A stretch of 64,000 nt of DNA from Pseudomonas avellanae BPIC 631 (GTDB lineage: Bacteria > Pseudomonadota > Gammaproteobacteria > Pseudomonadales > Pseudomonadaceae), in assembly GCF_000444135.1 (NCBI RefSeq), contig NZ_ATDK01000040.1, forward strand, positions 1 through 64,000, read 5' to 3'. Below the pieces are notes generated by a model. The model worked only from the letters and a program-made list of their open reading frames with translations. It was not told the DNA's origin and made no database searches. The position numbers and the translations under genes were made by a program. Numbering within the stretch: the first letter of the stretch is position 1; each line of letters starts with the position of its first letter. Positions 1 to 64,000 of the stretch are shown one piece after another.

Positions 1-204
1 ACGCAGAGCGTCCAGAACGGCATGCGACGCGGAGCGTCGCACGATAGTTGAGGTTGAGATAGTTACGATTATCGTTCCGCACGCTCCAGCGTCGGAATGC
101 AGTGCGTGACGCTCCGCGTCACAGATCTGTGCCGCGCCGCGCATTCAAGATCGGACGCAGAGCGTCCAGAACGGCATGCGACGCGGAGCGTCGCACGATA
201 ATCC
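1..204. repeat. Composite palindromic repeat, two copies
   Basis: Two nearly identical copies (about 1-50 and 155-204) of a roughly 50-base element contain the palindrome GACGCGGAGCGTC, the related GACGCAGAGCGTC and the link CCAGAACGGCATGC. A second module lies between them (TCGTTCCGCACGCTCC, then TGACGCTCCGCGTCACAGAT). The same two modules recur near 9.1, 23.3, 35.7, 44.9 and 53.2 kb, always between genes. No transposase is nearby. It is a REP/REPIN-type intergenic element. The left edge is cut by the window start. Short open frames inside it are by-products of the repeat. Confidence 0.85.
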
Positions 205-210
205 TCAGGC

Positions 211-248
211 GAAAAAAAGCCCCGAGCGACTTGGTCGTTCGGGGCTTC
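211..248 (-). terminator. Rho-independent terminator of metK
   Basis: Arms GCCCCGA (219-225) and TCGGGGC (239-245) form a GC-rich stem. Read on the minus strand, the stem is followed by a run of seven T (complement of A at 212-218). It lies just past the metK stop codon. Confidence 0.8.
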
Positions 249-258
249 TTTAGGAGTT

Positions 259-1449
259 TTACAGGCCGGCAGCGGCGCGCAGGGCGTCGGCGCGGTCGGT
301 TTTTTCCCAAGTGAAGGCGGTGAAGGTGTCATCGCCAACGGTCATTTCGACCGGGGTACGACCGAAGTGGCCGTAGGCCGCAGTGGCCTGGTACATCGGG
401 TGCAGCAGGTCGAGCATGGTGGTGATGGCATACGGACGCAGGTCGAAGTTGTCGCGGACCAGTTTGATGATCTTGTCGTCCGACAGCTTGCCGGTGCCGA
501 AGGTGTTCAGCGAGATCGACGTAGGCTGAGCCACACCGATAGCGTAGGACACCTGAATTTCGCAGCGTTCGGCCAGACCGGCAGCGACGATGTTCTTGGC
601 CACGTAACGACCGGCGTAGGCCGCCGAACGGTCAACCTTAGATGGGTCCTTGCCGGAGAACGCACCGCCACCGTGACGGGCCATGCCGCCGTAGGTGTCG
701 ACGATGATCTTGCGACCGGTCAGACCACAGTCGCCTACCGGGCCACCGATGATGAAGTTGCCGGTCGGGTTGATGTGGAACTGGGTGTCCTTGTGCAGCA
801 GGTGCGCAGGAATGACGTGCTTGACGATCAGTTCCATTACGCCTTCGCGCAGGTCTTTGTAGGACACATCCGGGTTGTGCTGGGTCGACAGCACGATGGC
901 ATCGACGCCGACCACCTTGCCGTTTTCATAGCGGCAAGTGACCTGGGATTTTGCATCCGGGCGCAACCACGGCAGCAGGCCGGATTTGCGGGCTTCGGCC
1001 TGACGCTGTACCAACTGGTGAGAGAAGGTGATCGGCGCGGGCATCAGCACGTCTGTTTCGTTGCTGGCGTAGCCGAACATCAGGCCCTGGTCGCCAGCGC
1101 CCTGATCTTCAGGCTTGCTGCGGTCAACGCCTTGGGCGATGTCCACCGACTGCTTGCCGATGATGTTCATCACGCCGCAGGTCGCGCCGTCGAAGCCGAC
1201 GTCGGAGCTGTTGTAGCCGATGTCGAGGATGACGTTACGCACGATGTCTTCCAGATCGACCCAGGCCGAAGTCGACACTTCGCCAGCGATGATTGCCACG
1301 CCAGTCTTGACCAGCGTTTCGCACGCTACACGGGCGTATTTGTCTTCAGCGATGATGGCGTCCAGAACCGCGTCGGAAATCTGGTCGGCGATCTTGTCCG
1401 GATGCCCTTCGGACACGGACTCGGAGGTGAAAAGTGAGTATTCGCTCAT
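259..1449 (-). CDS. metK: S-adenosylmethionine synthetase
   Basis: The 396-residue product makes S-adenosylmethionine from methionine and ATP in the cytoplasm. Full-length family features are visible: the N-terminal [12 protein letters not shown]/methionine-binding segment, the central [12 protein letters not shown] motif and the [10 protein letters not shown] loop. The length matches the family norm, so the gene looks intact. It starts 20 bases downstream of the regulator/methyltransferase gene on the same strand, so the two are probably cotranscribed from the palindrome-containing promoter region near 2.5 kb. A strong terminator follows. I see no riboswitch-sized leader directly upstream of metK. 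Identification is secure; the regulatory link is inferred. Confidence 0.98.
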
Positions 1450-1469
1450 CTCTACGGGTTTCCTTCATT

Positions 1470-2465
1470 TTACCGATGGTGAGTGTTGCCAGCCGGTCGC
1501 TGAAAATGGCGAACCTGGATCTGGAAACCATTACGTAAGCCTACATAGAGGCTTTCCCCGGGAACTAGCCCCGCAGCGATGGCCCAACGGGCCAGGTCTT
1601 CCTGCTCGAAACCTAACCAGAGATCGCCACAGGCCTCTCTGGCCCAACTCTGGTCATGACTACACAATTCTGTTACCAGCAAGCTACCGCCGGGTTTTAC
1701 ATGGTCGGCCAGTTGCCTCAAGGCTTCGGCCGGTGCTGCAAAATGGTGAAGCACCATGTTGAGGACGACACAATCGGCGCTGACTTTAGTGTCGGTCAGT
1801 GCATCGGCCAGTCTCAGCTCAACGTTAGCCAGCGCCCTGCGCTCGCACAGGCCCCGCGCCAGTTCAAGCATGGCCGGGCTGCTGTCCATGGCAATCACCT
1901 GCTGGAAGCGTTGCGCCAGCTCTGGCAGAAAGCCGCCGTCGCCGGGGCCTACTTCCAGCGCGGTTGCCTGCGCACCGAAGCTCAGTTTGTCGAGCAGCGT
2001 CAGCAGGCTCTCGCTGTATTGCGCCAGCCCTGCAATCAGGTCTTGCTGGGCGCGAAATTTCTCCGCAGTGCGGGCAAAAAAATCCTGGCTGGCCAGTGCG
2101 CGTTGCCGATGCACCAGGCCGATACGCCCCTGAACATCGTCGGGCAAGCCTAGCGTATCGATTTCATCGAGCAACGCCGCGTGCAGCCTGCCGCCGGGCA
2201 GATCGGTATGGGGCAGGGCGCGACGGTAGAAAATCGCATTGCCTTCACGCCTTGTAGCAACCAGATCAGCCTGTGCCAGCACTTTGAGGTGGTGACTCAT
2301 GCCGGACTGGCCAATGGCAAAAATCTGCGCCAGTTCCAGCACGCCAAACGAATCGTTGCTCAGCGCGCGCAGCACATTCAGTCGCAAAGGGTCGCCGCCG
2401 GCCTTGCACAATGCAGAGAGGTCGTCGCAGGCGTCATGGCGAATGGCAGGTACGCGCAGGTTCAT
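1470..2465 (-). CDS. ArsR-family regulator fused to SAM methyltransferase domain (SahR-like)
   Basis: This 331-residue protein has an N-terminal ArsR-type winged helix (about residues 25-85; recognition helix around GQSGMSHHLKVL). Its C-terminal class I methyltransferase fold carries the SAM-binding motif EVGPGDGG at 171-178. ArsR regulators with this architecture that sense S-adenosylhomocysteine (SahR) are known to control the SAM cycle in Proteobacteria. Placement 20 bases upstream of metK fits that role. A perfect palindrome upstream (2505-2530) is the likely operator, implying autoregulation together with metK. The ATG at 2465 has a weak Shine-Dalgarno. Whether the second domain is catalytic or only a ligand sensor cannot be told from sequence. 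The ArsR plus methyltransferase assignment is solid; the SahR name is inferred. Confidence 0.8.
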   Translation of the reverse strand: MNLRVPAIRHDACDDLSALCKAGGDPLRLNVLRALSNDSFGVLELAQIFAIGQSGMSHHLKVLAQADLVATRREGNAIFYRRALPHTDLPGGRLHAALLDEIDTLGLPDDVQGRIGLVHRQRALASQDFFARTAEKFRAQQDLIAGLAQYSESLLTLLDKLSFGAQATALEVGPGDGGFLPELAQRFQQVIAMDSSPAMLELARGLCERRALANVELRLADALTDTKVSADCVVLNMVLHHFAAPAEALRQLADHVKPGGSLLVTELCSHDQSWAREACGDLWLGFEQEDLARWAIAAGLVPGESLYVGLRNGFQIQVRHFQRPAGNTHHR

Positions 2466-2504
2466 GGTTGCGCAGTCTAAAGAGCGATCCTGAACGTCGC
2501 AAGG

Positions 2505-2530
2505 GCAATATCAAAAAGTTTTGATATTGC
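2505..2530. promoter_or_regulatory. Perfect palindrome, probable operator of the ArsR/SahR-like regulator
   Basis: GCAATATCAAAA (2505-2516) and its exact complement TTTTGATATTGC (2519-2530) flank a central AG. Twelve-base perfect arms in the spacer between the regulator gene and the divergent transketolase gene are typical of a dimeric winged-helix operator. It lies 40 bases from the regulator start and about 195 bases from the tktA start, so metK operon control is the more likely job. There is no T-run, so it is not a terminator. Confidence 0.75.
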
Positions 2531-2724
2531 TTGATGGGTGGCATCGGTCAGGCTTTGTGAACTTGTCGCGCTGATGGGTAATCCAGTCCTTACAGGCCAA
2601 ATAATGTCCGTGATGCAGGAAAAAAGCCTATGGTCGACTATCTGTGATTGCCCCCGGCCTGTCCCTGAGGGAAAATGGCCGTCTTTTTTCCGATCCTAAT
2701 TTTACAATTCCCAGGAGATCAGCG

Positions 2725-4722
2725 ATGCCAAGCCGTCGTGAGCGTGCCAATGCTATTCGTGCCCTAAGCATGGATGCCGTGCAAAAAGCCAACAGCGGCC
2801 ATCCGGGTGCCCCGATGGGCATGGCGGATATCGCCGAGGTTCTGTGGCGCGATTATCTGAAACACAACCCGACCAACCCGTCGTTTGCCGACCGTGACCG
2901 TTTCATCATGTCCAACGGCCACGGCTCGATGCTGGTCTATTCGCTGCTGCACCTGACCGGCTATGACCTGTCCATCGACGATCTGAAAAACTTCCGTCAG
3001 TTGCACAGCCGCACGCCGGGCCACCCGGAGTTTGGCTACACCCCAGGCGTTGAAACCACCACTGGCCCACTGGGTCAGGGTTTTGCCAATGCCGTCGGTT
3101 TCGCCGCTGCCGAGAAGACCCTCGCTGCACAGTTCAACCGTCCAGGCCACTCCATCGTTGATCACCATACCTACGTGTTCATGGGTGATGGCTGCATGAT
3201 GGAAGGCATTTCGCACGAAGTCGCCTCCCTGGCCGGCACGCTGCAACTGGGCAAGCTGATCGCGTTCTACGATGACAACGGCATCTCCATCGACGGCGAA
3301 GTCGAAGGCTGGTTCACCGATGACACGCCAAAGCGTTTTGAAGCCTACGGCTGGCAGGTCATTCGCAATGTCGACGGTCATGACGCCGACGAAATCAAGA
3401 CCGCCATCGACACCGCTCGCAAAAGCGACCAGCCAACGCTGATCTGCTGCAAGACCACCATCGGTTTCGGCTCGCCGAACAAGCAGGGCAAGGAAGAGTC
3501 CCACGGTGCACCGCTGGGCGCTGACGAAATCGCCCTGACCCGCGCTGCTCTGAAGTGGAACCATGGTCCTTTCGAAATCCCGGCTGATATCTACGCCGAG
3601 TGGAATGCGAAGGAAAAAGGCCTGGCTGTTGAAGCTGAGTGGGACCAGCGCTTTGCTGCCTACTCTGCTGCCTTCCCGGAGCTTGCCAATGAATTTATCC
3701 GTCGCATGAGCGGCGAACTTCCTGCTGACTTTGCCGAGAAGTCGGCGGCTTACGTTGCCGAAGTCAACGCCAAGGGCGAAACCATTGCCAGCCGCAAGGC
3801 CAGCCAAAACGCGCTGAGCGCACTGGGCCCGTTGCTGCCGGAAATTCTCGGCGGTTCGGCTGACCTGGCCGGTTCCAACCTGACCATCTGGAAAGGCTGC
3901 AAGAGCATCACTGGCGAAGATCCTAACGGCAACTACCTGCATTACGGCGTTCGCGAGTTCGGCATGGCCGCCATGATGAACGGCATTGCTCTGCACGGTG
4001 GCTTCGTGCCATATGGCGCAACCTTCCTGATCTTCATGGAATACGCGCGCAATGCGGTGCGTATGGCCTCGTTGATGAAAAAGCGCGTGATCTACGTGTT
4101 CACCCACGACTCCATCGGTCTGGGTGAAGACGGTCCGACTCACCAGCCAATCGAGCAACTGACCAGCCTGCGTACCACGCCGAACCTGGACACCTGGCGT
4201 CCGGCAGATGCCGTTGAATCGGCAGTGGCCTGGAAATACTCGCTGGAGCGTAACGACGGCCCTTCCGCGTTGATCTTCTCGCGTCAGAACCTGACTCACC
4301 AGGCGCGTGAACCGCAGCAAATAGATGCCATCGCTCGTGGTGGTTACGTATTGCGCGACTGCGCTGCAGAACCCGAGCTGATCCTGATCGCGACCGGTTC
4401 GGAAGTTGGTCTGGCCGTTGAAGCCTACGAAAAGCTGACCGCTCAGGGCCGCAATGTTCGTGTGGTTTCCATGCCATGCACCAGCGTCTTCGAAGCTCAG
4501 GACGCAGGCTACAAGCAAGCCGTTCTGCCACTTCAGGTCAGCGCACGTATTGCTATCGAAGCGGCTCATGCCGACTACTGGTACAAATACGTGGGCCTGG
4601 AAGGCCGTGTGATCGGCATGACCACCTTCGGCGAGTCGGCGCCTGCGCCACTGCTGTTCGAAGAGTTCGGCTTCACGCTGGAAAACGTCCTGAGCATTGC
4701 TGACGAGCTGCTGGAAGACTGA
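2725..4722 (+). CDS. tktA: Transketolase
   Basis: A thiamine-diphosphate enzyme of the pentose phosphate pathway that transfers two-carbon ketol units between sugar phosphates. The start chosen is the ATG at 2725, preceded by AGGAG at 2713; it gives 665 residues, the usual family length. An upstream in-frame extension to 2644 has no good ribosome site. Visible motifs are the N-terminal HPGAPMG segment, the ThDP-binding motif starting MGDGC and ending in the DDN of [10 protein letters not shown], and the transketolase loop GEDGPTHQP. It heads a same-strand series tktA-epd-pgk-fba supplying erythrose-4-phosphate, pyridoxal precursors and lower-glycolysis intermediates. Confidence 0.98.
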
Positions 4723-4750
4723 TCAGCTGCTTGATGTTGATGTTGATGTT

Positions 4751-4835
4751 GTGGGAGCGAGCTTGCTCGCGAATGAGAGCACTCGGTTTGCCTGACTCAC
4801 CGAGGCGCTTCCTTCGCGGACAAGTCCGCTCCCAC
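4751..4835. repeat. REPIN (inverted pair of REP sequences)
   Basis: Two REP copies in opposite orientation lie between tktA and epd: 4751-4773 beginning GTGGGAGCGAGC and 4813-4835 ending GTCCGCTCCCAC. The outer bases pair exactly, but the cores differ (GAGCTTGCTC on the left, GGACAAGTCC on the right), so two REP subtypes are joined. A run GGTTTT follows; the element could also weaken read-through from tktA. Confidence 0.85.
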
Positions 4836-4882
4836 AGGTTTTATCGTTTACGCAACCTGGTTCATCCCCTGGCGAAAATTTC

Positions 4883-5926
4883 ATGCCCCAGCCCCGCCCT
4901 TACAAAGTTGCTCTGAACGGTTACGGCCGTATTGGCCGTTGTGTTGTACGCGCGTTGTGCGAGCGGGGGGCCAAGGCCGGGTTTGAAGTGGTTGCCATCA
5001 ACGACCTGGCTGACATGGCCAGTCTCGAATACCTCACGCGCTTTGACTCCACACACGGCCGGTTCCCTGGCGAAGTGCGGGTCGAAGGGCAATACCTGCA
5101 CATCAACGACCACCGCATCAAGGTGCTGCGCAGTGCGACGCCGGAAGGCATCGACTGGGCCGAGCTGGAAGTCGATCTGGTGCTTGAGTGCTCAGGTGTC
5201 TACAACAACCGTGACGACGGCCAGCGTTTTCTCGCGGCCGGTGCGCCACGGGTGCTGTTTTCCCAGCCGATGGCCAGTGAGCGCGATGTCGATGCCACGG
5301 TGGTGTTCGGCATCAATCAGCAGAAACTGACCGGCCGGGAATTACTGGTTTCCGCAGCGTCGTGCACCACCAACTGCAGTGTGCCACTGCTGCGTTTGCT
5401 GGATCAGGCCATCGGGCTTGAATACATCACCATCACCACGATCCACTCGGCGATGAACGATCAACCGGTGATCGACGCTTATCACCACGAGGATCTGCGC
5501 CGCACACGCTCGGCGTTCCAGTCGATCATTCCGGTGTCCACCGGTCTGGCGAGAGGAATCGAGCGGCTGCTTCCGGAACTTGCCGGCCGAATTCAGGCCA
5601 AAGCTGTTCGTGTGCCGACCGTCAATGTGTCGTGCCTGGACATCACGTTGCAAACGGCGCGGGACACCGACGCCGTGGAAATCAACCGTATCCTGCGCGA
5701 GGCTGCCACCAGTGGCCCGCTCAAGGGGCTGCTGGCCTACACTGAGTTGCCGCACGCCAGCTGCGATTTCAATCATGACCCGCATTCGGCGATTGTCGAT
5801 GCGAGTCAGACCCGCGTTTCTGGTCCAAGGCTGGTGAATTTGCTGGCCTGGTTCGATAACGAGTGGGGCTTTGCCAATCGAATGCTCGACGTCGCTGATC
5901 ACTTTTTGCGCGTCGCTGACCAATAA
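4883..5926 (+). CDS. epd: D-erythrose-4-phosphate dehydrogenase
   Basis: A 347-residue NAD-dependent enzyme of the GAPDH superfamily that oxidises erythrose-4-phosphate to 4-phosphoerythronate, the first committed step of pyridoxal 5'-phosphate synthesis. The Rossmann motif NGYGRIGR is at residues 12-19 and the catalytic cysteine is C161 in ASCTTNC. The epd assignment over glycolytic GAPDH rests on the transketolase-epd-pgk order, conserved in gammaproteobacteria, and on the N-terminal form. GAPDH activity in addition cannot be excluded. The pgk start follows 21 bases after its stop, so cotranscription is likely. Confidence 0.93.
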   Translation: MPQPRPYKVALNGYGRIGRCVVRALCERGAKAGFEVVAINDLADMASLEYLTRFDSTHGRFPGEVRVEGQYLHINDHRIKVLRSATPEGIDWAELEVDLVLECSGVYNNRDDGQRFLAAGAPRVLFSQPMASERDVDATVVFGINQQKLTGRELLVSAASCTTNCSVPLLRLLDQAIGLEYITITTIHSAMNDQPVIDAYHHEDLRRTRSAFQSIIPVSTGLARGIERLLPELAGRIQAKAVRVPTVNVSCLDITLQTARDTDAVEINRILREAATSGPLKGLLAYTELPHASCDFNHDPHSAIVDASQTRVSGPRLVNLLAWFDNEWGFANRMLDVADHFLRVADQ

Positions 5927-5947
5927 CAGTAAAAAACAGGAATGCTC

Positions 5948-7111
5948 ATGACCGTCTTGAAGATGACCGACCTCGATCTGCAAGGTAAACGTGTACTGAT
6001 CCGCGAAGACCTCAACGTTCCGATAAAGGACGGCGTGGTCAGCAGCGATGCACGTATTCTTGCCTCGCTGCCGACCATCAGGCTGGCGCTGGAAAAAGGC
6101 GCGGCCGTCATGGTCTGCTCGCACCTGGGCCGTCCGACCGAGGGCGAGTTTTCTGCTGAAAACAGCCTCAAGCCGGTTGCTGAATACCTGAGCAAGGCAT
6201 TGGGTCGTGACGTTCCGCTGGTCGCCGATTACCTGGACGGCGTTGACGTCAAGGCGGGCGACATCGTGTTGTTCGAGAACGTTCGCTTCAACAAGGGCGA
6301 GAAAAAGAACGCCGACGAGCTGGCGCAGAAGTACGCGGCCCTGTGCGACGTGTTCGTGATGGACGCTTTTGGCACCGCTCACCGCGCTGAAGGCTCGACC
6401 CACGGCGTGGCCAAATACGCCAAGGTGGCTGCTGCTGGCCCGTTGCTGGCTGCCGAACTGGAAGCGCTGGGCAAGGCGCTGGGCGCTCCGGCTCAGCCAA
6501 TGGCTGCTATCGTCGCCGGTTCCAAAGTGTCGACCAAGCTGGACGTGCTCAACAGCCTGAGCGCGATCTGCGATCAGTTGATTGTTGGCGGCGGGATTGC
6601 CAACACCTTTCTGGCCGCAGCCGGTCACAAGGTCGGCAAGTCGCTCTACGAGCCAGACCTGCTGGACACCGCGCGCGCCATTGCCGCCAAGGTCAGCGTG
6701 CCGTTGCCGACTGACGTGGTGGTTGCCAAGGAATTCGCCGAGAGCGCCACTGCAACCGTCAAGCTGATCGCTGATGTGGCCGACGACGACATGATTCTGG
6801 ACATTGGCCCACAAACTGCTGCGCACTTCGCCGAACTGTTGAAATCTTCCGGGACTATCCTGTGGAACGGTCCGGTTGGCGTATTCGAGTTCGACCAGTT
6901 CGGTGAAGGCACCAAAACGCTGGCCAAGGCCATTGCCGAGAGCAAGGCGTTCTCCATCGCGGGCGGTGGCGATACGCTGGCAGCGATCGACAAGTATGGT
7001 GTGGCAGATCAGATTTCCTACATCTCGACCGGTGGCGGTGCGTTCCTCGAATTCGTGGAAGGCAAGGTTCTGCCAGCGGTTGAAATGCTCGAACAACGTG
7101 CCAAGGCCTGA
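5948..7111 (+). CDS. pgk: Phosphoglycerate kinase
   Basis: Glycolytic/gluconeogenic kinase interconverting 1,3-bisphosphoglycerate and 3-phosphoglycerate. The ATG at 5948 is preferred over the in-frame ATG at 5942 because the AGGA at 5938-5941 is then spaced normally; this gives 387 residues, the usual length. Characteristic segments are [11 protein letters not shown] near the N-terminus, CSHLGRPT, the nucleotide-binding GGGDT and the C-terminal [10 protein letters not shown]. It sits between epd and fba on the same strand. Confidence 0.97.
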
Positions 7112-7138
7112 GTAGCGGCTTTGGGCAAGGAGTAGTCA

Positions 7139-7372
7139 ATGGTCAGGGCGTTACCGTGGTTTCTCATCGCAGGTTTGCTGGCCGGTTGCGCGGGCAAACC
7201 TGCGGCTGATGAGGTGGAGAGTGACTCCCCGACCCAGCCGCTCCAGCTGAGCTGCTATCAGGCGGGCTGGCAAGCCGAGACCGTGCCGGTGATCTACAAG
7301 CGTGGCGGGCCGGAGGTGTGGGATCGGTACGAATTCATGCCGCGCAAAACCGGCAGCGTGGGTTGCCTGTAG
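7139..7372 (+). CDS. Small lipoprotein of unknown function
   Basis: A 77-residue protein with a type II signal peptide: hydrophobic LPWFLIAGLL followed by the lipobox LAGC, acylated cysteine at residue 17. The mature part is about 60 residues with two further cysteines and no domain I recognise. AAGGAG (7127-7132) precedes the ATG. It lies 27 bases after pgk and may be read with it. It is a real gene by ribosome site and signal peptide; function unknown. Confidence 0.75.
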   Translation: MVRALPWFLIAGLLAGCAGKPAADEVESDSPTQPLQLSCYQAGWQAETVPVIYKRGGPEVWDRYEFMPRKTGSVGCL

Positions 7373-7458
7373 TTCAGGCCTCAGACCTGTCAGTCACCAT
7401 TGACGGGCTTCGGTGGTTTTTATTGAATGAATATTTTTCCGAGCAGCCAGGAGACGTG

Positions 7459-7785
7459 ATGAAAGGCGTGATTGCCCTTGGGGCTTTGGCACTGCTTGGC
7501 GGTTGTTCGAGCATGAGCACACCGCAGCAGAATGACCCCTGGAACCGTTGGGTCTGCGACAGCAATGCAGAGGTCAACTGGCGCTACATCGACTCGGCCA
7601 AAAAGGAAGTCGATGTTCGCCTGAATCAGAGCGATCAGGTGTTCAGGCTCAAGGCTGAACCCGGCGCTGCCAGCGGAACGCTGTACAGCAACAACGTGTT
7701 GGCATTCGTCAACAAGGGTAGCGAAGGCCTGATTTATTGGGACGCTACCAACGATCTGATCGGTCGCGGCTGCAAGGCCCGATAA
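7459..7785 (+). CDS. MliC/PliC-like lipoprotein (putative lysozyme inhibitor)
   Basis: A 108-residue lipoprotein. The ATG at 7459 is chosen because CAGGAG (7448-7453) precedes it and a lipobox LGGC (Cys16) follows. The mature domain has paired cysteines (WVCDS near the start, GRGCK at the end) and the segment ASGTLYSNNVLAFVNKG, which resembles the SGxxY...fwtKG signature of membrane-bound c-type lysozyme inhibitors. Such proteins protect periplasmic peptidoglycan from host lysozyme. The assignment rests on motif resemblance only and needs a profile search. It sits between pgk and fba; an LprI-like protein is encoded 1.9 kb away. Confidence 0.65.
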   Translation: MKGVIALGALALLGGCSSMSTPQQNDPWNRWVCDSNAEVNWRYIDSAKKEVDVRLNQSDQVFRLKAEPGAASGTLYSNNVLAFVNKGSEGLIYWDATNDLIGRGCKAR

Positions 7786-7898
7786 GTCGGATCACGCGCA
7801 CACACGCCCGGCCCCTGTGGCCGTGCCTATAACTTGAATAGCAGCCGCCACTACGGCAGGCTTGCACGATAACGACCCTACCGGGAGAGAGACAGACA

Positions 7899-8963
7899 AT
7901 GGCACTTATCAGCATGCGCCAGATGTTGGACCACGCAGCCGAATTCGGTTATGGCGTTCCAGCTTTCAACGTAAACAACCTGGAACAGATGCGCGCCATT
8001 ATGGAAGCGGCCGACAAGACCGACTCCCCGGTGATCGTTCAGGCTTCTGCCGGTGCCCGCAAATACGCCGGTGCGCCGTTCTTGCGCCACCTGATTCTGG
8101 CGGCTGTTGAAGAATTCCCGCACATCCCGGTGGTCATGCACCAGGATCACGGCACCAGCCCGGATATCTGCCAGCGCTCGATCCAGCTGGGCTTCAGCTC
8201 GGTCATGATGGACGGCTCGCTGCGCGAAGACGGCAAGACCCCGGCTGACTATGACTACAACGTCGATGTAACCCGTCGCGTGGTCGCTTTTGCCCACGCC
8301 TGCGGCGTTTCCGTGGAAGGCGAGCTGGGCGTTCTGGGTTCGCTGGAAACCGGCATGGCCGGTGAAGAAGACGGCGTTGGCGCAGAAGGCGTTCTGGACC
8401 ACAGCCAGATGCTGACTGACCCGGAAGAAGCGGCCGACTTCGTCAAGCGCACCCAGGTTGATGCACTGGCCATCGCCATTGGCACCAGCCACGGCGCGTA
8501 CAAGTTCACCAAGCCGCCTACCGGCGACATCCTGGCAATCGAGCGCATCAAAGAGATCCACAAGCGCATCCCGAACACTCACCTGGTGATGCACGGTTCT
8601 TCGTCGGTTCCACAGGAATGGCTGAAGATCATCAACGAGTTCGGCGGCGACATCAAAGAAACCTACGGTGTGCCGGTCGAAGAAATCGTTGAAGGCATCA
8701 AGCACGGCGTGCGCAAGGTCAACATCGACACTGACCTGCGTCTGGCCTCTACCGGTGCCATCCGCGAATTCATGGCCAAACACCCAAGCGAGTTCGACCC
8801 GCGCAAGTACCTGGCCAAAACCGTTTCGGCCATGCGCGACGTGTGCATCGCGCGTTACGAAGCATTCGGCACCGCTGGCAACGCCTCGAAGATCAAACCG
8901 GTCTCCCTGGACGCCATGTTCGAACGCTACGCCCGTGGCGAGCTGGATGCCAAGATCAACTGA
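7899..8963 (+). CDS. fba: Class II fructose-bisphosphate aldolase
   Basis: A 354-residue zinc-dependent aldolase cleaving or forming fructose-1,6-bisphosphate. It matches the long bacterial/Calvin-cycle subtype: [19 protein letters not shown] at the N-terminus, the zinc and substrate segment HQDHGTSPD, the zinc ligand in VEGELG, and NIDTDLR near the C-terminus. GGGAGA precedes the ATG. Pseudomonads use it mainly for gluconeogenesis. A terminator follows immediately, ending the central-carbon cluster. Confidence 0.97.
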
Positions 8964-8979
8964 GTTGATTGCGCATTGA

Positions 8980-9007
8980 AAAAAACCGCAGAAATGCGGG
9001 TTTTTTA
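8980..9007 (+). terminator. Rho-independent terminator of fba
   Basis: Stem CCGCA (8986-8990) / TGCGG (8995-8999) with loop GAAA, flanked by an A-run upstream and TTTTTT at 9001-9006. It could act in both directions. Confidence 0.8.
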
Positions 9008-9025
9008 TAACACTTCGAAATTGGC

Positions 9026-9175
9026 TGCGCGGCACAGGTTTGTGACGCGGAGCGTCGCGACAGGCATTCCCACGCTGGAGCGTGAGGAACGATCGATGTC
9101 CGGGAGAGCACCTACAGCTATCGTGCGACGCTCCGCGTCGCATGCCGTTCTGGACGCTCTGCGTCCTCTCTTGAC
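9026..9175. repeat. Composite palindromic repeat (inverted copy)
   Basis: Same family as at 1-204, here as a module with TGACGCGGAGCGTC (9042 onward) followed by the reverse-oriented 50-base element (about 9119-9168, TGCGACGCTCCGCGTCGCAT then TCTGGACGCTCTGCGTCC). It separates the convergent fba and DUF3010 genes. Confidence 0.8.
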
Positions 9176-9179
9176 GTGC

Positions 9180-9599
9180 TTAAACGCTCTTCATCAACCC
9201 AGCACACGCTGCCTTGTAAGCCTCGTGCTGATACTTGTTCAGCGTATCGGGCAGGGCGAAAGCGTGTTTCTTGTTTTGCGCGTTGATGGTCTGCGGCGAG
9301 ATCAGCGCTACATCGCAATCGGACATCAGTTGAAAGATGGTTTCGATCTTGAAGGTGGTCGGGCCGCCGGCGAATTCGCCTTTCTTGCTGCGCTTTTTGA
9401 TGGCGATGTGGCTAACGCCGTTTTCGCGTACGAAGCTGGCGAGCTGCGTAGCGAAAGCCTTGACGTTGGCAGGCTCTTCATCGTCTTCCAGCGCGATCTT
9501 TTTCGTGGCCAGGGGCAGATGAGCGAGCCCGCTGCTCTGCCGAGTGGCGAGGGCGAAAATGGCTTCGCTGCCTTTGATTTCTACACCGCAAATAATCAT
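9180..9599 (-). CDS. DUF3010 family protein
   Basis: A 139-residue cytoplasmic protein beginning MIICGVEIKGSEAIFAL, characteristic of the DUF3010 family, whose function is not established. The N-terminal part resembles an RNase H-like/actin-type beta-hairpin start (GVEIKGSEAIFA), but this is only an impression. There is no signal peptide or membrane segment. It is convergent with fba across a repeat and followed upstream by the LprI-like gene on the same strand, 55 bases away. The family call is good; no role is proposed. Confidence 0.8.
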   Translation of the reverse strand: MIICGVEIKGSEAIFALATRQSSGLAHLPLATKKIALEDDEEPANVKAFATQLASFVRENGVSHIAIKKRSKKGEFAGGPTTFKIETIFQLMSDCDVALISPQTINAQNKKHAFALPDTLNKYQHEAYKAACAGLMKSV

Positions 9600-9654
9600 G
9601 AGAAAACCTGATGAGCTCGTTCATATAAAGAAGCAGGTTATCTCATCGTAGCCG

Positions 9655-10065
9655 TTATTCCTGCGCAATCGACTCCAGGTATTCCGAACGCTCATCGCTC
9701 ATGCGCGCAATACAGTCGTTTTCACTGATGGTGAACGCCTTGCTGCCAGCGGCAGAAGGGAACACATCGACCGCGCAATCGGCATCACGCAGCTTTTCCC
9801 ACGCCTGCTGAGCCGTCTTGAGTTTGCTCGTAAAATCGTTGAACTGTGATTTGTTGGCAACGAACTGTGACTGAACGCGCTTGAGCAGGTTGTCGAAGTT
9901 TTCCTTGAGCAACTGTTCTGCGGTCGTGCGGCTGTAAACCGAGCATTCCAGGGTTTGCTTGTCGTCGTCGACACCGTCACAAGGCGAAGCGTCCGGGTTC
10001 TGAGCAGCCTGCACGCCAGTCACAGCCGTTGCCGTCAGGGCCAGGGTCAGCAAAAACGTTTTCAT
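9655..10065 (-). CDS. LprI-like (DUF1311) secreted protein
   Basis: A 136-residue protein from the ATG at 10065. The N-terminus MKTFLLTLALTATAVTGVQAAQ is a Sec signal peptide with an AxA cleavage site. The mature domain carries the LprI/DUF1311 pattern: an early cysteine pair, the segment LKTAQQAWEKLRDADC, then NDCIARMSDERSEYL. The family is named for a mycobacterial lysozyme inhibitor, but most members have no assigned function. The upstream in-frame start (10083) would add MDRSDS before the signal and is less likely. The domain call is good; the activity is uncertain. Confidence 0.75.
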   Translation of the reverse strand: MKTFLLTLALTATAVTGVQAAQNPDASPCDGVDDDKQTLECSVYSRTTAEQLLKENFDNLLKRVQSQFVANKSQFNDFTSKLKTAQQAWEKLRDADCAVDVFPSAAGSKAFTISENDCIARMSDERSEYLESIAQE

Positions 10066-10293
10066 CGAGTCGCTCCGATCCATTGATACGCTGGATTCTG
10101 TCTCAAGCGCGAGACAATGAACAGGTTTACGACATCGCAGGGCGATACGCCGTCACCCTTTGTCGCATCTTGACGCTTTCGGCAAACCCCCTGTCGTTTT
10201 TGCACCCGGCTCGCCTGACCCTCCGGCATATGCTGGCCTCATTAGCGCCGACAGCCGATTCGGTGCGCCGGAATCAAAAAAGGGGACAGCCTG

Positions 10294-11271
10294 ATGAGCC
10301 CAGCCGAATTGCACGCCGACAGCATCGTTATTGACGGGCTGATCATTGCCAAGTGGAACCGCGAGCTGTTTGAAGACATGCGCAAGGGCGGCCTGACGAT
10401 GGCCAACTGCACCGTTTCGGTATGGGAAGGTTTTCAAGCCACCATCAACAGCATCTGCACCAGCCAGAAACTGATGCGCGAAAACAGCGACCTGGTCATG
10501 CCGGTGCACACCACCGCCGATATCCACAAGGCCAAGGAACTGGGCAAGACCGGCATCCTCTTTGGCTTCCAGAATGCGCATGCTTATGAAGACCAGATCG
10601 GCTACGTCGAGATCTTTAAGCAGCTCGGCGTTGGTATCGTGCAGATGTGCTACAACACGCAGAACCTGGTCGGCACCGGCTGTTACGAACGCGATGGCGG
10701 CCTGTCGGGTTTCGGGCGTGAAATCGTCGCTGAAATGAACCGTGTCGGGGTGATGTGCGACCTGTCCCACGTGGGGTCGAAAACCTCTGAAGAGGTCATT
10801 CTCGAATCGAAGAAACCAGTCTGTTATTCCCACTGCCTGCCGTCCGGTCTTAAAGAGCATCCGCGCAACAAATCCGATGCTGAACTGAAGTTCATTGCCG
10901 ACCACGGCGGCTTTGTCGGGGTGACCATGTTCGCGCCGTTCTTGGCCAAGGGCATCGAGTCGACCATCGACGATTACGCCGAAGCCATCGAATACGTGAT
11001 GAACATCGTGGGTGAGGATGCCATCGGTATTGGCACCGATTTCACCCAGGGCCACGGTCAGGACTTTTTTGAATACCTGACCCATGACAAGGGCTACGCC
11101 CGCCGCCTGACCAGCTTCGGCAAGATCATCAACCCGCTGGGCATTCGTACCGTGGGCGAGTTTCCCAACCTCACGGAAACCCTGCTCAGGCGCGGTCACC
11201 CCGAGCGCGTGGTGCGCAAGATCATGGGCGAGAACTGGGTCAACGTGCTGGCCGACGTCTGGGGCGAGTAA
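10294..11271 (+). CDS. M19 membrane-dipeptidase-like protein with incomplete metal site
   Basis: A 325-residue TIM-barrel amidohydrolase of the renal-dipeptidase (M19) fold; it has no signal peptide. Two histidine ligands are present (H159 in CDLSHVG, H180 in CYSHCLP), as is an aspartate in GIGTDFTQG. The usual HxD ligands near the N-terminus are replaced (DGLII, residues 14-18), and the bridging glutamate is Q93 in GFQNAH. Zinc-dependent dipeptide hydrolysis is therefore doubtful. It is the first gene of the dimethylglycine operon (V4R-like, dgcA, dgcB, ETF subunits), a position also occupied in P. aeruginosa from memory, which points to a role in methylamine catabolism rather than peptide turnover. 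Confidence 0.85.
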   Translation: MSPAELHADSIVIDGLIIAKWNRELFEDMRKGGLTMANCTVSVWEGFQATINSICTSQKLMRENSDLVMPVHTTADIHKAKELGKTGILFGFQNAHAYEDQIGYVEIFKQLGVGIVQMCYNTQNLVGTGCYERDGGLSGFGREIVAEMNRVGVMCDLSHVGSKTSEEVILESKKPVCYSHCLPSGLKEHPRNKSDAELKFIADHGGFVGVTMFAPFLAKGIESTIDDYAEAIEYVMNIVGEDAIGIGTDFTQGHGQDFFEYLTHDKGYARRLTSFGKIINPLGIRTVGEFPNLTETLLRRGHPERVVRKIMGENWVNVLADVWGE

Positions 11272-11355
11272 CCCGCCAGCCAAACCTTATCGAATTGAAC
11301 CCCCACGGCCCTGGCGGCGGTGGGTGTAAACCAAATTATCTGGAGTTTGACCCCC

Positions 11356-11886
11356 ATGGCTAAAATCGCCCCGCAACTGCCCATCGAAGTCGACAGCGAA
11401 ACCGGTGTCTGGACCTCCGATGCGTTGCCGATGCTCTACGTGCCGCGGCACTTTTTCGTCAACAACCACATGGGCATCGAAGAAGTGCTGGGCGCCGACG
11501 CGTACGCCGACATTCTCTACAAGGCCGGTTACAAATCCGCCTGGCACTGGTGTGAAAAAGAAGCTGAATGCCACGGCCTGCAAGGCGTTGCGGTATTCGA
11601 GCACTACATGAAGCGTCTGTCGCAGCGCGGCTGGGGGCTATTCAAGATTCAGGACATCGATATCGAAAAAGGCACCGCCAGCGTGAAGCTTGAGCATTCG
11701 TGCTTTGTGTACGTCTACGGCAAGGTCGGACGCAAGGTCGACTACATGTTCACCGGCTGGTTCGCCGGGGCGATGGACCAGATACTCGCCGCCAGCGGCA
11801 GCTCGATCCGTACCGTCGCCGAGCAGGTTTACGGTGGCTCCGAAGAAGGTCACGACGACGGACTGTTCGTCGTCAAGCCGCTGTAA
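11356..11886 (+). CDS. V4R-like / DUF5943 protein of the dimethylglycine operon
   Basis: A 176-residue cytoplasmic protein. The ATG at 11356 is used because TGGAG (11341-11345) precedes it; it begins MAKIAPQLPIEVDSETG. The C-terminal half (TASVKLEHSCFVYVYGKVGRK...) resembles the 4-vinyl-reductase (V4R) small-molecule-binding fold. No catalytic motif is evident. It lies between the M19-like gene and dgcA, 15 bases before dgcA, so it is almost certainly cotranscribed. Its function in betaine catabolism is unknown; a ligand-binding or accessory role is a guess. Confidence 0.75.
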   Translation: MAKIAPQLPIEVDSETGVWTSDALPMLYVPRHFFVNNHMGIEEVLGADAYADILYKAGYKSAWHWCEKEAECHGLQGVAVFEHYMKRLSQRGWGLFKIQDIDIEKGTASVKLEHSCFVYVYGKVGRKVDYMFTGWFAGAMDQILAASGSSIRTVAEQVYGGSEEGHDDGLFVVKPL

Positions 11887-11901
11887 ATCGAGGATCGCGT
11901 T

Positions 11902-13962
11902 ATGGCTTTCGAAGCGATGTTTCAGCCGATCCAGATTGGCAAGCTCACCATCCGCAACCGTGTGCTCAGTACCGCGCACGCCGAGGTGTACGCCACTGAC
12001 GGCGGCATGACCACTGACCGCTACGTGAAATATTACGAAGAGAAAGCCAAGGGCGGCATCGGCCTGGCCATTTGCGGCGGCTCATCAAGCGTTGCCATCG
12101 ACAGCCCGCAAGGCTGGTGGAAGTCAGTCAATCTGGCGACCGACAGGATCATCCCGCACTTTCAGAACCTCGCCGACGCCATGCACAAGCACGGTGCGAA
12201 GATCATGATTCAGATTACCCACATGGGCCGTCGCTCGCGCTGGGATGGCGATCACTGGCCGACCCTGATGTCGCCGTCGGGCATTCGTGAGCCGGTGCAC
12301 CGCGCGACCTGCAAAACCATCGAGCCGGAAGATATCTGGCGCGTTATCGGCAACTACGCCAGCGCAGCCGCCCGTGCCAAGGCCGGCGGGCTGGACGGCG
12401 TCGAATTGTCTGCCGTGCATCAGCACATGATCGACCAGTTCTGGAGCCCTCGGGTCAACAAACGCACCGATGAATGGGGCGGCAGTTTCGAGAACCGCAT
12501 GCGCTTCGGCCTGGAAGTGATCAAGGCCGTGCGCAAGGAAGTCGGCCCCGACTTTTGTGTGGGTCTGCGCATCTGTGGCGACGAGTTCCACCCCGATGGC
12601 CTGAGCCACGAGGACATGAAGCAGATCGCCAAGTATTACGACGAAACCGGCATGATCGATTTCCTCGGCGTGGTGGGCTCGGGTTGCGACACCCACAACA
12701 CCCTGGCCAACGTCATCCCTAACATGAGTTATCCACCGGAGCCGTTCCTGCATCTGGCGGCCGGTATCAAGGAAGTGGTGAAAGCGCCGGTGCTGCACGC
12801 GCAGAACATTAAAGACCCGAATCAGGCCACGCGGATTCTGGAAGGTGGCTATGTCGACATGGTCGGCATGACCCGCGCGCACATTGCCGACCCGCACCTG
12901 ATCGCCAAGATCAAGATGGGTCAGATCGACCAGATCAAACAATGCGTGGGCGCCAACTACTGCATCGACCGTCAGTATCAAGGGCTGGACGTGCTGTGCA
13001 TCCAGAACGCCGCCACCTCCCGCGAATACATGGGCGTGCCGCACATCATCGAAAAGTCCGCCGGGCCGAAACGCAAGGTCGTGGTGGTCGGTGCTGGCCC
13101 TGCCGGCATGGAAGCGGCGCGGGTTTCTGCCGAGCGCGGCCATGACGTGACGCTGTTCGAGAAGAAGGCGTTTATCGGCGGGCAGATCACCACCGCATCG
13201 AAAGCACCGCAGCGCGACCAGATTGCCGGCATCACGCGCTGGTTCCAGCTGGAACTGGCGCGCCTGAAAGTCGATCTGCGGCTCGGCACTGCTGCGGATG
13301 CGGCAACCATCCTCGACCTGCGCCCGGACATTGTGGTGCTGGCAGTGGGTGGTCATCCGTTTCTGGAACAGAACGAACACTGGGGCGCGGCAGAAGGGCT
13401 GGTGGTCAGCAGTTGGGACGTACTGGACGGCAAGGTCGCGCCGGGCAAGAACGTGCTGGTCTACGACACCATCTGCGAGTTCACCGGCATGTCGGTGGCT
13501 GACTTTCTGGCCGACAAGGGCTGTCAGGTCGAGATTGTCACCGATGACATCAAGCCGGGCGTGGCGATCGGCGGTACGTCGTTCCCGACCTACTACCGCA
13601 GCATGTACCCCAAGGAAGTGATCATGACCGGCGACATGATGCTGGAAAAGGTCTATCGCGAGGGCGACAAGCTGGTCGCGGTGCTGGAAAACGAATACAC
13701 CGGCGCCAAGGAAGAGCGGGTGGTCGATCAGGTGGTGGTGGAAAACGGCGTGCGCCCGGACGAAGCGATTTATTACGCGCTCAAGGAAGGTTCGCGCAAC
13801 AAGGGCCAGATCGACATCGACGCACTGTTCGCCATTCAGCCACAACCTTCATTGAGCGAGCCGGGCGACGGTTATTTGCTGTTCCGCATCGGCGACTGCG
13901 TGGCGCAGCGCAATACCCATGCAGCGATCTACGACGGCTTGCGGCTGTGCAAGGATTTCTGA
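11902..13962 (+). CDS. dgcA: Dimethylglycine demethylase subunit DgcA
   Basis: A 686-residue flavoprotein related to trimethylamine dehydrogenase, required in pseudomonads to convert dimethylglycine to sarcosine. An Old-Yellow-Enzyme TIM barrel (about 1-340, starting FEAMFQPIQIGKLTIRNRV) is followed by a cluster-type segment and a C-terminal FAD/NAD-binding domain (VVVVGAGPAGMEAARV near residue 393). In the cluster segment, cysteines stand at 348, 354 and 366, but residue 351, a cysteine in trimethylamine dehydrogenase, is alanine. The gene is tightly spaced after the V4R-like gene and is followed by a repeat and dgcB. Identification is strong from architecture and context. Confidence 0.93.
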   Translation: MAFEAMFQPIQIGKLTIRNRVLSTAHAEVYATDGGMTTDRYVKYYEEKAKGGIGLAICGGSSSVAIDSPQGWWKSVNLATDRIIPHFQNLADAMHKHGAKIMIQITHMGRRSRWDGDHWPTLMSPSGIREPVHRATCKTIEPEDIWRVIGNYASAAARAKAGGLDGVELSAVHQHMIDQFWSPRVNKRTDEWGGSFENRMRFGLEVIKAVRKEVGPDFCVGLRICGDEFHPDGLSHEDMKQIAKYYDETGMIDFLGVVGSGCDTHNTLANVIPNMSYPPEPFLHLAAGIKEVVKAPVLHAQNIKDPNQATRILEGGYVDMVGMTRAHIADPHLIAKIKMGQIDQIKQCVGANYCIDRQYQGLDVLCIQNAATSREYMGVPHIIEKSAGPKRKVVVVGAGPAGMEAARVSAERGHDVTLFEKKAFIGGQITTASKAPQRDQIAGITRWFQLELARLKVDLRLGTAADAATILDLRPDIVVLAVGGHPFLEQNEHWGAAEGLVVSSWDVLDGKVAPGKNVLVYDTICEFTGMSVADFLADKGCQVEIVTDDIKPGVAIGGTSFPTYYRSMYPKEVIMTGDMMLEKVYREGDKLVAVLENEYTGAKEERVVDQVVVENGVRPDEAIYYALKEGSRNKGQIDIDALFAIQPQPSLSEPGDGYLLFRIGDCVAQRNTHAAIYDGLRLCKDF

Positions 13963-13976
13963 CCGCAGCGGCAAGT

Positions 13977-14064
13977 TGTCAGCTGCAAGCTGCAAGTAGA
14001 AGCCTTTGCTCAGTGCTTTTTCTTGAAGCTTGCAGCTTGAGGCTTCCAGCTTAAAGCTCGCACC
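13977..14064. repeat. GCTTGCAGCTTG-type short repeat cluster
   Basis: Multiple copies of AGCTGCAAGC/GCTTGCAGCTT in both orientations fill the spacer between dgcA and dgcB (for example 13981-13995 and 14029-14041). The halves can pair into a hairpin. Related tracts occur upstream of betI and between betB and betA. Confidence 0.7.
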
Positions 14065-14078
14065 TTGAGGTCAACGTG

Positions 14079-16040
14079 ATGCTAGACACCCTTCTTCCCA
14101 TCCTGCTGTTCAGCGCCCTGGGCCTTGCGGCGCTGGGCGCATGGCGGCGGGTAAGCATGTGGCGCAACGGACGGCCCTCGAAAGTCGACCTGCTCGGCGG
14201 GCTGTTGGCCATGCCCAAGCGCTACATGGTCGACCTGCACCACGTAGTCGCACGCGATAAATATATCGCCAATACCCACGTGGCCACGGCAGGCGGCGCA
14301 GTCGCCTCGATTGTGCTGGCGATTCTGGTGCATGGTTTCGGCTTGCATAACCGGGTGCTGGGCTACGCGCTGCTGCTGATGACCACGGTGATGTTTGTCG
14401 GCGCGGTGTTTGTCTACCGACGTCGCCTCAACCCGCCTGCGCGTTTATCCAAAGGACCGTGGATGCGCCTGCCGAAAAGCCTGATGGCGTTTTCTGCAAG
14501 CTTCTTTCTGGTCACGTTGCCGGTAGCCGGTATTCTTCCCGAGCACTTCGGCGGCTGGGTGCTGGTCGCCATTCTCGTGCTGGGCGTGTTGTGGGGCGTG
14601 AGCGAGCTGTTCTTCGGCATGACCTGGGGCGGGCCGATGAAGCACGCTTTCGCCGGGGCCTTGCACCTGGCCTGGCATCGGCGTGCCGAGCGTTTTGGCG
14701 GCGGACGTTCCACCGGCCTGAAGCCACTTGATCTGAATGATCGGACTGCACCGCTGGGTGTCGAGAAACCCGCAGACTTTACCTGGAACCAGTTGCTGGG
14801 TTTCGACGCCTGCGTGCAGTGCGGTAAATGCGAAGCTGCGTGCCCGGCGTTCGCGGCAGGTCAGCCGCTGAACCCCAAGAAGCTGATCCAGGACATGGTC
14901 GTCGGCCTTGCCGGCGGCACCGACGCAACATTTGCCGGCAGCCCGTACCCATCGCTGGATGGCAAAGGCAAGCCACTGGGCGAGCATGGCGGCAACCCGC
15001 ATCAGCCCATCGTCAACGGTCTGGTGGATGCCGAGACGCTGTGGTCCTGTACCACCTGCCGCGCCTGTGTCGAAGAGTGCCCGATGATGATCGAGCACGT
15101 TGATGCCATCGTCGATATGCGCCGTTACCTGACCCTGGAAAAAGGCGCGACGCCGAACAAAGGCGCGCAAGTGCTGGATAACCTGATCGCCACCGACAAC
15201 CCCGGCGGTTTCGCACCGGGCGGGCGGATGAACTGGGCGGCGGATCTGAACCTGAACCTGCTCAGCGATACAAAGACCGTGGACGTGCTGTTCTGGGTGG
15301 GCGATGGCGCGTTCGACATGCGCAATCAACGCACGCTGCGTGCGTTCGTCAAAGTCCTCAAGGCCGCCAGGGTGGATTTCGCCGTGCTGGGCCTTGAAGA
15401 GCGCGACAGCGGTGACGTGGCTCGGCGTCTGGGCGATGAGGCGACGTTTCAGACGCTCGCCCGCCGCAACATTCAGACCCTGGCCCAATACCGCTTCAAA
15501 CGCATCGTCACCTGCGACCCGCACAGCTTTCATGTGCTGAAAAACGAATACGGCGCACTGGGCTGCGACTATCAGGTGCAGCATCACAGCACCTTCATGG
15601 CCGAATTGGTACAGCGCGGCGTCCTGAATCTGAGTCAACACAAAGGCGCCAGCGTCACCTATCACGACCCGTGTTACCTGGGCCGCTACAACGGCGAGTA
15701 CGAGGCTCCGCGTGAAGTGCTGCGCGCGCTGGGTATCGAGGTCAGGGAAATGCAGCGCTCGGGCTTTCGTTCTCGCTGCTGCGGTGGCGGGGGCGGCGCA
15801 CCGATTACAGACATCCCCGGCAAACAGCGGATTCCCGACATGCGCATGGACGACATTCGCGAAACCGCTGCCGAGCTGGTGGCGGTGGGCTGTCCACAAT
15901 GCACGGCCATGCTTGAAGGTGTGGTTGAACCGCGGCCGCTGATCAAGGACATCGCTGAACTGGTGGCCGATGCGCTGATTGAAGAAGTTATCCCCAGTCC
16001 GTCTGTTGCCGCCAAACGTGAACCTGCGGAGGTGCACTGA
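14079..16040 (+). CDS. dgcB: Dimethylglycine demethylase subunit DgcB
   Basis: A 653-residue membrane iron-sulfur protein; the ATG at 14079 with GAGG at 14067-14070 is preferred over the adjacent GTG. The N-terminal third has about four or five membrane segments. Two [4Fe-4S] motifs follow: C245xxC248xxC251xxxC255 (CVQCGKCEAACP) and CTTCRACVEECP. The C-terminal CCG-type domain has the RCCGGGGG signature. This layout (heterodisulfide-reductase/ETF-oxidoreductase-like) suits electron transfer from DgcA/ETF to the quinone pool. It overlaps the next gene (ATGA). Confidence 0.93.
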   Translation: MLDTLLPILLFSALGLAALGAWRRVSMWRNGRPSKVDLLGGLLAMPKRYMVDLHHVVARDKYIANTHVATAGGAVASIVLAILVHGFGLHNRVLGYALLLMTTVMFVGAVFVYRRRLNPPARLSKGPWMRLPKSLMAFSASFFLVTLPVAGILPEHFGGWVLVAILVLGVLWGVSELFFGMTWGGPMKHAFAGALHLAWHRRAERFGGGRSTGLKPLDLNDRTAPLGVEKPADFTWNQLLGFDACVQCGKCEAACPAFAAGQPLNPKKLIQDMVVGLAGGTDATFAGSPYPSLDGKGKPLGEHGGNPHQPIVNGLVDAETLWSCTTCRACVEECPMMIEHVDAIVDMRRYLTLEKGATPNKGAQVLDNLIATDNPGGFAPGGRMNWAADLNLNLLSDTKTVDVLFWVGDGAFDMRNQRTLRAFVKVLKAARVDFAVLGLEERDSGDVARRLGDEATFQTLARRNIQTLAQYRFKRIVTCDPHSFHVLKNEYGALGCDYQVQHHSTFMAELVQRGVLNLSQHKGASVTYHDPCYLGRYNGEYEAPREVLRALGIEVREMQRSGFRSRCCGGGGGAPITDIPGKQRIPDMRMDDIRETAAELVAVGCPQCTAMLEGVVEPRPLIKDIAELVADALIEEVIPSPSVAAKREPAEVH

Positions 16041-17260
16041 TGAGCGACATTATCCGCCGCGATCCTCGAGCTGAATGGATCGCTCGTAATCGGCTGCACC
16101 CGTTGCATGCGGCCATGCAGCCCGCACACAGCAACTGGATGGGACCCAACGGCTTGATGCGCAAGAACGTGCATGGCCTGGGGTTTATCGGCCCCAACGG
16201 CATCAAGCGCATCGACCGTAGCGGCGCGCAGCAGGGCGGGACGAGCAAGCGTTCGGCGGTGTCCGATGTGCAGTTGCCGGTGCATGTGGTTGCTGCGCCA
16301 GCGTTCTATATCAACGTTGTTCCCGACATGGTTGGCGGTCGCTTGAGCAGCCATGATCGCGACTTGTTGGGCCTTGCGCGTCAACTGGCCGGTGCCGAAG
16401 GCGCGGTGCTGGCGGTGGTGTTCGGCGAACATAAAGAGAAAGCGTTCGACAGTGCAGGTGTGGACCGGCTGTTGGCGCTCAATGGTAACGAGTTCGATGG
16501 CTACTCTCCTGAACAGCGCGTGCAGGGTTTGCGCGCTGTGGATAACCAGTTCGGCCCGCAGCACTGGTTATTCCCTGATAGCCGCACTGGCGGTGGTGAA
16601 CTGGGGCGGCGCTTTGCGGCCAGCCTTGGCGAGCGTCCTGCAACGCGGGTCTGGCAGGTCAAGGGCGAGCACTGCACAAGCCGCGCCGGGGCCGGCCGCG
16701 AAGACCTTGTTCGTCCCTTGGCGCGTTTGATTCTGGCCGACATCGAGTGCGCCGAGCCGGTCAGTGAAACCCGCCATGAAGCGTTGCCCGTCGAGTTATC
16801 CACAGGCACGGCGCGCCGCTTGTCGCGCATCGAAGACCTGGGCGCAGTGGCGGTTGATCCTGCAGTTATCCCCATGGCCGAAGCAGAATTCATTTTGTCC
16901 GGCGGTAATGGTGTGCGGGACTGGGCGCTTTTCCACCGCGCCGCTTTAGCCTTGGGCGCAACCGAGGGGGCGTCGCGGGTAGCGGTGGACGATGGTTTCA
17001 TGGGGCGTGAGCGTCAGGTGGGTGCCAGTGGCACGTGGGTCACGGCGCGGGTTTACCTGGCGGTCGGCATCTCCGGGGCGATTCAGCACCTGCAAGGTAT
17101 CGGCGCCTGCGACAAGGTCATAGCGATCAATCTGGATGCGGGCTGCGACATGATCAAGCGCGCTGATCTGTCGGTCATCGGCGACGGTGGCGAAATCCTC
17201 ACCGCATTGATTGCAGCGGTCCAAGCCTGGCGTAACGGGGAGAAGCGTGATGCGGCCTGA
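16040..17260 (+). CDS. Electron transfer flavoprotein, alpha-type subunit (dgc-associated)
   Basis: A 406-residue FAD-binding ETF alpha-family protein, longer than housekeeping EtfA. The C-terminal region shows the family's FAD-binding pattern (VGASGTWVTARVYLAVGISGAIQH, seen in two pieces around residues 325-350, and INLDAGCDMIKRADL). Its start codon overlaps the dgcB stop in ATGA with GGAGG upstream. It likely accepts electrons from dimethylglycine oxidation and passes them to DgcB. The reading frame also contains exact DnaA-box sequences at 16537 and 16796, the latter using the rare TTA leucine codon. Confidence 0.88.
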   Translation: MSDIIRRDPRAEWIARNRLHPLHAAMQPAHSNWMGPNGLMRKNVHGLGFIGPNGIKRIDRSGAQQGGTSKRSAVSDVQLPVHVVAAPAFYINVVPDMVGGRLSSHDRDLLGLARQLAGAEGAVLAVVFGEHKEKAFDSAGVDRLLALNGNEFDGYSPEQRVQGLRAVDNQFGPQHWLFPDSRTGGGELGRRFAASLGERPATRVWQVKGEHCTSRAGAGREDLVRPLARLILADIECAEPVSETRHEALPVELSTGTARRLSRIEDLGAVAVDPAVIPMAEAEFILSGGNGVRDWALFHRAALALGATEGASRVAVDDGFMGRERQVGASGTWVTARVYLAVGISGAIQHLQGIGACDKVIAINLDAGCDMIKRADLSVIGDGGEILTALIAAVQAWRNGEKRDAA

Positions 17261-18047
17261 CGTGTCTGTGGATAAATATGGCGTACAGATCATCAGCCTG
17301 GTCTCCGTAGGCGCGCACCCGACATCAGGCCGTGCGCGCCGCGCCGAACAGGACGCGCGGGCAGTCGAACTTGGCTTGCAACTGGTTGGGGATAACTTGC
17401 AGGTGCTGCATGCCGGCAACCCTGAAGAGCCAGCTTTGCGCGCCTACCTGGGCATGGGCTTGAGCGAACTGCATGTGCTTGAGCAGCCCGACGGTGCTGA
17501 CGCGCTGGCCGCGCTGACCGATTACATACGCAACTCCGGCGCACAGATGGTGCTGGCTGGCAGCCAGGCGGAAACCGGCGAAGGCTCGGGCATGCTGCCG
17601 TTTCTGCTGGCCGAAGGGCTTGGTTGGCCGCTGGTGACCGGGCTTGCGCAGGTCGAGTCGCTGAGTAATGGCATCGCACTGGTTTTGCAGGCATTGCCAC
17701 GTGGCCAGCGCCGTCGCCTCAAGGTTCGACTGCCGTTTCTCGCCACTGTGGATAACGCAGCGCCTGCGCCTCGGCAAAGTGCTTATGGGCCGGCGCAGCG
17801 CGGCTTGGTTGAGGTAGAAACTGTCGAAGCAGTTATTGATGAGTTATGCACAGCTCAATCACTGCGCCCCGCTAAACTGCGCCCCAAGCGTCTCAAGGTG
17901 ATCAAAGCCAAGAGCGGCGCTGACCGTATGAAAGCGGCTACTGCCAAGGCTAGCGGGGGCAGTGGGCAGGTGTTGAAGGGAGTAAGTGCGGAGGAAAGCG
18001 CGGCTGCAATATTGAAATTGCTGATTGAGGAAGGTGTTGTCAGGTGA
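17250..18047 (+). CDS. Electron transfer flavoprotein, beta-type subunit (dgc-associated)
   Basis: A 265-residue EtfB-family partner of the preceding alpha-type subunit. The ATG at 17250 is chosen because GGGGAG lies eight bases upstream and the coding regions overlap by 11 bases, as is usual in ETF operons. The adenine-nucleotide-binding core is recognisable (GAQMVLAGSQAETGEGSGMLPFLLA region, residues about 108-130). The C-terminal 60 residues are lysine- and alanine-rich. The gene carries DnaA-box matches at 17267, 17747 and 17844. It ends the dgc operon. Confidence 0.88.
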   Translation: MRPDVSVDKYGVQIISLVSVGAHPTSGRARRAEQDARAVELGLQLVGDNLQVLHAGNPEEPALRAYLGMGLSELHVLEQPDGADALAALTDYIRNSGAQMVLAGSQAETGEGSGMLPFLLAEGLGWPLVTGLAQVESLSNGIALVLQALPRGQRRRLKVRLPFLATVDNAAPAPRQSAYGPAQRGLVEVETVEAVIDELCTAQSLRPAKLRPKRLKVIKAKSGADRMKAATAKASGGSGQVLKGVSAEESAAAILKLLIEEGVVR

Positions 18048-18068
18048 GGCGTTCGACTTACGCACATT

Positions 18069-18500
18069 CTCTGTGCGTGCAGCTGTGGATAACATGTTTG
18101 CGGGTTGCCAGGCGCCCCGGATTGCGCGGCTTTGAAGGCCGTGATCATAAAACGAACAGTTTGCCGTAAAAGGCGGCTTATCCTGATTGTGGATAAAAAT
18201 CCCCTTCGGGGAGTGGGTTGGGTAATTGCCCACAATCTCTGTTGGTGTGCCTGTGGGTAAGTTGTTCATGGTTGTCTGCACGCCTTTAAATACGTGGCCT
18301 TTAAAGGTTTGTACAAAAAACGATCAAAGTTTGCGCCAGGTATGCCGGTTCCTTTCGCAGGCAGTGCGGGGGAATTGAGTCGAGTTTTCCACAGGGCATT
18401 TAATCTGCCGACTCAAGTTACTCCCAAAGTCTGTTGGTGCATCTGTGGATAAAGTGTTGGCGTCTGGCTGCAGCCTTTGAAATACGGGCTTTACAGTGAG
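18069..18500. other. Diverged tandem repeats each carrying a DnaA box
   Basis: This 568-base spacer between the ETF operon and the chitinase has no gene. Three diverged units (about 18069-18140, 18235-18306, 18430-18495) share the order: TCTGTTGGTG-like start, TGTGGATAA or TGTGGGTAA, a TCTGGCTGCA-like part, then CCTTTGAAATACG-like ends. Exact DnaA boxes lie at 18084-18092, 18188-18196 and 18444-18452, with near matches at 18252-18260 and 18385-18393. More exact boxes lie upstream inside the ETF genes (16537, 16796, 17267, 17747). A DnaA-binding or titrating locus is a reasonable hypothesis. Confidence 0.65.
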
Positions 18501-18569
18501 CTGGTTGAAAAGTAACCAGCTCATCTGTACACGCTGGCAATCACCTATGGAATTGCTTCATCACCCCCT

Positions 18570-18602
18570 ATTACCGGGAAGGTTTAGAAGCTCCCCGGTA
18601 AT
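18570..18602 (-). terminator. Hairpin past the chitinase stop
   Basis: Perfect nine-base arms ATTACCGGG (18570-18578) and CCCGGTAAT (18594-18602) around a 15-base loop, 14 bases past the chitinase stop codon. No T-run follows, so it may be a transcript-stabilising stem rather than a full terminator. Confidence 0.45.
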
Positions 18603-18615
18603 GGCGTTTGAGCTG

Positions 18616-20358
18616 TTAGTGTCTGGAACCCGCTGACCGCCCGAGTAACAACCACAACGACTCGGAGCCAGGTTTCTCTGGTGACCATTCCGGGATTGAT
18701 TTATGGGTCTGAAGGCATCTATAACTGATGCCCTGATGGGTTACCAAGTGACCTACCTGATACTGAACGCCTGGTGCCCACGCCGTGACGCCACCGCCGC
18801 TCTCGGATTCAGTTGTGACGGTCAGAGGTTCGCTTCCAGCGGAAAAGCCGTCCTTTTCGTCCTGCGCGATGATCTGGTACATATAGTCAGTGGCAGAAGT
18901 GAGTCCAGCGTCGGTATAGGTGGTTTGTGGCGAGGTGACAACAGCAATCCGCATCTGATTTCGGTGAACAAGGTACTGCCTGATGGTGTGCAGCCCTGTA
19001 GAAGCTGTCCATTCAAGGGACACGCTATAAGCAGAAATATCCGTTGCTTTAAGATCAGTCGGTGCTGATGGCGGTTGATTCTGATCCATATACACAGTCA
19101 GCACTGGGGACAAGTCCGATGTGTTGCCCTCGATGTCAGTCGCGCTGATCTGATAATCGTAGATAGCGCCAGGTGAAACATCTGTATCGATAAACGGTGG
19201 CGCCGTTGGAGTACCCACAAGCGCGCCGTTTCTGAACACATTATAGATTCGGACCGGGTGTGCACCTTCCGAAAGCCGCCAGATCAGCGTTATCGAATCT
19301 TTTGTTTGCCATGACAATGTAAGGTCAGCAGGTACTGAGGGTTTGTCCGGCACAGGCGTCTCACCTCCGGTCAGATAACCGTAGCGGTTCACGAACTCCC
19401 AGTTGTACTCCTTGCCATTCTTGTCTTTCCCGGCATCCCAGTTGACCGACCAGGTCATCAGACCACGGATTGGGTTTCCAGCATCTTTCAGTTCTTGCAG
19501 TGCGTCTTTGACGTCCTGTGGATTAACCACGTAACCGGTAGCGGCACCGTCATTATTGCTGGGTAGTCCAATCGCCAGCCTGTCAGCCGGAATCGATGCG
19601 TAACCACGTGTTCCGTGAATCAGGCTATCGGTCAGGTAATAAAGAAATGCTTTCTTTTGGGTGTCGTTGTTTTGAGTGACCCACAGGTTCAGTTCATCGA
19701 CCCAAATGCCATCGCCGCCCTGGTTGTAGTACTGAGGTGCGATAAAGTCGTACAGGTCTTCCAAGGCGTTGATGTAGGCGAGATAGGAGCCCGCTGCTCG
19801 CAGGTAGGGAAACTCCGGGGCCATACTGATAATGAAATGTTTTCCTTCTGCCTCGTAATGCTTGCGTACCAACCGCAGTGCGGCCGGTAATACCGTCCGG
19901 TTATCGGCAAAGGTAATGGCGGCTTGTTCAAGGTCGATGTCCAGGCCGTCAAAGCCATAGACTTCGACCAGGCGAATAATTTCATAGGCCAGTGCATCTT
20001 CCTGACCTTCATGCAGCTCAATATGTGCGTCAGCCCCACCAAGAGAAATAAGCACCGCACGGCCTTGTGCATTCAGCGCTGCTACTTGGGCGCGAAACGC
20101 ATCGTCACTCAGGTTGTAAGGTTTGAAGGTGGGAATGCCTGCACCTTTCATGAAGGCCACTGCCACGACGTTATAAGCCTCGGGAATATCTGTCAGCGCC
20201 ATCTCCTTGAACAGGCCCTGCTGGTAGCCCTGACCGGGTTCGGAAGGCCAGTTGTGCCAGAAGCCCATGAGAATATTTTTGCCTCTTATATCCGGCATGT
20301 CCGAGGCTGCGTCGACTTTCCTGTTTTTATATTGATTGATGATTTTTGGGTTGAGCAT
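18616..20358 (-). CDS. Chitinase, GH18 with two FnIII and a CBM5/12 domain
   Basis: A 580-residue endochitinase from the ATG at 20358 (GGAG upstream); the further upstream in-frame start has no ribosome site. The GH18 barrel (about 25-330) contains the catalytic DxxDxDxE motif DGLDIDLE with Glu144 as acid/base. Two fibronectin III domains follow (about 345-430 and 435-520). A C-terminal CBM5/12 chitin-binding domain comes last (AWAPGVQYQVGHLVTHQG, aromatic SLWLLL end). There is no signal peptide, as in P. aeruginosa ChiC, which is exported by a non-classical route. Base composition looks more AT-rich than flanking genes, and it splits the two betaine-catabolic blocks, suggesting acquisition. 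Confidence 0.93.
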   Translation of the reverse strand: MLNPKIINQYKNRKVDAASDMPDIRGKNILMGFWHNWPSEPGQGYQQGLFKEMALTDIPEAYNVVAVAFMKGAGIPTFKPYNLSDDAFRAQVAALNAQGRAVLISLGGADAHIELHEGQEDALAYEIIRLVEVYGFDGLDIDLEQAAITFADNRTVLPAALRLVRKHYEAEGKHFIISMAPEFPYLRAAGSYLAYINALEDLYDFIAPQYYNQGGDGIWVDELNLWVTQNNDTQKKAFLYYLTDSLIHGTRGYASIPADRLAIGLPSNNDGAATGYVVNPQDVKDALQELKDAGNPIRGLMTWSVNWDAGKDKNGKEYNWEFVNRYGYLTGGETPVPDKPSVPADLTLSWQTKDSITLIWRLSEGAHPVRIYNVFRNGALVGTPTAPPFIDTDVSPGAIYDYQISATDIEGNTSDLSPVLTVYMDQNQPPSAPTDLKATDISAYSVSLEWTASTGLHTIRQYLVHRNQMRIAVVTSPQTTYTDAGLTSATDYMYQIIAQDEKDGFSAGSEPLTVTTESESGGGVTAWAPGVQYQVGHLVTHQGISYRCLQTHKSIPEWSPEKPGSESLWLLLGRSAGSRH

Positions 20359-20503
20359 GGTTCGTGTCTCCGTCCGTTGGATTGACTTCAATGGGAGTTG
20401 ATCACGAAAGGATTTTTCACGTAACTGTCAGAAATGACGGTATCGGCGGAGCAATTGTTGTGCAGGGGAGCGGGAAAGTCGTCAGTCGACGATCATGCGA
20501 GCA

Positions 20504-20528
20504 GGCTCACCTCGCAGGAGAGTGAGCC
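20504..20528 (-). terminator. Hairpin past gbcA
   Basis: Seven-base arms GGCTCAC (20504-20510) and GTGAGCC (20522-20528) lie in the 202-base spacer between gbcA and the chitinase. There is no T-run; a possible weak terminator of gbcA. The rest of the spacer holds the chitinase promoter region without a motif I can assign. Confidence 0.35.
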
Positions 20529-20560
20529 GTACTGGGTATTGCCATAGGCGTGGGAGACCG

Positions 20561-21859
20561 CTACTCGTGATTCACCGCCACACCTTTCAGATAAGGCGCG
20601 GGCTCTGCGCCGAGGTTTTCCAGCATGCGCGCGCTGTACCAGTCAATAAAGTTGACCACGCCGAACTCATAGGTTTTCGAGTAGGGGCCGGGCTGATAAG
20701 CGGTGGAGTTGATGCCGCGCTGGTTTTCTTCGGCCAGACGGCGGTCCTGGTCGTTGGTGGCGTCCCAGACCTGACGCATGCGCGCTACGTCGTAGTCCAC
20801 GCCTTCCACTGCGTCCTTGTGGACAATCCACTTGGTGGTGACCATGGTTTCCTGCGCGCTGATCGGCCACACGGTGAACACGATGATGTGATCGCCCATG
20901 CAGTGGTTCCAGGAGTGGGGCAGGTGCAGGATGCGCATCGAGCCCAGCTCCGGGTTCTGGATGCGGCCCATCAGTTTTTTACAGCCGACCTTGCCGTCCA
21001 TGGTCATCGACACGGTGCCCTTGAGCAGCGGCATGCGCACGATGCGGTTACGCAGGCCGAAACTGGCGTGGGCGTAAGGGATTTTCTCGGCGTCCCACGC
21101 TGCGGCGGATGCGGCCACATGGTCCTTGAAGGCCTGATCGGCACGCGGGTCGGTGACGTCGTCCCATTCCAGCAGGGTCTTGAGCAATTCCGGGTGTGCG
21201 CCGCCGCAGTGATAGCACTCGCGGTTGTTCTCCAGCACCAGCTTCCAGTTGGCCTTCTCCATCAAGGTGGTTTGCACCGCCACCTTGGTGTTTTCCATGT
21301 CGTAGGGTTCCATGTAGTGCTTGAGTGTCGCCAGGAACTCATCGATGGCAGGCGGGTTTTCCGCCAGGCTGATGAAGATGTAACCGCCTGCGGTCTTGAC
21401 GTGCACCGGCTTGAGGCCGAACTGCTTCATGTCGAAGTCGTCGCCCATTTCAGTGCCGGCGTACAGAAGGCGGCCGTCCAGTTCGTAGGTCCACTGGTGA
21501 TAATGACAGACCAGTTTGGCGACCTTGCCTTTCTCGGCAGTGCAAAGGCGCGAGCCGCGATGGCGGCATACGTTATGGAACGCATTGACCGCGCCGTCCG
21601 GGCCACGTACCACAAGGATCGGGTTCTTGCCGATCTGCAGCGTCAGGAAGTTGCCCTTGGTCGGGATCTCGCAGGTCATTCCGGCGATCAGCCATTCTTT
21701 ATGAAAGATTTCCTGCATGTCGATTTCAAACAGCCGGTCATCACTGTAAAAAGGCTGCGGCAGCGAGTACGTGCGCTCGCGATTTTGCAGCATCCCGGCA
21801 GTGGCCTTGCGTGCAGGTTCCAGCGGATCGCCCAGGCTCAAGGTTGCGGTGACGTCCAT
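20561..21859 (-). CDS. gbcA: Glycine betaine monooxygenase oxygenase component GbcA
   Basis: A 432-residue Rieske-type terminal oxygenase that removes one methyl group from glycine betaine, giving dimethylglycine. The Rieske [2Fe-2S] ligands are C98xH100 (NVCRHRGS) and C118xxH121 (CHYHQWTY). The mononuclear iron site is in NNRECYHCGGAHPELL. The length and N-terminus match the choline/betaine oxygenase branch of the ring-hydroxylating family. It is divergent from its reductase gene gbcB across a 297-base regulatory region with a long dyad. Identification is strong. Confidence 0.95.
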   Translation of the reverse strand: MDVTATLSLGDPLEPARKATAGMLQNRERTYSLPQPFYSDDRLFEIDMQEIFHKEWLIAGMTCEIPTKGNFLTLQIGKNPILVVRGPDGAVNAFHNVCRHRGSRLCTAEKGKVAKLVCHYHQWTYELDGRLLYAGTEMGDDFDMKQFGLKPVHVKTAGGYIFISLAENPPAIDEFLATLKHYMEPYDMENTKVAVQTTLMEKANWKLVLENNRECYHCGGAHPELLKTLLEWDDVTDPRADQAFKDHVAASAAAWDAEKIPYAHASFGLRNRIVRMPLLKGTVSMTMDGKVGCKKLMGRIQNPELGSMRILHLPHSWNHCMGDHIIVFTVWPISAQETMVTTKWIVHKDAVEGVDYDVARMRQVWDATNDQDRRLAEENQRGINSTAYQPGPYSKTYEFGVVNFIDWYSARMLENLGAEPAPYLKGVAVNHE

Positions 21860-22028
21860 CGTTAAAATCCCTCATGACCGCGTCATGGGCGGCCTGCGAA
21901 TGTGGCTGATACGGTTGTGGTCAAGACGATAGATCAGTCGTTCACGCTTATGACCCTTGATGGCGAGTGTGGAGCCGGGCGCTTGGCGAACCTTATCCAT
22001 GGGCGACATGGCCCAATCTGTTCCCGAC

Positions 22029-22058
22029 GCGACAGCCCTTGTTCTTCGGGGCTGGTCG
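22029..22058. promoter_or_regulatory. Dyad in the gbcA/gbcB divergent promoter, candidate GbdR site
   Basis: GCGACAGCCC (22029-22038) and GGGCTGGTCGC (22048-22058) form an inverted repeat with one extra base in the right arm and a nine-base centre. It lies 170 bases from the gbcA start and 99 from the gbcB start. In Pseudomonas the AraC-family activator GbdR controls both genes from this region; assigning this dyad to GbdR is inferred from position and symmetry. The remainder of 21860-22156 holds no gene. Confidence 0.5.
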
Positions 22059-22156
22059 CGGTAAGTACGTGAATGTCGTTGATGGATAAACGGCCGCTTC
22101 GCGCGTTACGCAGAATCGGCACATGAGAGGCCGACAGTCGGCCGTGGAGATCACGT

Positions 22157-23257
22157 ATGTCCCAAAGCTTCCTCAGCCCGGTTACCACCCAGACATGGGC
22201 CAACGGGCGTCACCTGGTTCGGGTCGTCAAGGTGATCCAGGAAACCTGGGATGTTCGCACCTTTTGCTTCATGGCCGACCAGCCGATCATGTTCTTTTTC
22301 AAGCCCGGGCAGTTCGTGACCCTGGAGCTTGAGATCGACGGCGTGCCGATCATGCGCTCGTACACCATCTCCAGCTCGCCATCGGTGCCCTACAGTTTTT
22401 CGATCACCGTCAAGCGCGTGCCGGGCGGCAAGGTCTCCAATTACCTGCATGACACGCTGAGTGAAGGGCAGGAGCTGGCGGTGCACGGCCCGGTCGGGCT
22501 GTTCAATGCCATCGACTTCCCGAACCCGAAAATCCTCTACCTCAGTGGCGGTGTCGGTATCACCCCGGTGATGTCCATGGCGCGCTGGTTCTACGACACC
22601 AACGCCAATGTCGACATGGTCTTCGTGCACAGCGCGCGCTCGCCAAAAGACATCATCTACCACCGCGAGCTGGAGCACATGGCTTCGCGGATCGACAACT
22701 TCAGCCTGCATCTGGTCTGTGAAAAACACGGGCTGGGCGAGCCGTGGGCCGGTTATCGCGGCTACCTGAACCAGAAAATGCTCGAGCTCATGGCTCCGGA
22801 TTTCATGGACCGCGAAGTGTTCTGTTGCGGGCCGACGCCGTACATGACCGCCGTCAAGCGCCTGTTGCAGGAAAACGGCTTCAACATGGCCCAATACCAT
22901 GAGGAGTCGTTCGGAGCGACACCGCCCGAAGCCCGCGCCGATGCCGTCGAACAGGCAGAAATCGCTGCCGACGCACCTGATGTTGACGCCGCTGACCTGC
23001 ATCAGGTCGAGTTCACCGACACCGGCAAGAGCATCCGCGTGGCTCCGGGCGAAACCGTCCACGCCGCCGCCGCCAAACTCGGCCTGATGATCCCCAAAGC
23101 CTGCGGCATGGGCATTTGCGGCACGTGCAAGGTCATGAAGCTGAGCGGCGAGGTGGAAATGGAACACAACGGCGGCATCACCGACGAAGATGTTGCTGAT
23201 GGCTACATCCTGTCGTGCTGCAGCGTGCCGAAGGGGGATGTGCGGATTGAGTATTGA
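22157..23257 (+). CDS. gbcB: Glycine betaine monooxygenase reductase component GbcB
   Basis: A 366-residue reductase that passes electrons from NAD(P)H through flavin and a [2Fe-2S] centre to GbcA. The N-terminal flavin domain has the RSYTISSSP motif, followed by a nucleotide-binding domain (LSGGVGITPVMSM, FCCGPTPYM). The C-terminal plant-type ferredoxin has ligands C316, C321, C324 and C354 (CGMGICGTC ... LSCC). GGAG at 22146-22149 precedes the ATG. Divergent pairing with gbcA settles the name. Confidence 0.95.
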   Translation: MSQSFLSPVTTQTWANGRHLVRVVKVIQETWDVRTFCFMADQPIMFFFKPGQFVTLELEIDGVPIMRSYTISSSPSVPYSFSITVKRVPGGKVSNYLHDTLSEGQELAVHGPVGLFNAIDFPNPKILYLSGGVGITPVMSMARWFYDTNANVDMVFVHSARSPKDIIYHRELEHMASRIDNFSLHLVCEKHGLGEPWAGYRGYLNQKMLELMAPDFMDREVFCCGPTPYMTAVKRLLQENGFNMAQYHEESFGATPPEARADAVEQAEIAADAPDVDAADLHQVEFTDTGKSIRVAPGETVHAAAAKLGLMIPKACGMGICGTCKVMKLSGEVEMEHNGGITDEDVADGYILSCCSVPKGDVRIEY

Positions 23258-23261
23258 GACA

Positions 23262-23495
23262 GGACGCAGAGCGTCGGACGATAGTTGAGATTATCGTTGC
23301 GCACGCTCCAGCTTCGGAATGCAGTGGGTGACGCTCTGCGTCACGAATCTGCGCCGCGCCGCAGACTCAAGACCTGACGCAGAGCGTCCAGAACTGCATG
23401 CGACGCGGAGCGTCGCACGATAGTTGGGGGTATCGTTGCGCACGCTCAAGCGTGGGAATGCAGTGCGTGATGCTCTGCGTCACAGATCTGCGCCA
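23262..23495. repeat. Composite palindromic repeat, two tandem units
   Basis: Same family as at 1-204: two consecutive composite units (about 23262-23365 and 23376-23495), each with GACGCAGAGCGTC, ATCGTTGCGCACGCTC and a TGACGCTCTGCGTCAC-like palindrome. The second unit includes the full GACGCGGAGCGTCGCACGAT core. It lies just past gbcB. Confidence 0.85.
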
Positions 23496-23524
23496 AAACG
23501 CGTAGTCAGGATCTGGCTGGGGCT

Positions 23525-23791
23525 TCATGACCCCTTCTGGCTCTGCCTGTAAACCGCCAGCGCGGGCAGCAGTTGCTGGTCGATGGCCTGGCGGACGGCG
23601 GGGAGGAGGGTAGCGCTGCCGCTCAAAAGTTGTTCTACCAGACGCCGCAGGGCTGTCGCGCGCTCGGCGTTCAGGCCGCAGACGGCGTGGGCGCAAGCCT
23701 GTTCGGCTGTGGCGCCGCCGGGTGTTTCGAACCCCAGCGCTCTGAGTTGGCCGAGCAGGTCTTCCTGGTCAATCAAATCTGCGTGCATCAT
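23525..23791 (-). CDS. Hypothetical small protein
   Basis: An 88-residue cytoplasmic protein with no family I recognise. It is mostly predicted helix and rich in Ala, Leu and Gln, with two cysteines (AEQACAHAVCG). AAGGAA lies about nine bases before the ATG pair. It has no signal peptide or membrane segment. It is near the DUF6124 gene on the same strand and follows a repeat block, so this is an accessory patch. It is a real gene by ribosome site and codon bias; function unknown. Confidence 0.6.
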   Translation of the reverse strand: MMHADLIDQEDLLGQLRALGFETPGGATAEQACAHAVCGLNAERATALRRLVEQLLSGSATLLPAVRQAIDQQLLPALAVYRQSQKGS

Positions 23792-23914
23792 GGCGTCTGT
23801 TCCTTTGGTCGGGCTTTTTTTCGATTCTGGTCGGGCCGCCTGCCAAGGGCAAGTCCTGTGCGTCGTGCATGGCAGGATTGACTACAGGTGCGTCGTTTTC
23901 AGTTCAGGTCGTGG

Positions 23915-24145
23915 TCATTGGGTTTGCAGGTTTTCTATCGTGTTGTCGACCATGACTTTTGCCATTTCCACCAGGTGCATGATCGTCAGCGTCATGTCTC
24001 GCTGTGCGCCGTTCATGCTGTCGCTGAATTCGTAGGCACTGGTTGAGGCGCAGCGCAGCAGGTCACTGGCATACATCAGTGCGTCTTCGTGGCTAATGGT
24101 GGGGCTGGCGCGGTAGGGGGGTGGATCGGGGACGAGTTTGAGCAT
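23915..24145 (-). CDS. DUF6124 family protein
   Basis: A 76-residue protein from the ATG at 24145, which has AGGAG nine bases upstream. It begins MLKLVPDPP and contains the segment SHEDALMYASDLLRCASTSAYE and HLVEMAKVMVDN, typical of the DUF6124 family common in Pseudomonas, often in several copies per genome. It is short, helical and cytoplasmic, with no known function. An upstream in-frame start would run through the hairpin-rich region and is rejected. That region (24180-24400) may be its regulatory leader. Confidence 0.75.
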   Translation of the reverse strand: MLKLVPDPPPYRASPTISHEDALMYASDLLRCASTSAYEFSDSMNGAQRDMTLTIMHLVEMAKVMVDNTIENLQTQ

Positions 24146-24179
24146 GTGATGTGTCTCCTGGAGTTTTAAAAGACCATTA

Positions 24180-24400
24180 CCGTCGGCTACTAAGCGAGGG
24201 TGGTGATCATGCGCAGGTAGTAGCCCGGTCCAGGAACCCCGGTGCATCCGAAGATGCCCCACGCACGACCACCATAAAAGTGCAGGCCGTTGAAAGCACC
24301 TTGCACGAGGTGGCGCGATGCGCCTGGATAACGAGGGCTACTAATCCTCATCGCTGAATATGCAGCGACGGGCGCAGAGTAGTCATCGAAATCGGCAGGC
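24180..24400 (-). ncRNA. Candidate structured leader upstream of the DUF6124 gene
   Basis: The 377-base spacer between the DUF6124 gene and rlmJ is hairpin-rich on the minus strand. GGCGC-ATC-GCGCC, CACCT-CGTGCA-AGGTG and GCATC-TTCG-GATGC (a UUCG-capped stem) follow each other, bracketed by two copies of TTAGTAGCC. A 70-codon open frame (24402-24190) also crosses it, so a small protein remains possible, but it lacks an obvious ribosome site. Spacing to the DUF6124 Shine-Dalgarno is about 30 bases, as for a cis-regulatory leader. This is inference only. Confidence 0.4.
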
Positions 24401-24522
24401 ACAATAGGCCGGGAGTTTCTCGGAAATTTCCTTCAAGTGATACAGACAAGTCCCGCAAATTCGTTACAAATTCTTGTTCGTTGCTCAGGTTTGCTAAACT
24501 GCGCAGCTTGCCAGGAGCTGCC

Positions 24523-25359
24523 ATGAATTACCGTCACGCCTACCATGCCGGCAACCACGCCGACGTGTTCAAACACCTCACCCTGACTCGCTTGATCGCC
24601 CTGATGGCGCGCAAGGAGCAGCCGTTTGCCTATCTCGATACCCACGCCGGGCTCGGGCTTTACGACCTAAAAGGCGATCAGGCTACCCGCACGGGCGAAT
24701 GGCTTGAGGGCATCGGCCGTCTGTGGAACACTCCGGACCTGCCAGCGCTGGCGGCCGATTACATGCAAGTGCTGCACGACATGAACCCCGATGGCGAGCT
24801 GCGCTATTACCCCGGCTCGCCTGAACTGGCCCGCCGCCTGACCCGCGAGCGCGAGCGTGTGCTGCTCAATGAGAAGCACCCCGAAGACGGGCGTCTGCTC
24901 AAGGAAAACATGAAGGGCGACCGCCGTGTGGCGGTGCATCTGGGTGAAGGCTGGCATGTGCCGCGTGCCTTGTTGCCGGTTGCTGAAAAGCGCGCGGTCA
25001 TGCTCATCGACCCGCCCTTCGAGCAGCTCGATGAAATGAAGCGCTGCGCGGTGGCGCTCAAGGAAACCATCGCGCGTATGCGCCAGACGGTGGCTGCGAT
25101 CTGGTACCCGATCAAGGACCCGCGCCTGTTGCGACGTTTTTATCAGGACCTGGCCGAGACCGGCGCACCCAAGCTGCTGCGCGTCGAACTGTACGTCCAC
25201 CCGCTGGACACCCCGGCAAGCCTGAACGGCTCCGGCCTGGCCATCGCCAACCCGCCTTGGGGCCTGGAAGAAGAGCTGCGCGAGTTGATGCCGTATCTGG
25301 CCGACAAACTGGGCCAGACCCAGGGCGGCTGGAAGATGGACTGGTTGATTGCCGAGTAG
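24523..25359 (+). CDS. rlmJ: 23S rRNA (adenine(2030)-N(6))-methyltransferase
   Basis: A 278-residue methyltransferase modifying A2030 of 23S rRNA. The start at 24523 gives the canonical N-terminus MNYRHAYHAGNHADVFKH and has AGGAG upstream (24513-24517). The catalytic tetrapeptide DPPF occurs in VMLIDPPFEQLDE, and the SAM region is around YLDTHAGLGLYDL. The length matches the family. It is a stand-alone gene. Confidence 0.95.
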   Translation: MNYRHAYHAGNHADVFKHLTLTRLIALMARKEQPFAYLDTHAGLGLYDLKGDQATRTGEWLEGIGRLWNTPDLPALAADYMQVLHDMNPDGELRYYPGSPELARRLTRERERVLLNEKHPEDGRLLKENMKGDRRVAVHLGEGWHVPRALLPVAEKRAVMLIDPPFEQLDEMKRCAVALKETIARMRQTVAAIWYPIKDPRLLRRFYQDLAETGAPKLLRVELYVHPLDTPASLNGSGLAIANPPWGLEEELRELMPYLADKLGQTQGGWKMDWLIAE

Positions 25360-25443
25360 GCGTGCCTGCATCCAGAACTGCATGCCCACGCAGAGCGCTC
25401 AGCGTGACACACAGTTCCTGACAGGCTTTAGAAGACGGTGTAG

Positions 25444-25729
25444 AGCGGACCGGGCGACGCTTCGCTGCCGGGAACCGGCAGCAAAACAAGTACGCACGGC
25501 GTATCAGGCACAATCAAGGTGGCCTGTTTCAGGGCCGCTTCGCAACCCTTCGCGGACGAGTCCGCTCCCACGCCCTGCGGGCAGAAAAGCGTTGTGTGGC
25601 AGCGGACCGGGCGACGCTTCGCTCGTCCGCGATCTGTGTGTTTTGTGGGAGCGGACTTGTCCGCGAAGAGGGTCGTACATCCGCAAAAAAACTGTCGCCC
25701 CCACCATCGCCTTCGCGGACAAGTCCCAC
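25444..25729. repeat. REP cluster with duplicated spacer segments
   Basis: The 414-base rlmJ-msrA spacer holds no gene. It has REP copies at 25549-25571 (ends GTCCGCTCCCAC), 25645-25667 (starts GTGGGAGCGGAC) and a copy lacking five bases at 25712-25729. A 23-base direct repeat starting AGCGGACCGGGCG occurs at 25444 and 25601. Near-palindromic CCCTGCGGGCAGAA and CCCTCCGGGCAGAA occur near 25573 and 25743. A diverged composite repeat is at about 25370-25410. Confidence 0.8.
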
Positions 25730-25773
25730 ACAAGCGCTCCTTGCCCTCCGGGCAGAAGCCCGAGGGGAGTGCC

Positions 25774-26421
25774 TCAAGCCGGCAGACAAACCCCGGTGCC
25801 GCCCAGGCCGCAGTAGCCCTGCGGGTTTTTGGCCAGGTATTGCTGATGGTAGGTTTCGGCGAAGTAGACCGTCGGGGCTTCTTCGATTTCAGTGGTGATA
25901 CCGCCCAACCCGGCTTTGCTCAGCTCGGCCTGGAACGCGTCGGCGCTGGCCTTGGCGGCTGCGAGTTGCTCAGGGGTTGTGCAGTAGATCACCGAACGGT
26001 ACTGAGTGCCGATGTCGTTGCCCTGGCGCATGCCCTGGGTCGGGTTGTGCGCTTCCCAGAACACTTTCAGCAGCGATTCATAGCTGATTTTCTCAGGCTT
26101 GTAGACGACCAGCACCACTTCAGTGTGGCCAGTCAGACCGGAGCAGACTTCTTCGTAGGTCGGGTTCGGTGTAAACCCGCCCGCATAACCTGCAACGGTA
26201 CTTACCACACCTTCCTGTTGCCACAGGCGACGTTCGGCGCCCCAGAAGCAACCCAGACCGAAGATGGCGAATTCCACGTTGCTGGTGAACGGCCCCAGCA
26301 GCGGGTTGCCGTTGACGAAGTGCGTTTCCGGGAGCGTCATCGGTGTTTCACGACCCGGCAGTGCTTGTTCAGCGGTAGGCAGTACGTTTTTGTTCACAAG
26401 AATTTCCGAGCGCAGAGTCAT
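25774..26421 (-). CDS. msrA: Peptide-methionine (S)-S-oxide reductase
   Basis: A 215-residue repair enzyme reducing S-diastereomers of methionine sulfoxide using thioredoxin. The catalytic motif GCFWGAE puts the nucleophile at Cys58; resolving cysteines are in the C-terminal [14 protein letters not shown]. The N-terminal extension of about 45 residues is typical of the long MsrA form. It is directly downstream of dipA on the same strand, the neighbour order also known in P. aeruginosa. Confidence 0.96.
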
Positions 26422-26567
26422 GAACCATATCCTCTCGTTTAGAGACGGCAGCAGGGGCCAGGACGGATGAATACAAGTACATAGGTCCCGTTACACGCAG
26501 AAACAAGTGCTGCCGTGTAATAACAGACCAACAGTGTGCCCCAGAGAGCAGGGTGCAGGGAAGGTTG

Positions 26568-29261
26568 TCAGGCAGACGGGCGACGAGGGTAACGCGTCAG
26601 TTTTTCGATCAGCTCTTCGCCGGGGATGGGCCTGTCGAACAGGTAACCCTGGCCGACATCGCAGCGATGGCGACGCAGAAACGCCAGCTGGGCAGCGGTT
26701 TCGATGCCTTCGGCGACCACTTTTAGCTTGAGGTTGTGAGCCATGGCGATCACCGCCGAGGTGATTTCCATGTCGTCTTCATCGTCCGGGATGTCGCGGA
26801 TGAAGCTGCGATCGATCTTGATCACATCGATGGGGAATTTTTTCAGGTAGCTGAACGACGAGTAACCGGTGCCGAAGTCATCCATGGCCAATGACAGGCC
26901 AAGCTTCTTCAGCGAGTCGAGTTGCTGGCGGGTGTCTTCGGTGGCTTCCAGCAGCAGGCCTTCGGTCAGCTCCAGTTCCAGCAGCGACGGGTCGAGCTGT
27001 TCCTCTTTGAGGATGGCGGCAATCGAGGACACCAGTTCCGGGTCGGAAAACTGCTTGGGCGATACGTTGATCGCCACGTGCAGGTTACCGAAACCAGCAG
27101 CGGTCAGGTCCTTGCTCATGCGGCAGGACTGCCGGGCAACCCATTTGCCAATCGGAATGATCAGGCCGGTTTCTTCTGCCACGCTGATGAACTGGTCCGG
27201 ACGGATCATGCCTTTTTCAGGATGATTCCAGCGCAGCAGCGCTTCCATACCCAGCAATCGGCCGGTCAGCAGGCACAGCTTGGGCTGATAAAACACTTCC
27301 AGCTCATTCTGGGTCAGCGCGCGGCGCAGGTTGTTCTCGACGAACAGCTTGTAGCTGGCCTCGGCATTCAGCGCCTCGGTGAACACCTGAACCTGATGCT
27401 TGCCGTTGGCCTTGGCCTTGTGCAGGGCCAGCCCGGCGTTTTTCATCAGGGTTTGCGGGTCGCGACCGTGCAATGGCGCGCAGGCCAGACCCACGGAGCC
27501 GGTTACGCTAATCAGCTGGTTGTCGACGAACATCGGCTTGTCCAGCGTCGCCAGCACTTGGCTGGCGGTGGTCTGCCCGGTTTCCTGGCCGGTGTTGTCC
27601 AGCAGCACGGCGAATTCGTTACTGGCAAAACGCGCCAGCACGTCGGTCGGGCTCAACGTGTTGCGCAGGCGGCGCGCCAGGCTGATCAGCAGCTTGTCAC
27701 CTGTCTGGTGGCCGAGGCTGTCGTTGATGCGCTTGAAGTTGTCGATGTCGACCAGCAACAGGCTCATCGGCGTGTCGGTGTCGCGGCCAAAGCGTTCGTC
27801 CAGATTGCGGATGAAGGCCGGACGGTTGCCCAGATTTGTCAGGTTATCGGTGTACGCCAGGCGCTCGATGCGCTGCTGCGCGAGCTTGCTCTGAGTGATG
27901 TCTTCATAGATGCCGATGTAGTGCGTCAGCTCGCGGTTGTCGCCGTACACCTTGGAAATCGACAACTGACCCCAGTAGGGTTCGAGGTTCTTGCGGCGGC
28001 TCTTGAACTCGCCCTGCCAACTGTTGCTGTTGGTCAGGCTGGAGTTGGCCTCGAGCAGCAACTGGTTGAGGTTTTCCAGCGCGGGCAGCTCCGACAGCTT
28101 GTTGCCGGAGACTTCCTCGGAGCTATATTGAGTGATCGCCGTGAAGCTTGGGTTGACGTACTCGACCACGCCATTGCAATTGACCAGCAAAAAGGCGTTG
28201 GCGCTTTGTTCGACGGCGCGCTGGAACAGGTGCAACGCATTGGTCGCAGCCCGGCGGTTATGGTTGTTGATGACCTGAGCGAACTGATCGGCCAGTTCGC
28301 CAGCAAACGCGATTTCGTCGGACTGCCATTCACGCGTCGAGCCCGACTGCTCCAGGCAAAGCACACCAATGACTTGCCCGTCGATACGGATACTGGCGTC
28401 CAGGACCGCGCGCGTCTCTCCAGGTCTCAGGCTTATCGCCATTTCCCGGGTGCGCGGGTCTGTCTGGATATTGCTGGCGTCAATCGCCCTGCTGGTATTC
28501 AGGGCTTGCAGATAAGTAGGGTAGGCGCTGATGTCAATCGCCGTACGGGTCTGGTAGTCGCCACTTTCCCGACGATAGCCGGTGATCGGCTCAAGACGCT
28601 TGTCGTTGAGGTTCCAGATGCTGGCGTGATCGACATCGTAGATATCGCACGCGCTTCTGGTAATCAGTTCTGCCGCTTCCAGCAGGGTATTGGCCGTGGT
28701 GTAACGGTGGCGGGTCAGGCGCAGGATAAGGTCTTGCTGGGCGCGCACTCGTTCAAGGTGTGCAAACTGGTCACGCTGGGCACGTTGGTTGAGTTCCAGG
28801 GCAATCTGCAGCCGTGAGTTGCGGGTTTCCAGCTCAGAGTCAGTGACCGATTCGCCCTCGGTGACACGGTCTTCCACGATCATGAAATAACCGCGCAGCA
28901 AATGACGATTGTGCTGTTTGTAGGCTTCGCCGATTTCGAGCAGGCCAAGCGGGCCTTTAGGGCTGTGCAGCGTATAGCGGATCAGGTAATTCGGAGACGA
29001 GGCCAGTTGCAGTTGAATGTCATCGTGCAGTTGATAACGTGCTTGCGGCTCCATGAGGCTGGCGTAAGGGGATCCAATCAGGGCGCAAAGGTCAACAGCC
29101 GACAGCCCGAGCTGTTTTTCACAGTTCGGGTCGAGAAACAACAGCGCCCAATTGGCTTCATTCAGCCGCTCGAAACGCAGCATGCCCAGGCGCGATGGCA
29201 TCGGCAATTGCGTCACTACCTCGGCTGCGGATCTACCGGCAGCATCGGTTTGGCTTTTCAT
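26568..29261 (-). CDS. dipA: c-di-GMP phosphodiesterase DipA (GAF-PAS-GGDEF-EAL)
   Basis: An 897-residue cytoplasmic protein. The order is an N-terminal PAS-like region, GAF (about 170-330), PAS (about 335-450), GGDEF (about 455-615) and EAL (about 620-885). The GGDEF signature is degenerate (ASNEF), so cyclase activity is unlikely. The EAL domain keeps EALLRW, the DDFGTGYSS loop and KIDRSFI, so it should hydrolyse c-di-GMP. Architecture, degenerate motif and the neighbour msrA match P. aeruginosa DipA/Pch, which promotes biofilm dispersal. The ATG at 29261 (MKSQTD) is preferred over a GTG at 29309. Confidence 0.88.
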   Translation of the reverse strand: MKSQTDAAGRSAAEVVTQLPMPSRLGMLRFERLNEANWALLFLDPNCEKQLGLSAVDLCALIGSPYASLMEPQARYQLHDDIQLQLASSPNYLIRYTLHSPKGPLGLLEIGEAYKQHNRHLLRGYFMIVEDRVTEGESVTDSELETRNSRLQIALELNQRAQRDQFAHLERVRAQQDLILRLTRHRYTTANTLLEAAELITRSACDIYDVDHASIWNLNDKRLEPITGYRRESGDYQTRTAIDISAYPTYLQALNTSRAIDASNIQTDPRTREMAISLRPGETRAVLDASIRIDGQVIGVLCLEQSGSTREWQSDEIAFAGELADQFAQVINNHNRRAATNALHLFQRAVEQSANAFLLVNCNGVVEYVNPSFTAITQYSSEEVSGNKLSELPALENLNQLLLEANSSLTNSNSWQGEFKSRRKNLEPYWGQLSISKVYGDNRELTHYIGIYEDITQSKLAQQRIERLAYTDNLTNLGNRPAFIRNLDERFGRDTDTPMSLLLVDIDNFKRINDSLGHQTGDKLLISLARRLRNTLSPTDVLARFASNEFAVLLDNTGQETGQTTASQVLATLDKPMFVDNQLISVTGSVGLACAPLHGRDPQTLMKNAGLALHKAKANGKHQVQVFTEALNAEASYKLFVENNLRRALTQNELEVFYQPKLCLLTGRLLGMEALLRWNHPEKGMIRPDQFISVAEETGLIIPIGKWVARQSCRMSKDLTAAGFGNLHVAINVSPKQFSDPELVSSIAAILKEEQLDPSLLELELTEGLLLEATEDTRQQLDSLKKLGLSLAMDDFGTGYSSFSYLKKFPIDVIKIDRSFIRDIPDDEDDMEITSAVIAMAHNLKLKVVAEGIETAAQLAFLRRHRCDVGQGYLFDRPIPGEELIEKLTRYPRRPSA

Positions 29262-29445
29262 GAACAAACTCGCTTCCGGAATACTAGTCGCGACGGGGGG
29301 TAAACCCACGCTCGCTTATGGCAAGGTTGCATCATGCGGCCCATGCTTACAAGAGACCACAGTGGCTTAGTGCTATAAAAGTGTCGGCCGCAGGCGCAGG
29401 TTCTTCAATGTAACTGGTCGGATACTCGAAATTACCTGTTTTAAG

Positions 29446-29468
29446 CACAAAACCCCTGTTTTCAGGGG
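29446..29468 (-). terminator. Terminator of the TldD-PmbA-MFS operon
   Basis: CCCCTG (29453-29458) and CAGGGG (29463-29468) with a four-base loop. On the minus strand the stem is followed by TTTTG, past the stop of the MFS gene. Confidence 0.65.
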
Positions 29469-29510
29469 ATATCGGCCGTGCGGGTTCAAGCTCTTCGAGA
29501 GGGCGTGCGG

Positions 29511-30923
29511 TCAGGTCTTCGCCGCCTTTACCTCTTTGGGCGGCAATTGCAGGAAGATCCCGGCTGCGAACATGGCCAAGACTCCGACGCTCAGGAAGGT
29601 CAGCTGGAATGCACCCAGCACACTGCTGACCTCGCCGCTGGTCACCTCTTCACTGAAGCCGCCCAGCAAGGCCGCAGCGCTGGCAACCCCAAGGCTCAGC
29701 GACAACTGCGCCACTACCGAGAGCAGGCTGTTGCCACTCGCGGCGCTGGCGTCGTCCAGGTCGATCAGGGTCACGGTGTTCATCGCCGTGAACTGCAAGG
29801 AGTTCACCGCGCCGAGCAGCCCCAGGTGTATCAGCAGAATCCAGTACGGCGTTTGCCCGTCCACCAGCGCCAGACTGGCCAACAGAATGCCGAGCAGCAA
29901 TGTGTTGCTGGTCAGGATGACCCGATAACCCAGGTGTTCGATCAACCAGCGCGCCACGGTCTTGGCGAACATGCCCGCCGCCGCCAGTGGCAACATGCTC
30001 ATGCCGGCCTGCGAGGGCGAATACCCCAGCGCGACCTGCAGCAGCAACGGCACCAGAAAGGGCAGGGCACCGCTGCCCAGCCGCGCGAACAGGTTGCCCA
30101 TGATGCCCACCGCAAACGTGCGGGTGCGAAACAGCGATGGTGCAAACAGCGGCGACTCGATGTGTCCGGCCCGCAACCAGTAGGCCGCCAGGCAGCCCAT
30201 CCCGGCAAACAGCAGCAGCACCACGCGCATGTGCGGCAGGTGCAGTTCGCCCAGGCCTTCCAGCGCAATGGTGATCAGCACCATCGCTGCGCCAAACAGA
30301 ATAAAGCCGATGCCGTCGAAATGCGTTCGGCCACCGCCAGGCAGATCAGGGATGAAGTGCTTGACCGCGTAACAGCCCAGAAGCCCGACCGGAATGTTGA
30401 TCAGGAAAATCCAGTGCCAGCTCAGGTACTCGACCATCCAGCCACCCAGCGTCGGGCCCAGTAAAGGGCCGAGCAAGCCGGGTATGGTGATGAAGCCCAT
30501 GATCCGCACCAGCTCTGATCGCGGGTAGGCGCGCAACACAATAAGCCGCCCGATGGGCACCATCAGCGCGCCGCCAAGCCCCTGGATAATCCGCGCCGCG
30601 ACCAGCATGGTCAGCGAGTTGGACAGTGCGCACAGCAGCGATCCGAAACTGAACAGCAAAATGGCGCTGAAAAAGATGCGTTTGATCCCGAAGCGGTCGG
30701 CAATCCAGCCCGAGGCCGGGATCAGCAGCGCGATCGTCAGCATGTAGGCGATGACCACCGACTGCATGCGCAGCGGATCTTCTGCCAGAGAGCGGGCCAT
30801 GGACGGCAGGGCGGTATTGAGAATCGTGCCGTCCAGGCTTTGCATGAAGAACGCAATGGCGATGACCCAGGGCATCCAGCGCAGGGTCTTTTCGTCCATG
30901 ATCGGCGCTGCTGAGTTCTGCAT
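29511..30923 (-). CDS. MFS multidrug-type transporter (DHA2, MdtD-like)
   Basis: A 470-residue inner-membrane protein with 13-14 hydrophobic segments. It has the DHA2 motifs: the loop GWIADRFGIKRIF after helix 2, helix 4 ARIIQGLGGALMVP, and the helix 5 antiporter signature ending GPTLGGWM. It is likely a proton-driven exporter. The start is ten bases from the stop of the PmbA-like gene, so it is the last gene of a tldD-like/pmbA-like/MFS operon. The substrate is unknown; operon context could mean export of a product matured by the protease pair, but a generic drug efflux role is equally possible. Confidence 0.88.
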   Translation of the reverse strand: MQNSAAPIMDEKTLRWMPWVIAIAFFMQSLDGTILNTALPSMARSLAEDPLRMQSVVIAYMLTIALLIPASGWIADRFGIKRIFFSAILLFSFGSLLCALSNSLTMLVAARIIQGLGGALMVPIGRLIVLRAYPRSELVRIMGFITIPGLLGPLLGPTLGGWMVEYLSWHWIFLINIPVGLLGCYAVKHFIPDLPGGGRTHFDGIGFILFGAAMVLITIALEGLGELHLPHMRVVLLLFAGMGCLAAYWLRAGHIESPLFAPSLFRTRTFAVGIMGNLFARLGSGALPFLVPLLLQVALGYSPSQAGMSMLPLAAAGMFAKTVARWLIEHLGYRVILTSNTLLLGILLASLALVDGQTPYWILLIHLGLLGAVNSLQFTAMNTVTLIDLDDASAASGNSLLSVVAQLSLSLGVASAAALLGGFSEEVTSGEVSSVLGAFQLTFLSVGVLAMFAAGIFLQLPPKEVKAAKT

Positions 30924-30932
30924 AGGCTCCTG

Positions 30933-32258
30933 CTATAACGTGAAGGTGATGTGGCTGACCAGCGCACCCGGCAGTTGAATGGAGCCGGTCTGGCGCTGAG
31001 TGTAGGTACTCGATTGCAGGATCAGTTCCCGCTCGCGGGTCAGGTCTTCCAGCGCGCTGCCCAACAGGCTGTAGGCGCTGTCATCGAAGCGCATGGTACT
31101 GACCGGTGCGACGATCCTGCCCTCTTCGACCCAGAACGTTGCGAAACGTGTCATGCCTGTCAGACGCGCGGCGGCTCTATCCGAGAAGTTCAGGTACCAC
31201 AGGTTGCTGATGTAAAGCCCTGTGCCGAGCTTTTCAAGCACCTGATCGAGCTCCAGCGAACCACCGGTAATGTCCAGCGCGCTGGGCCATTCACCGTAAT
31301 CCGCGCCATTGGCGGGCAGGTCGTATTCGGCAGCACTGCTTGAATCCACCAGCCGTTCACCGGCCTGACCATCGACGATCAGCGTCAGGTCCTTGCGCGG
31401 GTAGCCTTCACGCGAGAACGCCGGCGAAAGCGAGCCACTGACGTGTTCTTCGACACTGAATAACGGGCTGAACCGGGTGTCACCGTCATACAGCCGTTGC
31501 AGCGGGCTGCGTTTGCTGGCCAGCGCCTGCGCGGAGAAGCCACCCCAGGTGAGCATGCCGATTATTTCATCCACGGCTGCCGGTGCCAGATAGGCGCGGT
31601 ATTGGCCCGGTTCAAGGGTGTGCAGCGGGCGACCGAGAAACTCAAGTTGCTCACGCGACTGCTCAAACCGTCTTACGAAGGCCTCATTGTTCCAGTGATG
31701 ACCGGCATAGTTGGCTTTCACCGCCTGCCCGTTCTCATGAAACAGGCTCCAGTCGAAATTGAAGCTGTTGGCCTGATGCCAGCCCAGCGCGCCCCAGGAA
31801 CTGGCGAAGCCTCGATACAGCGGGCCTGCGGCATAAAAGCCCACCAGATCCAGTTCGCTCGACAACTCGCAGATCTGCTCGACGACCTGTGCAGTGTCGG
31901 GCAGCGGCAGGTCCTGAACGTTACTGCTCTGCCAGGCTTCGGTGTTGGGCAGCAGATATGGGTCTTTCGCCAAGGCAGGCAGCGTTTCGCGCAATTGCTG
32001 CAAGGCGTCGGTCAGGCGCTGGGTGTCTGTCTCTGTATCGCCGGAAAGTGTCACTTCCAGATTGGCATGCCGCTCATCATCGATCAGCTTGAACGTCGCG
32101 ATGACCTGCTGCACGCGGCCGGCCTGGCGTACCTGGCCGTGGTTGAAGCGAATGAAGTCCGACGCTTCGGCGTCGTAAGCCAGGGTGAAGTGTTCGGTCG
32201 GGCTGATGGCAGCCTTGAGCATGGCGACCAGCGCCTCGAATTGCTGTTGGTGCGACAT
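30933..32258 (-). CDS. TldD/PmbA family protein (PmbA/TldE-like)
   Basis: A 441-residue protein of the modulator-of-gyrase family from the ATG at 32258, with GGAGGAG upstream and a one-base TGATG overlap with the TldD-like gene. It lacks the HExxxH metal motif, as PmbA/TldE proteins do, and would be the non-catalytic partner of a heterodimer. Recognisable segments are GFYAAGPLYRGFASSWG and SNLWYLNFSDRAAARLTGMTRFATFWVEEG in pieces near the C-terminus. The canonical tldD/pmbA pair normally lies elsewhere in Pseudomonas genomes, so this appears to be a second pair. Confidence 0.85.
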   Translation of the reverse strand: MSHQQQFEALVAMLKAAISPTEHFTLAYDAEASDFIRFNHGQVRQAGRVQQVIATFKLIDDERHANLEVTLSGDTETDTQRLTDALQQLRETLPALAKDPYLLPNTEAWQSSNVQDLPLPDTAQVVEQICELSSELDLVGFYAAGPLYRGFASSWGALGWHQANSFNFDWSLFHENGQAVKANYAGHHWNNEAFVRRFEQSREQLEFLGRPLHTLEPGQYRAYLAPAAVDEIIGMLTWGGFSAQALASKRSPLQRLYDGDTRFSPLFSVEEHVSGSLSPAFSREGYPRKDLTLIVDGQAGERLVDSSSAAEYDLPANGADYGEWPSALDITGGSLELDQVLEKLGTGLYISNLWYLNFSDRAAARLTGMTRFATFWVEEGRIVAPVSTMRFDDSAYSLLGSALEDLTRERELILQSSTYTQRQTGSIQLPGALVSHITFTL

Positions 32259-33700
32259 CAGGCGTCTCCTCCGAATACATCGACATTGGCAAACACGCAC
32301 GCCGGAGAGGCGTGACCGACACGGATCACCTGGTTGGGCTCGCCCTTGCCACAATTGGGTGTGCCGAGCACTTTGAAGGTGCTGGCATCGCCGACAGCGC
32401 TGAGGTTTTTCCAGAATTGCGCGGAGATCGCCCGATAGTTGGGGTTTTTCACCACGCCCTTGAGCTCGCCGTTTTCAATCAACTGACCCCATTCACAACC
32501 GAACTGGAATTTGTTGCGCGCATCGTCGATAGACCATGAGCGGTTGCTCGACATCAGAATGCCGTGCTCGATAGTGCCGATCAGGCCATCCATCGACTGG
32601 TCGCCCGGTTCGATGTTCAGGTTGGCCATACGATCGATCGGCGCGCGATTCCAGCCACAGGCGCGGCTGTTGGCAACGCCGTCCATGCCGCTGCGGTACT
32701 GCGACAGTGCGCCACCGAGCGGACGCTGCAGCAGGCCGTCGCGGATCAGAAACTGCTTGTTCGCCGGGGTGCCGTCGTCATCGTGCGCGTAACTGGCCAG
32801 TTGTTCGGGAATGTCCGGGTCGAAGGTCACGTTCAACAGGCTGGAGCCGTATTGCAGCGTGCCGAAATCCGAGGTCTTGACGAAGCTGGTGCCTGCGTAA
32901 TTACGCTCGTCACCGAGAATCCGGTCCAGTTCCAGCGGATGGCCGATGGACTCGTGAATCTGCAGCACCATCTGGTCGGGCATCAACAGCAGGTCGCGCG
33001 GTCCTGACGGCGTGTTGGGCGCGAGGATCAACTGCAAGGCCTCATCGGCCACCCTTGCAGCGGAGCCGATCAGCCCGCAGTTGCTGAGCACTTCGATGCC
33101 GCCTTGTTGGCCGAAGTTATGGCCGCCCAGTGTGCGGGTCTGGCTGTCGCGGCCGTCGTAGGCGGTCACGCTCATGCCGGGAAACACAAAACGCTGTGCC
33201 TGACGAAGCTGCGCACCTGCGGTGTTCAGGTAGATCTGCTCGACGGTTTCCAGCCCCAGAATGGCCCGCCAATTGACCAGACGCTCGTCTTTCGGGACTG
33301 CGCTGGACTCAGCCATCAGCAGGCCAATGCAGTCGCTCAACGGCGGGAAGACTTGGTCCATGTTCGGTGACAGGTAGTCAGCCCTGGCGGTTGAAACGGC
33401 TTGCTCGCTCAGGTCCAGCAGCGCGTGCGGTGCAAGGCGGCGGGCCAGTGCTTCGGCCTGATGCAGGGCTGCCTGCAAGCCCTGGCGGGAAATGTCGTTG
33501 GTGGCGGCGTAGGCTTCAACGCCATTCAGGCGCACGGTGAGCATTGCGCCTTCATCGCTGCTCAGCGACGGTGGCTCGGCCACATTCTTGCGCACACACA
33601 AGCGTTGGCCGGTGCGGCGCACATAACGTACGGAAAAGAATTGCGCTTCACTCTGCAAAGCAGCGAAATGCTGCTCGAGCCGGGCGGAGAAATCGAACAT
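32258..33700 (-). CDS. TldD/PmbA family metalloprotease (TldD-like)
   Basis: A 480-residue TldD-like protein carrying the metal-binding HExxxH motif as H249-E250-SIG-H254 (LQIHESIGHPLELDR), so it is the catalytic member of the pair. TldD/TldE proteins degrade unfolded peptides or trim leader peptides of modified microcins. AGGAG precedes the ATG. It heads a three-gene operon ending in an MFS exporter. I looked for a small precursor-peptide gene in the 125 bases upstream and found none. Confidence 0.87.
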   Translation of the reverse strand: MFDFSARLEQHFAALQSEAQFFSVRYVRRTGQRLCVRKNVAEPPSLSSDEGAMLTVRLNGVEAYAATNDISRQGLQAALHQAEALARRLAPHALLDLSEQAVSTARADYLSPNMDQVFPPLSDCIGLLMAESSAVPKDERLVNWRAILGLETVEQIYLNTAGAQLRQAQRFVFPGMSVTAYDGRDSQTRTLGGHNFGQQGGIEVLSNCGLIGSAARVADEALQLILAPNTPSGPRDLLLMPDQMVLQIHESIGHPLELDRILGDERNYAGTSFVKTSDFGTLQYGSSLLNVTFDPDIPEQLASYAHDDDGTPANKQFLIRDGLLQRPLGGALSQYRSGMDGVANSRACGWNRAPIDRMANLNIEPGDQSMDGLIGTIEHGILMSSNRSWSIDDARNKFQFGCEWGQLIENGELKGVVKNPNYRAISAQFWKNLSAVGDASTFKVLGTPNCGKGEPNQVIRVGHASPACVFANVDVFGGDA

Positions 33701-33825
33701 GCAGACAAACTCCTTCTTGAGGGTGGTCGGTGAAGTCCGGAAGGCCTTTTGAGCCGATTGCCTTTGAGAGGGATATTACCCCCAAAGATTGCCAGGCTGT
33801 ACTTGCAAGCATTGAGCCAGACGCT

Positions 33826-34866
33826 TCAGCCCTGCATCACCAGGCGGATGTCCGCTGCGAGTTCACGCACGCGGTCTTCTTCGGTGTCCCACGAACACAT
33901 GAAGCGCGCGCCGCCATTGCCGATGAAGGTGTAGAAGCGCCAGCCCCTGGCCGTCAAGGCTGCGATGGCAGGCTCCGACAGTTGCAGAAACACGCCATTG
34001 GCCTGCACCGGGAACATCAGTTCGACGCCGGCAATGTCCTTGACCAGATCAGCCAGCAACTGCGCGCACCGGTTGGCGTGGCGAGCATGTTTGAGCCACG
34101 CGTCGTTTTCCAGCAGGCCAACCCAGGGCGCGGACAGGAAGCGCATTTTCGACGCCAATTGCCCGGCCTGCTTGCAGCGGTAGTCAAAATCGACGGCCAG
34201 ATCGTGGTCGAAAAACAGGATCGCCTCGCCCACCGCCATGCCGTTTTTGGTGCCGCCGAAGCACAGCACATCAACGCCGGACTTCCAGGTCAGCTCGGCC
34301 GGCGATGCATCCAGAAATGCACAGGCATTGGAGAAACGCGCACCGTCCATGTGCAGGTGCAGGCCCAGTTCCTTGCAGGTGGCGCTGATGGCCTTGAGCT
34401 CTTCTGGCTGATAGACGCCGCCCACTTCCGTGGCCTGAGTCAGGGTTACGACGCGCGGCTTGGGGTAGTGAATGTCCTGACGCTTGAGCGCCACTTCACG
34501 AATCGATTCCGGGGTCAGCTTGCCGCCAGGGCTGCGGGCAGTCAGCAGCTTGGAGCCGTTGGAGAAAAATTCCGGTGCGCCGCATTCATCGGTTTCGACG
34601 TGAGCCGTTTCCGAACAGATGACACTGTGGTAACTCTGGCACAGCGAGGACAGCGCCAGTGAGTTGGCCGCTGTGCCGTTGAAGGCAAAAAACACTTCGC
34701 AGTCGGTTTCGAACAGGCGGCGGAAATCATCCGAGGCGCGTGCAGTCCATTGATCGTCCCCATAGGCACGTTGATGGCCCTTGTTCGCCTGCTCCATCGC
34801 GGCCCACGCTTCAGGGCAGATACCGGAATAGTTGTCACTGGCGAACTGTTGGCTTTGGTCTGTCAT
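33826..34866 (-). CDS. ltaE: Low-specificity L-threonine aldolase
   Basis: A 346-residue pyridoxal-phosphate enzyme cleaving L-threonine and allo-threonine to glycine and acetaldehyde. The start at 34866 (AAGGAA upstream) gives MTDQSQQFASDN. The PLP-binding lysine is K207 in CFGGTKNGM; HMDGARFSNA supplies the cofactor-contacting Asp and Arg. Full length. In this neighbourhood it may feed the glycine pool into which betaine demethylation also drains, but that is inference. Confidence 0.93.
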   Translation of the reverse strand: MTDQSQQFASDNYSGICPEAWAAMEQANKGHQRAYGDDQWTARASDDFRRLFETDCEVFFAFNGTAANSLALSSLCQSYHSVICSETAHVETDECGAPEFFSNGSKLLTARSPGGKLTPESIREVALKRQDIHYPKPRVVTLTQATEVGGVYQPEELKAISATCKELGLHLHMDGARFSNACAFLDASPAELTWKSGVDVLCFGGTKNGMAVGEAILFFDHDLAVDFDYRCKQAGQLASKMRFLSAPWVGLLENDAWLKHARHANRCAQLLADLVKDIAGVELMFPVQANGVFLQLSEPAIAALTARGWRFYTFIGNGGARFMCSWDTEEDRVRELAADIRLVMQG

Positions 34867-34966
34867 GGCCGATTCCTTATGGGCAATTATGCTGCGCACT
34901 GTAGCGAACAAAGAGGGGGGCGGTCATGCTTTGCATGCACGACGCGCCCACACATTCAGGAGTGAT

Positions 34967-35713
34967 ATGGATCTTTCCAACCCGCCTTTTCTGCCCGGAC
35001 GCAATAAGGCGCTGGACCTGCTCAAGTGGCTGGCGATGCTGAGCATGGTGCTCGATCATCTGCGCTATGTGGGCTGGTCGATTGATTTTCTTTATGTGCC
35101 AGGACGTTTCGCCTTTCCCTGGTTCTGTCTGGCGATTGCGGTAAACCTGTCACGGCGCAGCGCAGCCCTTGTGGCCCCGCGTGTGCAATGGCGGTATCTG
35201 GGCTGGTTGTTGGCGTTCGCCGCGCTGTCGGAAATTCCGTATCGACTCTTCATGGCGGATGCGACCGTGCTGAACGTGATGCCGACCCTGTTGCTGGGGT
35301 TGTTGATTGCTCAGGGCTGGCAGCATCGCAATGTAACGACCCGTGTCATGGCCATCGTCGCCCTGTTGCTGGCAGCGGTTTTTCAACAGCACTTGATGTT
35401 TGGCTTCGCCGGCGTGCTGTTGCCGCTGGTCTTTATGCTGGTGCTGCAAAAACAGCTTTGGTATGCGGTGTTCCCGGCTGCCTTCTGCTTGGCGGGGAAC
35501 GCCTGGCCACAGATGTTCGCCGGTGCGGCCTGGGGCGATCCAGTTTCCACAGGTTCGATAATTGCCTGTGCGCTGGCGCCGGTGCTGGGCATCGCGTTGC
35601 TGCGCAGCAAGCCTGGGTTTGCAGTGATCCCGATGCGGCGCTGGGCCTACGCGATCTACCCGCTGCATTTTCTGATGTTGCTGGGAGTGCGGGCGGTGCT
35701 GGAGGGGGTGTGA
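34967..35713 (+). CDS. TraX family membrane protein
   Basis: A 248-residue polytopic membrane protein, about seven or eight hydrophobic segments, starting MDLSNPPFLPGRNKALDLLKW with AGGAG upstream. The KALDLLKWLAMLSMVLDHLRY segment matches TraX, the F-pilin N-acetyltransferase family, also present as chromosomal homologues of unknown substrate. It is a stand-alone gene between ltaE (divergent) and rlmI (convergent). Family good, substrate unknown. Confidence 0.85.
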   Translation: MDLSNPPFLPGRNKALDLLKWLAMLSMVLDHLRYVGWSIDFLYVPGRFAFPWFCLAIAVNLSRRSAALVAPRVQWRYLGWLLAFAALSEIPYRLFMADATVLNVMPTLLLGLLIAQGWQHRNVTTRVMAIVALLLAAVFQQHLMFGFAGVLLPLVFMLVLQKQLWYAVFPAAFCLAGNAWPQMFAGAAWGDPVSTGSIIACALAPVLGIALLRSKPGFAVIPMRRWAYAIYPLHFLMLLGVRAVLEGV

Positions 35714-35727
35714 GAACCGCAACTGCA

Positions 35728-35805
35728 ATTATCGTGCGACGCTCCGCGTCGACATGCCGTTCTGGACGCTCCGCGTCCTCTTTGCGACGCAGAGCGGCCC
35801 TTCAT
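35728..35805. repeat. Composite palindromic repeat
   Basis: Inverted 50-base element of the family at 1-204 (TCGTGCGACGCTCCGCGTCG, then CATGCCGTTCTGGACGCTC) followed by GCGACGCAGAGCGG. It separates convergent traX and rlmI. Confidence 0.8.
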
Positions 35806-35808
35806 CCA

Positions 35809-37005
35809 TCAGCTATTGGGCAGTAACCGGCAAGTAATGCTCTTGATGTAACGCGTCTCGGCAATCGCCGGGTGTACCGGGTGGTCCGGGCCCTGACCTC
35901 CGCGTTCCAGCAACTGGATGTTGCGATCCAGATGGCGGGCGCTGGTCAGAAGGATGTTCTGCAAGTCGTCTTCCGGCAGGTGCATGGAGCACGACGCGCT
36001 GATCAGGATGCCGTCCTTGGACAGCAGGCGCATGGCCTGTTCGTTCAGGCGGCGATAGGCACCTTCGCCGTTCTTCATGTCTTTTTTACGTTTGATGAAC
36101 GCAGGCGGATCGGCAACGATGACGTCGAAACGCTCTTCACCGGCTTTCAGCTCTTTCAATGCTTCAAAAACGTCGCCTTCGATGCAGGTCATCTTCTCTG
36201 CAAAACCGTTCAGCGCCGCGTTGCGCTCCACGCCATCCAGGGCAAAGGACGAGGCATCGACGCAAGTCACGTCACTGGCGCCAAACGCTGCCGCCTGAAT
36301 CCCCCAGCCACCGATGTAGCTGTACAGGTCCAGTACACGCTTGCCTTTGACGTAAGGGGCGATGCGCGCGCGGTTCATGCGATGGTCATAGAACCAGCCC
36401 GTCTTCTGCCCGGCCGTGACCGGAGCTTCGAACTTCACGCCGTTCTCTTCCAGCGCAACCCACTCCGGCACCAGGCCGAACACGGTTTCGACGTAACGAT
36501 TCAGGCCTTCCGCATCGCGGGCCGCCGAGTCGTTCTTGAACAGAATACCGCTAGGCTTGATGACCTGAACCAGCGCCGCAATGATGTCTTCCTTGTGGTT
36601 TTCCATGGTGGCCGAGGCCAGCTGGACGACCAGAATGTCACCGAAGCGATCAACCACCAGGCCCGGCAGCAGATCGGAATCGCCGAAAACCAGGCGATAG
36701 AACGGCTTGTCGAACAGACGTTCGCGCAGCGAAAGCGCCACATTGATGCGGTGCACGAGCAGGGATTTGTCGAGCGCCAGCTTGATGTCGCGCGACAGCA
36801 AGCGTGCACAGATCAGGTTGTTGGGGCTCATGGCGACGATGCCTAGCGGCTTGCCGCCAGCCGCTTCAAGCAATGCCTGATCACCGGCCGCAAAACCATT
36901 CAGCGGAGTGGCGGCTACGTCGATTTCGTTGCTGTAGACCCACAGATGACCCGCGCGCAGGCGGCGGTCGGCGTTGGCTTTGAGGCGCAAGCTAGGCAGG
37001 GACAT
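35809..37005 (-). CDS. rlmI: 23S rRNA (cytosine(1962)-C(5))-methyltransferase
   Basis: A 398-residue PUA-domain methyltransferase. The N-terminal PUA domain (about 1-80, RRLRAGHLWVYSNEI) is followed by the SAM motif VLDLYSYIGGWG and the catalytic region VADPPAFIKRKKDM. RlmI modifies C1962 of 23S rRNA to m5C. CAGGAG precedes the ATG. The family also contains less-characterised paralogues, so the exact target is by homology. A TATAAT element inside a dyad lies just upstream (37026-37052). Confidence 0.9.
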   Translation of the reverse strand: MSLPSLRLKANADRRLRAGHLWVYSNEIDVAATPLNGFAAGDQALLEAAGGKPLGIVAMSPNNLICARLLSRDIKLALDKSLLVHRINVALSLRERLFDKPFYRLVFGDSDLLPGLVVDRFGDILVVQLASATMENHKEDIIAALVQVIKPSGILFKNDSAARDAEGLNRYVETVFGLVPEWVALEENGVKFEAPVTAGQKTGWFYDHRMNRARIAPYVKGKRVLDLYSYIGGWGIQAAAFGASDVTCVDASSFALDGVERNAALNGFAEKMTCIEGDVFEALKELKAGEERFDVIVADPPAFIKRKKDMKNGEGAYRRLNEQAMRLLSKDGILISASCSMHLPEDDLQNILLTSARHLDRNIQLLERGGQGPDHPVHPAIAETRYIKSITCRLLPNS

Positions 37006-37025
37006 GACGTCGCTCCTGAAAAAAG

Positions 37026-37052
37026 AGCGGGATTATAGCGCGTCATCCCGCT
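37026..37052 (-). promoter_or_regulatory. rlmI promoter element within a dyad
   Basis: On the minus strand the arms AGCGGGAT (complement of 37045-37052) and ATCCCGCT (complement of 37026-37033) enclose a TATAAT -10-like hexamer and are followed by CTTTTTTC, then CAGGAG and the rlmI start. It looks both like a promoter and like an intrinsic terminator. No clear -35 box is found at 17 bases. Confidence 0.4.
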
Positions 37053-37249
37053 GATGCGCCGGGTTGACGACAACTTTCGTAACCTATTATGCCGACAGCG
37101 CCTCAATGATCGGGGCTGACCTTTACGCCACGGCGCACAGGGCCTGAAGCTGTCTATCAGCTAAAGTTCCGAGAATATCTTCGTCCCCGGTGATGGACCG
37201 TTGCCCCTCAAAAGGGTCAGAATCCACTCACTACCGAGAGTGATTACCT

Positions 37250-38116
37250 ATGTCCGAAGAGCTTACCTCCGAGCAGATCCAGATAGCGTTGCAAGGCATC
37301 AGCGTGCCCCCGCAGCCACAGATCATGGTGGATCTGCAGATGGAGCAGTACATGCCTGATCCGGACCTGGGCGCGATTGCACGTCTCATCGCACAGGATC
37401 CCGGCCTGTCCGGGGCGCTGCTGAAGATTGTCAATTCTGCGCATTACGGCCTGTCCAACAAGATCGCCTCGATCGACAAGGCGGTGAACCTGTTGGGCAG
37501 TCGGACCGTTATCAATCTGATCAACGCGCAGTCGATCAGGGGCGAGATGACCGATGAAACCATCGTAGCACTCAACCGCTTCTGGGATACCGCGCAGGAT
37601 GTCGCGATGACCAGTCTGACGCTGGCCAAGCGCATCGGCTCGCAAACGGTGGATGAATCCTATGCACTGGGTCTGTTTCATGACTGCGGCATCCCGCTGA
37701 TGCTCAAGCGTTTCCCCAATTACATGCCGGTGCTTGAAGGCGCTTACGCCAACGCCGGGCCTGAGCGCCGCATTGTCGATACCGAAAACAATGCGTTTGA
37801 CACCAATCATTCGGTTGTGGGCTATTACACGGCCAAGTCCTGGCGGCTGCCGGCGCACATTACCGACGCGATCGCCAATCATCACAACGCATTGGCGATT
37901 TTTCAGGACGATACCAGCCGTAATGCCACGCTGAAAAATCTCTTGGCCCCCTTGAAAATGGCCGAGCATATTTGCCAGTCCTACCAGGTGTTGGGTAAGC
38001 AGGACGAGGATCACGAATGGGAAAGCATCGGCGCGCTGGTGCTGGACTACGTCGGGTTGTCCGAATACGATTTTGAATACCTGAGGGAGAGTATCCGCGA
38101 GCTGGGCGCGCGCTGA
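37250..38116 (+). CDS. HDOD domain protein
   Basis: A 288-residue cytoplasmic signalling protein. The HDOD domain (about residues 18-215, VPPQPQIMVDLQ, then QDPGLSGALLKIVNSAHYG) has the HD-type helices but the usual HD catalytic pair is not intact (LFHDCGIPLM is present, other ligands are not obvious). HDOD proteins act in signal transduction, often alongside c-di-GMP or stress pathways; the exact role is unknown. It is 45 bases upstream of mutM, so a short operon is possible. Confidence 0.88.
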   Translation: MSEELTSEQIQIALQGISVPPQPQIMVDLQMEQYMPDPDLGAIARLIAQDPGLSGALLKIVNSAHYGLSNKIASIDKAVNLLGSRTVINLINAQSIRGEMTDETIVALNRFWDTAQDVAMTSLTLAKRIGSQTVDESYALGLFHDCGIPLMLKRFPNYMPVLEGAYANAGPERRIVDTENNAFDTNHSVVGYYTAKSWRLPAHITDAIANHHNALAIFQDDTSRNATLKNLLAPLKMAEHICQSYQVLGKQDEDHEWESIGALVLDYVGLSEYDFEYLRESIRELGAR

Positions 38117-38161
38117 TTCTGCACGCTGCCAGCCCTTACTTTCCGCACGACCGAGTGATCC

Positions 38162-38974
38162 ATGCCTGAATTACCAGAAGTCGAAACCACCCGCCGTGGC
38201 ATCGCGCCGCACCTTGAAGGTCAGCGCGTCAGCCGCGTGATTGTTCGTGATGGCCGTTTGCGCTGGCCCATTCCCGAAGACCTGGACATCCGTCTGTCCG
38301 GGCAGCGCATCATTCAGGTGAGTCGCCGCGCCAAGTACCTGCTGATTCAGGCCGAAGTGGGCACGCTGATCAGCCATCTGGGCATGTCGGGCAATCTGCG
38401 GCTTGTCGAGGCCGGGCTTCCGGCGCTCAAGCACGAGCACGTCGATATCGAGCTGGAGTCCGGGCTGGCGCTGCGTTACACCGACCCGCGCCGGTTCGGG
38501 GCGATGCTCTGGAGTCATGATCCGCACAACCACGAATTGTTGATTCGTCTTGGCCCGGAGCCGCTGACCGACCTGTTCGACGGCGAGCGCCTTTACCAGC
38601 GCTCGCGCGGTAAGTCGATTGCCGTAAAGCCGTTCATCATGGACAACGCAGTCGTGGTGGGTGTGGGCAATATCTACGCGACCGAAGCGCTGTTTGCGGC
38701 GGGTATCGACCCTCGGCGCGAAGCCGGTGGGATCTCCAGGGCGCGTTACCTGAAGCTGGCCATCGAGATCAAGCGCATTCTGGCCTATGCCATCGAGCGC
38801 GGTGGCACGACGTTGCGTGACTTCATCGGCGGCGATGGCAAGCCCGGGTATTTTCAGCAGGAATTGTTTGTCTACGGGCGCGGCGCTCAGCCCTGCAAGG
38901 TTTGCGGTACAACGTTGCGCGAGATCAAACTGGGCCAGCGCGCCAGCGTTTACTGTCCCAAGTGCCAGCGCTGA
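38162..38974 (+). CDS. mutM: Formamidopyrimidine-DNA glycosylase
   Basis: A 270-residue bifunctional glycosylase/AP lyase excising 8-oxoguanine. The N-terminal [14 protein letters not shown] provides the catalytic Pro2 and Glu3. A helix-two-turn-helix contains [17 protein letters not shown]. The C-terminal zinc finger is C-x2-C-x16-C-x2-C (CKVCG ... YCPKC). Intact and full length. Confidence 0.98.
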
Positions 38975-39063
38975 ACGACTTATGAACCCTGAGCTACTTG
39001 CTTAACCCGCATCCCTGTTTATAGTGATGGCACCCTAATTTGCGACGCCTGAAGGACCACGCC

Positions 39064-39402
39064 ATGAGCCCGTTTCGTATTTTCGCTGCCACGCTGGCGT
39101 TGTTCATCGGTTTGCAGGCCTTGCCCGCAGTTGCTGCCGATATCACGCAAGGCAGCGGCGATCCGGTCTACACCATCCAGAACCCGCCCGCGTTCGCCAT
39201 GATCGGAGACTTGCTGATTGCCCGACCGCTGCTGATCGGCGCGACCATCATCGGCACAGGTCTGTTTGTCATTGCGGCACCCTTTGCGGCGGCAGGCGGC
39301 AATCTTGGCGCGACGGGCAAGGCGCTCGTCGTCGATCCGGGCAAGGCGGCCTTTGTGCGTTGCCTGGGTTGCACCGGTGACGGATACGGCAAGCAGCAGT
39401 AA
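39064..39402 (+). CDS. Small exported/membrane protein, unknown function
   Basis: A 112-residue protein from the ATG at 39064 (AAGGA at 39050-39054). The N-terminus [26 protein letters not shown] is a Sec signal peptide with AxA cleavage. One hydrophobic segment follows ([24 protein letters not shown]). The C-terminus has a cysteine pair (RCLGCTG). Related Pseudomonas proteins sit at the same place next to mutM, but I do not know a function. Confidence 0.75.
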
Positions 39403-39410
39403 GGCCTGGA

Positions 39411-39725
<315 letters not shown>

Positions 39726-39752
39726 TTAGGCTTCAGGATGCACCTTGATGTG

Positions 39753-40376
<624 letters not shown>

Positions 40377-40399
40377 TTACTGTTATGGCACTTATGCAA

Positions 40400-41827
40400 T
40401 CAACGCATGAAAAGTTTATAAATCAGGCGCTGAATCGCTTTGCCGTACGGTGGATAAATCAATCGCGCTGCGTTCAGGCGCTGTTTGGTGAACACCGCCT
40501 TCGCCTGGCTGAAAGTAAGAAAGCCTTCGCGGCCATGGTAATTACCCATGCCCGAAGGGCCGACCCCGCCGAAAGGCAAATCGTCCTGAGCGGCATGCAT
40601 CAGCGTGTCATTGATCGACACTCCGCCAGAATGCGTGCGCTCCAGTACCTGCCGTTGCTCGGCCTTGTTGTAGCCGAAGTAGTACAGCGCCAGCGGGCGA
40701 GGGCGCTGGTTGATGTAGGCGTAGGCGTCTTCGATACGGTCGTAAGGCACGACCGGCAGCAACGGCCCGAAGATCTCGTCCTGCATTACCAGCATGTCGT
40801 CGTTGACATTGATTAACACACTGAACGGCATGCGCCGATCCTGGCCCTGCTCATACAGCGTGATGATTGTCGCGCCCTTGTTCGCAGCGTCTTCCAAACA
40901 GTGGTTCAGGCGCAGCAACTGGCGTTGATTGATGATTGCGGTGTAATCCGGGTTGTCGATCAGCGTCGGGTAGAAGCGCTTTACTGCTGCGGTGTAAGCG
41001 TTCACAAACCCTGTCAAACGATCCTTCGGCACCAGCACATAATCCGGGGCAATACAGGTTTGTCCTGCATTGAGCGTCTTGCCGAATGCGATGCGCTCGG
41101 CGGCGTCCTGCAGCGGTACATCCTGCGACACGATGGCGGGCGATTTGCCGCCCAGCTCCAGAGTGACCGGCGTCAGATTTTCAGCGGCAGCGCGCATGAC
41201 ATGCTTGCCAATGCTGGTTGCGCCCGTAAACAGCAGGTGATCGAACGGCAGGCGCGAGAACGCCATGCCCGTTTCAGCTTCGCCGAGCACTACCGCAACC
41301 AGGTCTTCCGGGAACACGTTGGCAAGCAAACGCTTGAGCAGCGCGCCGGTTGCGGGTGTCGATTCACTGAGCTTGAGCATTACCCGGTTGCCTGCCGCCA
41401 ACGCACCGATCAAAGGCCCGATCGCCAGGAAAAGCGGGTAGTTCCACGGCACAATCACCCCGATCACGCCCAGCGGCTGATATACAACTTTCGCCGATGC
41501 AGGCTGAAACATCAGCCCAACGCGCCGCCGCGACGGTTTCATCCAGCGCTTCACGTGTTTTCGTGCATCAGCAATACCCAGCAGGCTCGGCAACAGCTCG
41601 GCCAGAAGGGTCTCATCGGCACTGCGCTGGCCGAAGTCTGCGCCTATCGCATCGATCAGGTCCTGGCGATGAAGGCTCAACAACTCGCCCAGCGACTTGA
41701 GCCATTGCAGGCGCTGTGCTGCCGACGGCATCGAATTGACCCTGAATGCGGCACGTTGCAGGGCAAATGCTTGGTGCATTGTTTCAATTGAAGGGCCAGT
41801 GTGCTGAGGCGCTGTTTCGGCGAGCAT
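40400..41827 (-). CDS. calB: Coniferyl-aldehyde-dehydrogenase-like protein
   Basis: A 475-residue NAD(P)-dependent aldehyde dehydrogenase with catalytic Cys258 (NAGQTC) and general base Glu224 (LELGGKSP). It belongs to the class 3-like branch that includes coniferyl aldehyde dehydrogenase and fatty aldehyde dehydrogenases, with a hydrophobic C-terminal stretch. The true substrate is not determined by sequence; lignin-type aldehydes are plausible for a plant-associated host. It is divergent from a TetR regulator across a spacer with three dyads, so substrate-dependent control is likely. Confidence 0.82.
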   Translation of the reverse strand: MLAETAPQHTGPSIETMHQAFALQRAAFRVNSMPSAAQRLQWLKSLGELLSLHRQDLIDAIGADFGQRSADETLLAELLPSLLGIADARKHVKRWMKPSRRRVGLMFQPASAKVVYQPLGVIGVIVPWNYPLFLAIGPLIGALAAGNRVMLKLSESTPATGALLKRLLANVFPEDLVAVVLGEAETGMAFSRLPFDHLLFTGATSIGKHVMRAAAENLTPVTLELGGKSPAIVSQDVPLQDAAERIAFGKTLNAGQTCIAPDYVLVPKDRLTGFVNAYTAAVKRFYPTLIDNPDYTAIINQRQLLRLNHCLEDAANKGATIITLYEQGQDRRMPFSVLINVNDDMLVMQDEIFGPLLPVVPYDRIEDAYAYINQRPRPLALYYFGYNKAEQRQVLERTHSGGVSINDTLMHAAQDDLPFGGVGPSGMGNYHGREGFLTFSQAKAVFTKQRLNAARLIYPPYGKAIQRLIYKLFMR

Positions 41828-41870
41828 GGAGGTTTCCGGGTTGGGTGTGACGGGATTTTTAGAGTTATTG

Positions 41871-41995
41871 CTCTATAGAGTCAAATTGTTCATGCCCCCG
41901 GTCGTTGCAACCAATGGTTTTTTGAATGCTTAAAGGCATACGGTCATCTGATTTCTGTATGCCTTCAGGCGTTCGCTTGTTATTCGATATAACAA
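41871..41995. promoter_or_regulatory. Three dyads in the calB/TetR divergent spacer
   Basis: CTCTATAGAG is a perfect 10-base palindrome (41871-41880). AAGGCATAC (41933-41941) and GTATGCCTT (41957-41965) form nine-base arms. TTGTTAT (41977-41983) and ATAACAA (41989-41995) form seven-base arms around TCGAT. Any may be the TetR operator; the third has the most operator-like geometry. The 277-base spacer (41828-42104) has no gene. Confidence 0.5.
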
Positions 41996-42104
41996 TCACG
42001 AGGCTGACTGCCTGCTGTCAAAGCGACGATTCAGTCACCATAGTGGCACTTGCCTGCGCTAAGATTGCCATCATCCCATCCGCAACCGAGCGTCCTGGCC
42101 CAGC

Positions 42105-42767
42105 ATGGCACCCCGTACCAAAACCCGTGAGCGTATTGTGCAAGCCAGCCTTGAGCTGTTCAATCAGCAAGGCGAGCGTTGCATAACCACCAATCACATT
42201 GCTGCGCACATGGAGATATCACCCGGCAATCTCTATTATCACTTTGCCAACAAGCAGGTAATCATTGCCGAGCTGTTCACCCAGTATGAAACGCTGGTTG
42301 GCAGTTTTCTGACATTGCGCACAGACCGTCTGCCGACTATCGAGGACAAGCGCGATTACTTTATGGCAATGATCGACGCCATGTGGCGCTATCGTTTTCT
42401 GCACCAGGACCTTGAACACCTGCTGACGTCGGATGCGGAGCTTGCCAGGCGCTACCGGCGTTTTTCGTACCGCTGCCTGATGCAGGCGATGAACATTTAC
42501 CGGGGGTTCATCAAGGCGGGCATCCTGCAGATGGATGAGTCGCAGATCGAGTGGACCAGCCTCAATACCTGGATTGTGCTGACGTCGTGGGTGCGGTTTT
42601 TGTGCACTAACCGGGAAAACAATGCCGAGTTGAACGAATCAGCCATCCGGCGTGGTGTCTATCAGGTGCTCATGCTCGAATCGGTCTTTGTCGCGCCTCA
42701 GGCTCGCGAAGCGTTCGATGCGTTATGTGAAACGTTCCATTCATCGTTGCCAGAGGCTCTGGCCTGA
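42105..42767 (+). CDS. TetR family transcriptional regulator
   Basis: A 220-residue regulator with an N-terminal TetR helix-turn-helix (RERIVQASLELFNQQG ... ISPGNLYYHFANK, residues about 8-55) and a helical ligand domain. The PGNLYYHF recognition helix is close to that of regulators of lipid or aromatic genes. It most likely represses the divergent aldehyde dehydrogenase gene. The sulfurtransferase gene follows 53 bases downstream. Confidence 0.9.
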   Translation: MAPRTKTRERIVQASLELFNQQGERCITTNHIAAHMEISPGNLYYHFANKQVIIAELFTQYETLVGSFLTLRTDRLPTIEDKRDYFMAMIDAMWRYRFLHQDLEHLLTSDAELARRYRRFSYRCLMQAMNIYRGFIKAGILQMDESQIEWTSLNTWIVLTSWVRFLCTNRENNAELNESAIRRGVYQVLMLESVFVAPQAREAFDALCETFHSSLPEALA

Positions 42768-42820
42768 ATCCAGAGCCGATGAGCAGCCTGACTATCGGGT
42801 TTCTGCCACAGGAGTGTGTC

Positions 42821-43678
42821 ATGTCCATTGCGCAACTGATCAGCCCTGAACGCCTGGCCATGCGCCAGAAGACGCCAGGCCTGGTCATTCTCGATTGTCG
42901 CTTTGCACTGGAAGATGCGGATTACGGCCAGCGCAACTATGCGCAGGGCCATATCGAAGGTGCGTCGTTTGCCGATCTGAAGCGTGACCTCAGCGGGCCG
43001 GCTATCAAAGGCAAGACCGGACGCCACCCGCTGCCGGAGCCTGCTGCCTTGCTGGAAAGCATTCAGGCATGGGGCATAAATGCCGACAGCGACGTCGTGC
43101 TGTACGACGACGGCCCCGGTATGTTCGCCGCGCGCGCCTGGTGGCTGCTGGCCTGGATGGGCAAGCGTGAGGGTGTTTACCTGCTCGACGGTGGGCTTAA
43201 AGCCTGGCACGCGGCGGGTTTGCCGCTGAGCCTGGATGCGCTGAACCATGAGCCGGGCAATTTCAGCGGCGAGCCGGACATGTCGATGTTGCTCAGTGGC
43301 AGCCGATTGCAGAGCCGCCTCGGGCGTGTGGAGATGACGTTGATCGATGCCCGCGCTGAAGCCCGCTTTCGCGGCGACGTGGAGCCTCTGGACCCTGTTG
43401 CCGGACACATCCCTGGTGCGCAGTGTGCGGCCTGCACCGACAATCTCGGGCCGGACGGGCGTTTTCTGCCGCCCGAGCAGCTCAGGCGGCGTTTCGCCGA
43501 AAAGCTGCAAGGCCGCCCGCCGGAAAGTCTGGTGTCCTATTGCGGCTCGGGCGTCACGGCCTGTCATAACCTGTTCGCGCTGTGCCTGGCTGGCTACCCG
43601 ATGGGCACCCTGTATGCAGGATCCTGGAGCGAATGGATTACCGATCCGACGCGTGAAATAGCCACTGGCGCCTGTTAA
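42821..43678 (+). CDS. Sulfurtransferase (rhodanese, mercaptopyruvate-type)
   Basis: A 285-residue two-domain rhodanese from the ATG at 42821 (CAGGAG upstream). The C-terminal domain has the active loop Cys241-GSGVTAC. The CGSGVT form, rather than CRxGxT, points to 3-mercaptopyruvate rather than thiosulfate preference. The N-terminal domain is the inactive repeat (DCRF, GHIEGA). It acts in cytoplasmic sulfur transfer or cyanide detoxification. Convergent with the YheT gene, seven bases apart. Confidence 0.88.
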   Translation: MSIAQLISPERLAMRQKTPGLVILDCRFALEDADYGQRNYAQGHIEGASFADLKRDLSGPAIKGKTGRHPLPEPAALLESIQAWGINADSDVVLYDDGPGMFAARAWWLLAWMGKREGVYLLDGGLKAWHAAGLPLSLDALNHEPGNFSGEPDMSMLLSGSRLQSRLGRVEMTLIDARAEARFRGDVEPLDPVAGHIPGAQCAACTDNLGPDGRFLPPEQLRRRFAEKLQGRPPESLVSYCGSGVTACHNLFALCLAGYPMGTLYAGSWSEWITDPTREIATGAC

Positions 43679-43685
43679 TCCGGCG

Positions 43686-44720
43686 TCAGCTTGCGCTGGC
43701 GCTTTGATGTACCTGCGCGGCGCTCAGCCATGACGGGATACGCCGATCGAGGTAATAAGTAGGGTTGCGCAACGAGCCATCGACAAAACCGACGTGCCCG
43801 CCTTTGGCATGCAGTTCAAATTCGGTGCAGGCTGACAGTTCGCCGGGCTCGGGCAGGCTGTGGGGGAAAACGAATGGATCGTCGCGAGACTGGATAATCA
43901 GCGTAGGCGTTTCAATCTGGCCCAGGTAATAGCGACTCGATGCACTGCGGTAATAATCCGTCGCATCGACGAAGCCGTGCAGCGGGGCCGTCACCCGGCC
44001 ATCGAAGTCCCAGAACGTTCGCATGTTCTCCAGCGAGCCCAGGGCAGACAGTTCGGCGAGCCCTTCGGTGAGCCCTTCATGTTGAAAGCGCTGTTGCTTG
44101 TCGCGGATGTACGTCAGCATTTCGCGCATGAAGTGCCGTTGATAGACCTTGGAAAACCCCTGGCCAATACGGTTGGCGCACTCGTCCAGACGAAAAGGGA
44201 CAGACACCGCTACCGCACCCAGCAGATCGCTGTGCTTGCCTGACTCGCCCAGATACTTGAGCAGCACGTTGCCGCCCAGTGAATACCCCACGGCATATAG
44301 CGCAGCCAGTGGGCGCAGCGAGCGTAAATGGGCGATCACCTCAGCCAGGTCTTCGCTGGCCCCGGAGTGATAACTGCGCGACAGCAGATTGGGCTCTCCC
44401 GAGCAGCCGCGCCAGTTGAGCGCCACACTGGCCCAGCCCTTCGTCGCCATTGCCTTTTGCAGGCCGGCGACATAAGGCGAGTTGGACGACCCGGTCAGGC
44501 CGTGCAGCACCAGCACCAATGGCGCATCAGCTTCGTTCGGCCCATGCCAGTCCATGTCCAGAAAATCCCCGTCCTTCAACCACAACCGCTCGCGAGTACG
44601 CGCCAGCAGCGTTGGCTTGCGCACCAGCGGGCCCCAAAGCGTCTGCAGGTGCGGATTACCCATGCCGACGGCCGGGACGAACGGGTTTGCATGGGGAACA
44701 AAGGCAGGGCGTGTAGGCAC
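43686..44720 (-). CDS. YheT family alpha/beta hydrolase
   Basis: A 344-residue alpha/beta hydrolase with nucleophile elbow GYSLGG (Ser147), oxyanion segment VLHGLTGSSNS and C-terminal GGHVGFV supplying the histidine. The family (COG0429) has esterase activity on unknown substrates. The length and the N-terminal NPHLQTLWGPL segment match YheT. It is followed upstream by a long repeat block. Function beyond hydrolase is not known. Confidence 0.88.
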   Translation of the reverse strand: MPTRPAFVPHANPFVPAVGMGNPHLQTLWGPLVRKPTLLARTRERLWLKDGDFLDMDWHGPNEADAPLVLVLHGLTGSSNSPYVAGLQKAMATKGWASVALNWRGCSGEPNLLSRSYHSGASEDLAEVIAHLRSLRPLAALYAVGYSLGGNVLLKYLGESGKHSDLLGAVAVSVPFRLDECANRIGQGFSKVYQRHFMREMLTYIRDKQQRFQHEGLTEGLAELSALGSLENMRTFWDFDGRVTAPLHGFVDATDYYRSASSRYYLGQIETPTLIIQSRDDPFVFPHSLPEPGELSACTEFELHAKGGHVGFVDGSLRNPTYYLDRRIPSWLSAAQVHQSASAS

Positions 44721-44799
44721 GGTATTGCTCGACGATCAATTCAAGGGCTGATGCGGTACGTTGCCACTAAGTGGGCCGGGATGTAAGTGGCCTGGCGGT

Positions 44800-45172
44800 G
44801 TCGTTGCGCACGAAAGTTGAGATTATCGTTCCCAGCGCTCCAGCGTGGGAATGCAGTTCACGACGCTCCGCGTCGCAAAAGAGGACGCGGAGCGTCCAGA
44901 ACGGCATGCCGACGCGGAGCGTCGCACGATAGTTGTATCATTGCCGCAGCGCAGCGCAACGTCATGCCCAGCCCGGAATCACTGCACATAAACGAAAGCG
45001 CTTTTTTACCGCGATGGCACTGACATCGAAGAACCGCTGTGCGACGCTCCGCGTCACAGATCTGCGCCGCACACTCAGGATCGGACGCAGAGCGTCCAGA
45101 ACGGCATGCCGACGCGGAGCATCGCACGATAATGGAGGTTATCGTTCCGCACGCTCCAGTGGCACGAGCCCT
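44800..45172. repeat. Composite palindromic repeat block
   Basis: The 454-base spacer between the YheT gene and rsmD has no gene. It contains at least two 50-base elements (about 44882-44935 and 45085-45131), palindromes CGACGCTCCGCGTCGC and CGACGCTCCGCGTCACAGAT, and the TCGTTCC...CGCTCCAG module three times, plus about 90 bases of non-repeat sequence (44937-45030). Confidence 0.85.
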
Positions 45173-45174
45173 GA

Positions 45175-45759
45175 TTAACCCCGCTGCCACAACGCGTAAT
45201 ACACCTGTCCGGCCTTTTTCTCGCGATGCAATCGCCAACTGCCCGGCAAGCCGGTGGTCGAGGGCGGTGTTTCGCTTTCGGTGTAGATCCAGGCGGTATC
45301 AGCCAGCCAGCCATGGGTTTCCAGCAGGTTGCAGGCCGAAGCGAGCAGGCCCTGATGGAAGGGCGGGTCGAGGAAGACGACGTCGAAGGGCGAGGCGATG
45401 GCGGTTTCCAGGTGGCGCAGGGCGTCGGTCTGGGAAACCTGGCCGCTGGTGCAGTTCAGGGCGTTGAGGTTCTGGCGCAGGCTGGCGATGGCGGCAGCGT
45501 TGCTGTCCAGTGCCAGGCCCATGCTGGCGCCGCGCGACAACGCTTCGAAGTACAGCGCGCCGCTGCCGGTGAAGACGTCCAGCACCCTGGCGCCCGCGAT
45601 GTAAGGCGCGAGCCAGTTGAACAGGGTTTCGCGCACGCGATCCGGCGTCGGGCGCAGGCCGGGGGCGTCCGGGAAAGTCAGGCGGCGGCTGCCCCATTCT
45701 CCCCCGATGATACGAAGCTGACCCAGGCCGTTATGGCCCTTCGGACGTGGATTGGCCAT
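45175..45759 (-). CDS. rsmD: 16S rRNA (guanine(966)-N(2))-methyltransferase
   Basis: A 194-residue methyltransferase with SAM motif LDVFTGSGALYFEALSRGA and catalytic DPPF in VVFLDPPFHQG. The N-terminal GEWGSRRLTFPDAPGLRPT region is typical of RsmD. Its ATG overlaps the stop of the M16 gene by one base (TGATG), so the three minus-strand genes form an operon upstream of and divergent from ftsY. Confidence 0.96.
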   Translation of the reverse strand: MANPRPKGHNGLGQLRIIGGEWGSRRLTFPDAPGLRPTPDRVRETLFNWLAPYIAGARVLDVFTGSGALYFEALSRGASMGLALDSNAAAIASLRQNLNALNCTSGQVSQTDALRHLETAIASPFDVVFLDPPFHQGLLASACNLLETHGWLADTAWIYTESETPPSTTGLPGSWRLHREKKAGQVYYALWQRG

Positions 45760-47261
45760 CAGTGTTCCGGGACCCCTACAGGTTGGCGAACGGGTTTGTC
45801 GGTCGGCGCGGGCAGCGGCTTTTGCTCCACTGTCGCGCCTACGCTGACGATAACCATCTTGTCGGCGCTTAAATGCTTGCTCATGGCTGCCTTGACCTGT
45901 TCGACCGTCACGCTCTGGGCAGCGGCCATGTAGTCCTCAAGGTAGGTCAATGGCAGATCATAGAAGCCGATGGTACCCAATTGGCCGACGATGGCTGAGT
46001 TGCTGGCTGCGGTAAGCGGGAAACTCCCGGTCAGCTCGCGTTTCACGTCGTCGAGTTCTTTCTGGGTCGGGCCGTTGGCGAGGAAGTCGCGAACAATGTC
46101 CTGGACCAGCTTGAGGGTGTTTTCGCTCATTTCCGCACGCGTCTGCAGACCGATCATGAACGGCCCGGCCACCTGCATGGCCGTGAAGCCAGACGAGACA
46201 CCGTAGGTCAGCCCGCGTTTTTCACGTACTTCGGTCATCAGCCGGCTGCCGAAACCGCCGCCGCCCAGCACCGAATTACCGACGGTCAGCGCCGCATAAT
46301 CCGGATCGTTGCGGTCGATGCCCAGTTGCGCGAGCATCAGGTGGGTCTGGTTTGACGCAAACTCGATGTGCGTCGGGCCAGCCTTGGGTTCGATCGGGTC
46401 GGCAACCTTGGCCAGCGCCGTGCCTTTTGGCAGCGAGGCGGACACCTGCGCGGCGATGGCTTGCGCTTCATCTCGCGACAGGTCGCCGACCAGTGCAATC
46501 ACCGCATTGCCAGCCGCATAGGCCTTGGCATGGAACGCCTTGAGTTGAGCCAGCGTAATGGCATTGATGCTTTTTACATTGCCTTCGCTCGGGTGAGCAT
46601 AAGGATGATCGCCATACAGACGCTCGAACAGCGCCTTGTTGCCGATCGCACCCGGGCTCTGCTTCTGGCTTTCCAGGCTGTCGATCAGCTGGTTTTTGAG
46701 GCGCGCCAGCGAGTCGGCAGGGAAGGTGGGCTTGCCCACGACCTCGCCAAACAACTTCAAGGCCGGGTCACGCTTGTCGATCGCACTCAGGCTGCGCAGC
46801 GACGCGACGGCCATGTCGCGGTAGGAACCGTTGCCGAAGTCCGCGCCCAGCCCTTCAAAACCCTGAGCGATGGCGCTGACGTCTTTGCCCTTGACGCCTT
46901 CATTGAGCATGGCGTTGGTCAGCAAGGCGATGCCGGGCGATTTCTGGTCCTGACTGCTGCCAGCGGCAAAAATCACGCGCATGTCGAACATCGGCAGTTC
47001 GCGAGACTCGACGAACAGCACCTTGGTGCCTTCGGCGGTGTTCCAGGTCTGGATGTTCAAGGCGCGGCGGGCAGGGGCCTTGCCGTCCAGTTCCTTTAGG
47101 GTCTGCAGATTGCTGCCCAATGCCGGTGTGGGTTGAGTGGCCTGGGTCGGGTCGGCAACAGCGGCTTCGTCAGCCAGCACGGATTGGGCGCCAAAGGCAC
47201 CCAGCGAACCGGCCAGGATCAGGCCGAGCAGCGCATGACGTGGAGCATTGCGCTTGATCAT
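45759..47261 (-). CDS. M16 family peptidase-like protein, non-catalytic partner
   Basis: A 500-residue exported protein with an N-terminal signal (LLGLILAGSLGAFGAQSVLA). The M16 fold is clear (MRVIFAAGSSQDQ, REKRGLTYGVSSGF). The zinc motif HxxEH is absent: the corresponding region reads GIALLTNAMLNEG. Such subunits act with the catalytic partner encoded immediately upstream, with a four-base overlap. Periplasmic location is inferred from the signal peptide. Confidence 0.9.
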   Translation of the reverse strand: MIKRNAPRHALLGLILAGSLGAFGAQSVLADEAAVADPTQATQPTPALGSNLQTLKELDGKAPARRALNIQTWNTAEGTKVLFVESRELPMFDMRVIFAAGSSQDQKSPGIALLTNAMLNEGVKGKDVSAIAQGFEGLGADFGNGSYRDMAVASLRSLSAIDKRDPALKLFGEVVGKPTFPADSLARLKNQLIDSLESQKQSPGAIGNKALFERLYGDHPYAHPSEGNVKSINAITLAQLKAFHAKAYAAGNAVIALVGDLSRDEAQAIAAQVSASLPKGTALAKVADPIEPKAGPTHIEFASNQTHLMLAQLGIDRNDPDYAALTVGNSVLGGGGFGSRLMTEVREKRGLTYGVSSGFTAMQVAGPFMIGLQTRAEMSENTLKLVQDIVRDFLANGPTQKELDDVKRELTGSFPLTAASNSAIVGQLGTIGFYDLPLTYLEDYMAAAQSVTVEQVKAAMSKHLSADKMVIVSVGATVEQKPLPAPTDKPVRQPVGVPEH

Positions 47262-48610
47262 TTGGCTTTCTCCTCAGGCAGAACGTGCGCAACGCTGAGG
47301 CGCTCACGGGTGAAATAGGTGTTGGCGGCCTTCTGAATATCCTGCGGGGTCACGCTTTGCAGGTCTTCCAGTTCCTTGTCCATCAGTTTCCAGGACAGGC
47401 CGACAGTTTCCAGCTCGCCGATCATGGTCGCCTGGCTGGTTATCGAGTCACGCTCGTACACCACACCGGCGATGACCTGAGCACGGACGCGCTCGAGTTC
47501 TTCGGCGGACGGCGCCTTGGTTTTCAAATCATTCAGCAGACGCCAGATGCCGGCTTCGACATCGGCCAGGGTCTTCTTCTTTTGTGTATTGGGTGTGGCG
47601 CTGATCATGAACAGGCTGTCGCCACGAGCGAAGGCGTCGTAGCGCGACGAAGCACCGGACACCAGCTCTTCGCCACGTTCCAGCCGAGTCGGAATGCGCG
47701 CGCTGTAACCGCCGTCGAGCAGGGCGGCGATCAGGCGCAGGGCGTTGGCCGAGCGTGGATCTTCGGCGGTGGCGACGCTCGGCACGTTGAAACCGTAGAT
47801 CAGGCTTGGCAGCTGGGTTTTGACATGCAGGGTAATCTTGCGCTCGCCGGGTTCGGCCAGCTCAAGCGGTTTTTTCGAGGGCGGCACGTCGCGGCGCGGG
47901 ATCGGGCCGAAGAAACGCTCCGCCAGCGCCTTGACCTCGTCTGGCTGCACGTCACCGACCACCACCAGCGTGGCGTTGTTCGGCGTGTACCAGGATTCGT
48001 ACCAGTGGCGCAGCTCTTCAACCTTCATGCGCTCAAGGTCAGCCATCCAGCCGATGGTCGGCGTGTGGTAGCCGCTGGCCGGGTAGGCCATCGCCTTGAA
48101 GCGCTCGAAAGCCTTGCCCATCGGCTTGTCATCGGTGCGCAAACGGCGCTCTTCCTTGATGACTTCGATCTCGCGGCCGAACTCGTCGGCGGGCAGTTTA
48201 AGGGTTGCCATGCGATCGGCTTCCAGCTCCAGCGCAACGCTGAGGCGATCGCGGGCCAGCACCTGATAGTAAGCCGTGTAGTCATCACTGGTGAAGGCGT
48301 TCTCTTCAGCGCCCAGATCGCGCAGAATCAGCGAGGATTCCCCCGGCCCGGTCTTGCTGCTGCCTTTGAACATCATGTGCTCAAGGGCATGAGACAGACC
48401 GGTTTGCCCCGGCGTCTCGTAACTGGAGCCGACCTTGTACCAGATCTGGGAAACCACCACCGGAGCGCGGTGATCTTCGCGGACAACCACCTTCAGGCCG
48501 TTATCCAGGGTAAATTCATGGGTCGGTTGCGGGTCAGCAGCCAATGCTGTCAAAGGCAGACAAATTGTGCTGAGCAGCAGGCCTGCGGCGCGGCGGGCTA
48601 GAGCATTCAT
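47258..48610 (-). CDS. M16 family zinc metallopeptidase, catalytic subunit
   Basis: A 450-residue exported metallopeptidase (signal peptide ending ALAAD). The inverted zinc motif is H74-AL-E77-H78 (GLSHALEHMMFKGS), and a downstream glutamate lies in EVIKEERRLRTD, the expected third ligand region. It forms a pair with the non-catalytic partner (overlap ATGA). Substrate unknown. Family and catalytic status secure. Confidence 0.93.
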   Translation of the reverse strand: MNALARRAAGLLLSTICLPLTALAADPQPTHEFTLDNGLKVVVREDHRAPVVVSQIWYKVGSSYETPGQTGLSHALEHMMFKGSSKTGPGESSLILRDLGAEENAFTSDDYTAYYQVLARDRLSVALELEADRMATLKLPADEFGREIEVIKEERRLRTDDKPMGKAFERFKAMAYPASGYHTPTIGWMADLERMKVEELRHWYESWYTPNNATLVVVGDVQPDEVKALAERFFGPIPRRDVPPSKKPLELAEPGERKITLHVKTQLPSLIYGFNVPSVATAEDPRSANALRLIAALLDGGYSARIPTRLERGEELVSGASSRYDAFARGDSLFMISATPNTQKKKTLADVEAGIWRLLNDLKTKAPSAEELERVRAQVIAGVVYERDSITSQATMIGELETVGLSWKLMDKELEDLQSVTPQDIQKAANTYFTRERLSVAHVLPEEKAK

Positions 48611-48865
48611 TCGTTGTTTGAACCTGTAGGACGGCCCGCGTGAACTTAGCGTCGGCGGGCGCGGGGGTGTTAGGATACTGATCCGTTTGCCTCAGAGACA
48701 GCCTTCACTGGCCAATTGCGAGTGAAACCTGTTTAAAGCGCAGGTAAAGGTAGCTGCTTAAGCGGCCGCTGAGTGAACAAGAAGTCCTAAACGCAGTCTG
48801 TTTTGCATGTCAGAATTTTCCGCGCCGCCCTCTGGCGGCCCGCAACCTTGAGATAGCCGTCATCC

Positions 48866-50416
48866 ATGTTTGGTTCCAGCGACGACAAGAAGACCCCAGC
48901 TGCGGCTGGTGAGAAGAAAGGCCTGTTCGGATGGCTGCGCAAGAAGCCGCAGCAAGAAGCCGAACCAACGCCGCCAGAATCATCGCCGACGCAACCCGAA
49001 CCGGTCGTCGATCAGGTTATAGCGACCCCCCAGGTCGAGCCATCTGCTGCCCCGCAACCTGTGCCCGAGAGCATCGCCCAGGCTGATGCGCCTGCCCCGC
49101 AGATCACTGTCGAGCCGGGCGCACCGTCACCTCAGCCCTGGCTGACCTTGCCGGTCACCGAAGAGTCGGTGGCGCTGAGTGATGAGCGCGAGCCGCACGT
49201 AACCCCGGCGATTCCGCTACAGGGTCATGTTCATGTCGTGCCTGAGCCTGTGGTGTCTGAACAGGTGGTGTCCGAACCTGTCGCCTATGAGCCGCAAGCC
49301 GAGCCTGTAGCCGATATCCTGCCGCTCAGCGTTCAAGAACCGGTATTGGTTGAGCCTGTTCCTGAACCTGAACCTGAACCCGTCGCGGCCCAGTCCGTTC
49401 TGCAGCCAGTGCAGCCTGCTCAGGCAGTGGTTCCGATCACAGCGCCAGTAGTTCCGGCACCTGCGCCTGAGGCAGAGGCCGGCAAGGTCGGTTTCTTTGC
49501 TCGCCTCAAGCAGGGCCTGTCGAAGACCAGCGCGAGCATCGGCGAAGGCATGGCCAGCCTGTTTTTGGGCAAGAAAGCCATTGATGATGACCTGCTGGAA
49601 GAAATCGAAACCCGTCTGCTGACCGCAGATGTCGGCGTCGAGGCCACTTCAGTCATCATCAAGAGCCTGACCCAGAAGGTCGCGCGCAAGCAACTGACCG
49701 ACGCTCAGGCGTTGTACACCTCGCTGCAGGGTGAGCTGGCAGCGATGCTCAAGCCGGTCGAGCAACCGTTGGTGATCAAGGCCGAGCACAAGCCTTTCGT
49801 GATTCTGGTGGTGGGCGTCAATGGCGCGGGCAAGACCACGACCATCGGCAAACTGGCCAAGAAGCTGCAACTGGAAGGCAAGAAAGTCATGCTGGCGGCG
49901 GGCGACACCTTCCGAGCTGCCGCCGTCGAGCAATTGCAGGTCTGGGGCGAGCGTAACCATATTCCGGTCATCGCCCAGCACACCGGTGCCGACTCCGCCT
50001 CGGTGATCTTCGATGCCGTGCAGGCCGCCAAGGCCCGTGGCATCGACGTGCTGATCGCCGACACCGCTGGCCGTCTGCACACCAAGGACAACCTGATGGA
50101 GGAGTTGAAGAAGGTTCGCCGCGTGATCGGCAAGCTCGACGCCGACGCTCCTCATGAAGTCCTGCTGGTGCTCGACGCCGGCACCGGTCAGAACGCCATC
50201 AATCAGGCCAAACAATTCAACCAGACGGTCACCCTGACCGGGCTGGCACTCACTAAACTGGATGGCACAGCCAAAGGCGGCGTGATTTTCGCCCTGGCCA
50301 AGCAGTTCGGCCTGCCTATTCGCTATATCGGCGTGGGCGAGGGCATCGATGATCTGCGTACCTTCGAGGCCGAACCCTTTGTTCAGGCTCTGTTTGCGGA
50401 GCGGGAGCGTCCATGA
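48866..50416 (+). CDS. ftsY: Signal recognition particle receptor FtsY
   Basis: A 516-residue SRP receptor GTPase. A long N-terminal acidic/proline region (about residues 10-205, with repeated PEP units such as VPEPEPEPVA) precedes the N domain. The G domain has GVNGAGKTTT, DTAGR and TKLDGTAKGG. It docks ribosome-SRP at the membrane. First gene of ftsY-ftsE-ftsX, each overlapping the next by ATGA. A 255-base divergent spacer lies upstream with no motif I can name. Confidence 0.97.
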   Translation: MFGSSDDKKTPAAAGEKKGLFGWLRKKPQQEAEPTPPESSPTQPEPVVDQVIATPQVEPSAAPQPVPESIAQADAPAPQITVEPGAPSPQPWLTLPVTEESVALSDEREPHVTPAIPLQGHVHVVPEPVVSEQVVSEPVAYEPQAEPVADILPLSVQEPVLVEPVPEPEPEPVAAQSVLQPVQPAQAVVPITAPVVPAPAPEAEAGKVGFFARLKQGLSKTSASIGEGMASLFLGKKAIDDDLLEEIETRLLTADVGVEATSVIIKSLTQKVARKQLTDAQALYTSLQGELAAMLKPVEQPLVIKAEHKPFVILVVGVNGAGKTTTIGKLAKKLQLEGKKVMLAAGDTFRAAAVEQLQVWGERNHIPVIAQHTGADSASVIFDAVQAAKARGIDVLIADTAGRLHTKDNLMEELKKVRRVIGKLDADAPHEVLLVLDAGTGQNAINQAKQFNQTVTLTGLALTKLDGTAKGGVIFALAKQFGLPIRYIGVGEGIDDLRTFEAEPFVQALFAERERP

Positions 50417-51084
50417 TTCGATTCGAGCAGGTCGGTAAGCGCTATCCGAATGGACATGTCGGGTTGCATGAACTGAGCTTTCGAGTACGTCGCGGCGAGT
50501 TTCTGTTCGTCACCGGTCATTCCGGTGCCGGCAAGAGCACGCTGTTGCGCCTGTTGCTGGCCATGGAGCGCCCGACGACCGGCAAACTGATGCTGGCAGG
50601 CCAGGACCTGGGGCAGATCAGCAACGCGCAGATCCCGTTTCTGCGTCGTCAGATCGGCGTAGTGTTCCAGAATCACCAGTTGCTGTTCGACCGCACCGTC
50701 TTCAACAACATCGCCTTGCCCCTGCAGATCCTCGGCCTGTCCAAGCCGGAGATTGCCAAGCGTGTCGATTCGGCACTTGAGCGCGTGGCGCTGTCCGACA
50801 AGTCCGATCTGTACCCAGGCGACCTGTCCACCGGTCAGCAACAGCGCGTCGGCATCGCCCGTGCGATTGTCCATCGCCCGGCCTTGCTGCTGGCCGATGA
50901 GCCGACCGGTAACCTCGACCCACGCCTTGCTGCGGAAATCATGGGTGTATTTGAAGACATCAACCGACTGGGGACCAGCGTGCTGATCGCCAGTCACGAC
51001 CTGGCATTGATCGCCCGCATGCGCCACCGCATGCTGACCCTGCAGCGCGGTCGTCTGATCGGTGACGGGGAGGCCGGAGTATGA
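50413..51084 (+). CDS. ftsE: Cell division ATP-binding protein FtsE
   Basis: A 223-residue ABC ATPase with Walker A GHSGAGKST, signature LSTGQQQR and Walker B LLADEPT. With FtsX it controls septal peptidoglycan hydrolases via EnvC-type activators. Overlaps ftsY and ftsX by four bases. Confidence 0.97.
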   Translation: MIRFEQVGKRYPNGHVGLHELSFRVRRGEFLFVTGHSGAGKSTLLRLLLAMERPTTGKLMLAGQDLGQISNAQIPFLRRQIGVVFQNHQLLFDRTVFNNIALPLQILGLSKPEIAKRVDSALERVALSDKSDLYPGDLSTGQQQRVGIARAIVHRPALLLADEPTGNLDPRLAAEIMGVFEDINRLGTSVLIASHDLALIARMRHRMLTLQRGRLIGDGEAGV

Positions 51085-52115
51085 GTGCCACACGCAGCCC
51101 CAAGGTTTCAGAGCGCGTTGCGCCCAAAGCCGCCGATCCTTCGCCGCAAAAGCAGAAAAAACCGCGCCACGATCACGATGATGACGGCCCTGACTTCAGT
51201 GCATTGTTATCTGCCTGGCTGGAAAGCCATCGGTCCAGTCTGGTCGACAGCCTGCGTCGTCTGACCAAGCAGCCGATCGGCAGCTTCTTTACCTGTCTGG
51301 TCATGGCCATTGCCCTGAGCCTGCCCATGGGTCTGTCATTGCTGTTGAGTAATGTCGAGCGCCTGGGTGGTTCGTGGCAGCGTGCGGCGCAGATTTCGAT
51401 CTATCTGAATCTGGATGCCAGCACCACTGATGGCACCCGCATGCGCGATGAGATCAAGGCAATGCCCGGCGTGGCAGATGCCGAGTACATCAGCAGCGAA
51501 CAGGCATTGGGCGAGTTCAAGCAACAGTCCGGCCTGGGCGAGGCCCTCAAGGAATTGCCGGAGAACCCGTTGCCAGGCGTAGTGCTGGTCACGCCGGATG
51601 AAGTGGACAAGCCCGCGCTGGAAGCCTTGCGCACCCGGCTCGCTGGCCTGCCGAAAGTGGAGCAGGCGCAACTGGATCTGGTCTGGGTCGAACGACTGGC
51701 CGCAATCCTCAAGCTGGGTGACCGGTTCGTTTTCGGCTTGACGGTTCTGCTGGTCTCGGCTTTGCTGTTGGTAATTGGTAACACAATACGTCTACATATC
51801 GAAAACCGCCGCACCGAAATCGAAGTCATCAAGCTGGTGGGCGGCACCGACAGCTACGTGCGCAGGCCATTCCTTTATATGGGCGCGCTGTACGGTTTCG
51901 GGGCAGGGATCCTGTCCTGGGGGGTTCTGGCGTATGGCCTGAACTGGCTGAACGGTGCGGTCGTCGGGCTGGCGGGTCTGTATGGAAGCGACTTTGCGCT
52001 GGCGGGTGTTCCGACGGGTGATGGTCTTTCGCTCTTGCTTGGAGCTGTTCTGTTAGGGTATATCGGTGCCTGGATTGCGGTCGCTCGTCACTTGCGTGAA
52101 CTGGCACCCCGCTAA
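51081..52115 (+). CDS. ftsX: Cell division protein FtsX
   Basis: A 344-residue inner-membrane protein with an N-terminal cytoplasmic tail rich in Lys, His and Asp (residues about 1-75), a first membrane segment, a periplasmic loop (SIYLNLDASTTDGTRMRDE onward) and three C-terminal membrane segments. IENRRTEIEVIKLVGGTDSYVRRPF is the typical FtsX coupling region, cited here by start and end. Overlaps ftsE by four bases. Confidence 0.96.
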   Translation: MSATRSPKVSERVAPKAADPSPQKQKKPRHDHDDDGPDFSALLSAWLESHRSSLVDSLRRLTKQPIGSFFTCLVMAIALSLPMGLSLLLSNVERLGGSWQRAAQISIYLNLDASTTDGTRMRDEIKAMPGVADAEYISSEQALGEFKQQSGLGEALKELPENPLPGVVLVTPDEVDKPALEALRTRLAGLPKVEQAQLDLVWVERLAAILKLGDRFVFGLTVLLVSALLLVIGNTIRLHIENRRTEIEVIKLVGGTDSYVRRPFLYMGALYGFGAGILSWGVLAYGLNWLNGAVVGLAGLYGSDFALAGVPTGDGLSLLLGAVLLGYIGAWIAVARHLRELAPR

Positions 52116-52201
52116 AGGGAAATTTTTCGTTCACCAGATCGGCTTCTGAAAATCAAGGAACTTGGTTAGCGGTTCCGGGTCAATCTGGCTAGTGTTGAAC
52201 T

Positions 52202-52216
52202 GCACATCACATGTGC
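52202..52216 (+). promoter_or_regulatory. Hairpin just upstream of the rpoH ribosome site
   Basis: GCACAT (52202-52207), loop CAC, ATGTGC (52211-52216): a perfect six-base stem ending four bases before the GGAGG (52221-52225) of rpoH. If transcribed it could influence rpoH translation or mark an operator. Function is speculative. Confidence 0.35.
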
Positions 52217-52233
52217 GCTGGAGGTTTTTTCGT

Positions 52234-53088
52234 ATGACCACTTCTTTGCAACCTGCTTATGCTTTAGTCCCGGGTGCAAACCTCGAGGCCTATGTGCACA
52301 CGGTCAACAGCATTCCATTGCTGACGCCGGAGCGGGAGCGTGAACTGGCTGAGAGTCTCTACTATGAGCAGGATCTGGACGCGGCCCGACAAATGGTCCT
52401 CGCCCACCTGCGATTCGTCGTGCACATCGCGCGCAGTTATTCGGGTTACGGTCTGGCTCAGGCTGACCTGATCCAGGAAGGCAACGTCGGCCTGATGAAG
52501 GCTGTGAAGCGCTTCAACCCGGAAATGGGCGTGCGTCTGGTGTCGTTTGCCGTGCACTGGATCAAAGCCGAAATTCACGAGTTCATCCTGCGCAACTGGC
52601 GCATCGTCAAGGTCGCCACGACCAAGGCGCAGCGCAAGCTTTTCTTCAACCTGCGCAGCCAGAAGAAGCGTCTGGCCTGGCTGAACAATGACGAGGTGCA
52701 TCGCGTTGCCGAAAGCCTGGGTGTCGAGCCGCGCGAAGTTCGCGAAATGGAAAGCCGCCTGACCGGCCACGACATGGCCTTTGACCCGGCAGCCGAAGCG
52801 GATGACGACAGCGCCTTCCAGTCGCCGGCCAACTACCTGGAAGACCACCGGTACGACCCGGCGCGTCAACTGGAAGACGCAGACTGGACCGATAACTCCA
52901 CCGCCAACCTGCATCAGGCGCTGGATGTGCTGGACGAACGCAGCCGCGACATCCTCTACCAGCGCTGGCTGGCAGAAGAAAAAGCCACGCTGCACGACCT
53001 GGCGCAGAAGTACAACGTCTCCGCCGAGCGCATCCGCCAGCTGGAAAAAAGCGCGATGAACAAGCTCAAGACGTCGATTGCTGCGTAA
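52234..53088 (+). CDS. rpoH: RNA polymerase sigma-32 factor
   Basis: A 284-residue heat-shock sigma factor. The ATG at 52234 has GGAGG at 52221-52225. Region 2 includes [17 protein letters not shown]; the RpoH box QRKLFFNLR at residues 133-141 identifies sigma-32; region 4 ends [18 protein letters not shown]. It follows ftsX by 118 bases, the conserved Pseudomonas/enteric order, and has its own terminator. Confidence 0.98.
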
Positions 53089-53103
53089 GACTACCCGGCA
53101 ACG

Positions 53104-53134
53104 AAAAACGCCCCGAGATGATCGGGGCGTTTTT
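53104..53134 (+). terminator. Rho-independent terminator of rpoH
   Basis: CGCCCCGA (53109-53116), loop GATGA, TCGGGGCG (53122-53129), then TTTTTG. A-run upstream allows action in both directions. Confidence 0.9.
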
Positions 53135-53147
53135 GTTTGTGTATCAG

Positions 53148-53208
53148 CTATCGTGCGTCGCTCCGCGTCGCATGCCGTTCTGGACGCTCTGCGTCCTTTT
53201 CGCGACGC
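53148..53208. repeat. Composite palindromic repeat (single inverted element)
   Basis: One inverted 50-base element of the family at 1-204 (TCGTGCGTCGCTCCGCGTCG, then TTCTGGACGCTCTGCGTCC) plus CGCGACGC, between rpoH terminator and the convergent mtgA end. Confidence 0.8.
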
Positions 53209-53210
53209 AA

Positions 53211-53921
53211 TCACCACCGACGGCTGCTATTCAACCCCTGCAAATACTCATCCCCACCCAACTGACGCATCTGCTGGCGAATCCAGCCGGCACGGCGCGA
53301 GACGTAGCCGCTCGGGTGGCTGGCGCTCCATTGGCGGGGGTTGGGCAGGACGGCGGCGAGGTAGCTGGCCTGTTGCTCGGACAGAGCGCTGGCGTTGGTG
53401 CGGAAGTGGTGTTGCGCGGCAGCCTGGGCGCCGAATACGCCTTCGTCCCATTCGACGCTGTTGAGGTACACCTCAAGGATGCGCTCCTTGGACCACAGCA
53501 GTTCGATGAGCATCGTGAACCAGGCCTCAAGCCCTTTGCGCAGGTAGCTGCGGCCCGACCACAGAAACAGGTTCTTCGACACCTGCTGGCTCAACGTGCT
53601 GGCCCCGCGAATAGAACCGCCTTGCTCGTTGTGCAGAATGGCGGCCTGAATCGCATCGACGTCAAAGCCCCAATGCTCGGCAAACTTCTGGTCTTCGCCG
53701 GCAATGACCGCGATTTTCAGGTTGTTGGAGATTTTTTCCCACGGTTGCCAGTCGCGTTGCAGGTCGATGGGTTCGCCATCGAACCAGGATTCGACCTTGC
53801 GCTCGACCATCAGCGCCGTGCCCGGTGGCGGTACCCAGCGCAGGACCAGAACCACGAGCGCGCTGCCCGCAGCGAACCACAGCAGGGCTTTTATGAGGCG
53901 ACGAAGAATAATTTGCAGCAT
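53211..53921 (-). CDS. mtgA: Monofunctional biosynthetic peptidoglycan transglycosylase
   Basis: A 236-residue GT51 glycosyltransferase polymerising lipid II glycan. One N-terminal membrane anchor (about residues 8-30) is followed by the catalytic motif AGEDQKFAEHWGFD with Glu76, then RGASTLSQQVSKNLFLW and the KGLEAWFTMLIELLWSKE segment. There is no transpeptidase domain, which defines MtgA. Confidence 0.96.
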   Translation of the reverse strand: MLQIILRRLIKALLWFAAGSALVVLVLRWVPPPGTALMVERKVESWFDGEPIDLQRDWQPWEKISNNLKIAVIAGEDQKFAEHWGFDVDAIQAAILHNEQGGSIRGASTLSQQVSKNLFLWSGRSYLRKGLEAWFTMLIELLWSKERILEVYLNSVEWDEGVFGAQAAAQHHFRTNASALSEQQASYLAAVLPNPRQWSASHPSGYVSRRAGWIRQQMRQLGGDEYLQGLNSSRRW

Positions 53922-54001
53922 AGAGATGGCTTGGCCGAACCCGTTGAGCGGGCCATTATACAGACCGTGCGCCTTCCGACGATTTTTCCCTGGAGTTCCT
54001 G

Positions 54002-54382
54002 ATGCTTCGTAGTTTTTTGATGCTGGCCGCTTTCTTCGGCTTTACCGGCGTGGCGTTGGGCGCATTCGCGGCTCACGGCTTGAAAGAACGCCTGAGCGCC
54101 GAGTACCTGGCGGTTTTTCATACCGGCGTGCTTTACCAGCTTATCCATGCGCTGGCGCTGCTGGGCGTGGCCGTATTGGCGACGCACATCCCCGGACGCC
54201 TGATCAATTTTGCCGGGTTTTCTTTCGCCATCGGCATTCTGCTGTTCTCCGGCAGCCTGTACGCATTGACCCTGACCGGCATCAGCAAACTGGGCATCAT
54301 CACCCCGTTCGGCGGTCTGGCGTTTCTGTTTGGCTGGTCGATGCTGGGGCTAGCGGCCTGGAGGCTGGGCTCTGCTCCTTGA
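54002..54382 (+). CDS. DUF423 family membrane protein
   Basis: A 126-residue protein with four hydrophobic segments and the family N-terminus (FFGFTGVALGAFAAHGLKERL). Function of DUF423 (YgdD-like) proteins is not known. GGAG lies six bases before the ATG. Divergent from mtgA and upstream of thiS. Confidence 0.9.
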   Translation: MLRSFLMLAAFFGFTGVALGAFAAHGLKERLSAEYLAVFHTGVLYQLIHALALLGVAVLATHIPGRLINFAGFSFAIGILLFSGSLYALTLTGISKLGIITPFGGLAFLFGWSMLGLAAWRLGSAP

Positions 54383-54490
54383 GCGGTCCCGGAACAACAG
54401 GTCGCTTGAGACGAATGGCGTGGCTTTGCCTTGGTCATACCGGCTGATCGGGCTAGAATGCTGGCCCCCTAAAATGATGGCTGCTGTCGC

Positions 54491-54691
54491 ATGCGCATTC
54501 AGTTGAACGGTGAATCCTTTGAATTGCCAGATGGCGAGACCGTCACTGCGCTGTTGACCCGCCTGGACCTTGGCGGACGCCGGGTTGCGGTGGAGCTGAA
54601 CCTGGACATCGTGCCGCGCAGCCAACACGTATCGACCGTTTTGCGCGAAGGTGATCAGGTCGAGGTGGTGCATGCCATCGGTGGTGGCTAG
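54491..54691 (+). CDS. thiS: Sulfur carrier protein ThiS
   Basis: A 66-residue ubiquitin-like sulfur carrier for thiazole synthesis, ending in the required C-terminal glycines (HAIGGG). The QLNGESFELPDGETVTALL N-terminus is typical. It is followed 51 bases later by thiG. No TPP riboswitch-like leader is apparent in the 108 bases upstream. Confidence 0.95.
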   Translation: MRIQLNGESFELPDGETVTALLTRLDLGGRRVAVELNLDIVPRSQHVSTVLREGDQVEVVHAIGGG

Positions 54692-54742
54692 TTTGCACTC
54701 GCCCTGCACCGAACCCCAATTTGCACGTTATGAGGATTTCCG

Positions 54743-55537
54743 ATGAGCGATGTTCGCAGCGACAAGCCCTTCGTCCTGGCCGGTCGGACTTTCGAGTCGC
54801 GCCTGCTGGTGGGCACCGGCAAGTACATTGATATGGAACAGACCCGTCTGGCCATCGAAGCCTCGGGTGCCGAGATCGTCACCGTTGCCGTGCGTCGCAC
54901 CAACCTGGGCCAGAACCCGGGCGAGCCGAACCTGCTCGACGTGTTGCCACCTGACCGCTACACCATCCTGCCGAACACCGCTGGCTGCTTCGATGCGGTC
55001 GAGGCAGTGCGCACCTGCCGCCTGTCCCGCGAACTGCTCGACGGCCGCAATCTGGTCAAGCTGGAAGTGCTGGCCGATCAGAAAACCCTGTTCCCGAACG
55101 TGATTGAAACCCTCAAGGCCGCTGAAATACTGGTCAAGGACGGTTTCGACGTCATGGTCTACACCAGCGATGACCCGATCATCGCCCGCCAACTGGCTGA
55201 AATCGGCTGCATCGCGATCATGCCGCTGGCTGGTCTGATCGGCAGCGGTCTGGGGATCTGCAACCCGTACAATCTGCAGATCATCCTTGAAGAAACCAAA
55301 GTGCCGGTGCTGGTCGATGCCGGTGTCGGTACTGCGTCCGACGCCACCATCGCGATGGAGCTGGGTTGCGAGGCGGTGTTGATGAACTCGGCCATCGCCC
55401 ACGCTCAGCAGCCGGTGATGATGGCCGAAGCGATGAAGCACGCTGTAATTGCCGGTCGCTTGGCGTACCTAGCCGGGCGCATGCCACGAAAACTCTATGC
55501 CAGCGCGTCTTCGCCGCTGGATGGCCTGATCAAGTAA
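54743..55537 (+). CDS. thiG: Thiazole synthase ThiG
   Basis: A 264-residue TIM-barrel enzyme forming the thiamine thiazole from deoxyxylulose phosphate, dehydroglycine and ThiS-thiocarboxylate. Recognisable parts are [25 protein letters not shown]-type Schiff-base region ([14 protein letters not shown]), and [21 protein letters not shown] in the phosphate-binding area. Likely operon with thiS and trmB. Confidence 0.96.
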
Positions 55538-55547
55538 GAGCCCGTTG

Positions 55548-56282
55548 ATGACTGATACACACGTTCCGCACCCCGAGTTGCCTGCTGCCGAAGAAGGCGA
55601 AGAGCGCCCGCACCGCCGCATCAAAAGTTTTGTGATGCGCGCTGGCCGTATGACCGAAGGCCAGCAGCGTGGTCTGGATCAGGGTCGCCCGTTGTTCGGC
55701 CTGTCGCTGACCGACACGCCGGTGGATTTCGATAAGGTGTTCGGCCGTTCTGCGCCGCGCACGCTGGAGATCGGCTTCGGCATGGGCCATTCGTTGCTGG
55801 AAATGGCCGCGGCGTCACCGGAACAGGATTTCATCGGTGTCGAAGTGCATTACCCTGGCGTGGGCGCGATGCTCAATGGCGTGCTCACCCAGGGGCTGAA
55901 CAATGTGCGCGTCTACGATTGCGACGCCATTGAAGTGCTGAACCGCTGCATTGCCGATAACAGCCTTGATCGACTGATGCTGTTCTTCCCGGATCCGTGG
56001 CACAAGAGCCGTCACCACAAGCGCCGTATCGTGCAGCCCGAGTTTGCCGCTTTGGTGCGTAGCAAGCTGAAAGTTGGCGGTGTATTCCACATGGCCACCG
56101 ACTGGGGGCCATACGCCGAATACATGCTCGAAGTGATGAGCGTAGCGCCCGGCTATCGCAATCTGGCCGAAGACAACCAGTACGTGCCGCGCCCTGCGGA
56201 ACGTCCTATCACCAAGTTTGAACGCCGTGGTGAAAAACTCGGCCATGGCGTGTGGGACTTGAAGTTCGAGAAAGTCGACTGA
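55548..56282 (+). CDS. trmB: tRNA (guanine(46)-N(7))-methyltransferase
   Basis: A 244-residue methyltransferase making m7G46 in tRNA. The ATG at 55548 is preferred over the preceding TTG. SAM motif [14 protein letters not shown] and the TrmB signature [14 protein letters not shown] are present. It starts ten bases after thiG, so it is probably in the thiSG operon. Confidence 0.96.
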
Positions 56283-56288
56283 ATGAGC

Positions 56289-56310
56289 TGCGGGTTGGTC
56301 ACAACCCGCA
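56289..56310. terminator. Stem between convergent trmB and pchP
   Basis: Perfect nine-base arms TGCGGGTTG (56289-56297) and CAACCCGCA (56302-56310) with loop GTCA, in the 41-base gap between two convergent genes. No long T-run, but position suggests a bidirectional transcription barrier. Confidence 0.5.
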
Positions 56311-56323
56311 AGTCCTTCACCGC

Positions 56324-57382
56324 TTACTGAATTTCGTCCGGCTTGACGATCACCCAGTTCTTGTCCGCCGTCACCGGCAGATTCTCCTTGGCCTGAGCCT
56401 CGGCATTGGCCTTGATCATGCCGTTGAGCTGAGTCATGTACTTGTCCTTGCGGTTGATCCACAAGTGCACGCCGCCTTTGCTCACATCCACGCTGTGAAA
56501 CAGCATGTAGCCGTCACTGGTTGGGGTGTCGCCGCCGACCAGCACCGGTTTTTTCCACTGATCGATGTAAGTCAGAATCGCCGCCTGCTTGCCGGCCATC
56601 CAGGTTGCCGGGGTCCATAGGTAAGGCGTCAGCTCCAGGCCCATGTTACTTTTCGCATCATATTTGCCCGCAGTGATCTGCTTGCGCGCGGTGGTCAGTT
56701 CGCCGGTCTTGCGGTCCTTGAGCAGCGTGGTGACGCCGATCACGTTCTGCGGTTTGACGTTGTAGCCGTACTTGGGGTCGGCGGCGACCATGCGCACCAG
56801 CTCTTCGGACGCAGCGGTCATCACATAGACCTCGATGCCGTTTTCCATCAGCTTGTTGTACAGCTCGGTCTGCCCGGTGAACACGCGTGGCGGCTCGACA
56901 TTGAGCTGCTTGACGGTATCGCCGTCGTAATAGGTCGCAGGGATCGGCTTTTTCAGGGCCATCAGCTCATCGACGTAGCCTTTGAGTTCCTGAAGCGTGA
57001 AACCGGAAAACACCTGCGCCACCCACGGGTAGCAGACCATGTCGTCCAGTTCGCAAAGGCGGTAGTAGTAACTGAACAGGCTCTCCTTGTGTTCGGCGGT
57101 GTCTTTGAAGGGGATCAGTTTCAGGGACGGGTCAAGGGTTTCGCGGGTGATCAGGCCTTTGTTTTCCATGTACGGCAGCAGCGACTCTTCAAGGTCGAAG
57201 CGGTAGCTGGTGTTGTCCATGTCGAAGACCGCGTAATTGCTCTTGTTGGCATTCGCGGCAATCATCGCGTCAAGTGCCTTGGCGGCAGGCTCGGGCCAAT
57301 GCTTCAATTCGGTGGCAGCAAAAGCCTGGCTGGCAAGCCCGGCGCAGAGTGCTACGGCCAGCAATTTAGGCGCGAATTTCAT
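56324..57382 (-). CDS. pchP: Phosphorylcholine phosphatase PchP
   Basis: A 352-residue periplasmic HAD-superfamily phosphatase releasing choline from phosphocholine. A Sec signal (LLAVALCAGLASQAFAA) is followed by HAD motif I D54MDNT58, motif II TAA (VYVMTAASEE) and motif III GDTPTSD. These match Pseudomonas PchP. It feeds choline to the betIBA and gbc/dgc genes in this window. The 190-base upstream spacer contains GCGACAGC at 57498-57505, also found in the gbc dyad. Confidence 0.9.
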   Translation of the reverse strand: MKFAPKLLAVALCAGLASQAFAATELKHWPEPAAKALDAMIAANANKSNYAVFDMDNTSYRFDLEESLLPYMENKGLITRETLDPSLKLIPFKDTAEHKESLFSYYYRLCELDDMVCYPWVAQVFSGFTLQELKGYVDELMALKKPIPATYYDGDTVKQLNVEPPRVFTGQTELYNKLMENGIEVYVMTAASEELVRMVAADPKYGYNVKPQNVIGVTTLLKDRKTGELTTARKQITAGKYDAKSNMGLELTPYLWTPATWMAGKQAAILTYIDQWKKPVLVGGDTPTSDGYMLFHSVDVSKGGVHLWINRKDKYMTQLNGMIKANAEAQAKENLPVTADKNWVIVKPDEIQ

Positions 57383-57572
57383 AGGCGATTTCCCCTTGTC
57401 AAAAAAACGAAGGGGCAGACCGTAACAAATTATTGTGAAGGCAAAAGTACATCAGCGACCCGAAAAAGGTCGAAAGACGCCGTTTGCCCCTTTATTTGCG
57501 ACAGCAAAACCAAAAACGACACTTTTGTTACGGTTTTTCGTCGGCGACCTCAGATGCGCTGAAAAACGCTGA

Positions 57573-58085
57573 TCAGACGCGCTCCCAGACTTCGAAGCTG
57601 TAAGCAGGCTTTTCATCAACGGCAGCGTTCTCGGCATTGGACACCAACGCCCACTGCGCCGTATCGAATTCCGGAAACCATGCATCCCCTTCAGGGCTCA
57701 ACGCTACGCGAGTCAGGTACAGGCGATCCGCCTGCGCCAGGCCCTGCGCATAAAGCTGCGCACCGCCAATCAGCATCACCTCATCGACGCCTTGTTCCAG
57801 CGCCCATTGCTCGGCGCGCACCACAGCGGCGTCCAGTGACAAGAAGACTTCCGCGCCCTCGAGCTGTAAATCAGTCTGGCGGCTGACTACCAGGTTCAAG
57901 CGACCGGGCAGGGGACGGCCCAGCGAGTCCCAGGTCTTGCGACCCATGATGATCGGCTTGCCGAGGGTCGTGGCCTTGAAATACTTGAAATCCCCCGGCA
58001 GATGCCAGGGCATGGAATTGTCGACGCCGATCACTCGGTTTTCACCAAGAGCGGCAATCAGGCTTAGCGGGAGATGAGTTTTCAT
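57573..58085 (-). CDS. folA: Dihydrofolate reductase
   Basis: A 170-residue NADPH-dependent reductase producing tetrahydrofolate, from the ATG at 58085. NSMPWHLPGDFKYFK contains the catalytic acid Asp32; GRKTWDSLGRPLPGR and LIGGAQLY are the cofactor segments. There is no strong ribosome site; the longer in-frame start at 58196 would add 37 residues not seen in the family. Target of trimethoprim. Confidence 0.95.
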   Translation of the reverse strand: MKTHLPLSLIAALGENRVIGVDNSMPWHLPGDFKYFKATTLGKPIIMGRKTWDSLGRPLPGRLNLVVSRQTDLQLEGAEVFLSLDAAVVRAEQWALEQGVDEVMLIGGAQLYAQGLAQADRLYLTRVALSPEGDAWFPEFDTAQWALVSNAENAAVDEKPAYSFEVWERV

Positions 58086-58210
58086 GGGTGCGAGGATATC
58101 AGAGGTCGCGGGGCGCGCGAATGAACTGATACGCGCCGTGCTCAGTCCCATGACAGCGGTTATGCTCACCGCAGTATTCAATCCCGCAGTATCCATTCAA
58201 GAGACCCCGT

Positions 58211-59602
58211 GTGACTGCACTGACCCCCCTCGATACCCTCTGGCTGACCGAAGCCGTGCGCCTGCGTGAACAACAGGCGGGCGCGCTGGATGATCAGGAA
58301 GCCAACCGCCGTGCCCGCGCTGCCGGAGGCGACCTGACTGCCCGCCTCGCGCACCGTGCCCTCGGGCTGGCCGAACGCGACGGCATGCTCGCGGCGCTGC
58401 ATCGCTGGAAGCAGGGCGCGCGGCTGGCGTTGATTATGCTGGCCGTGCTGGCCGTCATCAGCGGCGCGGGCCTGGCCTTCGCGGCAATGGGTGACGGGCA
58501 GGCCCCGGTCAATGTGTTCTGGGCGCTGGGCAGCTTGTTGGGCCTGAACCTGGTGCTGTTGGCCAGTTGGGCGCTGGGTTTGATCTTCGCCGGGCGCAGC
58601 AATACCGGGCTGGGGCGGGGGCGGCTGTGGTTGTGGTTGTGGTTGAGCGAAAAGCTCGCCCGCGATGCTCAGGCCGCGCAGCTCGCGCCTGCGCTGGTTC
58701 TGCTGCTGCGACGCAAGCGTCTGAATCGTTGGCTGCTGGGGTTGATGGTCAATAGCTTATGGCTGCTGGCGCTGGTCAGTGCGCTGGTATTGCTGTTAAT
58801 GCTGATGGCGACCCGGCGTTACGGGTTTGTCTGGGAAACCACCATTCTGAGCAGCGACACCTTTGTCGGCCTGACCCAGACACTCGGCACGATCCCCGCC
58901 TGGCTGGGTTTCAGCGTGCCGGATGAAACCATGATCCGCGCCAGCGGCAATGCCGCGCTGAGTATCGAAAACGCGCGGCAGGCCTGGGCTGCGTGGCTGG
59001 TGGGTGTGCTGCTGGTGTACGGCATCCTGCCGCGTTTGCTGCTGGCGGCGTTTTGCCTGTGGCGCTGGAAGCGCGGGCGGGCGGCGCTGCGTCTTGACCT
59101 TGAGCTGCCGGAATACCTTGAACTGCGTGAACGGCTGATGCCCAGCAGCGAGCGATTGGGCGTCAACGATGCCGAGCCTGCTGCGCTGCATCAGGTGCAG
59201 TCCAATGCGGGTGCTGCTGAAAGCGACGGCGCGCTGCTGGTGGCCATCGAGCTGGATGATCAGCAGGTCTGGCCTCCGCAATTGCCGTCTGGCGTGGCCA
59301 ATGCGGGCGTGCTCGACAGCCGCGAGTCGCGCCAGAAACTGCTGGAGCAACTGACTCTCTATCCGCCTGCGCGGCTGGTCATCGCCTGTGATCCGCGTCG
59401 TTCACCGGATCGCGGCAGCTTGGCGCTGATTGCCGAACTGGCGCGTTGTGCAGGGGCGACGCGCCTCTGGCTGCTGCCCGCGCCTGCCGGGCAGACGCTC
59501 GACCCTGAGCGCCTCGACGACTGGCATGTCGCGCTGGATCAGTTGCAATTGCCCCGCACAGACAGCGCGCCCTTGAACTGGCTGGAGACGGGCCATGACT
59601 GA
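58211..59602 (+). CDS. DUF2868 family membrane protein
   Basis: A 463-residue protein starting at a GTG with GAGA upstream. It has at least four strong membrane segments: around residues 72-92, 100-128, 170-195 and 265-290. A C-terminal cytoplasmic domain follows. The N-terminus LDTLWLTEAVRLREQQAG fits the DUF2868 family, which is always found with a DUF3482 GTPase. The two genes overlap by eight bases. Function unknown; a membrane partner or receptor of the GTPase is inferred. Confidence 0.85.
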   Translation: MTALTPLDTLWLTEAVRLREQQAGALDDQEANRRARAAGGDLTARLAHRALGLAERDGMLAALHRWKQGARLALIMLAVLAVISGAGLAFAAMGDGQAPVNVFWALGSLLGLNLVLLASWALGLIFAGRSNTGLGRGRLWLWLWLSEKLARDAQAAQLAPALVLLLRRKRLNRWLLGLMVNSLWLLALVSALVLLLMLMATRRYGFVWETTILSSDTFVGLTQTLGTIPAWLGFSVPDETMIRASGNAALSIENARQAWAAWLVGVLLVYGILPRLLLAAFCLWRWKRGRAALRLDLELPEYLELRERLMPSSERLGVNDAEPAALHQVQSNAGAAESDGALLVAIELDDQQVWPPQLPSGVANAGVLDSRESRQKLLEQLTLYPPARLVIACDPRRSPDRGSLALIAELARCAGATRLWLLPAPAGQTLDPERLDDWHVALDQLQLPRTDSAPLNWLETGHD

Positions 59603-60983
59603 AATGGACAACGCACCCGCCATCAAGCTCGCAGTGGTCGGCCATACCAATGTCGGCAAGACCTCGCTGCTGCGCACGCTGACTGGCGATGTCAGCTTTG
59701 GCGAAGTGTCTCATCGGCCCAGCACCACCCGTCATGTAGAAGGGGCACGCCTTTCGGTGGACGGTCAGGCGCTGGTCGAGCTGTACGACACGCCCGGCCT
59801 GGAGGATGCCATTGCGCTGCTCGATTACCTGGAGCGGCTGGATCGCCCCGGTGAGCGGCTGGATGGCCCTGCGCGATTGGCGCGCTTTCTGGAAGGCAGC
59901 GAAGCACGCCAGCGCTTCGAGCAGGAAGCCAAGGTCTTGCGCCAGTTGCTCGACTCGGACGCAGGGCTGTATGTAATTGATGCGCGTGAACCGGTGCTGG
60001 CCAAATACCGTGATGAACTGGCGGTGTTGGCGAGTTGTGGCAAGCCGCTGCTGCCGGTGCTGAATTTCGTCAGTGCGCGCGAACACCGCGAGCCCGAGTG
60101 GCGCGAAGCCCTTTCGCGTCTGGGCCTGCATGCGCTGGTGCGCTTCGACAGCGTGGCGCCGCCCGAAGACGGCGGTCGGCGGCTGTATGAAAGCCTGGCA
60201 CTGCTGTTGGAAAGTGCGCGGCCCCGGCTTGAGCGTCTGATTGAAGATCAGCAGCAGCAACGCCAGGCCAGAAAACACAGCGCGGGACGTCTTATCGCCG
60301 AGCTGTTGATTGACTGCGCGGCCTGTCGGCGCAGCGTCGAGACGCTTCCCGAGCAGGAGCAGCAGGCGGTGGAAGCATTGCGCAAGGCTGTTCGTCAGCG
60401 TGAGCAGCACTGCGTCGAGGCGCTGCTCAAGCTGTACGCGTTTCGCAAGGACGACGTGTCCACCAGCGACCTGCCGTTGATGGACGGCCGTTGGGGCGAT
60501 GACCTGTTCAACCCTGAAACCCTCAAGTTGATGGGCGTGCGCGTCGGCGGCGGCGTGGCAGCGGGTGCGGCGGCCGGGGCAGGGGTGGATTTGATGGCCG
60601 GGGGCGTGACTCTCGGCGCGGCGGCGTTGGTCGGCGCGCTTGCAGGCGGAGCCTTGTTGACGGCGCGCAGTTATGGCGGGCGTCTGCTGGGCAAGCTCAG
60701 GGGCCGCAGAGAACTGACCGTGGATGATGCCGTGCTGCGCCTGCTCGCGCTGCGTCAGGGCCACTTGCTGCTGGCGCTGGGCGTTAGAGGCCACGCTGCC
60801 ATTCACAGCATGGAATTGACCACACCGCAGGACAAGACCTGGCGCAAAGGCAAAATCCCCGAACTTCTCTCCCGAGCCCGCGCCCACCCGCAGTGGTCAA
60901 CGCTCAACCCGCACCCCAAACCGAATCAGGCTGAACGGCAGGACGCGATTGGTGAACTGGCAGATGTGGTGTTGCAGGATTGA
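59595..60983 (+). CDS. DUF3482 family GTPase
   Basis: A 462-residue Era/Obg-like GTPase with P-loop GHTNVGKTS (residues 16-24), switch region STTRHVEG and G3-like YDTPGLED. The C-terminal DUF3482 region has a glycine/alanine-rich stretch (about residues 320-360, GGVAAGAAAGAGVDLMAGG) that could insert in a membrane. It is translationally coupled to the DUF2868 gene. The biological role is not known. Confidence 0.88.
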   Translation: MTEMDNAPAIKLAVVGHTNVGKTSLLRTLTGDVSFGEVSHRPSTTRHVEGARLSVDGQALVELYDTPGLEDAIALLDYLERLDRPGERLDGPARLARFLEGSEARQRFEQEAKVLRQLLDSDAGLYVIDAREPVLAKYRDELAVLASCGKPLLPVLNFVSAREHREPEWREALSRLGLHALVRFDSVAPPEDGGRRLYESLALLLESARPRLERLIEDQQQQRQARKHSAGRLIAELLIDCAACRRSVETLPEQEQQAVEALRKAVRQREQHCVEALLKLYAFRKDDVSTSDLPLMDGRWGDDLFNPETLKLMGVRVGGGVAAGAAAGAGVDLMAGGVTLGAAALVGALAGGALLTARSYGGRLLGKLRGRRELTVDDAVLRLLALRQGHLLLALGVRGHAAIHSMELTTPQDKTWRKGKIPELLSRARAHPQWSTLNPHPKPNQAERQDAIGELADVVLQD

Positions 60984-61017
60984 GGAATGTAGCGCCAGTT
61001 ACCCACACACACACACT

Positions 61018-61109
61018 TGTGGGAGTGAGCTTGCTCACGAAGGGGCCGGTACGTTACCCAGAGATGGGGCGTTTGAACCATTGCTTTCGTGAGCAAGCTC
61101 ACTCCCACA
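61018..61109. repeat. REPIN with perfect 24-base arms
   Basis: 61018-61041 (starts TGTGGGAGTGAGC) and 61086-61109 (ends GCTCACTCCCACA) are exact reverse complements around a 44-base centre. It lies between the DUF3482 gene and betI. A CA dinucleotide run (61005-61015) precedes it. Confidence 0.9.
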
Positions 61110-61144
61110 GAGTCATGTCAGCCTGGTGCTATCAGCATTTTTCA

Positions 61145-61168
61145 GCTTGCAGCTTGCAGCTTGCAGCT
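61145..61168. repeat. CTTGCAG tandem repeat
   Basis: Three and a half tandem copies of the heptamer GCTTGCA upstream of betI, related to the tracts at 13977-14064 and 63466-63580. Confidence 0.75.
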
Positions 61169-61188
61169 AAAAACTCGCCACTGATTTT

Positions 61189-61210
61189 TTATTGATTGAT
61201 CGTTCAATAA
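61189..61210. promoter_or_regulatory. BetI operator
   Basis: TTATTGA (61189-61195) and TCAATAA (61204-61210) flank TTGATCGT in an AT-rich tract 69 bases before betI. The half-sites resemble the known BetI operators (TTGATTGA...TCAAT), so choline-relieved autorepression of betIBA is expected. Confidence 0.75.
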
Positions 61211-61278
61211 AAAATCTTTAGACTGGCGTTACCATTTTGGTACAACGATCACTGCAGACAACCTGGAGATTTGCGCCA

Positions 61279-61872
61279 ATGCCCAAGGTCGGTATGCAAC
61301 CCATCCGCCGCCAACAACTGATCCAGGCCACGCTCACGGCGGTCGATCAGGTCGGTATGGGCGATGCCAGCATTGCGCTGATCGCACGCCTGGCAGGCGT
61401 CTCCAACGGCATCATCAGTCACTATTTTCAGGACAAGAACGGCCTGATTGCCGCGACGATGCGGCATCTGATGAACGCCCTGATCCAGAATGTCCGCGAA
61501 CGCCGTCAAGCATTGACCGAAGACAGCCCCAGGGCGCATCTGCAAGTGATCATCGAAGGCAACTTCGACGCCAGTCAGGTCAGCGGCCCAGCCATGAAAA
61601 CCTGGCTGGCCTTCTGGGCGACCAGCATGCATCACCCCTCGCTGCACCGATTGCAGCGTATCAACGACCACCGTCTGTATTCCAACCTGTGCTGTCAGTT
61701 CCGTCGCACGTTGCCACTGGAACAGGCACGCAACGCCGCCCGCGGGCTGGCAGCCCTGATAGATGGGCTGTGGCTGCGAGGCGCACTGTCAGGCGATGCA
61801 TTCGACACCGAGCAAGCGCAACGGATCGCTTACGAATACATGGATTTTCAACTGGCGAAATCAGCGAACTGA
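61279..61872 (+). CDS. betI: Transcriptional repressor BetI
   Basis: A 197-residue TetR-type repressor from the ATG at 61279, giving [19 protein letters not shown]. Helix-turn-helix around [21 protein letters not shown] (in pieces, residues about 28-50). BetI senses choline and controls betIBA. GGAG at 61264-61267. First gene of the operon. Confidence 0.96.
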
Positions 61873-61977
61873 GTGCTTTTGAAGCCCGCTCGCCGAACGA
61901 CTGGATACGCGTGTTGCCCAATGTTTCCGGCACACTGAAATCAGTCATCGCCCCCCCACTGAATTTGCGAGGACTTT

Positions 61978-63450
61978 ATGGCCCGTTTTGAATTGCAAAA
62001 ACTCTACATCGACGGCGGTTATGTCGATGCCAGCAACACTGAAACCTTCGACTCGATCAACCCTGCGAACGGCGAAGTTCTGGCTCAGATCCAGCGCGCC
62101 AGCAAGGAAGACGTCGAGCGTGCGGTGGTCGCCGCCGAGAAGGGCCAGAAGATCTGGGCCGCCATGACTGCAGTCGAGCGTTCGCGCATCCTGCGTCGTG
62201 CCGTCGATATCCTGCGCGAGCGCAACGATGAGCTGGCCGCGCTCGAAACGCTGGACACCGGTAAAGCCATTTCCGAGACCCGTTACGTTGACATCGTGAC
62301 CGGCGCTGACGTGCTGGAATACTACGCAGGCCTGGTGCCCGCCATTGAAGGTGAGCAGATCCCGCTGCGTGATTCCTCCTTCGTTTACACCCGCCGCGAG
62401 CCGCTGGGTGTGGTCGCCGGTATCGGTGCGTGGAACTACCCGATCCAGATCGCCTTGTGGAAATCCGCCCCGGCATTGGCTGCGGGCAACGCGATGATCT
62501 TCAAGCCAAGTGAAGTCACCTCGCTGACCACATTGAAGCTGGCAGAAATCTACACCGAAGCCGGCGTGCCGAACGGCGTGTTCAACGTGTTGACCGGCAG
62601 CGGCCGTGAAGTCGGCACCTGGATCACCGAGCACCCGCGCATCGAGAAAGTCTCCTTCACCGGCGGCACCGACACCGGCAAGAAGGTCATGGCCAGTGCG
62701 TCGAGTTCGTCGCTCAAGGAAGTGACCATGGAGCTGGGCGGCAAGTCGCCACTGATCGTGTTCGACGACGCCGACCTGGATCGCGCCGCCGACATCGCCG
62801 TGATGGCCAACTTCTACAGCTCCGGTCAGGTCTGCACCAACGGTACGCGTGTGTTTGTACCGAACGCCCTGAAAGCCGAGTTCGAAGCGAAAATCCTTGA
62901 GCGTGTGAAGCGTATTCGTCCCGGCAACCCGGAAGACGAAAGCATCAACTTCGGCCCGCTGGTCAGCTTTGAACACATGGAAAGCGTGCTGGGCTACATC
63001 GCCAAGGGTAAAGAGCAGGGCGCACGCCTGTTGTGCGGCGGCGACCGTTTGACCGGTGGCGTGTTCGACAAGGGCGCGTTTGTGGCTGCAACTGTATTCA
63101 CCGATTGCACCGACGAGATGACCATCGTGCGCGAAGAGATCTTTGGCCCGGTGATGAGCATTCTGGGTTACGACACCGAGGACGAAGTGGTGCGCCGCGC
63201 CAACGACACCGACTTCGGCCTCGCTGCGGGCATCGTGACCCGTGACCTGAACCGCGCGCACCGCGTGATTCACCTGCTGGAAGTTGGTATCTGCTGGATC
63301 AACGCCTGGGGCGAGTCGGCGGCGCAAATGCCGGTCGGCGGTTACAAGCAGTCGGGCGTCGGTCGTGAAAACGGCATCAGCTCGCTGGCCCAGTACACGC
63401 GCATCAAGTCAGTCCAGATCGAACTGGGCGACTACGCCTCGGTGTTCTAA
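61978..63450 (+). CDS. betB: Betaine aldehyde dehydrogenase
   Basis: A 490-residue NAD(P)-dependent dehydrogenase making glycine betaine. Catalytic Cys286 (SSGQVC) and Glu252 (MELGGKSP) occupy the same numbers as in P. aeruginosa BetB. Full length. Follows betI by 105 bases; betA comes next after a repeat-filled spacer. Confidence 0.97.
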
Positions 63451-63465
63451 AGACCGTTCAAGTGG

Positions 63466-63580
63466 CACGCGACAAGCCTCAAGCAGACGCAATCAAAAGC
63501 GGCTTGCCGCACCCCATTTTCACAAGTATCGCCTGGCTGCTTCTGCTTGCAGCCCAGGCTTGAGACTTGCAGCTCTATGA
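63466..63580. repeat. CTTGCAG-type repeats between betB and betA
   Basis: Degenerate CAAGCCTCAAGC / GCTTGCAGC / GGCTTGAGACTTGCAGC copies in opposite orientations fill most of the 140-base spacer inside the operon. They can form a long imperfect hairpin that might modulate betA expression. Confidence 0.65.
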
Positions 63581-63590
63581 GGGAGCCTCT

Positions 63591-64000
63591 ATGACCACGC
63601 AATCCGAATACGACTACATCATCATTGGTGCCGGCTCTGCCGGTAACACCCTGGCAGCCCGTCTCACCGAAGACGCAGGCGTCACTGTTCTGCTGCTGGA
63701 AGCCGGTGGCCCGGACTACCGTTTGGACTTCCGTACCCAGATGCCCGCCGCCCTGGCGTTCCCGTTGCAGGGCCGTCGCTACAACTGGGCCTACGAGACC
63801 GAGCCAGAGCCGCACATGGACAACCGCCGTATGGAATGCGGTCGCGGCAAGGGCCTTGGCGGTTCTTCGCTGATCAACGGCATGTGCTACATCCGCGGCA
63901 ACGCGATGGACTACGACGGTTGGGCGAAAGAGCCGGGTCTGGAAGACTGGAGCTACCTCGACTGCCTGCCGTATTTTCGCAAGGCTGAAACCCGTGACAT
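63591..64000 (+). CDS. betA: Choline dehydrogenase (5' part, cut by window end)
   Basis: The first 136 residues of a GMC-family FAD oxidoreductase that oxidises choline to betaine aldehyde at the membrane. The FAD motif is [15 protein letters not shown] (residues 11-25); the GMC signature follows in [25 protein letters not shown] precedes the ATG. Only the right window edge truncates it. Confidence 0.96.

Follow-up and report, generated by a model that had tools for sequence, protein, structure and literature searches.

The non-coding spacer that follows etfB in the plant-associated Pseudomonas avellanae BPIC 631 (positions 18048–18615 of the window, that is, of the whole 64-kb stretch of DNA analysed) is probably a tandem array of three DARS-type modules for the control of DnaA, with upstream coding boxes that would be additional DnaA sites under selection in the same locus. 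We place the probability of this reading at roughly 0.6. The array is to be regarded as a DARS-type variant and not as a proven DARS, because its box II is weak, its Fis-like sites are one base off the strict consensus, it has no IHF consensus and its activity is predicted only. No report of such an array was found in the open-access literature, and Pseudomonas may possess a replication-timing system hitherto known, to our knowledge, only from relatives of E. coli.

A scan of the window returned all seven exact TTATCCACA boxes that the initial annotation had reported, at 16537, 17267, 17747, 18084, 18188 and 18444 on the minus strand and at 16796 on the plus strand (7/7), and its statement that no exact copy occurs elsewhere in the window is correct, with none outside 16537–18452. 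The looser TTWTNCACA consensus adds plus-strand sites at 17844 and 18385 within the cluster, and matches at 11551, 22718 and 29115 outside it. The window also holds 16 one-mismatch sites (23 listed minus the 7 exact boxes), including 15988, 16866, 17387 and 18252; of those described earlier, only the third needs moving, from 17388 to 17387. Genome-wide, there are 119 exact boxes in 5.96 Mb, which gives an expectation of 0.04 per 1.9 kb and a Poisson probability of seven or more of about 2 × 10⁻¹⁴, and a Markov-1 model expects 0.005 boxes. Both calculations leave out any enrichment near oriC, and both agree with the earlier estimate that chance predicts far less than one. The cluster is not one of a kind as a box-dense place: among the 100 of 119 places listed, five exact boxes lie within 1.92 kb on the contig that carries dnaA (C217) and five within 1.35 kb on contig C298, and seven in 2 kb are reached nowhere else among those 100.

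The organising unit of the locus is a repeated module of ~101 bp, accompanied by separately conserved coding boxes, rather than loose box density. The spacer lies between the end of etfB (18047) and the end of the next gene, on the minus strand (18616), and holds three such modules in tandem at 18058–18517, all on the plus strand. They share one plan, in which box I (plus), N5, box II (minus), N3 and box III (minus) are followed by a dyad region and then by a Fis-like 15-mer. Module 1 (18058–18157) has box I at 18058–18066 (1 mismatch), box II at 18072–18080 (3), an exact box III at 18084–18092, its dyad region at 18108–18136 and its 15-mer at 18143–18157. Module 2 (18226–18325) has box I at 18226–18234 (2 mismatches), box II at 18240–18248 (4), box III at 18252–18260 (TGTGGGTAA, 1), its dyad region at 18276–18304 and its 15-mer at 18311–18325. 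Module 3 (18418–18517) has box I at 18418–18426 (2 mismatches), box II at 18432–18440 (4), box III at 18444–18452 (exact), its dyad region at 18468–18496 and its 15-mer at 18503–18517. The exact boxes at 18084 and 18444 are therefore box III of modules 1 and 3. Another exact box (18188–18196, minus), between modules 1 and 2, has a counterpart in some relatives ~105 bp past box III of module 1 (for example, L009, L011 and L033), and a TTTTCCACA box found with TTWTNCACA (18385–18393, plus) lies between modules 2 and 3.

The same arrangement emerges from an untrained scan of the window with a generic box consensus at the N5/N3 spacing, which puts module 1 at the top with 4 mismatches, followed by module 3 with 6, module 2 tying with one other place at 7. 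ORFs that overlap the spacer in the ORF list are mechanical only. An RNA element finds no support, as RNAalifold gave no compensatory pair on the unit alignment A1; there was no Rfam match over 15000–20000 up to E 1, and BLASTn found no plasmid match to the spacer.

The other four exact boxes lie in etfA (electron transfer flavoprotein alpha; 16040–17260, plus; NF051845, 694 bits against a cut-off of 600) and etfB (electron transfer flavoprotein beta; 17250–18047, plus; NF051844, 410 bits against 350), where the DNA of the boxes is conserved beyond what the protein requires. In etfA, the box over codons A-V-D-N (16537–16545, minus) is exact in 103 of 120 aligned loci and in 103 of the 111 with the same residues. 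The box at 16796–16804 (plus), TTA TCC ACA encoding L-S-T, is exact in 97 of 120 loci and in 97 of the 109 with LST, and its Leu is the sole site among 64 conserved Leu at which TTA is the commonest codon. The box at the start of etfB (17267–17275, minus) is exact in 19 of the 28 loci aligning there, and the T-V-D-N box further into etfB (17747–17755, minus) in 80 of 120, or 80 of the 111 with the same residues. A TTATGCACA box in etfB (17844–17852, plus), found with TTWTNCACA, spans Leu199, which is present in 112 loci and encoded by TTA in 30. The initial annotation was right that two coding boxes, those at 16796 and 17844, use TTA, but wrong to call them reverse-oriented, as both are on the plus strand. 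It had also suggested a codon-shuffled model and a search for conservation beyond amino-acid need. Both turned out in favour of selection on the DNA: the same-residue counts above apply to the latter, and etfA and etfB together hold four boxes against a maximum of two in 5000 codon shuffles, 4660 of which gave zero. Three neighbouring genes, used for comparison, have no boxes.

The three boxes of every module, with I opposite to II and III at the N5/N3 spacing, have the orientation and spacing of the E. coli DARS1 and DARS2 cores. The array is non-coding, as is DARS1 in the bioD–uvrB spacer, and the DARS1 dyad, GCAAGC-N13-GCTTGC, is at the same place as the Pseudomonas dyad. R2, a model trained on Pseudomonas units only, has one match in 16 kb of E. 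coli DNA, and this is DARS1 (83 bp, gapless, E 6.4 × 10⁻⁴, a value that holds for 16 kb only). In the register fixed by the boxes, the fraction of 31,912 E. coli windows that score as high as the DARS1 dyad region is 0.00006 with a matrix from non-etf units, the best fraction from three matrices and four regions, and only 0.0045 with the etf-unit matrix. The flanking region of the modules is thus DARS1-like by the Pseudomonas-only model, and more weakly so with etf units alone. Overall size is also similar, DARS1 measuring ~101 bp with a regulatory flank of ~50 bp in the relevant parts of PMC5742627.

There are also clear differences. DARS1 is a single core, whereas the window array has three in tandem; the strong box is II in DARS1 and III in the modules; DARS1 shows no match to the Fis-like site of the modules, 26–34% of E. 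coli windows scoring as well as its Fis part; and the chromosomal positions differ. DARS2, in the rppH–mutH region, involves Fis and also requires IHF, according to sections of PMC4245941 and PMC8682772, whereas the etf array is without an IHF consensus (up to one mismatch). The flank and dyad region of DARS2 do not match the units, and its strict Fis match lies at +110 from box III, as against +50 for the Fis-like 15-mer.

In E. coli DARS, boxes I and II form the working pair and box III is weak. Box II has two or fewer mismatches in 5 of 353 etf-array units, compared with 9 of the 26 found elsewhere in Pseudomonas genomes (29 units minus three etf-array units of KUIN-1, L154). Its offset is absent from the eight best box offsets in etf units; in the 31 units of alignment A3, box I and box II occupy the two best offsets ahead of box III. 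The window array lacks a usable box II, and it is consequently not filed as a canonical DARS. With so poor a box II, the activity could depart from that of the E. coli elements in sign or in strength. Box III is without mismatch to TTWTNCACA in 339 of 353 etf units. The Fis-like 15-mer has its G and C 14 bp apart in all 353 (Y-R/Y-R in 352), a pattern found at 0.6% of window positions. Both bases are invariant in the 79 units of A1, in whose selection the Fis part played no role; conservation of box III and CTGT in A1 is partly due to selection, since 275 box-III candidates were reduced to 252 with CTGT upstream and 79 kept as diverse, three of which (L022:7393, L025:10045 and L058:6994) were replaced by the three from the window. 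The strict consensus GnnYAnnnnnTRnnC is fully matched in 143 of 353 etf units, and each window module is one mismatch short at +50, which slightly lowers confidence in the DARS-type reading.

Arrays of 2–4 units occur in relatives and are retained even with genes between array and etfB. The examined stretch is without a unit in 12 of the 40 genome loci and in 13 of the 80 named ones, some arrays lying farther away (KUIN-1 in L154; G017). Genomes examined closely have related units at three or four further places, and this genome has them at four (pairs in contigs C13, C82 and C213, a lone unit in C259). Among the matches listed, 47 are non-etf and 45 were placed, omitting one on C82 of G000, where dnaA is not on the contig, and G034:145316; of these 45, 42 sit at a distance from dnaA of 9–15% of the genome, with hits on both arms. 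Worked out by hand, G034:145316 is ~832 kb, or roughly 14%, from dnaA. At E ≤ 10⁻³, R2 matches 118 of 119 genomes and all 19 genera of the family, and a 102-position model matches 120 of 232 genomes of the class, with rough E-values. Of 29 class-level loci, chosen by a model that already has the N5/N3 geometry, 24 have three or fewer mismatches at that spacing, and each of eight other spacings gives at most 1 of 29. Relatives of E. coli uvrB, bioD, mutH and rppH were sought in 30 class-level loci and gave one weak uvrB match, so these loci do not correspond to the positions of DARS in E. coli. The genes for DnaA (74 of 94 domain IV residues identical), Hda and Fis are present in this genome.

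On the DARS-type reading, DnaA would occupy boxes III and I and, through cooperative binding, the weak box II. On the oppositely oriented boxes I and II, two DnaA AAA+ domains would face each other head to head, as they do in E. coli DARS, and bound ADP would be loosened. Fis, 50 bp past box III, would bend the dyad region back onto the DnaA complex and make the site responsive to growth phase, while tandem units, which are whole helical turns apart in many relatives, would cooperate. The predicted outcome is regeneration of ATP-DnaA with some titration, and an effect on replication timing, the locus being one that is copied early in the cycle.

An unlikely but serious alternative is a pure titration sink, in which bound DnaA would lower the free pool until the locus is duplicated, with no nucleotide exchange, and the fixed trio and Fis-like site would serve cooperative binding only. 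The strong box III, the weak box II and the extra selected boxes in coding sequence are in its favour, as is the case for titration on the E. coli chromosome argued in parts of PMC12371093. However, a sink requires no fixed N5/N3 spacing, dyad or Fis-like site at a fixed distance, and it has no need of DARS1 likeness outside the boxes.

datA is a non-coding DnaA-box locus fairly near oriC. An equivalent here, at which DnaA and a bending protein would promote ATP hydrolysis so that ATP-DnaA falls, is improbable. Box II is unlike that of DARS, and in 24 of the 25 complete genomes that have the array, etfB and dnaA are 5.9–9.9% of the genome apart, but array-less species keep etfB at a similar distance; position may reflect gene synteny, and the distance was rejected as independent evidence. 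While datA acts with IHF in the relevant parts of PMC5742627, no IHF consensus with 0–1 mismatch occurs in the array, which has Fis-like sites instead; the single match within 16400–18700 is at 17200, inside etfA. DARS1 homology also speaks against a datA-like role. Of the resemblance to datA/DARS first suggested, the DARS half is supported at the level of sequence by geometry, DARS1 homology, Fis-like 15-mers and conservation across many Pseudomonas, whereas the datA half, judged on the IHF consensus, is not supported.

That DnaA and Fis control transcription of the etf and gbc genes is about as improbable. The array is flanked by etfB on one side and gbcA on the other, with one further gene in between, but a promoter/terminator scan found no promoter-like site in 17900–18700 (and one terminator-like site, at chance level), units recur next to unrelated genes, and the array holds together even kilobases from etfB (e.g., L067, KUIN-1 and G017). 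An auxiliary replication origin would suit the many boxes and the G+C of the units (44–54%, versus 60% for the window), but is very improbable, as dnaA and its own box cluster are on another contig, the array lacks an IHF consensus and modules are dispersed on both arms. Equally improbable are neutral repeats such as REP-like elements, or an artefact of protein constraint and codon bias: units are repeated inside one genome and protein motifs can yield coding-sequence boxes, but codon shuffles and site-by-site codon use contradict protein constraint, loci per genome are few, and R2 matches nearly every genome and every genus of the family.

If the modules act like DARS, Pseudomonas gains mapped replication-timing loci that can be deleted singly, and the DARS1 regulatory flank, whose in vivo role is still to be settled according to sections of PMC5742627, gains a conserved dyad as a target for mutation. 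The 102-position model also opens a search for DARS-type sites throughout Gammaproteobacteria. More tentatively, DARS recharging might be ancestral in Gammaproteobacteria and no peculiarity of E. coli relatives. Pseudomonas would have expanded it, as a timing device linked to dosage, to about five loci (about a dozen modules) on both arms, 8–14% from oriC; the etf array would then be derived, and possibly opposite-acting or titrating.

In that scheme, the etf array would stand apart in having a box II that has weakened and tandem units in helical phase. Phasing was dropped for the other loci, whose spacings of ~113 and ~134 bp do not fit 10.7 bp. The first unit spacing in the window, 168 bp, is out of helical phase; across etf arrays, 254 of 257 unit spacings deviate by no more than 0.2 turn from a multiple of 10.7 bp.

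The window contains seven exact DnaA boxes, at the positions reported in the initial annotation (16537, 16796, 17267, 17747, 18084, 18188 and 18444), and no others. The expectation by chance is, as had been claimed there, far below one: 0.04 boxes in 1.9 kb at the genome mean, and 0.005 under a Markov-1 model, against the seven observed. Across the genome (5.96 Mb in 610 contigs, the window coming from contig C40), 119 exact boxes were counted; a stretch of about 10 kb on contig C298 (1683-11933, locus L093) holds ten. The EtfB encoded here has its best named match in a P. syringae pathovar (93% identity, the genome's own record possibly being excluded), which places the window in or close to the P. 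syringae group. The locus has two components, namely boxes inside etfA and etfB and an array in the spacer that follows.

In many relatives, minus-strand boxes occur at regular spacing downstream of etfB, even several kilobases away, and a box-centred alignment of their surroundings yields a unit of about 101 bp. Its 5′ part reads TTRCCCACA, 5 bp, TGTKGGNNN, 3 bp and TGTGGATAA (boxes I, II and III), followed by about 15 partly conserved bp. Next comes a dyad region with the pattern CTGCAAGCC-N11-GGCTTGCAG; in many units (module 1, for example) the dyad is imperfect. The 3′ part, A/T-rich at its centre, is a 15-mer, G-N-N-Y-R-N5-Y-R-N-N-C. Three units lie in the window, at 18058, 18226 and 18418 (modules 1 to 3), and a repeat finder blind to DnaA boxes recovers exactly these copies, with distances of 168 and 192 bp between them. 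Among 120 fetched loci, 95 carry units (two in one locus, three in 28 and four in 66), and 25 have none within the fetched stretch. The gene to the right of the array (18616-20391, minus strand), at the position of a fourth unit in some relatives, encodes a product that, by reading of the sequence, resembles a secreted chitinase with fibronectin-type repeats; its only NCBIfam match is an exoglucanase, far under the cut-off.

For comparison, the DARS1 and DARS2 regions of E. coli MG1655 were taken at what are presumably their places in that genome (16 kb in two stretches). A variable-gap scan finds the arrangement of the unit in both, that is, box I (+), N5, box II (-), N3, box III (-); in the DARS2 stretch it also reports the DARS2 site in an N7 register, plus a single weaker place. 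DARS1 and DARS2 are described as having identical three-box spacing, with box I opposed to II and III; DARS1 spans 101 bp, and a regulatory region of about 50 bp aids ADP release in vitro (PMC5742627). When the whole window is scanned with a generic consensus at this geometry, module 1 comes out best with 4 mismatches, followed by module 3 with 6, and module 2, with 7, ties with one other place. A sequence model built from 31 units, all from Pseudomonas (R2), has a single match in the 16 kb of E. coli sequence, and this is DARS1 (83 positions, gapless, E 6.4e-4). Scored at the register set by the boxes with a matrix of 26 non-etf units, DARS1 positions 37-84 reach 8.0 bits, equalled by a fraction of 0.00006 of 31,912 E. 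coli windows; for positions 37-102 the fraction is 0.0004. The DARS1 dyad region is weaker with the etf-array matrix alone (0.0045). However, the Fis part of the Pseudomonas units is unmatched in DARS1 (0.26-0.34 of E. coli windows), as is their dyad region in DARS2. Elsewhere in the window, R2 gives a weak match confined to the flank part, at a TGTGAAAAA (11550-11610, E 0.0027), which is probably due to chance.

The 15-mer resembles the published Fis consensus, GnnYAnnnnnTRnnC (PMC8682772, PMC4585315). Among 353 etf-array units (window included), found with a weight matrix that itself contains the Fis-like part, G and C stand 14 bp apart in all 353, at one of two adjacent offsets; 352 show the Y-R/Y-R pattern in full, and 143 agree with the strict consensus, from which each window module departs by one mismatch. 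G and C are also kept in 79 of 79 units picked without the Fis-like part. At other Pseudomonas loci, 26 of 26 units have the G/C pair, 23 the Y-R/Y-R pattern and 10 the strict consensus. The background in the window is 0.6% of positions for the relaxed pattern and 0.09% for the strict one. A DnaA-box-like sequence overlaps the Fis-like site in 116 of 275 etf units, about +58 from the box III start, recalling an overlap in E. coli DARS2 (PMC8682772). Non-etf units have a possible fourth minus-strand box at about +11 from the box III start (at most two mismatches in 9 of 26).

Within the family, R2 has matches at E<=1e-3 in all 19 genera and in 118 of 119 genomes; at class level it matches 120 of 232 genomes. 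The window's own genome is among those in both counts, and the E-values are approximate. The core of DARS2 and Fis are reported to be conserved specifically in gamma-proteobacteria related to E. coli (PMC4245941), and the comparison in PMC8682772 covers seven related species, Pseudomonas not among them. Of 29 class-level loci outside the window's genome (one from the same family), 24 have at most three mismatches over the three boxes at N5/N3, and no more than 1 of the 29 does so at any of eight other spacings; this fit is a description and no independent test, because a model of that geometry picked the loci. These DARS-like trios (L164-L192) lie in Gammaproteobacteria, and many have strong boxes I, II and III.

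Domain IV of the host DnaA has 74 of 94 residues identical, all eight checked positions, which we take to contact the box, are kept, and K178, R285 and R334 are present. The host Hda and Fis both lie above NCBIfam cut-offs. The high-affinity DnaA box of P. putida is given as TTATCCACA (PMC4285127).

The spacer array is best read as a DARS-type DnaA-control array, because of its geometry, its homology to DARS1, the Fis-like site and its conservation; to this extent the initial annotation's comparison with DARS, though not that with datA, is supported. It is set apart from a canonical DARS, since box II is off consensus (3, 4 and 4 mismatches in modules 1 to 3) and a consensus search found no IHF sites in the window array. 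Box II fits better at other Pseudomonas loci (at most two mismatches in 9 of 26 units) and at class-level loci than here. Judged from its sequence, the array is probably a variant that works like DARS, and titration of DnaA by the array is the main rival to the DARS-type reading. No report of datA or DARS in Pseudomonas was found among the open-access literature matches listed, and the word Pseudomonas is absent from the available main text of PMC12371093, PMC13220808 and PMC5742627.

Two coding boxes that use the leucine codon TTA had been taken as consistent with selection on the DNA. Codon-shuffled etfA and etfB contain no box in 4660 of 5000 trials and two at most, against the four observed. 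Across 120 loci (80 named, 40 from genomes), exact copies of box 16537 are found in 103, of box 16796 in 97 and of box 17747 in 80; box 17267 is exact in 19 of the 28 loci aligning there. Box 16796, spelled TTA TCC ACA (LST), is present in 97 of 109 LST sites, where codon use of the etf genes predicts about 0.05%. Its leucine is the sole site with TTA commonest among 64 conserved leucine sites, and the runner-up is EtfB Leu199, in the 17844 box (TTA in 30 loci, Leu in 112); the control here is the other leucine sites of etfA and etfB, and the loci are related, so that events are non-independent.

Apart from three (166, 168 and 169 bp), the 257 neighbour spacings in etf arrays fall at 117, 128-129, 148-151, 159-162, 170-173, 181-183 and 192-194 bp. 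The phasing resultant is 0.70 at 10.8 bp for the 24 distinct values and 0.94 at 10.6-10.8 for all values; of the window spacings, 192 is in phase and 168 out of phase. Helical phasing is only suggestive, given the relatedness of the species and a period chosen by scanning.

Units also occur away from etfB. Another model (R1) has a best match of E 5.3e-6 or better in every one of 35 genomes. In P. protegens FD6, units are found at five places: the four-unit etf array, and unit pairs whose distances from dnaA are about +10.6%, +12.7%, -9.0% and -13.4% of the genome; in P. protegens, galE neighbours a unit. Among the non-etf matches listed, 42 of the 45 placed are no more than 15% of the genome away from dnaA and occur on both arms; the other three are at 15.9, 17.0 and 34.3%. 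In 24 of 25 complete array-bearing genomes fetched, etfB lies 5.9-9.9% from dnaA (17.0% in one), and array-less species have it at a similar distance. The counterparts in the window's genome (G000) are three unit pairs in spacers and a lone unit. The pairs lie on C13 (26807-27261, L094) beside livF-like and ydfG-like genes, on C82 (7053-7355, L095) beside a YigZ-like gene and an ABC ATPase, the neighbour matches on both being under NCBIfam cut-offs, and on C213 (54001-54213, L101) beside rarD. The lone unit, on C259 (about 243-332, L194), has an internal deletion and keeps the Fis-like site. KUIN-1 has four places of the kind described for P. protegens FD6 and a lone match near 39% from dnaA; this match, at 3650966 near the terminus, is similar to the C259 unit.
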